A stretch of 33,352 bases of DNA from a virus. The position numbers and the translations under genes were made by a program. Shown in pieces: positions 1 to 33,352 of the stretch; the first letter of the stretch is position 1; every line of letters starts with the position of its first letter. A model generated the notes under the pieces. That model did not search any database. It was given only the letters and a program-made list of their open reading frames with translations, and was not told the DNA's origin. The stretch lies in IMG/VR virus record IMGVR_UViG_3300048549_001357, positions 1 to 33,352 of that record. One strand, written 5' to 3'.

Positions 1-2846
1 AAGAATCTATCTGTAATTTTTGACTCACCCAAAAGAGTTCCATTTGCATATAGATATAATGTATAGTTGTCATAATCTATAAAAAATGACAAAGTAATAT
101 CGCCATTTAATATTTGATTGGAGGCCATCGGTATTGATAAAGTTGTTGAAGCTGAAGAATTTAGTGACCCACCTTGACCAAGCGTTACATCAAGATTGCC
201 TGAACTAGTGAAATTAGCCATGAATCTACTTCCATACGTCATCAAGTATAAATCTGTAATCCTAGTATAATATGTATTAGTTATCTCTAAAGCTACTTTA
301 TCTATATCAGTTAATGATGTAACTCTTGCTCCATGCCCCATGAATCCACCCGTATTATAAGAAGGATAGTTTGAATTCTGTATACTGGTAATATAATGCC
401 ATCCTATTTTTTTACTATGACCTAAAACATTAATAAAGCTACTTGAGGCAATCTGCGGGTATCCATATGAGTCTTCATATGTACCACCACTTGCAAGCAA
501 TAATAGGGCTGTTTCTCCCGCCTTTATGTCAACCTCAGTAGCAATTCTTTGTTTTGTCGGCTTAACGCTATCTTGTGTGTGTCCTAAAACATCAAGACCT
601 GATAATTCACGATAATAAATATCGTATGTAGTTGCAGACTTAGCTGCATACTCCGCTTGTTGCACTAATGCGTTTGTGGTGTTGTAAATTTTAAAATAAG
701 AAATCTCAGAGGTGGTGGTAGTTAAATTAAAAGAAAAGGAGTCATGGGCAGATAAACTCTTAAAACACACTTTATTTATACCATTTGATGAAGTTGGTGT
801 ATAGGAAGCAGCTGTAGTTCCATCTTCCCATTCTATCAAACCAGCAGTTGTTTTAAGCTCTAGTGAGTTTGCAGCTCCATTACTCAACTTGTATTCTATT
901 TCATATGTACTATTTTTATTAAATGTATTTCCGTCTTCCTTGTGCCCGAAATTTGGATTTGATTCGTGCGATGTAGCCTCAATTCCCAATTCAATGCGTG
1001 CTGAAGCAGGAGTAATATGTGCGGAAGACTCAGATGTGCCGCCTAGATTTCCCGCAACATGATTATATCCAATTGGAAGCCTGAGCAGTTGATAGTTTGT
1101 TCCATTAGTAGAGTCATATGTCCAGTTATCAAGTGAATCTATTGCAACCTCTGTTTCACTTCCGTCATCTTTAAATAATTTTAAGCTTTCTATTCCTAGT
1201 TTAGCACCTTGGTCTACTATACCTATTTTTAAATTTCCTGTGCTTGTTCCACTATTAGCAGTAAACTTACCTATAAATTTATAAAATCCACCGCCTTGAT
1301 GCTCGACTGAATAGTTTGAGTTAGCATTTCCACTACTTCTATCTACACCATCGTAATAATGTCCTAATCTATTGGATTTAAATCTTGCATCAAGAATGTC
1401 TACGGAAGATTTTTGTACAAGTAAATCGATTTCTGTACTTGTTGCGGAACCGCTAGCTGCTTCAATTTCATTTGCAATTAATTCAAGCCTGTAATCTCCG
1501 TCACCAAAGTTAACATTATTTAATTTAAATAAATTATCCTGAGATGAAGTTCTTGTTAATACATGATGCCAATGGTCAAAATCGCAATTTCCATTTACTG
1601 GAATTTTGCAATTCCATCCTGCGTTTGCCTTTCTTTTAAATAATTCAATTGAGCTAAACTGAACATAATCACTAGGGTCTGAACCTACTCCTTGTTGCCA
1701 AACAAGCTTGATTGAATTTGCATAAGCTAATGATTGCGGTACTTCAATTTCAATATTTTGAAGTATTCTAGGGTCTGTGTCATTATTAAGCTCTATGCTC
1801 GTCATATTAGTCCAAGTAATTCCGTAGTCATCACTTAATTCAACATCTATATATGATGGACTCCAACTTCCTCCACTATACCCAGAATAATAATTTTGAT
1901 TGTATTGACCAATTGACTCTTGGTTGAAATCACCTAAATGCAAATCATAAAAACCAGCTCCATTTAAAGGGGCTTGGAAATTAGTTTGCATATATTGATT
2001 ACCCGAAGGATTCGTTATTTCTATTCCTGTGTTCTGTGCAAGAGTTTGATTGGTAATATCTATCAAGCTGCCAACAGTCCATCCTGCGATACCACCATTG
2101 GTATCAACGTTCATAATTGAATTTGATATATATCCATTATGATAATAGTTTGCCGACATATCCCCATACTCGGTGTTTCTTTTTTCTCCATGCCCCATTT
2201 GAAATAATGCACCTGTCGTATTAGAGTCTATGTTTACATCTATATCAAACAAAGCATTTTTCATAAAATCTATATCAGTAAAACTATCACCGCTGGCAAA
2301 AGATTTTGTTAATGTTTGATTATTATTAGGAAGTGGGTCGCCAACGGGATTTTCTATTGATATTGGTTTTGAACTATCATAATTCAATCCTTTTGCGGTT
2401 ATAGTTCCCTTTAGTAGCCTCCCCTGTGCGTCAACACTTGTTGCAGTTAATCTTCCGCCTAAATCAACACCCCCTTGAGTAATTGCATAAATATTCCCAT
2501 TAACATAATTAACTCCTTGGGGGTCGTTACTTAAATCTATTCCTCCAAACAAGCTATTATTGTCATTGATTCCTACCCCATGAGATTCAATACTTGCTAG
2601 TGCGGGAGAAAATAATTCCTTATTTGTGAGCTTCCATCTGGCACATATTTCTATTATTTCCTCTCCAATTACAACATCTTCAAGTTCGGATTCACCCTCT
2701 AGTAAAAATCTTAAATTAACTGGGATTTTATCACCCTGTACAAAAACTGCAAAATTTAAACGCGCTGTAGAGTCTGCACTTTTTAGCAAAGTTCTATTTA
2801 ATTGCTGTGTGAGATTGAAATTTAAAGTTCTATCCTGTAACGCCAT
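1..2846 (-). CDS. Large receptor-binding / tail fibre protein, partial (3' end off window)
   Basis: An uninterrupted reading frame of 948 codons runs from an ATG at 2846 to the left edge, so the C-terminus is missing. The protein begins MALQDRTLNFNLTQ and is rich in Gly, Ser, Asn, Thr and aromatic residues, with no membrane segments seen. Repeated beta-strand-like stretches dominate. Near the truncated end there is a segment of the type LSFFIDYDNYTLYLYANG, which resembles the strands of concanavalin/laminin-G-like lectin folds (family resemblance by eye, not verified). It is the last gene in the tail module, 42 bases after a glycosyltransferase-like gene, a usual place for receptor-binding proteins. 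The role as a virion surface adhesin is inferred from position, size and composition. No clear Shine-Dalgarno precedes the start; a TTGACT element lies 30 bases upstream. Confidence 0.8.
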   Translation of the reverse strand, partial: MALQDRTLNFNLTQQLNRTLLKSADSTARLNFAVFVQGDKIPVNLRFLLEGESELEDVVIGEEIIEICARWKLTNKELFSPALASIESHGVGINDNNSLFGGIDLSNDPQGVNYVNGNIYAITQGGVDLGGRLTATSVDAQGRLLKGTITAKGLNYDSSKPISIENPVGDPLPNNNQTLTKSFASGDSFTDIDFMKNALFDIDVNIDSNTTGALFQMGHGEKRNTEYGDMSANYYHNGYISNSIMNVDTNGGIAGWTVGSLIDITNQTLAQNTGIEITNPSGNQYMQTNFQAPLNGAGFYDLHLGDFNQESIGQYNQNYYSGYSGGSWSPSYIDVELSDDYGITWTNMTSIELNNDTDPRILQNIEIEVPQSLAYANSIKLVWQQGVGSDPSDYVQFSSIELFKRKANAGWNCKIPVNGNCDFDHWHHVLTRTSSQDNLFKLNNVNFGDGDYRLELIANEIEAASGSATSTEIDLLVQKSSVDILDARFKSNRLGHYYDGVDRSSGNANSNYSVEHQGGGFYKFIGKFTANSGTSTGNLKIGIVDQGAKLGIESLKLFKDDGSETEVAIDSLDNWTYDSTNGTNYQLLRLPIGYNHVAGNLGGTSESSAHITPASARIELGIEATSHESNPNFGHKEDGNTFNKNSTYEIEYKLSNGAANSLELKTTAGLIEWEDGTTAASYTPTSSNGINKVCFKSLSAHDSFSFNLTTTTSEISYFKIYNTTNALVQQAEYAAKSATTYDIYYRELSGLDVLGHTQDSVKPTKQRIATEVDIKAGETALLLLASGGTYEDSYGYPQIASSSFINVLGHSKKIGWHYITSIQNSNYPSYNTGGFMGHGARVTSLTDIDKVALEITNTYYTRITDLYLMTYGSRFMANFTSSGNLDVTLGQGGSLNSSASTTLSIPMASNQILNGDITLSFFIDYDNYTLYLYANGTLLGESKITDRF

Positions 2847-2888
2847 ATATACAAATCAATATATTTTAGCAATATAGTCAATTTGTAT

Positions 2889-3992
2889 CTAATCTTCTTT
2901 CTCTTTAATTTTTTGTTTATTTTTGGGATTTTCCTTAATTTCTTTATTCTTATGGGGTTTTTCTCCTGCTTCAAAAGTGTAAAGCTTTGATGGTCTTTGC
3001 CTTAAATGCCCTTCGTACTCTCCATCAAGCTCATGGCATGCATTTATTACTATAAAATCTTCCCATATTTGACTGTCGCCTTCTCCGCGCTGTCTAATTA
3101 CATGGTCGCATATTGCATGCGTTGTAACACACATGTTAATTCCTGCTGGTTTCCACCTATGCCAGCAAAGATATAAATCTTGTGTTCCGTACCCTTCATA
3201 GCCATCAAAATGGGCAAGCTGAAGTGCTTTTTCTGAAAGTAATGTACATCCCATTCCAACCCAATCTGTTGGTACAATTGCACCTTTACCTATGGCTGGG
3301 TAAGCAAAATCCATCCACCCTCTTTTTTTCCATTTTTTTGCATTCAACTCATAGACATTGCCTTTTGGTGGATATTCTTGTGTTTTTTTAATTAATTCTG
3401 CGCGATTCTCATACCATTCTTTTAATCTTTTTTCTGGTTTTACTTTTTCACTATCTTTTATTTCTTTTACTAATTCTTTTGGTAAATCCCTCTCTTCTAT
3501 ATCTATATCTTCCTCAATATGTCTATATTGAGTTCCCCTACCGCCTAAGAATGAGCCACCGCCTTGTGATGGGTATGAACACATTGCTATATCATAGTAG
3601 TTGTTATCAAAATGTATGCAGTCCATTGCGACTGTAATTGCATTTGGTGGAACTAGCACATCGCTTTCAAGACTAAGAAAATATGATGCCCTTAATTGCC
3701 TTGCTCTCGTCATTGCAGCTCCCTGCATTTGAGCAATTAATAATTGAGCATCTTCTTTATAATTTTTTAAATTATCATTAAGTGGTAGTTGAATTAATTC
3801 GTAATCCCATCCATTTGGTAAAATATCTTTTATCCATTTATCAGAAAGTTGCTTAATTTCATCACTTTCGTCAGCAACCATAATAAATAATCCAGTTTCA
3901 TTTGAACTTGCTAACGCGGCGCTTAATCTTCTTCCGAAGTTAGGCAAAGCATAGGCATATCTTTTAGTTGCATATGTGGCTGCTATAAACAT
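2889..3992 (-). CDS. GT-A fold glycosyltransferase-like protein in tail module
   Basis: A 367-residue protein with features of metal-dependent GT-A glycosyltransferases: an N-terminal alpha/beta segment (FIAATYATKRYAYALPNFGRR), an acidic ESD motif at residues 109-111 after a hydrophobic strand (SYFLSL), a GMGCTLL segment at 246-252, an acidic GYGTQD motif at 267-272 and a CDHV motif at 295-298 that could supply the late metal-binding His. A charged lysine/glutamate-rich tail occupies about 343-367. A long charged insert (about 155-225) separates the two halves. It starts 5 bases after the stop of the 1,155-residue tail protein. Location suggests it sugars a tail protein, but modification of DNA or host surface sugar is also possible. 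The fold assignment is from motifs only; substrate unknown. Confidence 0.6.
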   Translation of the reverse strand: MFIAATYATKRYAYALPNFGRRLSAALASSNETGLFIMVADESDEIKQLSDKWIKDILPNGWDYELIQLPLNDNLKNYKEDAQLLIAQMQGAAMTRARQLRASYFLSLESDVLVPPNAITVAMDCIHFDNNYYDIAMCSYPSQGGGSFLGGRGTQYRHIEEDIDIEERDLPKELVKEIKDSEKVKPEKRLKEWYENRAELIKKTQEYPPKGNVYELNAKKWKKRGWMDFAYPAIGKGAIVPTDWVGMGCTLLSEKALQLAHFDGYEGYGTQDLYLCWHRWKPAGINMCVTTHAICDHVIRQRGEGDSQIWEDFIVINACHELDGEYEGHLRQRPSKLYTFEAGEKPHKNKEIKENPKNKQKIKEKED

Positions 3993-3997
3993 AAGTA

Positions 3998-6900
3998 TTA
4001 TAATATTAAAACTCGGTCTTCATGATTCTTGTATATAGTGTCCTCAATGTATTCGTCAAGACCAACATACTCAGGTTCATTACCTGACGTATTTTCTTTG
4101 CTTGGGGCTTCGCCTTTTTTGGTTACTACAACTATCGTGCTAATCATTCCAGTCCCGTTAGGATTTCCATCATTGTCATAAAAGTCCCTCTGTGTTCTAG
4201 AAGCAGAAGTTGCTCCAACTGGAAGACCCCAGTTTTCTAACGATATATTTGCATCAATTGTTGGCGCATAACCTGTCCCCTTTACAATTATTGGATTAAA
4301 AGTGTTGTAGTCTCCGAATAAGCCATAAAGACCCCTATTGGCCGCCACGGCATCATCTGCATATAAACCCATCAAAGCGATAGAATTACGATTATTCCAC
4401 CAGTTTATGTCTCCAACATAGCCATTATTACCAACTGCGAAAACGACTGGGTCGTGCCATCGATAACCAAAATATGCAGGGCTTACGGGACTCCACGGCA
4501 TATAATGCTTTGTTTTAGTGGATGTATGTAAAGAATAAGTGTGTTTATTTGCCGATAAAAAACACAAAGTTTTGTTAGAATAAGTAACTCCCTCATAAGG
4601 AATTATAGTTTGTTTAGCGCTAGTTATGCCATCTTCATCTTGCTCTATAATTGTAGCAGTTGATGAACAGTAATCTCCCATTAAAAAATATGTGTCAGCT
4701 TCCCCTAGTGCATTAACTCCTCCTAAAACATTAGGTATGTATTGCTGGGCTAATGCACGGGCAATTTGATTGTAGCCATAATTGCGATAGTTGAAGTTGA
4801 TTTTATTCCGCCCTCTCATGGCATTTTGTATAACATTTACTTTTTTTAACGCAAAAAGGTCATTGGAATGGTCATTTTCCCAGTTATAATTCCCGTAAAA
4901 ATGCCAAGACCCATTTACATTGTGAATAAAATCATAAGGAGCATCTTGGCAAAATTCATTTCTTTCATTTGCTGCTATTTCAATTAAGGGCTTGTTTTGA
5001 TTGTCGGCAATTATTGCTTGTGATATTTTTTTTTGTAAAGCAGTAGAGCCTAACTGAATTGGAGTATCTATAATGAATGCAGATTCTTCGCTATCTCTTG
5101 TTGTTCTTCCAATTGAATCGTCTGTGTATTTAATTTCCCAAAATTTATTTTCCTTTCTCGAAAACACAGCTTGTTCAATATTGCTTCTTGATGAAAAAGC
5201 ATGCCAATATTTTTTGCCTGAAGTTGCCCCGTTATCGAGTGATTCGCTTACTACATATTTGTAAGTGGAGCGCTGGTAAAATAATTTCGCATTACTTCTA
5301 ATTGAACCAGAATATTGCTGCCTTAATGGGCCTGTTGAAGAAATTGCAACAATATTTTCTTCGGTTTTGTCTGTTCCTTGAATGGTAGAATTTGTGCTTG
5401 TGTTAGAGGAATAGCCCACATAAACCTTATTGCTAGTTCCGTTAAAGTTAGCTATATATGCGTCTCCAACCCTTGTTTGTAAACCTCCTAGCTTAGTCAA
5501 TGGATAGCGTCCCAAATTTGCTCCAATTAGCTCAAAGGGATAAGCCGCATTTTTTATATTAGATGTTGCACCAATTTGATTTAAATCAGCATTCTCTGGG
5601 TCTTTAGGCTCAAAATGTCCAGCGGCATTAGCGAATCCTATTTTTGTGTCTAGCTGTCCCCTGAGTACTCTTGATATTACTCCAACATCAATATTATTCA
5701 TGCGCTCAAGCCTTTCTTGGTCATAGCCATGCGCGTTTACATTATAAGCATTAATAATGACGTAGTCTTCTTTTGCTCCTAATTCACTATGTCTATTTGT
5801 GGAACCGTTTTTGTACTCCCCAGTCCGACCATCAGTCCATGAACTTTCGGTTTTGGCTGTATACTTTGTTGTCATTGTATCTGTTACAGGAGATTGAGCA
5901 TCATATGCCATATTATCTGCATTTGACCAAAAGTTATTTGTAAATTGAACTGTTGTAGTACTTAAGCGTATTGGGAATTCAACTTTTTCGCCCCCAATAT
6001 CAATAGAATTTGTATTGCTTACACTCATCCAATACACATTCGTAAATGAAAATTGCCAACTAGTCCAACCTTCGGTTTTCCATTCTGGGGTTGGAGGCTC
6101 CTCTTGAATATTTTCTGTTATTTTGAAATCATCTGCCGTGAATATAGTTACCCTAGGAGTATAATCACCCACATTGCCATCTTTGTCGGGAAACTTTCTA
6201 AATGTACCCACATATGTTGTGTTTTGTATGCTTGTATGCTGCTTGGGATTAATTTGCCTTATTCCATCCGATACCCAAGTGGGAACTAAATGGAATGTTT
6301 TGGTAGTGAAGGAACCTGAAGCACCATATGAGACATATGTCATTGTATTGGCTGATTCGCTAGTTCTAATCGTTGTCTTGTAACCAGATGGCCTAAATGT
6401 TGTCTTACCATCAGGATGTCCGAAAACCATCGTCCCTACTAAATAATAATCTGTGACAATAGGAGCGTCTGATTTTATTAATTCTCTCTTGTCAGCAAGT
6501 AAACTATACCTTGAGTTGGTTGTCCTGAGTTCTGTCTGTAAACCCATATATTTAAATAGGTTTTCTGCGGGAATTACTGGATACTTGTGTGTATAATATC
6601 CACCCGCTTCATAATCCCACCCATATTGTCTCTTGAAATTACCATCCCAAGCATATTCTCTAATAAAGCCATGTTGCCACATTAAGGGCCATGCTCCTTC
6701 TGTTGTAGTTATACAAGGTACATCAACTTTACAAGTCCGTGTTGAAGTTTTTGGAATAACCGAAGAAAATGTTTCCGAAACTGAATTTCCGTCAGCATCA
6801 AAAGATGTTGAGCTTGCCTCACTAGTGTAAGTTGCCATATATTTGCTTACGCCTTCTCCTGAAGTCATCATTCGAAGTGGAATGAAAGACATCCATAAAT

Positions 6901-7465
6901 TGTAAATCTGAATTCTTGTATCCGTGCAGGCAGAATTTATATGCTCTTCGTCTCCGTAACCATCTACTCCTACATCTACCCAACCTGCGTCACCATCAGG
7001 GTCTGGAAAAACAATCGCTTTGTCATTATATTGCGTATTGGAAGCAGCAGTATATCTACAATTTATTGCCTTATATGAATAACCATTAGTGCGCCTATAT
7101 GTAGTATCTCCACCGCCAATGCGCACATCTACAGACCCCGCAATCGAGTCACTTTGCTTATTTGTATTCGTGAACCCACTTATCGTTCTTCCCGTTACAC
7201 TTGTATTCCTTTCGATACTCCACTTTGTTCCAGATTGGCTAAATGTATAACCTGTAACATAAGTATTTCCATACGAAGAGGACTTACTAGACTCGCCTGT
7301 AAAATTATTATATGTAATCTTGTTTGAACTTGAATATGTATTCTCGTGAACTTGCGAACTAGTGCCACTTGCGGAAAAACTTTGTGCATGCTCTTTATTG
7401 CAATAATGAGCGAATGGCATAAATATCCGCGCGGCAATTCCATCTAACGGTAAAATTGGATTCAT
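3998..7465 (-). CDS. Large aromatic-rich tail tip / tail fibre protein
   Basis: A 1,155-residue protein, rich in Tyr, Trp, Asn, Ser and Thr, with few charged helices, consistent with an extended beta-structured virion protein. It starts MNPILPLDGIAARIF; the ATG lies 8 bases after the preceding stop with no strong Shine-Dalgarno. I recognise no named domain. There are no transmembrane segments or signal peptide. It sits downstream of the tape measure protein and two paralogous distal tail proteins, and upstream of a glycosyltransferase-like gene and the receptor-binding protein, so a role as tail tip, central fibre or adhesin is inferred from order. The C-terminus is acidic (GLDEYIEDTIYKNHEDRVL). 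It has no visible enzyme motif. Confidence 0.7.
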   Translation of the reverse strand: MNPILPLDGIAARIFMPFAHYCNKEHAQSFSASGTSSQVHENTYSSSNKITYNNFTGESSKSSSYGNTYVTGYTFSQSGTKWSIERNTSVTGRTISGFTNTNKQSDSIAGSVDVRIGGGDTTYRRTNGYSYKAINCRYTAASNTQYNDKAIVFPDPDGDAGWVDVGVDGYGDEEHINSACTDTRIQIYNLWMSFIPLRMMTSGEGVSKYMATYTSEASSTSFDADGNSVSETFSSVIPKTSTRTCKVDVPCITTTEGAWPLMWQHGFIREYAWDGNFKRQYGWDYEAGGYYTHKYPVIPAENLFKYMGLQTELRTTNSRYSLLADKRELIKSDAPIVTDYYLVGTMVFGHPDGKTTFRPSGYKTTIRTSESANTMTYVSYGASGSFTTKTFHLVPTWVSDGIRQINPKQHTSIQNTTYVGTFRKFPDKDGNVGDYTPRVTIFTADDFKITENIQEEPPTPEWKTEGWTSWQFSFTNVYWMSVSNTNSIDIGGEKVEFPIRLSTTTVQFTNNFWSNADNMAYDAQSPVTDTMTTKYTAKTESSWTDGRTGEYKNGSTNRHSELGAKEDYVIINAYNVNAHGYDQERLERMNNIDVGVISRVLRGQLDTKIGFANAAGHFEPKDPENADLNQIGATSNIKNAAYPFELIGANLGRYPLTKLGGLQTRVGDAYIANFNGTSNKVYVGYSSNTSTNSTIQGTDKTEENIVAISSTGPLRQQYSGSIRSNAKLFYQRSTYKYVVSESLDNGATSGKKYWHAFSSRSNIEQAVFSRKENKFWEIKYTDDSIGRTTRDSEESAFIIDTPIQLGSTALQKKISQAIIADNQNKPLIEIAANERNEFCQDAPYDFIHNVNGSWHFYGNYNWENDHSNDLFALKKVNVIQNAMRGRNKINFNYRNYGYNQIARALAQQYIPNVLGGVNALGEADTYFLMGDYCSSTATIIEQDEDGITSAKQTIIPYEGVTYSNKTLCFLSANKHTYSLHTSTKTKHYMPWSPVSPAYFGYRWHDPVVFAVGNNGYVGDINWWNNRNSIALMGLYADDAVAANRGLYGLFGDYNTFNPIIVKGTGYAPTIDANISLENWGLPVGATSASRTQRDFYDNDGNPNGTGMISTIVVVTKKGEAPSKENTSGNEPEYVGLDEYIEDTIYKNHEDRVLIL

Positions 7466-7473
7466 AGCTATTA

Positions 7474-8079
7474 TTAAGTAATATAAATCTCAGATTGATT
7501 AATTGACCAATAATAATATGTTTTGTTTGCATCCATATCTGTGTATGCAATTGCTGGAGACATAAAAATAGGGGCACATAAAGCTGGGGTATAATTTGCG
7601 TTCTGTATTACGGCTGCTAATATTTTTATGCTAGTTGGGGGTAAATTTTCTTTGTACTGAGGCTCTAGACTGAACTCTTCTTCAATAGCATAACTTAATT
7701 CAGTAATTCCAGATTGAGAGGAGCCTGCATTTAGTACTACATAGTATGTACCTTCATTGGAAACGCTTCCAATATCATCTAAGTTGTCTGGTAATAATCC
7801 ATTAACTGTGAATGCAGATGCGGTAACTTTCTTGTTTTCATCTCCGTCATTTTCCAGAATTAATTTAAATACACATGCTTCTGTTCCTCCGCCTGATTCT
7901 CCTGCGGGGGCCCCCTCTATGGAAATTGATGTGTCATCTTCGCGCACTAAAATATTTGGCCCAGCAGTAACTATTTTGGGTTTTGGCATTTGTTCTACCC
8001 ATTCAACAATTTCATTCATTGCATTTGCAATTTCAGGCATTCCCTGAATTTGAAATCTTGGGCCTCTTATCTTAGACAT
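7474..8079 (-). CDS. Hypothetical distal tail protein
   Basis: A 201-residue protein not recognised as a named family. The N-terminus (MSKIRGPRFQIQGMPEIANAMN) has a short predicted helix followed by a conserved-looking segment AGPNILVREDDTSISIEG, a pattern I associate with small tail-tip or fibre-connecting proteins of phages. A Gly/Ser linker (about 80-86) is followed by a beta-rich C-terminal part ending YYYWSINQSEIYIT. It starts 2 bases after the stop of the 548-residue tail protein, with GAGGG just upstream (AGAGGGTAATT before the ATG), so it is translationally close to it. Role in the tail tip is inferred from its neighbours only. Confidence 0.65.
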   Translation of the reverse strand: MSKIRGPRFQIQGMPEIANAMNEIVEWVEQMPKPKIVTAGPNILVREDDTSISIEGAPAGESGGGTEACVFKLILENDGDENKKVTASAFTVNGLLPDNLDDIGSVSNEGTYYVVLNAGSSQSGITELSYAIEEEFSLEPQYKENLPPTSIKILAAVIQNANYTPALCAPIFMSPAIAYTDMDANKTYYYWSINQSEIYIT

Positions 8080-8081
8080 AA

Positions 8082-9728
8082 TTACCCTCTTTCATATATA
8101 TCTTTATCCCAACCATTTTTACCACTTAATCTATATGTGGAAGTTGCTATGCATCCTGTGCCAAACGCTTGCCATTTTACACCAGTACATAAAAAAGATG
8201 CGCTTCCCCTTTTCTTATGATTTACATCAAGATTTGTAACACTATCTTTTCTTGGTTTGCAAATTGTTCCTATTCTTTCTACGTCACTAAACGTCACGGA
8301 CGAATACTCACGAACTTCAGTAACTTCAAGTGATGGGTTAAGATACGACTTAACTCCTGCAAACTCGTTTCGCTCGTCCTCATAAACAAGCTCAAAAGCT
8401 TTAAATGAATTATCATCATTAAATATTGCTCCATTTTTTTCATCACCTTTACTTCCTGCAAACGAGCAGAAATTTTCATGTGTATCTATTGGGTCTGTAA
8501 CTGTTGTAGTGTTTATTGATATTTTTGTGAATTCAGCTTCGACTACTCCCTCATAAGCTACATCTACTATTTCAAAGCCGCCTTCAATTGTTGTGATAGT
8601 CGCAGTCTTAAAAAGAGCATAAGAAAATGGATTATGTGTGGATTTATGAAAGCCACTTGCTAAACTTGTGCCATCACCTTCTTTACATATATATCTGTCT
8701 TTTGGATAAATTCTATTTGTGTCACAGCTAAAAGAACCTCCAACGGTTTCTTCTTCATTACCAATGCTTCCTTGGAATGTTAATTCTCCATCAGTATTTG
8801 CCATTTGAGCAATAGCACTACCTTGCTCTAGATATGTAAATTTACAATTAAATTTGTTTTTCCCATTTATAACAAAAAATGAATGTGAGTCTCCAACTTT
8901 TAATTGCGTAGGTGTTGGTTCACCAAAACCAAAAGTACATGTGTTGTCTTCGTTTAATTTTATTTTAACAGTTTTTAATTCTGCATCTGTTTCTTTATTT
9001 GGAGTGGGAGATAAATATGTAAATTTACAAATTCCGTCTTCATCTCCAACTATCTTATAACTTCCTACACAACTTGCTGCTGAAGTTAAATTTAACAAGC
9101 CACCAACTTGAGTGTAACTGCTAAATGGTCTTGGGCCTGATTCACATGTTAAAACAGGGTCTGCTTCCTGCTCTAAAAGACTGACCACAGGGCAATACCA
9201 ATCTCCTACTGGCGAACTAGACCCTCCGCAGTCTGGCATTATATACAACCCATTTAGAGTGCAATTTCTATTATCTTGATTTATTCTTATGCCTTCAATT
9301 TTGCAACCTATTGAGTTTCCTTCCGTGTCGCTATATTCAACGCAATCATATTCTTTTGAGTTCGGACTGCTTTCTGTTCCATCTACTGAAAACCTCCAGC
9401 ATGCAGATTTTGTATCAAAATAAATCCAACCTCTTTTTTCTACATAAGTTGACCAAGTTTTTCTTCGATATGCACGCCTTCCGTTTGCTTTGTAAATTCC
9501 ACCAGATTGGTCAACTGATGTGTATGTGGCATTCGTGAAAGAAAGCCCCGACAAATGCACTTCGTCTGGGCCTGAATAGTCTTCTGCTTGAAAAGTACTA
9601 GAGCAAGGTGAGTTTGGCGGGCAATTTCTATCAAATGATGAAGGAATTTCATTATCTGGGTTAAATGGCGCTGGGGTGGTTGATGTTGTAGTACTACCAC
9701 CACCTCCGTAATCATCTTGAGAACTCAT
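8082..9728 (-). CDS. Cysteine-rich distal tail protein, paralogue of the upstream 244-residue protein
   Basis: A 548-residue protein with three visible parts. Residues about 60-118 hold an aromatic segment (GGIYKANGRRAYRR, then RGWIYFDTKSACWRFS) of a type I associate with phage virion proteins. Residues about 230-305 hold three short look-alike strands with the pattern C-x-F-x-[YF] (GICKFTYL, NTCTFGFG, FNCKFTYL). Residues about 378-547 are homologous to residues 77-244 of the protein encoded just upstream, sharing PIDTH, KNGAIFNDD, AGVKSYL and the terminal YRLSGK-x2-W-x-KDIYE. The start overlaps the upstream stop in an ATGA. Cysteines are numerous for a cytoplasmically assembled virion protein. 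A baseplate or tail-tip role is inferred from position after the tape measure gene. Confidence 0.72.
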   Translation of the reverse strand: MSSQDDYGGGGSTTTSTTPAPFNPDNEIPSSFDRNCPPNSPCSSTFQAEDYSGPDEVHLSGLSFTNATYTSVDQSGGIYKANGRRAYRRKTWSTYVEKRGWIYFDTKSACWRFSVDGTESSPNSKEYDCVEYSDTEGNSIGCKIEGIRINQDNRNCTLNGLYIMPDCGGSSSPVGDWYCPVVSLLEQEADPVLTCESGPRPFSSYTQVGGLLNLTSAASCVGSYKIVGDEDGICKFTYLSPTPNKETDAELKTVKIKLNEDNTCTFGFGEPTPTQLKVGDSHSFFVINGKNKFNCKFTYLEQGSAIAQMANTDGELTFQGSIGNEEETVGGSFSCDTNRIYPKDRYICKEGDGTSLASGFHKSTHNPFSYALFKTATITTIEGGFEIVDVAYEGVVEAEFTKISINTTTVTDPIDTHENFCSFAGSKGDEKNGAIFNDDNSFKAFELVYEDERNEFAGVKSYLNPSLEVTEVREYSSVTFSDVERIGTICKPRKDSVTNLDVNHKKRGSASFLCTGVKWQAFGTGCIATSTYRLSGKNGWDKDIYERG

Positions 9729-10459
9729 TCGTATATATCCTTATTCCATTTATCTTTACCGCTTAGTCTGTATTTCTTCTTAACAATCATTTGCTTACCA
9801 ATTGGTTCTAATGAACTTCCTATAATCAACCAATCACGACTAGAAAAAGATGGTTTTCCTCCACTTGAATTTGCGCCTGCGGGTTTGTGGGCGGGTATAC
9901 TACTTGCAATTTCACCTACCTCGTTCAAGTCTACATACCCACCCTTGTCGATGTAAGTTTGCGCCTCTACTATTACTGAAGGACTTAAATAGGATTTAAC
10001 TCCCGCTTTCATGATTTCTTCTTCTTGGGGACAGTTGCCAGAGTTTGTATCAAAACCTTTGAATGTACCATCGTCATTAAATATTGCCCCATTCTTAGGC
10101 TCCTCGCTCGTCCCAGCAAAATCCTCAAAATCTTTATGGGTGTCTATTGGCTCCGTGGACAGGCCTGCCGTGATAGAAAGTGCAGTACCACTTGTGTCTC
10201 CTATTCCTCGGTAAACAAATGTGACTTCAATAAATGGGCCTTGATTTGTTGCATTTACATTAACGCATCGCAAATGGTCGTAATTTCCGTGAGATTCTCC
10301 TAGCTGGTCTAAAGCCCAAGATGAAGCAGATTCCAAAGTATAAGTTTCAGCACCTAGTAGATACTTTCCTGTCGCTCCCTCAACCCCATTCATTCCATAT
10401 GTAATAGTTGAACCAACAGTCTCAAAAGCATCATCACCATGTATTTTTATTTGACTCAT
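9725..10459 (-). CDS. Distal tail protein with duplicated C-terminal module
   Basis: A 244-residue protein immediately after the tape measure gene, with which it shares an ATGA stop/start overlap. In siphoviruses this slot normally holds the distal tail protein, but I see no sequence motif that proves that identity. Residues 77-244 align by eye to the C-terminal 170 residues of the next protein: FIEVTFVYRG, PIDTHKDF, KNGAIFNDDGTF, AGVKSYLSPS and YRLSGKDKWNKDIYE. The N-terminal 76 residues (SQIKIHGDDAFETVGS onward) are specific to this copy. It probably forms or joins the tail tip. The duplicated module could be a shared docking domain; function unknown. Confidence 0.72.
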   Translation of the reverse strand: MSQIKIHGDDAFETVGSTITYGMNGVEGATGKYLLGAETYTLESASSWALDQLGESHGNYDHLRCVNVNATNQGPFIEVTFVYRGIGDTSGTALSITAGLSTEPIDTHKDFEDFAGTSEEPKNGAIFNDDGTFKGFDTNSGNCPQEEEIMKAGVKSYLSPSVIVEAQTYIDKGGYVDLNEVGEIASSIPAHKPAGANSSGGKPSFSSRDWLIIGSSLEPIGKQMIVKKKYRLSGKDKWNKDIYE

Positions 10460-13400
10460 GCTGTACCTCCACCAGAAGAATTAACCGCAATAGGTTGCAT
10501 GCCATTTAAGCTAGATGTGTTCTTGGCAATTGTTTGCAGAATTGATTGATTTCCTTGAAGTGCGGCTACCATTGATGCTGTATTTACCTCCATAGGAGTA
10601 GGGGCAGCTGCCAATGGTTGCGCTCCAGCATTTGGAGCTATCGGCTTTATTGCAGTTTTGATTCCTTGCATTACTCCTACAGGAGCTGCGGCTTTTTCAT
10701 TTAATCCCGCTTTGTCTGCGAGAAAATTCCCCTCTGGATTGAAATTTCTTTTATCTGCTTTCATTCCAAACCCATCTAATAAAGCTTGTGCTTGACCCCT
10801 TAATCCTTCTCTTTGTGCTTTATTCAAATTTGGATTTTTGGCGTTTTCGGTGAGTTTATTGAATCCCTGAAGCATGACATTAAGCTCTTTATTATCGAGC
10901 TTGTTCATCATTACATTTAAAGCTTCATTTTTACCTTCAAATTCCTTTGGTGTCTGGAGAACCTTAAGCATAGTGATTAATACATCACGGGCTTGTTGCT
11001 GAACCTCTAATTGCTTATCTTCTATATTGCCTCCTGCTCCAACGCCTCCTCCTCCTCCTATGGCTGCCAATGAAGATACTCCAGCTTGTCCTTTTGTTTC
11101 GCCCTCCGCTACATTTCCAGCAATTTTCATTGCTTCGTTAGCTCTTTCTTTTCTTTGTCTTGCTTCTTCCTTGATTCTATTGTCTTGCAATTTTTTCTCT
11201 CTTTCTGCGTTACCAAGGTTTTCATTTGCCATTTCTTTGTCTTTGGCAACATCTCCTTCCTTATCTATATTTGCAGAAATTTTCGAAAACTCGTTTGCTA
11301 ATATTTGACCTATTTTTAGGTTTATATCTTCATTAGTTCCTCCTTCGGCTCTAATTTTGGAAATTTCGTCTGCTATTCTTTTATCTGCTCCGTCAAGCCC
11401 TCTAGTTGCTTCTGATTTTTCTGCTCCCGCTTCTGCTTGAATAATCTTTATTTCACTTTGTATATCTTTTTGCTGGTCATCTAGCACTCCCATGCTCTGC
11501 TTGTATTGCGCAACTCCTTTCTTGTCTTGTGGGTCAGGTGCTCCTTGCTCTACAAGTTTTGCCTTTGCATTTATTACATCCATTATCTGTGCCTGAAGGG
11601 CGAGTATCTTTAATCTTCTTTGCTCTTCATCAGCCGCAAGTTTTGCTTCCGTTTTTGACTTTAATTGTTTTGCTATTAGCTCCGCTTCTTTATTCGTTGC
11701 CTGCTGTAATAAACCATTTATTTTTTTTCTTACAAGCTCTTCTTCTCTAGCTTCTTTAGTCATTTTCGATATAAAATCATTTGCCGTTTGCAATAACTGT
11801 ACATCTAGTGCTGTTCTCTCTTCTTGAGTTGCATTTTGTATATCAGTAGGTGATAAATCTCCAAGGCTTTTTTCTGTCCCATCTTCAGTCTTGAAGGTCT
11901 TGTCCATAATTTCCGTACCAGCAAAAGCCTTTTGGAAATTTGCAAGTAAGTTAGTTGTCCCTCTTTTTGCTACTCCATCGTCATAATTTGAGCCAGTAGT
12001 GGTGAATCCACCCATGTTTTCTCTCTGTTTTTTAAGAGATTGTAATTCGGCATTATCTTCTTTGAAATTTCTTTGATTATTTTGGTAAACTTGCGCGACA
12101 TTTGAGTTGCCTATGAGGGAATCTTGGGAAAATTTCCCTTCCATGTCTGTAATCTTTTCTTTACTAAGTCTTACTTTCTCCTCTTGCCGTCCAATTCTTG
12201 TGTCTATTCCTTCCCTATTTTGCGCACGCTGAGAGCCATAATCTGTTTGAGCTTTTGAGAAAAACTCGGTCAACGTGGGTAAGTTTTCCGTAAAACTTCC
12301 ACCATCTAGAAATACCGCTTCCTCTCCAAGTGCTGAATTATCAGAGCGTGAAGTTCTTGTTAATGCTCTGCTACCACCTGTTTTCCCCTTAAATGGGTTG
12401 TTTGCATCTTCTTTTGTACCGCTGTCTTCTCCTATAGATTCTCCACGTACGGTTGTGCCTTGGGCTGTAGCTGCAGCATAATCTTGGTTTGTTTTTTCTA
12501 TTTCTCTTAATCGATTTCGTAAATTAATTACTTCCTGCAATGCCTCTATTTCTTTTTCTATTTCTGTAGTTTTACCACCAGTTAAATCTGCATTTGATTG
12601 TTTTTCTAGAGCGTCCGCCATTCTTTGAGCTATATTTAAATCTTCTGTTAATTTTATTAAATTTTGAGTAGCTCTAATTCTTTCCATTATTGCCTCATTG
12701 GACTCATCATTTTCCCCAAATCCTTCACCTATCCCTGTATTTATTCCTTGAGCCTGAAGCCTTTCCATTAAGTCTCCATATTTTTCTGATATATCGTCAT
12801 CAAAATCTACATTACCTTCAAACTGTAAAACATCTTTCGCTAGTTGGTTTACTTCATCCTTCATTCCGTAAACTGCGGCTTGCTGTTCGGAGGATAATTG
12901 GCGACCTTGCTTTTGTTCTGGGTCTCCCTCGATTTGACCGCTCACGGGGCCTGCGTAATCTAGCCTATTACTCTTCCGTCTCATTCTAGCCGCATTTACA
13001 TCATCTCTTTCTGCTTGTTCTTCTAGCTCTCTAGCTCTTCTTCCTAGCGTATTATCCTCGTCAAAATTTACAGAATTTCTAATCTGATTTGCTTCTGCTC
13101 TATTTGCGGTTGCACTATCTTCATATTTTTGAACCGCTTTATCAGCTATCTGTTTTTGCCTTTGTGTTTCTGCATCCATTAAATCAAATACAGATAATTT
13201 TAATTTTTCAACTGCATCTAATTGCATTAAATATGAACCTTGGACTGAATCACCTAGCTCTGCCGCTTCAGTTGCGTATTTCTTAGATGCATCATTTAAT
13301 GCTTGTGTTGCTCCTTTTAAATTATTTACAGCCTCTACCTGAGCAATATATGCGTCAGCATTTTCATTAATAAATTTTTGTTTCTCTTGAAGTTGGTTAA

Positions 13401-15675
13401 TAATTTCTTGATTTGCGTTTCTTTGTTGAATCAATGAGTCTATTGCATCTTGGTCATCTAATTCATATGCCTCCTTTAAAGAAGCTTTTAATCTTTCAGC
13501 AAGGTCACCAGCTTTACTTAATTGTTGGGCTAATGCACCCTGCAACCTTATTTTATCAACTTCTGTTCTTAAATCTTTAAATGCTTTAACTGGTGCATTA
13601 TCCCCTATCGGCAAACCTTGCCTATCTGTTGTTTTCTCAAAGTTGCCATCTAAATTTTTCTTAACATCTATTTGCATTTCTTCGGAATCAAGAGTGTTTT
13701 TCAATTGAGAAACTTCGTCTTCAAGTTTTCCTACTTCTTTGCCTAATTTTTGCGTTCCTTCTGAGCTGTCAGATACAAATAAATCCCAAACTAATGCTAT
13801 ACCCTCAACTACTGCCATAAGAATAAGTAAAGGTGTAAAAAGAACCCCAACAGCTCTAGTAAGAGTTTTTACGGCGGTTGCTGCAACGCGCGAGACTACC
13901 GCAAGTGCGCCTACTGATGCATTTAATACCTTTATGGCTACGCTAGCTACTTTTGCACCTCGCTGCAAACCAAACAAGCTTATAGATAGTCCACGTACTT
14001 TAAGTGAAGAAGAGAGAACCGCAGAACCAAATAATTTAGTCCTTATTGCTCCACCTTGCATTGCTAAACTATTGAATGCAATAGACGCGCTGCTTTTCTT
14101 CAGGGCTACATTTTGAGTCGCTAATTGCGCTGCATAAAGTTTATTGCCAGTAGTTACTGCCTTTACTGCTCTCCTTTTCGCTAGAGTTGCAGTTATGTAA
14201 CTATAAGTATCTTTTGTTATTTTTTTAATACCTAGGCCGACTGGAGCCATTGCAGTCTTAAGGGCAGTAAATGCCGCTACGGCTAATCCCGCTACTTTGA
14301 ATCCTACGAAAATTTTAATTAAAGTAATTAACGATTCACCAATTCTTTCAATTGTACTAACAAAACCTTCCACCTTTTGATAGGTTTCACTTATTGAATC
14401 TCCAAATAAAGTTGCTCCACTAGCCGCCTCATCATATACGCTTAGTTTTCCTGATAAATAATTAAATGTATCTGCAATAAATTGAATTTTTTCACCAATA
14501 AATGCAGCGACTTCTCCTTGCTTGTATTGAGTAATAAATAAATCTTCATATGCAGATTGAACTTTTTTCAACTGACCAAATAAACTGTTTCCCATCACAT
14601 CAGCCATTTGCTGTGCAACTCCATTATTGTTCTGCATTTCTGTAGTCAATGAAGCAAGTTTTTCTTTACCCGAAAGCAATATGTTGAAAGCATTTGCGGC
14701 TCTTGCTCCAAACATTGTACTCACTTGAGTAGCAGTTACACTTGTTTGTGAAAACCTTTCTAAAATTTGCTGTAAGCTATGTACCTCTGGATTTATCTCA
14801 GAAAATGATATACCAAGGGCTTGCATACCTTGCCTCATGGCGGCTGATTGCCCAGCTATCCTAACTAGTACTTGCCTGAATCCTGTACCAGCCATACTTG
14901 CTTGCATGCCAGCATCAGATAAAACACCAATAGCAGCGGCACTCTCTTGTAAGCTTATTCCGTATGATGCCGCTGATGCTGATACATACTTCATGGCATC
15001 ACCTAGCTGTTGAATGCTCGTATTCGACCTAGAAGCTGTTGTTGCTATATCATCAACTACATCTGTCAGGTCGCCAGCCTCAAGCTTAAATGCGGTCATT
15101 ATGTTCGTTGCAATATCAGCCGCAGTTCCTAAATCAATTGCTCCAGCTTGCGCCAAATTTAAAGTTGCTCTTAAAGATTTCGTAGCTTCCGATGCAGATA
15201 ATCCCGCCATAGCTAAAAACTTTAGTCCTTGGGCGGCTTGTTGCCCCGAAAACATTGTTGTAGCTCCAAGCTTTTGCGCTTCACGGGACATCATTGAAAA
15301 TGCTCGCGCATTAGCATTTGTTATTGCGGCAACTTCAGCCATTGATTTTTCAAATCTGACTACTGCTTGAGCCGCTGTTCTGAATAAAACAATAGTAGTT
15401 CCAACTCCAGCCATCGCTGTAACTATTCTATTAAAAGTTGTTGCTACTTTTGTTCCAGAAGCGCGCATCCCGCTCATTCTGTTTTGGAGCTTTGCTATTG
15501 CTCTAGTTAAATTATATGTAGCGGGAACAGCTGCATTTGCATCACGATTGTAAGGCGTTAATGTTCTACTAGCCGTTTTTGATAAATTTGTTAGCTTGGA
15601 TTGAACACTAGTTATTGAGCGATTAAATCCACTACTATCCCCTTTAAATTTAAGTAAATAATCTGATGATGCCAT
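10456..15675 (-). CDS. Tape measure protein (TP901-like N-terminal core)
   Basis: A 1,739-residue protein, by far the longest gene, positioned directly after the tail assembly chaperone pair. Residues about 100-380 match the TP901-type tape measure core, with FEKSMAEVAAITNANA, LGATTMFSGQQAAQGLKFLAMAG, TAADIATNIMTAF and GIGVLSDAGM-like segments. Hydrophobic stretches occur at about 448-478 and 575-634, and the remaining 1,100 residues are mostly charged coiled-coil helix, ending in an Ala/Pro/Asn-rich tail. It sets tail length and is expected to be ejected into the host envelope. Using the common rule of about 0.15 nm per residue, a tail of roughly 250 nm would be expected (inference). The start ATG lies one base after the stop of the frameshifted GT product, indicating translational coupling. 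Confidence 0.93.
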   Translation of the reverse strand: MASSDYLLKFKGDSSGFNRSITSVQSKLTNLSKTASRTLTPYNRDANAAVPATYNLTRAIAKLQNRMSGMRASGTKVATTFNRIVTAMAGVGTTIVLFRTAAQAVVRFEKSMAEVAAITNANARAFSMMSREAQKLGATTMFSGQQAAQGLKFLAMAGLSASEATKSLRATLNLAQAGAIDLGTAADIATNIMTAFKLEAGDLTDVVDDIATTASRSNTSIQQLGDAMKYVSASAASYGISLQESAAAIGVLSDAGMQASMAGTGFRQVLVRIAGQSAAMRQGMQALGISFSEINPEVHSLQQILERFSQTSVTATQVSTMFGARAANAFNILLSGKEKLASLTTEMQNNNGVAQQMADVMGNSLFGQLKKVQSAYEDLFITQYKQGEVAAFIGEKIQFIADTFNYLSGKLSVYDEAASGATLFGDSISETYQKVEGFVSTIERIGESLITLIKIFVGFKVAGLAVAAFTALKTAMAPVGLGIKKITKDTYSYITATLAKRRAVKAVTTGNKLYAAQLATQNVALKKSSASIAFNSLAMQGGAIRTKLFGSAVLSSSLKVRGLSISLFGLQRGAKVASVAIKVLNASVGALAVVSRVAATAVKTLTRAVGVLFTPLLILMAVVEGIALVWDLFVSDSSEGTQKLGKEVGKLEDEVSQLKNTLDSEEMQIDVKKNLDGNFEKTTDRQGLPIGDNAPVKAFKDLRTEVDKIRLQGALAQQLSKAGDLAERLKASLKEAYELDDQDAIDSLIQQRNANQEIINQLQEKQKFINENADAYIAQVEAVNNLKGATQALNDASKKYATEAAELGDSVQGSYLMQLDAVEKLKLSVFDLMDAETQRQKQIADKAVQKYEDSATANRAEANQIRNSVNFDEDNTLGRRARELEEQAERDDVNAARMRRKSNRLDYAGPVSGQIEGDPEQKQGRQLSSEQQAAVYGMKDEVNQLAKDVLQFEGNVDFDDDISEKYGDLMERLQAQGINTGIGEGFGENDESNEAIMERIRATQNLIKLTEDLNIAQRMADALEKQSNADLTGGKTTEIEKEIEALQEVINLRNRLREIEKTNQDYAAATAQGTTVRGESIGEDSGTKEDANNPFKGKTGGSRALTRTSRSDNSALGEEAVFLDGGSFTENLPTLTEFFSKAQTDYGSQRAQNREGIDTRIGRQEEKVRLSKEKITDMEGKFSQDSLIGNSNVAQVYQNNQRNFKEDNAELQSLKKQRENMGGFTTTGSNYDDGVAKRGTTNLLANFQKAFAGTEIMDKTFKTEDGTEKSLGDLSPTDIQNATQEERTALDVQLLQTANDFISKMTKEAREEELVRKKINGLLQQATNKEAELIAKQLKSKTEAKLAADEEQRRLKILALQAQIMDVINAKAKLVEQGAPDPQDKKGVAQYKQSMGVLDDQQKDIQSEIKIIQAEAGAEKSEATRGLDGADKRIADEISKIRAEGGTNEDINLKIGQILANEFSKISANIDKEGDVAKDKEMANENLGNAEREKKLQDNRIKEEARQRKERANEAMKIAGNVAEGETKGQAGVSSLAAIGGGGGVGAGGNIEDKQLEVQQQARDVLITMLKVLQTPKEFEGKNEALNVMMNKLDNKELNVMLQGFNKLTENAKNPNLNKAQREGLRGQAQALLDGFGMKADKRNFNPEGNFLADKAGLNEKAAAPVGVMQGIKTAIKPIAPNAGAQPLAAAPTPMEVNTASMVAALQGNQSILQTIAKNTSSLNGMQPIAVNSSGGGTA

Positions 15676-15676
15676 T

Positions 15677-16380
15677 TTAGTCCAAAGTGTTTAAATAATC
15701 TAATGCTCCTAGTCCCTCCAAATTCCCTATTTTATTATTATTGTATGCACTCTTTGTGTCAATTCCGTTAGTCCTGTAAGCATAATGCTCCCAAGCATTT
15801 ACTAGAATTAAGGGCATGTCCCAGAAAACCTGTTGAGCCGTTAATCCGCATGCTTTCGATACTGCCCCTAGTAACGAAATTAAATACGGTGGCTCTATTT
15901 GTTTTTTGATTTCTTTTTGTGTTGAGCGCCCTCATCGCTCGGTATTGCAGCTACTTTAGTTGCTTGAGATTCATTCATCATAGAGGTAACGATTTCAACT
16001 AAATCTTCCATGTCATCCAATCCTAGCTCATCACCTAGCTCTAATGCTGATGCTTCAATGTTTATTCTAGAATCTATTTCTGATGTCAAACAAGCTGCAG
16101 TCACAGTTTTTCTATCTTGGCTTTGAATCCATAAAAAAATTAAAGCCTCCAGTACATTATTTCCCGCTTGTTCGCCCGTGACTAATGGAGATTTTAGTTT
16201 TTCCAAAATAGCTAACGTTGATAACGTTACTGGTCGTAAATTTAATTCGCCAAATTTTTTTGTTCCGCCTAGGGCTGCCGTTTTAACAGATGAATCTATT
16301 TTTTTTGCTTCTTCTGTGTCCCCTTGAAGGGCAGCATCTAGCGATTCTATTTCATTTATTACATCATTTTCTTCACTCAT
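15677..16380 (-). CDS. Tail assembly chaperone GT, made by -1 ribosomal frameshift
   Basis: Fusion of the 160 N-terminal residues of the G-type chaperone to 74 residues read in the -1 frame, total about 234 residues. The zero frame ends at TAG (15897-15895). Slipping back one base at A AAA AAC (15907-15901) enters a frame with no stop until TAA at 15679-15677, one base before the tape measure start. The extension reads QIEPPYLISLLGAVSKACGL, then TAQQVFWDMPLILVNAWEHY, and ends LGALDYLNTLD, a compact aromatic-rich domain as expected for the T part that binds the tape measure protein. The frameshifted gene fills an otherwise empty 218-base gap. This gpG/gpGT arrangement is known in lambda and many siphoviruses; frameshifting here is inferred from sequence. 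Confidence 0.87.
15895..16380 (-). CDS. Tail assembly chaperone G
   Basis: A 161-residue acidic protein just upstream of the tape measure gene, the normal place of the tail assembly chaperone. It begins MSEENDVINEIESLD and contains a mixed helical core (LNLRPVTLSTLAILEKLKSP, NVLEALIFLWIQSQDRKTV) followed by an acidic segment LGDELGLDDMEDLVEIV and a basic end, HKKKSKNK. It binds the tape measure protein in assembly and is not found in the virion in known systems. The slippery heptamer for the longer GT form lies over its last three codons. The ATG is preceded by a modest purine run (AAAGAAAGATATAAAA). Identity rests on position, composition and the frameshift site. Confidence 0.85.
   Translation of the reverse strand: MSEENDVINEIESLDAALQGDTEEAKKIDSSVKTAALGGTKKFGELNLRPVTLSTLAILEKLKSPLVTGEQAGNNVLEALIFLWIQSQDRKTVTAACLTSEIDSRINIEASALELGDELGLDDMEDLVEIVTSMMNESQATKVAAIPSDEGAQHKKKSKNK
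15901..15907 (-). promoter_or_regulatory. -1 frameshift slippery heptamer A AAA AAC
   Basis: Read on the minus strand, the zero-frame codons TCA AAA AAC AAA TAG place A AAA AAC exactly in register for tandem -1 slippage (X XXY YYZ). The zero-frame stop is one codon downstream. Slippage joins the G frame to a 74-codon open frame. I did not identify a convincing downstream stimulatory hairpin. Confidence 0.85.
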
Positions 16381-16382
16381 TT

Positions 16383-16832
16383 TTATATCTTTCTTTTATT
16401 TCCGTATTTAGCTTCAAGAACTTTTTGTTTTTTTGTACCCTCTCCGACCCAAACTGTTGGGCCATTATCAAGTTTGTATTCAAATATTCTAGCTTTTTTA
16501 TTAATCAAGTTATTAAACTCTTTTAGATTCATCAATGTAGCCATTGCTACAGCAAATGGGTCATCTTGATTTTCCTCTATATGTTTTGTGCCATCTTTCC
16601 ATGCTTTATGGCATTGCAGGCTTTCATATTTTCCATCTACTGAACGTGTGGATAAATTATAAAATACTGTTTCTCCACCTTTATTAACATTACGAACAAT
16701 CGGGTTATTTTTTGCAGGAGTAAAACCAACAGTTAGCATTGCTACTGCTAAATTAGTGTTTGCTGTACGAAAAAAGGAATCTCCTTTAGAGACTCCTTCT
16801 TTGCTAGAATTTTTACTAGAATTGTCTTCCAT
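16383..16832 (-). CDS. Hypothetical tail-module protein
   Basis: A 149-residue basic protein that I do not recognise. The N-terminus is Ser/Asn/Lys-rich (MEDNSSKNSSKEGVSKGDSF), followed by a central part with TNLAVAMLTVGFTPAKNNPI and a charged C-terminus ending EAKYGNKRKI. It starts 48 bases after the preceding tail gene and ends 2 bases before the chaperone start. No Shine-Dalgarno is evident upstream of the ATG. Its place between the tube candidates and the chaperone suggests a tail-related function, but nothing in the sequence says what. No membrane segments or catalytic motifs are visible. Confidence 0.65.
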   Translation of the reverse strand: MEDNSSKNSSKEGVSKGDSFFRTANTNLAVAMLTVGFTPAKNNPIVRNVNKGGETVFYNLSTRSVDGKYESLQCHKAWKDGTKHIEENQDDPFAVAMATLMNLKEFNNLINKKARIFEYKLDNGPTVWVGEGTKKQKVLEAKYGNKRKI

Positions 16833-16880
16833 GATGAAAGGATTATTTGCGCCACAAAAGGGCGACTATGTGTTTAAGCT

Positions 16881-17228
16881 TTAAATGTTTTCGTAGCCTG
16901 TCGCTTTTATAGAAGTCTTTACCCAATCCTCGTTTGAGAACTCAACTGTAGACTCATCAACATACAGGTTTGCATTATCAGGAGATACTGAGCTAACGCT
17001 AAGTGTATCACCAGCACTCTTTTTGTTGTCACCTAAACCTTCTATGGTAACTTCTGATGTTTTATTGTAGTATGCGATTGCAACTACACAACCTTTTGAG
17101 TTTTTACCTTCTGCTTTTTCTGTTCTCTCAGTAAGACTGATTGAAGTCATGGCTGTAAAACCAGCTTCATCTTGACCGATTCCCCAATCGGATTCGGTGA
17201 ATGAACCTCTAACTGTAATAGTACACAT
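16881..17228 (-). CDS. Small beta-rich virion protein, possible tail tube component
   Basis: A 115-residue protein of mostly beta-prone sequence. The C-terminal part (TSEVTIEGLGDNKKSAGD, LYVDESTVEFSNEDWVKTS, IKATGYENI) resembles short tail tube-like proteins in rhythm, but this is a weak resemblance. It is preceded by the clearest ribosome binding site in the window, GGAGG nine bases before the ATG (17228), consistent with strong expression. It follows the 170-residue virion protein candidate and precedes the chaperone region. Either this or the 170-residue product could be the major tail protein; alternatives are a tube decoration or neck component. Confidence 0.7.
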   Translation of the reverse strand: MCTITVRGSFTESDWGIGQDEAGFTAMTSISLTERTEKAEGKNSKGCVVAIAYYNKTSEVTIEGLGDNKKSAGDTLSVSSVSPDNANLYVDESTVEFSNEDWVKTSIKATGYENI

Positions 17229-17255
17229 AATTAATTTCCTCCGTTTATATAAAAT

Positions 17256-17768
17256 TTATGATTCGTCTTTTAAATCAGTTGTTCCTTGATAAACCGCTGA
17301 TACTGTGAAAGTTTGCGTTATTTCAGCAGACCCAAAACTACCTGCGGCATATCTTGCATTGTTAATTGCAATTTTAAAATTGTCTGGCTCTTGAGTTAAG
17401 TTTTGTTCTGTGAAATCAGATGTAGCAGATGCTGGCGCAGTAGTTGAAGTCAGAGTTCCACTAGATGTTTTTTTGTAAATTATACCAAGGTGTTTTACAT
17501 AATCATTTTGAGAAACTTCGATTCCTGAAACCCAATCAGTTGCGGAACTATTAATTGCATCAAAAGTTGCTGCAATATCTAGCAAATTTTTAGCCATTGT
17601 TTGTATGAGAGCAAAACCAATTTTTCTGCCGTCATCAGCAGTAACTTCTGCTGCAGTTAATCCTCCGTCTCCAGATAACGCAGTAAGCGGCACGGTAATG
17701 TCACCACCTGCACTAGCAGTCGCGCCTGTAAATATGTCATCTAATCCAATATCTTTTGTAGTAGCCAT
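17256..17768 (-). CDS. Candidate major tail / virion structural protein
   Basis: A 170-residue acidic, Ala/Thr/Ser-rich protein. It starts MATTKDIGLDDIFTGATASA and has a helix DGRKIGFALIQTMAKNLLDI, then a segment DWVSGIEVSQNDYVKHLGII that resembles small carbohydrate-binding (chitin-binding type 3-like) folds, and ends with a beta segment ITQTFTVSAVYQG. It is located between the probable tail terminator and the chaperone, where major tail proteins normally lie. It has its own 74-base leader with a promoter-like element shared with the capsid gene, suggesting high expression. No clear Shine-Dalgarno precedes the ATG. Tail tube identity is a guess from position; it could instead be a decoration protein. 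Confidence 0.7.
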   Translation of the reverse strand: MATTKDIGLDDIFTGATASAGGDITVPLTALSGDGGLTAAEVTADDGRKIGFALIQTMAKNLLDIAATFDAINSSATDWVSGIEVSQNDYVKHLGIIYKKTSSGTLTSTTAPASATSDFTEQNLTQEPDNFKIAINNARYAAGSFGSAEITQTFTVSAVYQGTTDLKDES

Positions 17769-17789
17769 GATAAAAATAAATTATGTGTT

Positions 17790-17820
17790 AATGTTGTCTG
17801 TTAAAAACTATTCGTGTCAA
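17790..17820 (-). promoter_or_regulatory. Putative promoter before the 170-residue virion protein gene
   Basis: In the 74-base gap upstream of the gene, TTGACA (17820-17815) matches the -35 consensus. The best -10 at 18-base spacing is CAACAT (17796-17791), which is weak. The segment AACAGA-NN-A-Y-ATT (17802-17790) is repeated in the leader of the capsid gene at a similar distance from its own TTGAC, which supports a phage-specific promoter or regulator site. Confidence 0.45.
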
Positions 17821-17842
17821 CTCTTATTAAAAAATTCATTAC

Positions 17843-18358
17843 CTATTTAGGCAAGCTTCTTGTTCCCCTTATGTACGGAATTGGGTAAATCATTACTTGG
17901 AATTCAATAATCCAACTAATTTCATTGACTTCAGTACTTGATACAGATGTAAGCATTGGCTCTACGCAAGATGAATTTAATGTTAAATCTTGGCATGAAT
18001 TACTATCTAACTCTATGCTATCTTTAAATCTAGAAATCCAGTCTAATAATCCAAGTTGCGTCTTGCCATCTTGACTAAATGGGCCATTTTCCGCCCTAAA
18101 TGCTAATGAAAATGTTAAGTTTTGAGTACTTCTTACTACGCTGTTTGAAAGGTTTGTCATTGCTTTTGCTCCAGCAAAATTTTCTTCTTCATCAGAATAC
18201 CCAGTAAACCTTATGTTTGGCAACTGGTCTTCACCTTCTGAGTCTGTTGTTGGTCTTCTGTTGAATGCACAACCTTCTAGCTTTCCCCCTGCTCCCAATT
18301 CCCGCTTTATTCGGGTAATAATTTCGTTTAATGCGTCTGCTATATGCGGTTTACTCAT
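17843..18358 (-). CDS. Probable tail terminator protein
   Basis: A 171-residue protein that follows the gp10-like neck protein and precedes the tail tube candidates, the usual slot for the tail terminator that caps the tail and joins it to the head. The start MSKPHIADALNEIITRIKRE is a helix of the type seen in terminator proteins (domain aligned to the tail end), and the C-terminus holds beta strands (EISWIIEFQVMIYPIPYIRG). The ATG overlaps the upstream gene's stop region by 4 bases. Two cysteines near 122 and 130 are not obviously functional. Identity is by gene order and general shape, not by motif. Confidence 0.62.
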   Translation of the reverse strand: MSKPHIADALNEIITRIKRELGAGGKLEGCAFNRRPTTDSEGEDQLPNIRFTGYSDEEENFAGAKAMTNLSNSVVRSTQNLTFSLAFRAENGPFSQDGKTQLGLLDWISRFKDSIELDSNSCQDLTLNSSCVEPMLTSVSSTEVNEISWIIEFQVMIYPIPYIRGTRSLPK

Positions 18359-18897
18359 CTTGTTCTTAATAATTGTTTACCTAAAACAAAATTTATTCTT
18401 TCTTTAAACCTACGTACTCCTACTCGCTGTCCAAATTGTAAAATCTTTCTTCCTTTTGCTGGCTTTACTGCCTTTGCCCAAACATAATCAATTCCCCTTT
18501 TCATTGATTTTAATCCCGCTATACTTCCTCTTGTATAAGCATCATATCCTTTTTGATTCATGGGAATATAAAGCTTTTTCTTACCTTTGGCTTTTATTCC
18601 CTTACGACCTAAGTCGTATAGCCTGAATTTTTTCCTATTTGAAATTTTAGATTGCCTAACTTCGCTTGTATACACTTCATAATGTTCGGTTCCTCCAGTT
18701 TTAGATAATCTTACAGCATATGACTCCCTAAGAGTTCCTGAGTATCTTTTCTTGGTTTTAGAGCGAAGTTCATTTCTAGCGGCGGTACATGCTACCTTTG
18801 ATGCAAATTTAATCCTTTCAGGTGCATTTTTTTTTGCAACTCCAAGCATCTTCATAGTGAGAGCATGGGTAGGAGTTAATATTGTGCCTGAAGGCAT
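18355..18897 (-). CDS. HK97 gp10-like neck / head-tail joining protein
   Basis: A 180-residue strongly basic protein. It has an N-terminal helix-rich part with many Lys/Arg (KNAPERIKFASKVACTAARN), then YSGTLRESYAVRL, which resembles the TG-x-LR-x-S-like strand seen in HK97 gp10-type proteins, and a basic C-terminus (RRFKERINFVLGKQLLRTR). It lies between the gp6-like connector and the probable tail terminator, the normal order for head closure and neck proteins. It overlaps the connector stop by one base (18897) and the next gene by 4 bases. The assignment is by order, size and the short motif; another neck function is possible. Confidence 0.62.
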   Translation of the reverse strand: MPSGTILTPTHALTMKMLGVAKKNAPERIKFASKVACTAARNELRSKTKKRYSGTLRESYAVRLSKTGGTEHYEVYTSEVRQSKISNRKKFRLYDLGRKGIKAKGKKKLYIPMNQKGYDAYTRGSIAGLKSMKRGIDYVWAKAVKPAKGRKILQFGQRVGVRRFKERINFVLGKQLLRTR

Positions 18898-19520
18898 TAA
18901 ACTATCACTTTCCTTTTATGAAAATTTAAAATGTGTTTTGCTTCGTCAGGAATTTTATATTCTGCAATACTTGTTCTATCTCCATCAAGTGTTACTTGTT
19001 CTTTTCTATTAAACTCTGTAAATGTAGCCGCAGCCAAGAGGCATGCTCTTCTGATTCCTGCTGGAAATGCAATATCATCTGGTACTGCTGAATCTGATAA
19101 TGCTTGAAAACCGAATATTCCTTTTATTTCAGCATTTACTACTTTTGTCTCCGATGCCTGTGATAAAAAATCGTAAGTTACAGTTTGTGTAATTTCTATA
19201 ACACTTCTTGTTTGATAATTAGATGGCTTTTCCGCAAAAGATACATTTGAAATTGGAATTACATCTCCATCGCACTTTACTTCAGATAAACTGATTACAG
19301 GAAATGGTAGATATATATATTTACCGTCTATAAAATCTAAATTTGGAGCCTTATATGCAGTACTACTGAAATCATAATAATGGAATAATCTCTTTGTATA
19401 CTCTTCCACAATGCGAGAAGCCATATTAATTGAGTTCTCAATTGTTGACGTTGGAATGTCTGAATTTTTGGTATGTCCAGTTACATCAGACTCCAAGCAA
19501 TATGGATGGTAAAGCGCCAT
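18897..19520 (-). CDS. gp6-like head-tail connector (adaptor) protein
   Basis: A 207-residue protein resembling the HK97 gp6 / SPP1 gp15 adaptor class, which docks on the portal after DNA packaging. It contains the N-terminal helix pair (SDIPTSTIENSINMASRIVEEYTKRLF), a beta segment with YIYLPFPVISLSEVKCDGD, and a C-terminal helix AFPAGIRRACLLAAATFTEF, the typical order in this family. It lies two genes downstream of the major capsid protein and upstream of the gp10-like and terminator genes. The ATG is 2 bases after the stop of the short ORF that overlaps the preceding gene. Start MALYHPYC is the first ATG in frame after that stop. Confidence 0.8.
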   Translation of the reverse strand: MALYHPYCLESDVTGHTKNSDIPTSTIENSINMASRIVEEYTKRLFHYYDFSSTAYKAPNLDFIDGKYIYLPFPVISLSEVKCDGDVIPISNVSFAEKPSNYQTRSVIEITQTVTYDFLSQASETKVVNAEIKGIFGFQALSDSAVPDDIAFPAGIRRACLLAAATFTEFNRKEQVTLDGDRTSIAEYKIPDEAKHILNFHKRKVIV

Positions 19521-19522
19521 AC

Positions 19523-19765
19523 TTACGCAATATTAATTTGACTAGGGTCAACTTTTTTAGTCATTTTCCCATCAAATGGGTTTGATTGTGCAGTAGGCTT
19601 ATTCTCCTGCACTAGTTTTTTGAGTTGTTTCGCTACGTCTAGTGACTCTCCGCCTTCTATTTGATTTAGTAGGCTCAGGAGTTTCTTTTTTCTTTCGGGC
19701 AGTTTTATCTCCGTCTGGATTAACATCCTTGCTCTTTTCTTGCTTATTCTTTCTGGAATTTTCAT
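19523..19765 (-). CDS. Possible small overlapping gene or frameshift extension
   Basis: An 80-codon ORF that overlaps the end of the 179-residue gene in another frame (19599-19765) and then fills the gap to the connector gene, ending 2 bases before its ATG. It reads as a credible helical protein, for example SLLNQIEGGESLDVAKQLKK, then VQENKPTAQSNPFDGK. An in-frame TAG lies only two codons upstream of its ATG, so the ATG is the earliest possible start. No Shine-Dalgarno is visible before it. Alternatively the segment is reached from the 179-residue frame by a +1 shift, for which an A6 run near 19615-19620 is a candidate. It may also be fortuitous. Confidence 0.45.
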   Translation of the reverse strand: MKIPERISKKRARMLIQTEIKLPERKKKLLSLLNQIEGGESLDVAKQLKKLVQENKPTAQSNPFDGKMTKKVDPSQINIA

Positions 19766-20138
19766 TTTTAGCTAAATTTGAATGTGAGTTTAATAAACCT
19801 AAATTGTATGCAAGTTCTAAAATATATGCAACCAAGTTGTTTTTTCTTTTGTTTTTCCAATTCTTATTGTCTTGAATTTCACTCTGAATAATTAATTCTT
19901 GCGTGATTTTCCATAGAGCTTGTTTAGGCTTACAAACTAATCGCATGTCAATTTCATCGGTTTCCCAATTAATTAAATGTAATTTTTTATATTTCGTAAA
20001 AGGTTTTAAATTCTTAACTTCAGGTAGGTCACAATATTGTATTAAGTTTTTTTTATTATGCTTCCTCTGCTTTATCCATTGAATCTCTGTAATTTCAAAA
20101 AGATTATCACCTTCTTTTTTATTTTTTATAAGTCTCAT
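19599..20138 (-). CDS. Hypothetical basic protein downstream of the capsid gene
   Basis: A 179-residue lysine-rich protein that I do not recognise. The first 125 residues form a mixed alpha/beta part (LFEITEIQWIKQRKHNKKNL, KPKQALWKITQELIIQSEIQ); the last 55 residues are low complexity and very basic (KNKQEKSKDVNPDGDK, then RRRRVTRRSETT). It is the first gene after the capsid terminator, with a promoter-like TTGACA sitting inside the terminator loop. The position between the capsid and connector genes is where decoration or small head proteins occur in other phages, but a role is not shown. Its final third overlaps the ORF at 19523-19765 in a different frame. Confidence 0.65.
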   Translation of the reverse strand: MRLIKNKKEGDNLFEITEIQWIKQRKHNKKNLIQYCDLPEVKNLKPFTKYKKLHLINWETDEIDMRLVCKPKQALWKITQELIIQSEIQDNKNWKNKRKNNLVAYILELAYNLGLLNSHSNLAKNENSRKNKQEKSKDVNPDGDKTARKKKETPEPTKSNRRRRVTRRSETTQKTSAGE

Positions 20139-20146
20139 ATATCTAT

Positions 20147-20176
20147 ATATAAAAAGAGCGTGGTCTTAATTGTCAA
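20147..20176 (-). promoter_or_regulatory. Putative promoter nested in the capsid terminator
   Basis: TTGACA (20176-20171) lies at the loop of the terminator hairpin, and TTATAT (20152-20147) follows with an 18-base spacer made of one stem arm. The start of the 179-residue gene is 9 bases beyond. This would restart transcription for the neck and tail genes after the capsid terminator. Both hexamers are good matches to sigma70-type consensus; activity is inferred. Confidence 0.45.
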
Positions 20177-20191
20177 GACCACGCTCTTTTT
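20151..20191 (-). terminator. Rho-independent terminator after the major capsid gene
   Basis: A perfect 17-base-pair inverted repeat (20151-20167 with 20175-20191) around a 7-base loop. The GC-rich core AGAGCGTGGTCTT is flanked by an A run before and a T run after, so the hairpin followed by Ts works in either direction. It lies 18 bases after the capsid stop codon. Confidence 0.9.
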
Positions 20192-20209
20192 TAAATGATA
20201 AAACCAATC

Positions 20210-21811
20210 TTATAGAATGTTCTTCATCGTAACTGAATGGAATCCATTAGCAGAGGATGGAGCAAAAACTGGCTTAAAGTCTCTGCGGAACGATGCAATG
20301 ACTTGGTTGACTTGTGCAACCTTGTCTTGGTCGGTTTCCACTGTGAATCCACGCTTTACTCCAACGAACCAAGAAGGAACATGAATAAGTGCGGCAGCTC
20401 CTAATGTCGAAGCAGCGGCTGCATTGACACCACCAGCAGTAAGGTCGGTACGCATTCTTGCGGAAGGAACAACGTCAATTCCGAAGATTTGAGAGAGTGT
20501 ACCACTTCCGAATGTGTAACCACCACCAAAGCTGTCAGCACGAGAAATTTCGTCCTGTACGAGCAATGCATTGTAGTCCTTAATGGATACAATCAATGCA
20601 AGGTCACGAGGATTCAATCCATATGCTCCCATTTTAGCGCGCATTTTTCCAACTGCATCAGAATCAAATGCTGCACCACCATTAGTCACTTCATCACCTG
20701 CTGAATATCTACGAATTCCATTTACAGCTTTAGCTGAAACATTCGCAGGGTCGGCAGCTGTGTCTGCGTCACGGTGAGTTGCGTCTGTGTCACCATTGAT
20801 TACTGCATTCTCAAAAGAATCTGCGGCGCCAGAGGCAAGCTGATTGGTTATGATTGGAAGAATTGCAAGAATGCTATCCTCATCAACTTCGTAACTATAC
20901 TCGGAAATTCCGACAAGCTTAAAAGTGTCAAGAGTGACATTAGAAGTCGCAATGTTTTGAGGAGCATTAGCTGCGGGTAAGCTTGAGCTTGCTTCATTTT
21001 GAAGCTTAAACTCAGGACGAGAAGTAACAACTGGAAGCTTGAATGGATTGGTAGGCATGTTAATTTCCGAAGAAATCAAACGACTAGCCAATGCAGATTC
21101 AGCATAAAGTTTTTCTTGCAACTGACTTGCAAGGTCAACATTTACAGAAGAAAGCTCCTGCCCTGAACCAGAACCTCCAGTAGTAAGTGCTTTTCCTACT
21201 TGCTCAATGCGAGAAAGACGAGCTTTTCCTCTTTCAGTAGCAATCTTCAAGCTTGAATCAGGAATATCTTGATTGATATTCTTCTTCATTAGAAGGTTGT
21301 GAAGTTGCTTTTGAGCAACAGTTAGAGATTCCTTGGAATTACCATAAGGCATTTCAATCAAAGGAATATCACCAGATTTTTCTGCATGTACCATTTTTGA
21401 GTCGGTTTTAAATTCAGAAACTGCTGCCTTGAAAGCCTCTACTAAAGAATCTTGATTAATTGAATTGCCTGCAACTTTTTCGCCTAGTTTTTCAAGAAGT
21501 TCTTCTTGGTCAACATTGTTAGCGTATTTTTTTACAATCTCTTCAACCTCTTCAGTTCCTCCAGCTTTCTTTACTTCGTCAAGAATCTCCTCACGTAAAC
21601 CAAATACTTGGTCTTCTACGGCAGACTTAACAATGTCAGCTAGTTCGTTTTCAGTTAATTGGGAATCAGAAGATACAGGTTCAAGGTTCTCAAGGTCTAA
21701 GCCTGCTTTTAGCGCTTTTTCCTCAAGTTGAACCAATTCTTCACGCTGTGAAGCGGTAAGGGATTTTTTTCCCTTGAGTTCCCAGAATCTTTGCTTCTGT
21801 TTCTCGTTCAT
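20210..21811 (-). CDS. HK97-fold major capsid protein with N-terminal delta domain
   Basis: A 533-residue protein. Residues 1 to about 205 are charged and helical (QKQRFWELKGKKSLTASQRE, EEVEEIVKKYANNVDQEELL) and act as a built-in scaffold, as in HK97 gp5. A Gly/Ser stretch ALTTGGSGSGQEL (208-220) begins the mature shell protein, typical of the cleavage region. The rest has the HK97-fold pattern, including LPVVTSRPEFKLQNEASS, a long spine-helix region near ILPIITNQLASGAADSFENA and a C-terminal AALIHVPSWFVGVKRGFTVE. It follows the prohead protease that is expected to remove the delta domain, and it is followed by a strong terminator. No Shine-Dalgarno is present; the leader is AT-rich (ACAAAAATTATT). 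Confidence 0.93.
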   Translation of the reverse strand: MNEKQKQRFWELKGKKSLTASQREELVQLEEKALKAGLDLENLEPVSSDSQLTENELADIVKSAVEDQVFGLREEILDEVKKAGGTEEVEEIVKKYANNVDQEELLEKLGEKVAGNSINQDSLVEAFKAAVSEFKTDSKMVHAEKSGDIPLIEMPYGNSKESLTVAQKQLHNLLMKKNINQDIPDSSLKIATERGKARLSRIEQVGKALTTGGSGSGQELSSVNVDLASQLQEKLYAESALASRLISSEINMPTNPFKLPVVTSRPEFKLQNEASSSLPAANAPQNIATSNVTLDTFKLVGISEYSYEVDEDSILAILPIITNQLASGAADSFENAVINGDTDATHRDADTAADPANVSAKAVNGIRRYSAGDEVTNGGAAFDSDAVGKMRAKMGAYGLNPRDLALIVSIKDYNALLVQDEISRADSFGGGYTFGSGTLSQIFGIDVVPSARMRTDLTAGGVNAAAASTLGAAALIHVPSWFVGVKRGFTVETDQDKVAQVNQVIASFRRDFKPVFAPSSANGFHSVTMKNIL

Positions 21812-21859
21812 AATAATTTTTGTTAGTTGTTTACGTTATGAAATATAAAGTATTTTGCG

Positions 21860-21889
21860 AATATCTTCTGTTTTAACAATATGCGTCAA
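21860..21889 (-). promoter_or_regulatory. Putative promoter of the major capsid gene
   Basis: The 84-base leader of the capsid gene has TTGACG (21889-21884) and GATATT (21865-21860) with an 18-base spacer. The segment AACAGA-NN-A-Y-ATT (21872-21860) is repeated before the 170-residue virion protein gene. The match to -35/-10 consensus is moderate; the duplication strengthens it. Confidence 0.5.
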
Positions 21890-21895
21890 CTATTT

Positions 21896-23893
21896 TTATA
21901 TTTTTTTAAAAAAGAATTCTTCATCTACATTCCTAACGCTGAATAAAGCGTCTGGATTCATTGGTATAGCAACCAAGGAAATTTCATACAAATTTACTTC
22001 ATCTATTGACTTGCCATCTTCTCCGTATAAAAACATTCCTCCTATGCTTAATGTCTTTAAGTGACCTTCTGCAATTAAAAATCTTATGTTTTTTAATTCT
22101 GGCGAATTAGAAATTTTACCTTCCACCATTAATCCATTTTTATCTTCGTAGATTTTTGTGTAAGTTCCTGCGATTTCCCTAACGCTATTTTGATGGTCAA
22201 TTAACATTACTGGGTTTTGCATAAAATTATTTATAGTTTTCTTAAATGCTCCCCTTTTCAAGTAATCTCCGATTCTGTCTCCTTTTGTTATGGATTCATT
22301 CGTTGATGCATAGCCTTTAAAGGTTACGTCTTTATAATCCAATACAATACCATTTTCGTCTTTAATACTTTCAAACGATTTAGTCTCCGTTATCGGAGCC
22401 TGCGTTGACCAATTTTTCGCAACTCTATTAGGGGCATCTATTTCTTCAGAAACAAAATCTTCTTCAGGTAAGGAAATTTTTGTTCCTGTATTAAAGAGGT
22501 TTCCATCTTCGCTTTTATATAATAGCTCCACTTCATCAGTTGACTGACCTTGTTCTAATAATTTAGCAAAATATTTTTTCCCTTTAACATTAAAAGAAAC
22601 AACGGAGCGTTCTTCTTCTTCATAGTTGCCTTTTTCTTCTTCTTCATCGTGGTAACTGCTTTCAGATTCTTCACCCCTTATTTTGTCTGCTTTAGACTCT
22701 GCCCATTTTTGTGCGCGCATTCGATTAGAGGCTGATAAATCTCCACCCCATAATAACCATGCTACTTGACCAGCGGTTGGTTTGTCACTATCTCCGCGCA
22801 AATATGCACTTGCATCAGATGAGCTTAAATCATCCTTATGCCTTAAAAACCAAGCACTCATACGAACAACTTTACCGTCAGATACACTTCCTTCAACCAT
22901 TGCTCTCGCTTCTCTTTTAGTACCCTCGGTAAGTCCTCCTCCAGCATGCTCAAGGAGGCTTAATCCACGTTTTGCATTTAATTTAAGATATGATGGTACG
23001 GAATCTACTTTTTCTGACTCTACGTAATCTTCTTCTTCACTCATTATGTCGTCATCAGATTTACCAAATTCTATAATATAAGAATCGGCTGTTTCTTCGA
23101 CATTCCTAATATGCTTTACATCATGCTCACTTTTTAGAGCGTCTGCCGCTGCTTTATAGCGTTGGTTGTAAATTTTTTTTTTAGACGAATCTATTCCTTG
23201 TATGATTCTTTTTGCCCAAATTATTCCATTTGTTCCTCCAACGGCATCATAAAGTACTGGCTCAATTGATTTGTACTTCTTGCCTGCATGTTCTTTTTGA
23301 GATTCAAATCTTGCAATACTTCTAAGCTCAAATTCTGTAAATTTTTGACCACTTACATATTTCTCGGCTAATGCCCAAATAGACTCTTTGTTTCTATCTG
23401 AATGTTCGTCTTTCCAAGCTAATGCTTTTTTTGCATTATCGGCTGCTGTTTCAGGATAATCTCCATGCATTTTTTCAAAATTGATATTTTTTGCATGTAC
23501 TTTCCCGTCTATTAAATCGCTTATGACTGATATAATATTATCAAGTCCAATATTTCCTACTACTCCCCACTTAATCATATTGACCATTTGCTTTGCTAGA
23601 GTTGGGCAGGTATCAGAATCGATTAGATTGGTACCGTCTTCCTTGTGTGATTCAGCCCATTTCTCGCGCATTACTAGCCATTTATCAGTAGCCTCTGAGC
23701 GCACACCGCTTTCGTAATCTTTCCATGTATAAAAAGCATCATCTGAAGTTCCATTGTCCCCTGATTCCCATATTTCAGGAAATTTCTTCCTAATTCCATC
23801 TACCCACCCAAGGGAAGGTGTCGTAAATTTAGAATGACGTAAGTCAGGGTTTTGTTCATCAAAAGTTACTTGTAAAGTTTTTACGATATTCAT
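21896..23893 (-). CDS. Prohead protease (HK97 gp4/S78-type) with long multidomain N-terminal extension
   Basis: A 665-residue protein, over three times the usual 180-220 residues. The protease is the C-terminal part, about 518-655: VTFKGYAST, YLKRGAF, candidate catalytic His567 in LIDHQNS, candidate Ser617 in LKTLSIGG, and NLYEISLVAIPMNP near 634-647, all standard for the family. The first 500 residues contain two copies of a module also found at the portal C-terminus: copy A at about 146-234 (NAKKAL, YDAVGGTNGIIWAKRIIQGI) and copy B at about 299-405 (NAKRGL, VVRMSAWFLRH, VAWLLWGGD). Acidic linkers lie at 283-297 and 408-428 and a small beta domain at about 429-485. It should cleave the capsid delta domain; the extension may act as scaffold, inferred. 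It starts without a Shine-Dalgarno. Confidence 0.9.
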   Translation of the reverse strand: MNIVKTLQVTFDEQNPDLRHSKFTTPSLGWVDGIRKKFPEIWESGDNGTSDDAFYTWKDYESGVRSEATDKWLVMREKWAESHKEDGTNLIDSDTCPTLAKQMVNMIKWGVVGNIGLDNIISVISDLIDGKVHAKNINFEKMHGDYPETAADNAKKALAWKDEHSDRNKESIWALAEKYVSGQKFTEFELRSIARFESQKEHAGKKYKSIEPVLYDAVGGTNGIIWAKRIIQGIDSSKKKIYNQRYKAAADALKSEHDVKHIRNVEETADSYIIEFGKSDDDIMSEEEDYVESEKVDSVPSYLKLNAKRGLSLLEHAGGGLTEGTKREARAMVEGSVSDGKVVRMSAWFLRHKDDLSSSDASAYLRGDSDKPTAGQVAWLLWGGDLSASNRMRAQKWAESKADKIRGEESESSYHDEEEEKGNYEEEERSVVSFNVKGKKYFAKLLEQGQSTDEVELLYKSEDGNLFNTGTKISLPEEDFVSEEIDAPNRVAKNWSTQAPITETKSFESIKDENGIVLDYKDVTFKGYASTNESITKGDRIGDYLKRGAFKKTINNFMQNPVMLIDHQNSVREIAGTYTKIYEDKNGLMVEGKISNSPELKNIRFLIAEGHLKTLSIGGMFLYGEDGKSIDEVNLYEISLVAIPMNPDALFSVRNVDEEFFFKKI

Positions 23894-23904
23894 AGCTGTT
23901 TATA

Positions 23905-23933
23905 ATTGTTTATTTATTTACAATTTAAGTCAA
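23905..23933 (-). promoter_or_regulatory. Putative promoter before the prohead protease gene
   Basis: TTGACT (23933-23928) overlaps the last codons of the upstream small gene and is followed after 17 bases by AACAAT (23910-23905). The ATG is only 11 bases after this -10, so a transcript from it would be nearly leaderless, which would fit the absence of a Shine-Dalgarno. Inferred only. Confidence 0.35.
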
Positions 23934-24149
23934 GTCACTAGAGTCACGTTTTTCATCTTCTCCGTCTCCTGAAAAATCTAAATATCCAAAAGGTATGACT
24001 TGAGGGCGTAATTTTATTCTATGTGGTTTTGACCAAAACCTCTCATAACCTTCATCTACTGCTTTTTTAAGTTCAGCAAAAGATTCACTCCTCCTTTTAG
24101 GCTTTGAGGTTTTTTTAAATGCATTATTGACGAAGTCGTCATCATCCAT
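23925..24149 (-). CDS. Small hypothetical protein between portal and protease
   Basis: A 74-residue charged protein not assigned to a family. It begins MDDDDFVNNAFKKTSKPKRR, has a helix SFAELKKAVDEGYERFW and ends with an acidic stretch GDGEDEKRDSSDLT. It lies between the portal and protease genes and could be a minor head or packaging protein, though nothing shows this. A 50-base gap with a TTGACA element precedes it. The coding sequence ends 31 bases before the protease start. The alternating charge pattern is like small DNA- or protein-binding adaptors but is not diagnostic. Confidence 0.6.
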   Translation of the reverse strand: MDDDDFVNNAFKKTSKPKRRSESFAELKKAVDEGYERFWSKPHRIKLRPQVIPFGYLDFSGDGEDEKRDSSDLT

Positions 24150-24199
24150 GAAAGATTTTTGAAATCTACATTCATTTCATGTCAAGTTGAATTTATTTT

Positions 24200-25996
24200 T
24201 CAGGATTCCAAGTCTTCTATGTCTGCATCCCTAAAATATTCCTCCTCTTTAACTTTTTCCCAGTCTATAGATTTATTTGTAATCCCATCTAACAAATCTT
24301 TTGCCCATTTCATTCCACTAGCTCCACCAAACGCATCTAGATGAACTGCATATTTTGACTCACCATAGGATTTATTTTTTTCTTTTATCAATCCTATTTT
24401 TGAAGCTACTAACTGAACTTGCTCAAGTGATAATTTTTCGCCTTTAGACATTCTTGTCGCTATAGCCCACATTTTTAGTGTGCCTCCAGAAAATCCTGAA
24501 TTTCTAAAACCTACTGATTTCCTAGCGTTTAATTTAGCTGTCCTTGGATAGCCGTCATACACTTCTTTAGTCGGATTTATTATTAAAACCTTATCTGTCT
24601 TAAGGTGTATGCTATCAGGATGCTGTCCGATTTTTTCTTCCTCTCTGTCTTCTTTTAATTCTGGGTCGTCTGGGAGTTGGATTTCGTTATCCTGCAACTC
24701 ATTGTCAAGTTCTTGGTCACTAGGAAGCCTAAATCTTTCGGACATCAAAATAGATTCTGCTCCTGCAATTTCTAGAGGAACTCTTGTACTTTCTGTGTAA
24801 TATCTTGAATGATTTTCATCAGAACTTTCATCTAATCCACAAGCAGTCCTATACTCGTTTAATGTCATCGCGCCATACTTAACTAAAAGCTCATAATCTT
24901 TAGCTGCTTGCTCTACATCAATTAAGCCTGAAAGCTTATAACTTAATTTCCAATTTTTATTAAAAGCTTTTATGAAGCCAGTAGGGTGATTAATTCTGCT
25001 GAATATTAATTGCACCATTGGTAGAACAGTATGTCTTCTGAAATTTATGTATTCCTGTCTTGCCGTTGCATAATTTGAAGATTCTTTTATTCCAGCCACC
25101 GATAAAGGAACCCCATGCGCTAAAAATATTTGCTCTGTATTTAACTCCGACTGCTCAATAGTTTGTAAATCTTTATTAGAAAGTCCTAGTTGTATGTAGC
25201 TCCATTTTCCGTTCAGCCATGCAGTTCTGCCTTGTGAGCCTTGACCAGTATACTCTGAAGCCCATTTTCTTTTCATTCTTTGCCAGTCAACTTCATCCCC
25301 GTCATATTCATCTCTTACTAAAACCCCTGAAGGAAATGCTCCATTTTTATAAAAATTTTGTGAATAGTTGTCATTATTTATAAATGTATTAAATAATGGT
25401 TGTGATGCTTCTATATCACCAAGACCAAAAACAGACTCATTCGGGTGAGGTCTTTTAAAATGTATAATTTCAGATGGGTCTAGGTCTATAATTTTTCCAT
25501 TTATTTTATATTCGTAACTTTTAATTTTTGTAGATTCGTCCGTTTCTATGTTAACATACTGCGGGAGGAGCGGATATAAAGCCGATGGTCTTCCAGCACT
25601 ATCTATTCTGTCTTTTAACCAATACGCATTACCAACAGCTTTTAAATGAAAGCATGTTAAATATAAGAGTTCTTCAAAAGTGTCATGAGGATTAGGCTCC
25701 GCTAATAAATTGTTCAAATCTGTATTATTTACGACAGTTCCTCCTTCAGATGCTACTTCGTATTGAGTTTGTAATATCGTATTTGAAGTTATATCGCATG
25801 CTTTGAAGCTTGCCCATACTTTTTCTGTCGCTCCTTTTAAGTATGATTCGTAATCTGCTAATTCACTAAGTTTGAAATTTGTAATTCGCTCAATGAACCG
25901 ATAATCTTTTTCATTTTTATCAAATTCTGAAAATTTTGGCAGCGGGTTTTCTTGCTTTGAGCTTTTTAGAAATGGTATATAATCTTTTATTGGCAT
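24200..25996 (-). CDS. HK97-type portal protein with C-terminal extension
   Basis: A 598-residue protein, longer than the usual 400-450. The portal core (about 60-440) has family landmarks: HLKAVGNAYWLKDR, PSEIIHFKRPHPNE, FYKNGAFPSGVLV, LAHGVPLSVAGI and the NYATARQEYINFRRHTVLPM helix region. It forms the dodecameric DNA portal at one capsid vertex. Beyond a linker rich in acidic residues (about 430-465), residues 479-573 hold a module (NARKSV, SGGTLKMWAIATRMSKGEKL, LDAFGGASGMKWAKDLLDGI) homologous to two copies in the prohead protease. A good Shine-Dalgarno (AAGGA, eight bases before the ATG) supports the start, which overlaps the upstream small gene by 10 bases. Confidence 0.92.
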   Translation of the reverse strand: MPIKDYIPFLKSSKQENPLPKFSEFDKNEKDYRFIERITNFKLSELADYESYLKGATEKVWASFKACDITSNTILQTQYEVASEGGTVVNNTDLNNLLAEPNPHDTFEELLYLTCFHLKAVGNAYWLKDRIDSAGRPSALYPLLPQYVNIETDESTKIKSYEYKINGKIIDLDPSEIIHFKRPHPNESVFGLGDIEASQPLFNTFINNDNYSQNFYKNGAFPSGVLVRDEYDGDEVDWQRMKRKWASEYTGQGSQGRTAWLNGKWSYIQLGLSNKDLQTIEQSELNTEQIFLAHGVPLSVAGIKESSNYATARQEYINFRRHTVLPMVQLIFSRINHPTGFIKAFNKNWKLSYKLSGLIDVEQAAKDYELLVKYGAMTLNEYRTACGLDESSDENHSRYYTESTRVPLEIAGAESILMSERFRLPSDQELDNELQDNEIQLPDDPELKEDREEEKIGQHPDSIHLKTDKVLIINPTKEVYDGYPRTAKLNARKSVGFRNSGFSGGTLKMWAIATRMSKGEKLSLEQVQLVASKIGLIKEKNKSYGESKYAVHLDAFGGASGMKWAKDLLDGITNKSIDWEKVKEEEYFRDADIEDLES

Positions 25997-26241
25997 AATT
26001 TTTTCCTTATTTTCAGTTTGGACACTATAGCAAGAAATTCAATATCAATTATTGGTTTTCCAAATTCTATTCTCATCCATTTGTTTTTATTTTTGATTTG
26101 TTTTTTTGCTTTCCATGAAGCTTCCTGCTCCGTGTATGCTTCAAAACTTGATATGTGCTTCCTTAATAAAAACTTTAATCCACATATAGGATACCATGTG
26201 GAATAAGGTATAAAAAAAACTGAAGAACCATTTCTCTGCAT
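25987..26241 (-). CDS. Small hypothetical protein upstream of the portal gene
   Basis: An 84-residue basic protein with mixed hydrophobic and Lys-rich parts (VFFIPYSTWYPICGLKFLLR, then EASWKAKKQIKNKNKW). Not recognised. Its 3' end overlaps the portal start by 10 bases, and the portal Shine-Dalgarno lies inside its coding region, suggesting coupling. No Shine-Dalgarno precedes its own ATG. The N-terminal part is hydrophobic but broken by Pro and charged residues, so a membrane location is not supported. The gene order argues it is real, though a small chance remains that it is fortuitous. Confidence 0.55.
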   Translation of the reverse strand: MQRNGSSVFFIPYSTWYPICGLKFLLRKHISSFEAYTEQEASWKAKKQIKNKNKWMRIEFGKPIIDIEFLAIVSKLKIRKKLCQ

Positions 26242-26259
26242 TTTATTAATATAAACATT

Positions 26260-26466
26260 CTAGGAATTTATGCGAGTGCGATTTCCTTTCATAAATCTTA
26301 ATTTTATCTTTTTTTTGATTAAAGATTTAATTAACATAATTTTATATTCTAAAATCTTAGCCGCTATTTCATTTTCAAAGTTTTTGTTACTTTTTGCCAA
26401 GTTAAGCAAATCGTATGTTTTATCTAGCATTTCAGCATATTTTTTTAATTCTATGCCATCATTCAT
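26260..26466 (-). CDS. Small helical hypothetical protein
   Basis: A 68-residue protein, almost wholly helical in appearance: MNDGIELKKYAEMLDKTYDL followed by LNLAKSNKNFENEIAAKILE and a basic end LRFMKGNRTRINS. It is coupled to the upstream glycosyltransferase-like gene by a TAATG overlap at 26464-26468. I do not recognise it. Length and charge would suit a small DNA-binding or adaptor protein, but no motif supports a specific role. It is the last gene of the tightly coupled early-type operon before the head genes begin. Confidence 0.6.
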   Translation of the reverse strand: MNDGIELKKYAEMLDKTYDLLNLAKSNKNFENEIAAKILEYKIMLIKSLIKKKIKLRFMKGNRTRINS

Positions 26467-27218
26467 TAGAATGGAAATATTAGGGTTCGCTCTCCCTTGT
26501 TTATTGATTTTTTCAATTTACTCATGACTTTATCCTTAACTATCTCAGCTCCAAATAAAGCACGTAGTCTTTCAGTATTCCTTACCATTGACTCTTGGGT
26601 TCTATAAAGCGAGCAGCCTCCATCTGCGGTGAAATTTTGATATGTCTTGAATACATACCTTTGGTCAATTACTGAAAATCTATTTTTGTAAATATTCATG
26701 CAACATATGTAATAATCTTCCGCCTCATCGAAGGTTAAGTCATATTTCAAATTGTGACCTTCTAAAAATCCCATAAAACTATTATTTATGTATTTTGTAT
26801 GAACGATTGGCTTGCCAGCCTCAAACTGAACTGGCTCTCTTGCATTTGAAAACCCAAAGTGGAAACCTCCCATTTGCTTTGTAATTGATGCTAAATCTTG
26901 AATTAACTGCCATGCAAAACTTGGGTCTGTTACGTTAGTTTCAACTTTTTGTGTCACTTCAAATTGTCTTCTCACTACATATATATCATCATCTGCCATA
27001 AATATATTCGACCATTTTTCAAGCATCCATTGCCTAGTTGCTACTATTCCCTTAATACTATCGGGGCATCCAATTATTTCATTATTTGGTAATGATTCTT
27101 TATATTCATCAGCTTCTCTATTTGGCACTACAAAAGCTACATTATCTATTATGTTTTGAGTCTTTGTACTCCTTGCTCTGCCCATACTAGGGCTAACAAC
27201 TTTTACTATTTCATTCAT
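26466..27218 (-). CDS. GT-A glycosyltransferase-like protein, second copy
   Basis: A 250-residue protein that looks like a GT-A glycosyltransferase: PSMGR at residues 10-14 near the start and ADDD at 75-78 following a hydrophobic strand (NIFM), the latter expected to bind the metal of a nucleotide sugar. The region GIVATRQWMLEKWSNIFMAD aligns with GQIYNIRDYARDKGYKYIMK of the product of 28361-29104, so the two are paralogues. Phage proteins of this build include TET-associated glycosyltransferases that sugar modified bases; that link is from family knowledge and unproven here. It overlaps the ParB-like gene by 8 bases. No nucleotide-modifying partner is in the window. Confidence 0.6.
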   Translation of the reverse strand: MNEIVKVVSPSMGRARSTKTQNIIDNVAFVVPNREADEYKESLPNNEIIGCPDSIKGIVATRQWMLEKWSNIFMADDDIYVVRRQFEVTQKVETNVTDPSFAWQLIQDLASITKQMGGFHFGFSNAREPVQFEAGKPIVHTKYINNSFMGFLEGHNLKYDLTFDEAEDYYICCMNIYKNRFSVIDQRYVFKTYQNFTADGGCSLYRTQESMVRNTERLRALFGAEIVKDKVMSKLKKSINKGERTLIFPF

Positions 27219-27891
27219 CAGCAGGAGCTTCCGAATTATTAAGTATTATTTCTTGAAACCTTTCAGCCGTTATGCAATGCGAGGGAGATACTGCATTGCT
27301 TTTGTAATCTTGATGAGTTTCAGTTAATCCAAGAAAATTTTTCATCCAATGAACATCTAGTTCATTATTACAAAATATTAAAAAAGTTGTGTACTTTTCA
27401 TTGTACTTAGGGATTATGGGATATTTTTTTTCATTTAACTCCGCTTCTTCTTCTAATGCTTTTTCTTCTATTTTATCAATTTCTTTAAATTGAGATGACA
27501 ACTCTTGTTCAGCAAAACCCCAATCTACTAAATTTTCCGAGTTGAATGTTTGTTTAAGTATTGAGAAATCCCATTCTCCTTGGTTTTTATTTAACCTAAC
27601 GTTTAATTCTTTTTCTTCTTCTAAATTTAAATCTACGAATACTGCTGGCACAGACTTGTAGCCCATTTCTCTTGCTACCTTTACTCGCTGATGCCCTCCT
27701 ACAATAATGTTTTCCCTTTCTTTCGATTTATTAACTATAACTGGGTCAACAAAACCAAATCTTGTCAGAGAATCTTTTATGTCTTCAAATTTCTTTTGAG
27801 ATAAAGTTCTAGGATTATACTCTGCTGGAGTTACTGAGGTTATATCTATTTCATGAACTTCTAATTTTTTATTTATATTTGATTGTTCCAT
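27211..27891 (-). CDS. ParB-like domain protein (no methylase domain)
   Basis: A 226-residue protein with an N-terminal ParB/sulfiredoxin-like domain at about 14-105: EYNPR at 24-28, FGFVDPVIVN at 45-54 and GGHQRVKVAREMGYKSVPAV at 65-84, followed by LNKNQGEWD. In phages this domain often joins a DNA methylase or nuclease; here the C-terminal half (about 140-226) contains no methylase motif, only an acidic linker and a segment TTFLIFCNNELDVHWMKNFL that recurs in phage ParB-like proteins as I recall. It sits between a RecU-like resolvase and a glycosyltransferase-like gene, so a DNA-processing role is likely. It is unlikely to serve plasmid partition, as no ParA is present. Confidence 0.82.
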   Translation of the reverse strand: MEQSNINKKLEVHEIDITSVTPAEYNPRTLSQKKFEDIKDSLTRFGFVDPVIVNKSKERENIIVGGHQRVKVAREMGYKSVPAVFVDLNLEEEKELNVRLNKNQGEWDFSILKQTFNSENLVDWGFAEQELSSQFKEIDKIEEKALEEEAELNEKKYPIIPKYNEKYTTFLIFCNNELDVHWMKNFLGLTETHQDYKSNAVSPSHCITAERFQEIILNNSEAPADE

Positions 27892-27893
27892 TT

Positions 27894-28361
27894 TTATAAG
27901 TATTTCAAAAAATTAAGGATATATCCTTTTTCTTCGTTTATTTTTTCTGCAAATTCAATAGGAACACTTTTTCTGTCATTAGCAACACTTTTCCTAATGC
28001 ATTCAAGCGTTACCCAATAATACCCACTTAAGTTTTGCCAAATTACCCCTACTTTAGCTCCTGCTGATTTCCATTTAATTAAATCATCTAATTGTTTTTG
28101 CCTGATTCCTTGTTTGCCAAAAGGTAGGCTTTTGTGCTGGTTTGATTTTGCCTCTATGCAGACCATTTGACCGCTTGGTAAGCAACCAATAAAGTCAGGA
28201 AAAGGGTTCGGTAATAATGTTGTTAATTTCCCACTCCTTGTATTAATTGTTCTAGTTGGAGGGTCTACTTTTTGAAGATACAATAATCCTTTTGCGTGAA
28301 AAAACTCAGATTGTTTTTCTATTAAGTTTTCCAACGCTTTTCCTGTATTCTTTTTAAACAT
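27894..28361 (-). CDS. RecU-like Holliday junction resolvase
   Basis: A 155-residue protein with a PD-(D/E)XK nuclease core of the RecU type. NTGKALENLIEKQSEFFHAK at residues 5-24 matches the RecU start (G-K-x-x-E with an N-terminal helix), PDFIG at 55-59 holds the first acidic residue, and IEAKSN at 69-74 supplies the E-x-K. Later RQKQLDDLIKW (87-97) fits the core helix. It should resolve branched DNA produced by phage recombination or replication before packaging. The gene is coupled to the upstream glycosyltransferase-like gene by TAATG and followed after 2 bases by the ParB-like gene. Confidence 0.82.
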   Translation of the reverse strand: MFKKNTGKALENLIEKQSEFFHAKGLLYLQKVDPPTRTINTRSGKLTTLLPNPFPDFIGCLPSGQMVCIEAKSNQHKSLPFGKQGIRQKQLDDLIKWKSAGAKVGVIWQNLSGYYWVTLECIRKSVANDRKSVPIEFAEKINEEKGYILNFLKYL

Positions 28362-29104
28362 TAGAAATATGCAGAAACATCAATGTCGAAGCACGGGTTT
28401 TTGGTTTCGGGCCTTTCCTTAATTTCGGGGTAAACTTTTTTTAACTTTTTAAATACTTCTCTTGATAATGCATCCCTATCGGTTGATTGAAATCCACCTT
28501 TATTTTTAAATGTTATACATGATTCATATGCCCTGCCATATGTTTTTGTAGAAAAACCTTTAGTGACGCATTCTAATGCTAAAGATAAATCCACAAATAT
28601 ATCTGCCTCTTCAGGGACATTGAATAACTCTGTTCTTGAGATGCTATTTGAATAAAAAGGTTTATTTTTTTTATACAGCCATAAAGATTTTGCTGGATTT
28701 CTTAAATATCCAGCTGCCTTTGTTATTGTTACTCCGCCAATGGAGCTGTCATTTTCCATCTCATGGGTTATTTCTGCTAATGCATGCTCGATAGTTTCAA
28801 CGCATCTTTTTTTGCCTACGCCTTTTTTTAGAAACCACATATCATCATCACATTTCATGATGTACTTATATCCTTTGTCTCTAGCGTAATCTCTTATGTT
28901 GTATATTTGCCCTTTTAGACCAATATCATTTTCGGTAGATATTAAGTGTTTTTGATTGCATGTTTGCTTGTAGTAAATCCTTTCTCTTGGTTCTATAAAT
29001 ATTTTATAGTCAAAGTTTTTTAATTCCTTAAGCCAAAACCCTGTGTTTTTTTCTATTTGGTAGGGCCTGCCAAGGGATGGAACAGCTATTAATAATTCTT
29101 TCAT
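28361..29104 (-). CDS. GT-A glycosyltransferase-like protein, first copy
   Basis: A 247-residue protein of GT-A type: IAVPSLGRP at residues 6-14 and CDDDMWF at 85-91 following YKYIM, a putative metal-binding DDD. It is a paralogue of the product of 26466-27218. I chose the ATG at 29104 rather than the earlier one at 29113 because AAAGGA lies eight bases before it and its ATG overlaps the HNH stop as ATGA; the earlier ATG would have its purine run directly adjacent. The family resembles phage TET-associated glycosyltransferases, which modify 5-hydroxymethylated bases, but the substrate is unproven. A DNA-modification role is suggested by its neighbours in a replication operon. Confidence 0.62.
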   Translation of the reverse strand: MKELLIAVPSLGRPYQIEKNTGFWLKELKNFDYKIFIEPRERIYYKQTCNQKHLISTENDIGLKGQIYNIRDYARDKGYKYIMKCDDDMWFLKKGVGKKRCVETIEHALAEITHEMENDSSIGGVTITKAAGYLRNPAKSLWLYKKNKPFYSNSISRTELFNVPEEADIFVDLSLALECVTKGFSTKTYGRAYESCITFKNKGGFQSTDRDALSREVFKKLKKVYPEIKERPETKNPCFDIDVSAYF

Positions 29105-29475
29105 ATTAACCATCCTTTCTCTCTGCTCTCAATTGGATTTTTATGAATCCAGTCATGGCAAGTTCTGCATACTGCCATAAATGTTGCTTTGTTGGTTAGA
29201 TTTCTTTCCATAATTCCATTTTCATTTAGGGAGGAACCTTTTCTGCCTGATTTATGATGCAAATCTAGGTATTCTATGCCGTACAACCCTTCGCATCTTT
29301 CGCAATGGTGTTTTTTGCATCCTCTATCATGCATATATTGTTTTTTGGCAGTAGCATAACTTTGTCTTTTTTCCTTAGCAGACTTGCTTGAACTTTGCCG
29401 TTTTAAGGGTGTCCTCTTCATTGGTTTTTGACTCCGCTTCATTGGGGTCTTTCTTTTTAATGGCTTACGTTTCAT
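29101..29475 (-). CDS. HNH-type nuclease with basic N-terminal repeats
   Basis: A 124-residue protein. The C-terminal part has a zinc-HNH arrangement: CERCEG at about 58-63, LDLHHKSGRKG near 71-81 and VCRTCHDWIHKNP at about 103-115, with the HH pair and the last His as candidate catalytic residues. The first 35 residues are repetitive and very basic (KRKPLKRKTPMKR, then MKRTPLKRQ), likely DNA-binding, of a kind seen in NinG-like and phage HNH proteins. HNH proteins next to head genes often aid DNA packaging; here it is in the replication operon. The start directly follows the stop of the SWIM-type gene (TAA ATG). Confidence 0.8.
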   Translation of the reverse strand: MKRKPLKRKTPMKRSQKPMKRTPLKRQSSSKSAKEKRQSYATAKKQYMHDRGCKKHHCERCEGLYGIEYLDLHHKSGRKGSSLNENGIMERNLTNKATFMAVCRTCHDWIHKNPIESREKGWLI

Positions 29476-29775
29476 TTATATCTTTTCTGACACTACTTTG
29501 ATTGCAATTTCATAGAATAATTGTCTAGCAATTCTTATGTGCTTGCAACGCGCTTTTTCGGATTCAGGATTTATAATTCCTTGCTTTATCATAGGTGTAA
29601 TCCTGTATTGATAGTGCTGGCAACTGCATTCCCCATTTAAATCATTTTCCAATAAATCTACGACATGGGCACATCCTTTTTGACTTAACGACTGGAATAT
29701 ATACCTCGTTGCTGATTCAGCTACTACATTATTCCTAAGCTCTTTTAAATCATCTTCAGACAAATGAGACTTCAA
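29476..29775 (-). CDS. Small SWIM-type zinc-finger protein
   Basis: A 99-residue protein with C50-x-C52 and C77-x-H79, the CxC-x(n)-CxH layout of SWIM zinc fingers, set between helices (DDLKELRNNVVAESATRYIF and IRIARQLFYEIAIKVVSEKI). SWIM domains bind DNA or proteins, often alongside recombination or helicase factors. The start is TTG at 29775, supported by a strong GGAGG six bases upstream that lies inside the KH gene, whose coding region overlaps by 20 bases. It is coupled within the replication operon between a KH-domain protein and an HNH nuclease. The zinc-finger call is from spacing only. Confidence 0.65.
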   Translation of the reverse strand: MKSHLSEDDLKELRNNVVAESATRYIFQSLSQKGCAHVVDLLENDLNGECSCQHYQYRITPMIKQGIINPESEKARCKHIRIARQLFYEIAIKVVSEKI

Positions 29776-30274
29776 TTGTGCCTCCGTTGCATTTTCCTAT
29801 AGCTGATATTAACTGTGCAATTGAATCTTTGCTTTCTTCGTCAATTTCTTCAAACACTTCGCATTCAAACACCGAAATTGCACCTAAGTCAGTTGAACTT
29901 ACTTTTCCATCAAAACTTAGAGCTAATAAATCTTCAGCTATATCTCTGTATGGAGAAGAATCCCAGTTTGGGTTTTTTTCAAATTTTTCTGGAGTTGAGT
30001 GACTTAAGCCTTCTGAGTTTTCTAAGAAAACCCTAATTTTTTTCAGTTTATAATCGACTGGGTCTAAAGCAGAAGCTTGCTCAAATAAATGCTTTATTGC
30101 TTTTATGTTGCAACCTCTGCCGCCTATAATTTTTGCTTGGTCTTGTGCGTCAACACTTATTGAAAATGATACGCTATGTTGAAGTTCAGCAATGCCTATC
30201 TTTACTTTTTCTTTGTGCCTACATAGCCCTTTAATTAAATTATCTAGCAACTTTAAAATTTCTTCCGTTTTCAT
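29756..30274 (-). CDS. KH-domain nucleic-acid-binding protein
   Basis: A 172-residue protein with a KH-like GxxG loop: QAKIIGGRGCNIKAIKHLF at about 46-64, where GGRG (51-54) is the nucleic-acid grip and the flanking Ile and helix fit the KH fold. The preceding segment (VSFSISVD) would be a beta strand. This resembles the bacterial KhpA/YlqC class. The remaining C-terminal 100 residues are unrecognised, acidic and mixed. It is coupled to the primase-helicase by TAATG, with AGGAGG 10 bases before the start, inside the operon with other DNA-processing genes. RNA or single-stranded DNA binding is inferred; a function in primer or replication control is a guess. Confidence 0.68.
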   Translation of the reverse strand: MKTEEILKLLDNLIKGLCRHKEKVKIGIAELQHSVSFSISVDAQDQAKIIGGRGCNIKAIKHLFEQASALDPVDYKLKKIRVFLENSEGLSHSTPEKFEKNPNWDSSPYRDIAEDLLALSFDGKVSSTDLGAISVFECEVFEEIDEESKDSIAQLISAIGKCNGGTIEVSFV

Positions 30275-32163
30275 TAATAAATATCCTCCTCTATTTCTTG
30301 ATATGTTTCTATTTTTGGTGGATGTGTTGTTGTTATTATACTTTCTACAAATGTTTCTTTCTGCCCATGCTCTGTATGGTATTGTCTAGTGTTTATATTG
30401 TAAAATAATTTAAGTTTTGGCTCTTCGCCTTTTGCTCCCCTTTGCTTTTCTACACTAAAAACTGCATCATGTACAGATTTCGATACTTCGACTTCCTTAA
30501 TTCTATCTTGAGGATTTTGGCTTTGCCTTAATGTATTTATAGTTTCTTCCTTATGTTTATTTCTCCAAATAGATAAAACATTGTGTGCGTTGTCTGTTAT
30601 CTCACTAATACCTTTTACATCCATCTTGCCTGCCCTCTCTTGCTCATTATCTTTTTTCTTTGAGTGGGCGACTAGAAAAACATGAACATCATATTTATCA
30701 ACAAACTGCGTGAGTAAATCCATTGTTTTCTTTTGAGCATTATAGTCATCGAATCTTAAACCGCATTTCATTAAGCTATCTATAATAAAAAACTGCACAT
30801 TGTGCCTCCTGTGGGCATATATAAAGGCTTGAAGCATTTCCTCTACCTTTACCCCTCCGTGGTGGTCAAAGAACCAAAATCCATCACTTAGCCACTTTAA
30901 TGATTCATCTAAGTGAGTCTCATCTTTAGGGCAGTCAGCTCCGACTGATTGCCTTACTAGTGCTCTTAGCGTTTCATCGGGTCTAATCTCTAGAGAAGCT
31001 ATGCATGTGGATTTGCCCATTTGGCATAAATTAACACATAGCCAATTTAAAAACATACTTTTGCCACTTCCATTAAATCCAGTAAGTACTGTAAGCTCAT
31101 TCATTCTCCAATGAAACGGAATATTCCAAGGTAGTGGAATACCTAACGTTACCTCTTCATTCCCAAAAAACTTTTCATGCATTCTGTCCTTGAATTCTGA
31201 TACATTTTTTAATTTTTCATTATCTATATAACTTGCAGCATTAAATGCCTCGTGTAATGCAGGCATTCCCTTTTCAACTAATACTTCATTTGCATCATTT
31301 TTTGGCAATTTTACTGCTAGGCATCTTTCTATTCCAAGCCTTTTGGATATAGACTTTAAAGCTTTTTGACCCGCTTCATCCATGTCCATCGATATGTATA
31401 TTTTCTCAAAACGTTCCAAGAAGTCCCAATCATTACTAATCCATTCTGAATTTGGGTCTGTACCAGTTTCACTCTCCCACTTTGCCCCAAATGGGACAGA
31501 GAGAGACGGGTATCCACAAATTGCATATGACATAGCATCAACCTCGCCTTCAGTTATAATAATAAAGCTATCGTTGTCATTTATTGTATGCTTACCAAAT
31601 AAAGTTTTCTTTGAGTTTGCGGAAGCACGAACTTTCTTTTTTCCATTTTCTCTATCGATTCCTATATACTTAACCATCTCTAGCTCTCCTTTTTCTGAAT
31701 AATAAGGAAAAACTATGTCATCATTAGGCATAGATGAAATTTTATATATATTTACTATATCCCTACTAACTTTTCTTCCCTCAAAATATTGCAAAGCTTT
31801 ATCAGATAATGTTCCTGACGGCTCTTTTGGTTTTGAGTACTCTTTTTTAGCTATTGGGGGCGCTATTCCGCTATCTTCTTTTATACCTAGAAAGCTTTTT
31901 GCATCTTCAAATGACTTAAGAAACGTGTCTCCTGTTTTCTGAATCCAAAGCTCTAGTAAATTGTTACCCTTACATCCTGCGTTAAAATCAGCCCATACTC
32001 CCGCTTTACTTCCTTTTATACAAATTTGTAATGTTCTTCCGCTCTCTCCATCTAGTGAGCCTACTAGCCACTCATTACCTTTATTTATTCCGTTTGGAAA
32101 TAAATGCTGACATACCGATATTGCATTACTTGCTAACTCTTTTTTTAATTCCTGTGCATTCAT
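30274..32163 (-). CDS. Primase-helicase (TOPRIM plus DnaB-like RecA domain)
   Basis: A 629-residue protein. The N-terminal 1-90 region (WLVGSLDGESGRTLQICIKG) is the primase accessory domain common in phage primase-helicases and lacks a clear zinc finger. The TOPRIM domain has the Glu motif TEGEVDAMSYA (204-214) and the acidic pair in ISMDMDEAGQKA (258-268). The helicase domain has Walker A GFNGSGKS at 362-369, a Walker B-like FFIIDSL at 458-464 and FLVAHSKK near 496-503. It unwinds and primes the phage chromosome at the fork. It is coupled by TAATG to the replication initiator upstream and to the KH gene downstream. No polymerase gene is in the window. Confidence 0.93.
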   Translation of the reverse strand: MNAQELKKELASNAISVCQHLFPNGINKGNEWLVGSLDGESGRTLQICIKGSKAGVWADFNAGCKGNNLLELWIQKTGDTFLKSFEDAKSFLGIKEDSGIAPPIAKKEYSKPKEPSGTLSDKALQYFEGRKVSRDIVNIYKISSMPNDDIVFPYYSEKGELEMVKYIGIDRENGKKKVRASANSKKTLFGKHTINDNDSFIIITEGEVDAMSYAICGYPSLSVPFGAKWESETGTDPNSEWISNDWDFLERFEKIYISMDMDEAGQKALKSISKRLGIERCLAVKLPKNDANEVLVEKGMPALHEAFNAASYIDNEKLKNVSEFKDRMHEKFFGNEEVTLGIPLPWNIPFHWRMNELTVLTGFNGSGKSMFLNWLCVNLCQMGKSTCIASLEIRPDETLRALVRQSVGADCPKDETHLDESLKWLSDGFWFFDHHGGVKVEEMLQAFIYAHRRHNVQFFIIDSLMKCGLRFDDYNAQKKTMDLLTQFVDKYDVHVFLVAHSKKKDNEQERAGKMDVKGISEITDNAHNVLSIWRNKHKEETINTLRQSQNPQDRIKEVEVSKSVHDAVFSVEKQRGAKGEEPKLKLFYNINTRQYHTEHGQKETFVESIITTTHPPKIETYQEIEEDIY

Positions 32164-33083
32164 TATTTTTTATCTATATATTTATCAATTCCTGTATACT
32201 CATCCGTTCCTACTTTTTCGTACCTCAATCCTCCGTTCGATAATTTTTCTGCCGTATTTATATCTAGTGTCCCTTTTCCTATAACTACCGCACTAACTAT
32301 TGTGTCTGCATCCACGATAAAAGACATTTTTTCATCAGAGTAGTCACCCCTTAATATCTTGTCGCACTTCCATTCACCTGAATTGCTTTTTGAAAAAACC
32401 CAAGACCACGTGGGGTCTGGAACTGGAAACTTTCCTTCATATGCTCCTATACCCATAAGGTAGCTTGATTTCACTATGTTATCACAGAGCAAATTAAATA
32501 CTGAAACCGATTTTCCATTCCTTCGCCAAAATGACTTTAAGTTCCTATCTGTAACTCCCCTAGGATTAGTCCTATATTTTTTTTGCGGTCTCTTCTCCTT
32601 AAATATTGCCATAACTTGCGCCCAAGGGAAATCCTCTTTAGTTTTTGTCTTAGTTTTTAATTTATTAATTATACTACTTTCCTTCTTACTATATTCTTTA
32701 TTACTAATAGTCTGCTTTTCCGTATCGGGATTTCCCGCAAGCGGATATTCAAATGACATTTCTAGTTCTGCTTGGGATGGGTCAAGGAAGCATGGGTTGT
32801 CTGCTATCGCATACTCTGTACCGAATATTTTCCCAGAATCGTCCCTTGTTTCAGTACGTAAGCAATATCCATGCTTTATTAATGAGTTCAAACTAGCATA
32901 AACGGAATCCTTGCCATCTTGGGAGCGATTTACTAAATCATTGATTTGCAGCTTCCATCCAATTGGCTTGCTTAGTAAGTAACATAGTAAACCTTTTTCT
33001 TTCCATTTTAATTGCGAATCACTTAGTAACAAAAGTGGAATTCTCGCAAATGGGTCTTTTGTTTTATTTCTTATTATTATCAT
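32163..33083 (-). CDS. Winged-helix replication initiator-like protein
   Basis: A 306-residue protein with a helix-turn-helix type N-terminal domain (1 to about 95): LLLLSDSQLKWKEKGLLCYL, QINDLVNRSQDGKDSVYASL and NSLIKHGYCLRTE, the common pattern of phage replisome organiser/initiator proteins. A Lys/Ser-rich linker (about 125-150) is followed by an alpha-helical C-terminal domain with FPWAQVMAIFKEKRPQKKY, then RNLKSFWRRN and a conserved-looking DPTWSWVFSKSNSGEWKCDK. The C-terminal part probably recruits the helicase. The gene directly precedes the primase-helicase and overlaps it as TAATG. Role as an origin-binding initiator is inferred; a transcription regulator is less likely. Confidence 0.85.
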   Translation of the reverse strand: MIIIRNKTKDPFARIPLLLLSDSQLKWKEKGLLCYLLSKPIGWKLQINDLVNRSQDGKDSVYASLNSLIKHGYCLRTETRDDSGKIFGTEYAIADNPCFLDPSQAELEMSFEYPLAGNPDTEKQTISNKEYSKKESSIINKLKTKTKTKEDFPWAQVMAIFKEKRPQKKYRTNPRGVTDRNLKSFWRRNGKSVSVFNLLCDNIVKSSYLMGIGAYEGKFPVPDPTWSWVFSKSNSGEWKCDKILRGDYSDEKMSFIVDADTIVSAVVIGKGTLDINTAEKLSNGGLRYEKVGTDEYTGIDKYIDKK

Positions 33084-33118
33084 TATTAGTTTTATTTTAT
33101 TTATAATATCAAATCATA

Positions 33119-33352
33119 CTATTCTAAATTTTCAATTTCTTTTTTAGAAACTTTTTTATCATATTCTTCGGGTGATTCATCATTGAATTTTGGCCAATAT
33201 CCTAAAGGGCATTCTTCTGTCGCCATAGAGCATTTTAGCCAAAGGACGCAATTGCAATGAGGGCATTGAGCTTTACTTGTGCATCTGTTGCATCTGTGTC
33301 TGCGTGACAAATATACCCCCCTAGGTGTTGCGGGAAATCCTTCTTTTGCGGA
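33119..33352 (-). CDS. Small cysteine-rich (zinc-ribbon) protein, possibly partial at 5' end
   Basis: A 78-codon open frame reaching the right edge, so the true start may lie outside. An in-frame TTG at 33310 with AGGGGGG five bases before it would give a 63-residue form. The protein has paired cysteines (CNRCTSKAQCPHCNC) and a C-terminal CSMATEECPLGYWPKF, like small phage zinc-binding proteins that end in CPLGKW-type motifs (memory-based). It has an acidic tail (ESPEEYDKKVSKKEIENLE). It precedes the replication genes by 35 bases and its role is unknown. Confidence 0.6.
   Translation of the reverse strand, partial: SAKEGFPATPRGVYLSRRHRCNRCTSKAQCPHCNCVLWLKCSMATEECPLGYWPKFNDESPEEYDKKVSKKEIENLE

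What the first reader, a model, noticed from the sequence alone, without database searches (positions are those of the whole stretch)
15677..16380. Programmed -1 frameshift making the G/GT tail chaperone pair
A AAA AAC sits in register one codon before the stop of the G gene, and the -1 frame stays open for 74 codons to end one base before the tape measure ATG, filling an otherwise empty gap. This hidden coding segment would be missed by ordinary gene calling. The type of recoding is known; the site here is specific and clean.
Basis: partly seen in the sequence, partly recalled or inferred. Interest (0 to 1): 0.5.

Follow-up and report, generated by a model that had tools for sequence, protein, structure and literature searches.

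The report
Phage tail-chaperone ribosomal frameshift site
Just before the gene that sets tail length, this virus of bacteria carries a slippery spot where some ribosomes should step back one base and make a longer version of a tail-assembly helper protein; two distant relatives keep the same spot and the same RNA hairpin right after it, so it is a well-supported example of a mechanism already known from many phages.

Summary
On the minus strand a 161-codon ORF (16380..15895) ends TCA AAA AAC AAA TAG. A AAA AAC (15907..15901) is in register, and the -1 frame runs 74 codons to a TAA one base before the tape-measure ATG. Two other independent phages covering the site were found (L009=L010, and L005). 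Both keep heptamer, spacing, stop and a -1-frame product 59% and 62% identical to this one, closing at the tape-measure start. In L009 the -1 frame opens only 3 codons before the shift, and the first start codon shared by all three is codon 29, so a frameshift fits better than a separate gene.

New here: 5 nt after the heptamer all three can form the same 61-nt stem-loop, more stable than nearly all synonymous recodings (6/2000, 0/2000, 10/2000). Covariation is modest. Of 20 other sites of this type, 3 passed a comparable test. A loop-downstream pseudoknot is possible but post hoc.

The chaperone role rests on gene order and architecture; no convincing sequence or fold match was found. The mechanism is known; nothing was measured.

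The parts
15895..16380 (-). G: zero-frame chaperone-like ORF, 161 aa, stop TAG 15897..15895
   Evidence: homologues L009:4293-4778 (55% identical) and L005:10260-10739 (43%)
15901..15907 (-). slippery heptamer A AAA AAC in register with G
   Evidence: identical and at the same distance from the stop in all three phages
15896..15900 (-). 5-nt spacer AAATA between heptamer and stem (the G of the TAG stop is the first paired base)
15835..15895 (-). predicted stimulatory RNA stem-loop: P1 15895..15891 with 15839..15835 (GAGCC/GGCTC); P2 15889..15884 with 15851..15846; P3 15879..15870 with 15863..15854; apical loop 15869..15864
   Evidence: calibration
15813..15816 (-). TGCC that could pair with GGCA at the edge of the apical loop (15866..15863; its last base is also in the closing pair of P3): tentative pseudoknot
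   Evidence: 34 of 20000 synonymous nulls reach 3 of 3 sequences; post hoc
15677..15901 (-). T: -1-frame extension, 74 codons plus TAA; a GT fusion would be 160 + 74 = 234 residues
10456..15675 (-). tail tape measure protein, start codon one base after the T stop
   Evidence: PHROG 4704, E 3.2e-61; TIGR01760, E 6.9e-54

Best explanation
A programmed -1 ribosomal frameshift makes two tail-assembly proteins from one start codon: G (161 aa, most ribosomes) and GT (234 aa, a minority). With A AAA AAC in the P and A sites, the ribosome is held by a stem-loop beginning 5 nt downstream; the two tRNAs re-pair one base back (AAA AAA) and translation goes on in the -1 frame through T to the tape-measure start. 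By analogy with lambda, the G part would bind the tape measure and the T part would recruit the tail-tube protein, so the shift frequency sets the G:GT ratio. Shown here: site, frames, conservation, and a stem-loop prediction with support. Inferred: that shifting occurs, its efficiency, that the hairpin stimulates it, and the chaperone function. The confidence below is for the G-to-GT frameshift; for the stem-loop as its stimulator I would say about 0.8.
For: Exact site and frames. Heptamer plus AAR TAG and a homologous -1 frame in L009 (=L010) and L005; T 59% and 62% identical to the window's, G 55% and 43%. Differences in the -1 frame are most frequent at codon position 3 (29, 23, 28) and least at position 2 (7, 14, 11). 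In L009 the -1 frame opens 3 codons before the shift, and no start codon before codon 29 is shared. T closes at the tape-measure ATG in all three (TAAAATG, TAAAATG, TAATG). Stem-loop: 6/2000, 0/2000, 10/2000 synonymous recodings as stable (codon usage of the window for all three); 1 of 150 random in-gene windows reached z -2.8; 90.5% of cells paired against 30-46% when slid. A more distant tape-measure relative, L011, has an in-register A AAA AAG with a -1 frame ending 3 nt before its tape-measure start. A AAA AAC is reported for G/GT pairs of phiCbK and Loki (PMC3556154, PMC5313236, passages) and HCTV-2 (PMC5009743, passage).
Against: Only three independent sequences. No curated family threshold is met by G or T, profile comparison with two known G families is negative, and fold searches with a low-confidence G model give nothing solid (pLDDT 66). 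The major tail protein was not identified. [quoted passage not shown] coli constructs. Capsid relative L007 has an open -1 frame at that place but no in-register X XXY YYZ. Stem-loop: covariation is modest (3 pairs changed on both sides, reached by 14/500 shuffles, and the structure slid by -1 also shows 3); part of helix 3 is out of register in L005; with own-phage codon usage the support in the window and L005 is weaker (z -2.88 and -2.61; 2/200 and 3/200); by raw energy 17 other regions of the window fold as well or better.
Confidence: 0.93

Rival explanations
1. T is a separate small gene started by its own, possibly non-canonical, codon, with no frameshift.
For: The genome is poor in Shine-Dalgarno motifs (8 of 31 window genes have one by my motif list), so weak or unusual starts are conceivable. 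L009 has an ATG at T codon 7 and L005 one at codon 13.
Against: The window has no ATG/GTG/TTG before T codon 29; the first shared start is codon 29, downstream of a conserved block beginning QxEPP right at the shift site. The heptamer and its register would then be unexplained.
Confidence: 0.03
2. RNA polymerase slips on the A run (transcriptional slippage), giving mRNAs whose frame already joins G to T.
For: Six A in a row at the site in all three phages.
Against: A6 is short for slippage (recalled: about 8-9 A usually needed). The conserved codon phase A|AAA|AAC and a structured element 5 nt downstream fit ribosomal shifting (usual spacer 5-9 nt, PMC5009743 passage). A longer A run inside G (8 A from 16306) is not at the junction.
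Confidence: 0.03
3. Assembly error or recent mutation split one gene into two frames.
For: Homopolymer runs are error-prone (recalled).
Against: Same stop, heptamer and frame relation in contigs of two other phages, one of them assembled identically in two records.
Confidence: 0.005
4. The frameshift is real but the stem-loop is a by-product of conserved coding, not a stimulator.
For: P1 never varies, so it gives no covariation evidence, and sliding the pairs by -1 also gives 3 double changes. 17 of 20 other G/GT-type sites tested lack such a structure by the same test, so shifting does not need one.
Against: Structure more stable than nearly all synonymous recodings in all three. The codons forming P1 (GAG, xxG, GCT) are minority choices here: joint chance about 4e-6 if the three were independent, which they are not.
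Confidence: 0.15

Closest known systems
Lambda gpG/gpGT and the conserved G/GT frameshift of long-tailed phages (Xu, Hendrix, Duda 2004; seen only as a citation)
   Same: Gene order before the tape measure, shift near the 3' end of G, T ends at the tape measure start, two products from one start.
   Different: A AAA AAC instead of G GGA AAG; no convincing sequence relation of G to the two G families compared; end of the stop 6 nt instead of 18 nt after the heptamer; lambda showed no clear stem in the same test (61 nt: 11/200; 35 nt: 157/200).
Acinetobacter phage Loki gp12/gp13
   Same: Same heptamer next to the stop; in my folding a strong hairpin starting 8 nt after it (0/200).
   Different: Different hairpin (8-bp lower and 5-bp upper stem), G proteins not alignable by hhalign, and another gene (gp14) before the tape measure. 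The passages of PMC5313236 that I saw do not mention a hairpin there.
Caulobacter phage phiCbK gp93/gp94
   Same: A AAA AAC, chaperone pair directly before the tape measure (PMC3556154, passage).
   Different: No stem at the standard spacing (118/200 at 61 nt, 31/200 at 35 nt), though the best of 40 settings gave z -4.1.
IS3-family frameshift signals (stem-loop or ALIL pseudoknot stimulators, PMC5009743 passages)
   Same: -1 shift with a downstream elaborate stem-loop and possible apical-loop contact.
   Different: Transposase, not tail genes; there the apical loop pairs with an internal loop of a second stem-loop, here with a predicted single strand.

Membership tests
Phage G/GT tail assembly chaperone frameshift | Gene directly upstream of the tape measure gene | tested here: met
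   same in L009 and L005
[quoted passage not shown]
   conserved in all three phages
Phage G/GT tail assembly chaperone frameshift | Open, conserved -1 extension without an independent start | tested here: met
Phage G/GT tail assembly chaperone frameshift | Located downstream of the major tail protein gene | tested here: inconclusive
   Three unassigned ORFs lie upstream (17256-17768, 16881-17228, 16383-16832); only weak PHROG matches of unknown function for the first two and none for the third; none in NCBIfam; first two scanned in Pfam, none
Phage G/GT tail assembly chaperone frameshift | Sequence or fold relationship of G or T to known chaperones | tested here: inconclusive
   Only weak matches: T of all 3 phages to phrog_2768 (best E 0.0047) and 2 of 3 to phrog_33477 (best 0.028), both of unknown function; G of 1 of 3 to phrog_13121 (0.026); sub-cut-off Pfam and NCBIfam hits to ribosomal L25/TL5. 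hhalign with two known G families negative while those two match each other. Foldseek in BFVD: three uncharacterised phage proteins, E 0.02-0.04, probability 0.99-1.00, TM 0.44-0.49 on the query; PDB searches weak
Phage G/GT tail assembly chaperone frameshift | Both products made, at a skewed ratio | not testable with these tools
   Needs proteomics or a reporter
Structure-stimulated -1 frameshift signal | Stable RNA structure 5-9 nt after the heptamer | tested here: met
   spacer 5 nt (function of the structure not tested)
Structure-stimulated -1 frameshift signal with pseudoknot | Loop pairing with a distant strand | tested here: inconclusive
   GGCA/TGCC in 3 of 3; 34/20000 synonymous nulls, but noticed by eye before testing, and the loop position differs by two columns between the window and the other two
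Frameshift signal with upstream Shine-Dalgarno stimulator | SD-like element at a fixed distance 5' of the heptamer, conserved | tested here: not met
   By reading: AAGGAG close to the heptamer only in L005, GAGGG further off in the window, none in L009; genome SD-poor

The most novel reading that the evidence does not exclude
In this unclassified phage group the G/GT shift is driven by a dedicated, conserved three-tier stem-loop whose apical loop also pairs with a strand downstream of the stem (a pseudoknot), compensating for a heptamer that is weak in E. coli and for phages and hosts that make little use of Shine-Dalgarno stimulators.
Probability: 0.25. Interest if true: 0.45.

Novelty: new member of a known kind. 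Interest (0 to 1): 0.33.

Why it matters
It adds a 74-codon coding segment that an ordinary ATG/GTG/TTG ORF list misses and a clean G/GT pair from a phage whose G has no match in the annotated phage collection searched. If the stem-loop works as predicted, it gives a compact natural cassette for asking why some tail-chaperone shift sites carry a structural stimulator while 17 of the 20 others tested here did not show one.

Tried and rejected
Idea that A AAA AAC sites in G/GT genes always come with a hairpin (prompted by Loki): rejected. Of 8 other A AAA AAC sites only Loki passed at 3/200 or fewer in either test; Halfdan, FtMidnight, AH03, Langgrundblatt2, MMDA13, CcrBL9 and phiCbK did not. 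Across 20 other sites with a heptamer, 3 passed in either test (Loki, RcXuper, L011); HK97 was dropped because no X XXY YYZ was found in the last 150 nt of its gene. In the 35-nt version of the test the window (42/200) and L005 (99/200) do not pass either; L009 does (3/200). Their stem needs 61 nt.

Upstream Shine-Dalgarno stimulator: not conserved. Idea that the tape measure start lacks an SD because it is coupled to GT termination: not pursued, because 23 of 31 window genes lack one by the same motif list (my notebook entry gives 9-10 with a motif, the recount is 8).

Searches that found nothing: G and T single-sequence scans of viral contigs, T and capsid profile scans of genome contigs, tblastn of G in the phage collection (T gave 8 records at E 6-9 only), PDB by sequence profile, Rfam on 501 bases round the site (one hit below the gathering score, a eukaryotic snoRNA family on the other strand). 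Fold searches of the low-confidence G model found no match at E 0.001 or better; three uncharacterised phage proteins in BFVD (E 0.02-0.04, probability 0.99-1.00) were not followed. The AlphaFold2 model of T (pLDDT 58) was not searched. L019, L020, L023 and L024 from the pattern scan have zero frames of 6-12 codons at the match and are taken as chance. L007 was inspected: open -1 frame, no in-register X XXY YYZ. L008 was only listed for ORFs, L012 shows the same ORFs as L011 and was not used; L002 (capsid 99% identical) and L006 end before the region.

Control sample: of 239 records with a Loki G match 30 were listed and 10 fetched; of 64 with a phiCbK G match 20 were listed and 6 fetched; chosen by eye for diversity, so 3 of 20 is not a population estimate.

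Full report
What is there. The window is a 33,352-base virus record with 36% G+C. Its structural genes lie on the minus strand: portal (PF04860), capsid (PF05065), several mostly unassigned connector and tail genes, then ORF 16380..15895, a 219-nt gap, and the tape measure protein 15675..10456 (PHROG 4704, E 3.2e-61; TIGR01760, E 6.9e-54). The ORF before the gap ends TCA AAA AAC AAA TAG. AAAAAAC at 15907..15901 is in the phase required for tandem -1 slippage. From there the -1 frame has 74 sense codons and stops one base before the tape-measure ATG.

More than chance. Of 104 in-register X XXY YYZ sites (Y = A or T) in 30 window genes, 4 have a -1 frame that outlasts the gene's own stop, and only this one opens a long stretch of otherwise unassigned sequence. 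Dinucleotide shuffling of the stretch leaves 74 open codons in 87 of 20000.

Relatives. Single-sequence searches with G and T found nothing usable. Searches with the capsid and tape measure proteins brought in two independent phages covering the site: contigs 3300021958_000041 and 3300021964_010927 (no difference over the 11,401-base loci compared; counted once, L009) and 3300048034_001024 (L005). Both have a G homologue (55% and 43% identical), the same AAAAAAC followed by AAR TAG, and a homologous -1 frame (59% and 62%). T closes at the tape-measure start in each (TAAAATG, TAAAATG, TAATG) although its length differs (74, 75 and 63 codons). Profile searches with T and G in viral contigs returned only these contigs, and T and capsid profiles found none in genome contigs. 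A scan of viral contigs for the conserved DNA string gave 7 stretches: the 3 known contigs and 4 without a gene ending there. A more distant tape-measure relative, L011, has its own in-register A AAA AAG and a -1 frame ending 3 nt before its tape measure start; a capsid relative, L007, has an open -1 frame there but no in-register X XXY YYZ.

Why a frameshift. Differences between the T sequences (first 60 codons, no gaps) fall mostly at the third codon position of the -1 frame (29, 23 and 28), less at the first (18, 18, 16) and least at the second (7, 14 and 11), as expected if that frame is translated. It has no ATG, GTG or TTG shared by the three before codon 29, yet residues from codon 1 on are conserved. 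In L009 the -1 frame opens only 3 codons before the shift point, so the switch must happen at or right beside the heptamer.

A downstream RNA element. Beginning 5 nt after the heptamer, all three sequences fold into the same 61-nt arrangement: P1 (GAGCC/GGCTC), P2 (about 6 pairs) and P3 (about 9-10 pairs) with a small apical loop. Keeping the protein fixed and drawing synonymous codons from the window's usage, 6, 0 and 10 of 2000 recodings were as stable in the window, L009 and L005 (z -3.26, -6.14, -2.81). The same kind of test on 150 random in-gene windows gave one value at or below z -2.8 and eight at or below -2. With codons from each phage's own genes the values are -2.88, -6.65 and -2.61. 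On the ungapped alignment 90.5% of cells pair, against 30-46% when partners are slid by 1-3 columns; 3 of 21 pairs change on both sides, a count reached by 14 of 500 shuffles and also by the structure slid by -1, though there only 41% of cells pair. P1 never varies, and part of P3 in L005 is shifted by one base, so covariation alone is modest. By raw folding energy the window's hairpin is not exceptional: 17 other distinct regions of the window reach it (5 others in L005, none in L009). P1 uses minority codons (GAG 0.28, AAG 0.26, ACG 0.11, GCT 0.29). The loop region holds GGCA in all three and TGCC lies 18 nt after P1 in all three; synonymous nulls give such a shared pairing in 34 of 20000, but I noticed the pairing before I tested it, and in the window GGCA sits two columns further on and includes a base of P3's closing pair.

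How unusual is the element. I applied one fixed test (six offsets, two lengths, 200 synonymous recodings) to 24 sites. For the window, L009 and L005 the 61-nt result was 2, 0 and 3 of 200; the 35-nt result was 42, 3 and 99. Of 20 other G/GT-type sites with a heptamer, 3 reached 3/200 or fewer in either length (Loki, RcXuper, L011); HK97 had no X XXY YYZ where I looked and was dropped. The others were picked by eye from two families plus lambda and L011, so this is an indication, not a rate. It also refuted my idea that every A AAA AAC site has a hairpin. One paper states that structure downstream of phage frameshift sites is identified in rare cases (PMC3091744, passage), another that it is often found (PMC3483164, passage).

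Mechanism. The best reading is a G/GT pair. [quoted passage not shown] coli. The same heptamer is reported for phiCbK (PMC3556154) and Loki (PMC5313236) (passages), and I found it at 8 of 20 other sites examined. Here the shift, its efficiency and the chaperone function are inferred; the site, the frames and the conserved predicted fold are shown. This genome has an SD-like motif before 8 of 31 genes and no conserved SD-like element before the heptamer, so a downstream structure is the likelier stimulator. That the host belongs to a group with little SD use is a guess.

Membership. The positional and architectural features of the G/GT kind are met. Homology to known chaperones could not be shown: only weak matches below usual thresholds in PHROGs, Pfam and NCBIfam (the most consistent is T of all three phages to phrog_2768, best E 0.0047, function unknown), hhalign of G with the Loki and phiCbK G families negative although those two match each other, and fold searches uninformative apart from three uncharacterised phage proteins not followed up. 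G proteins are recalled to be highly diverged, so this does not count against the role.

Verdict. Supported. A new member of a known kind, with a better-than-usual case for a conserved RNA stimulator. No claim is made that such a stimulator is unreported; my paper searches covered open-access text only.

Noticed in passing
window 19523-20138, minus strand: Two ORFs (20138..19599, 179 aa; 19765..19523, 80 aa) overlap by 167 nt in different frames; L003 and L005 have the same arrangement with shorter overlaps, and both protein sequences look partly conserved through the overlap, so this may be a real dual-coding stretch between the capsid and head-tail adaptor genes.
   Followed up: partly
window 27894-27912, minus strand: Gene 28361..27894 ends with an in-register T TTT TTG whose -1 frame runs straight into the next ORF 27891..27211; that ORF has its own ATG, so probably chance.
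   Followed up: no
whole window: SD-like motifs precede only 8 of 31 genes, which would fit a host with little Shine-Dalgarno use.
   Followed up: partly
L027 (LN890663) 5021-5070: Phage Loki's A AAA AAC is followed after 8 nt by a strong hairpin (0/200 synonymous recodings as stable), not mentioned in the passages of its paper that I saw.
   Followed up: partly
L011 4719-4946: Tape-measure relative with an in-register A run ending A AAA AAG about 100 nt before the stop of the upstream gene and a -1 frame of 71 codons ending 3 nt before the tape measure start.
   Followed up: partly
L005 4178-8735: Between the counterparts of window ORFs 18358..17843 and 17768..17256, L005 carries extra ORFs of 774, 662 and 83 aa that are absent from that place in the window and in L009.
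   Followed up: no
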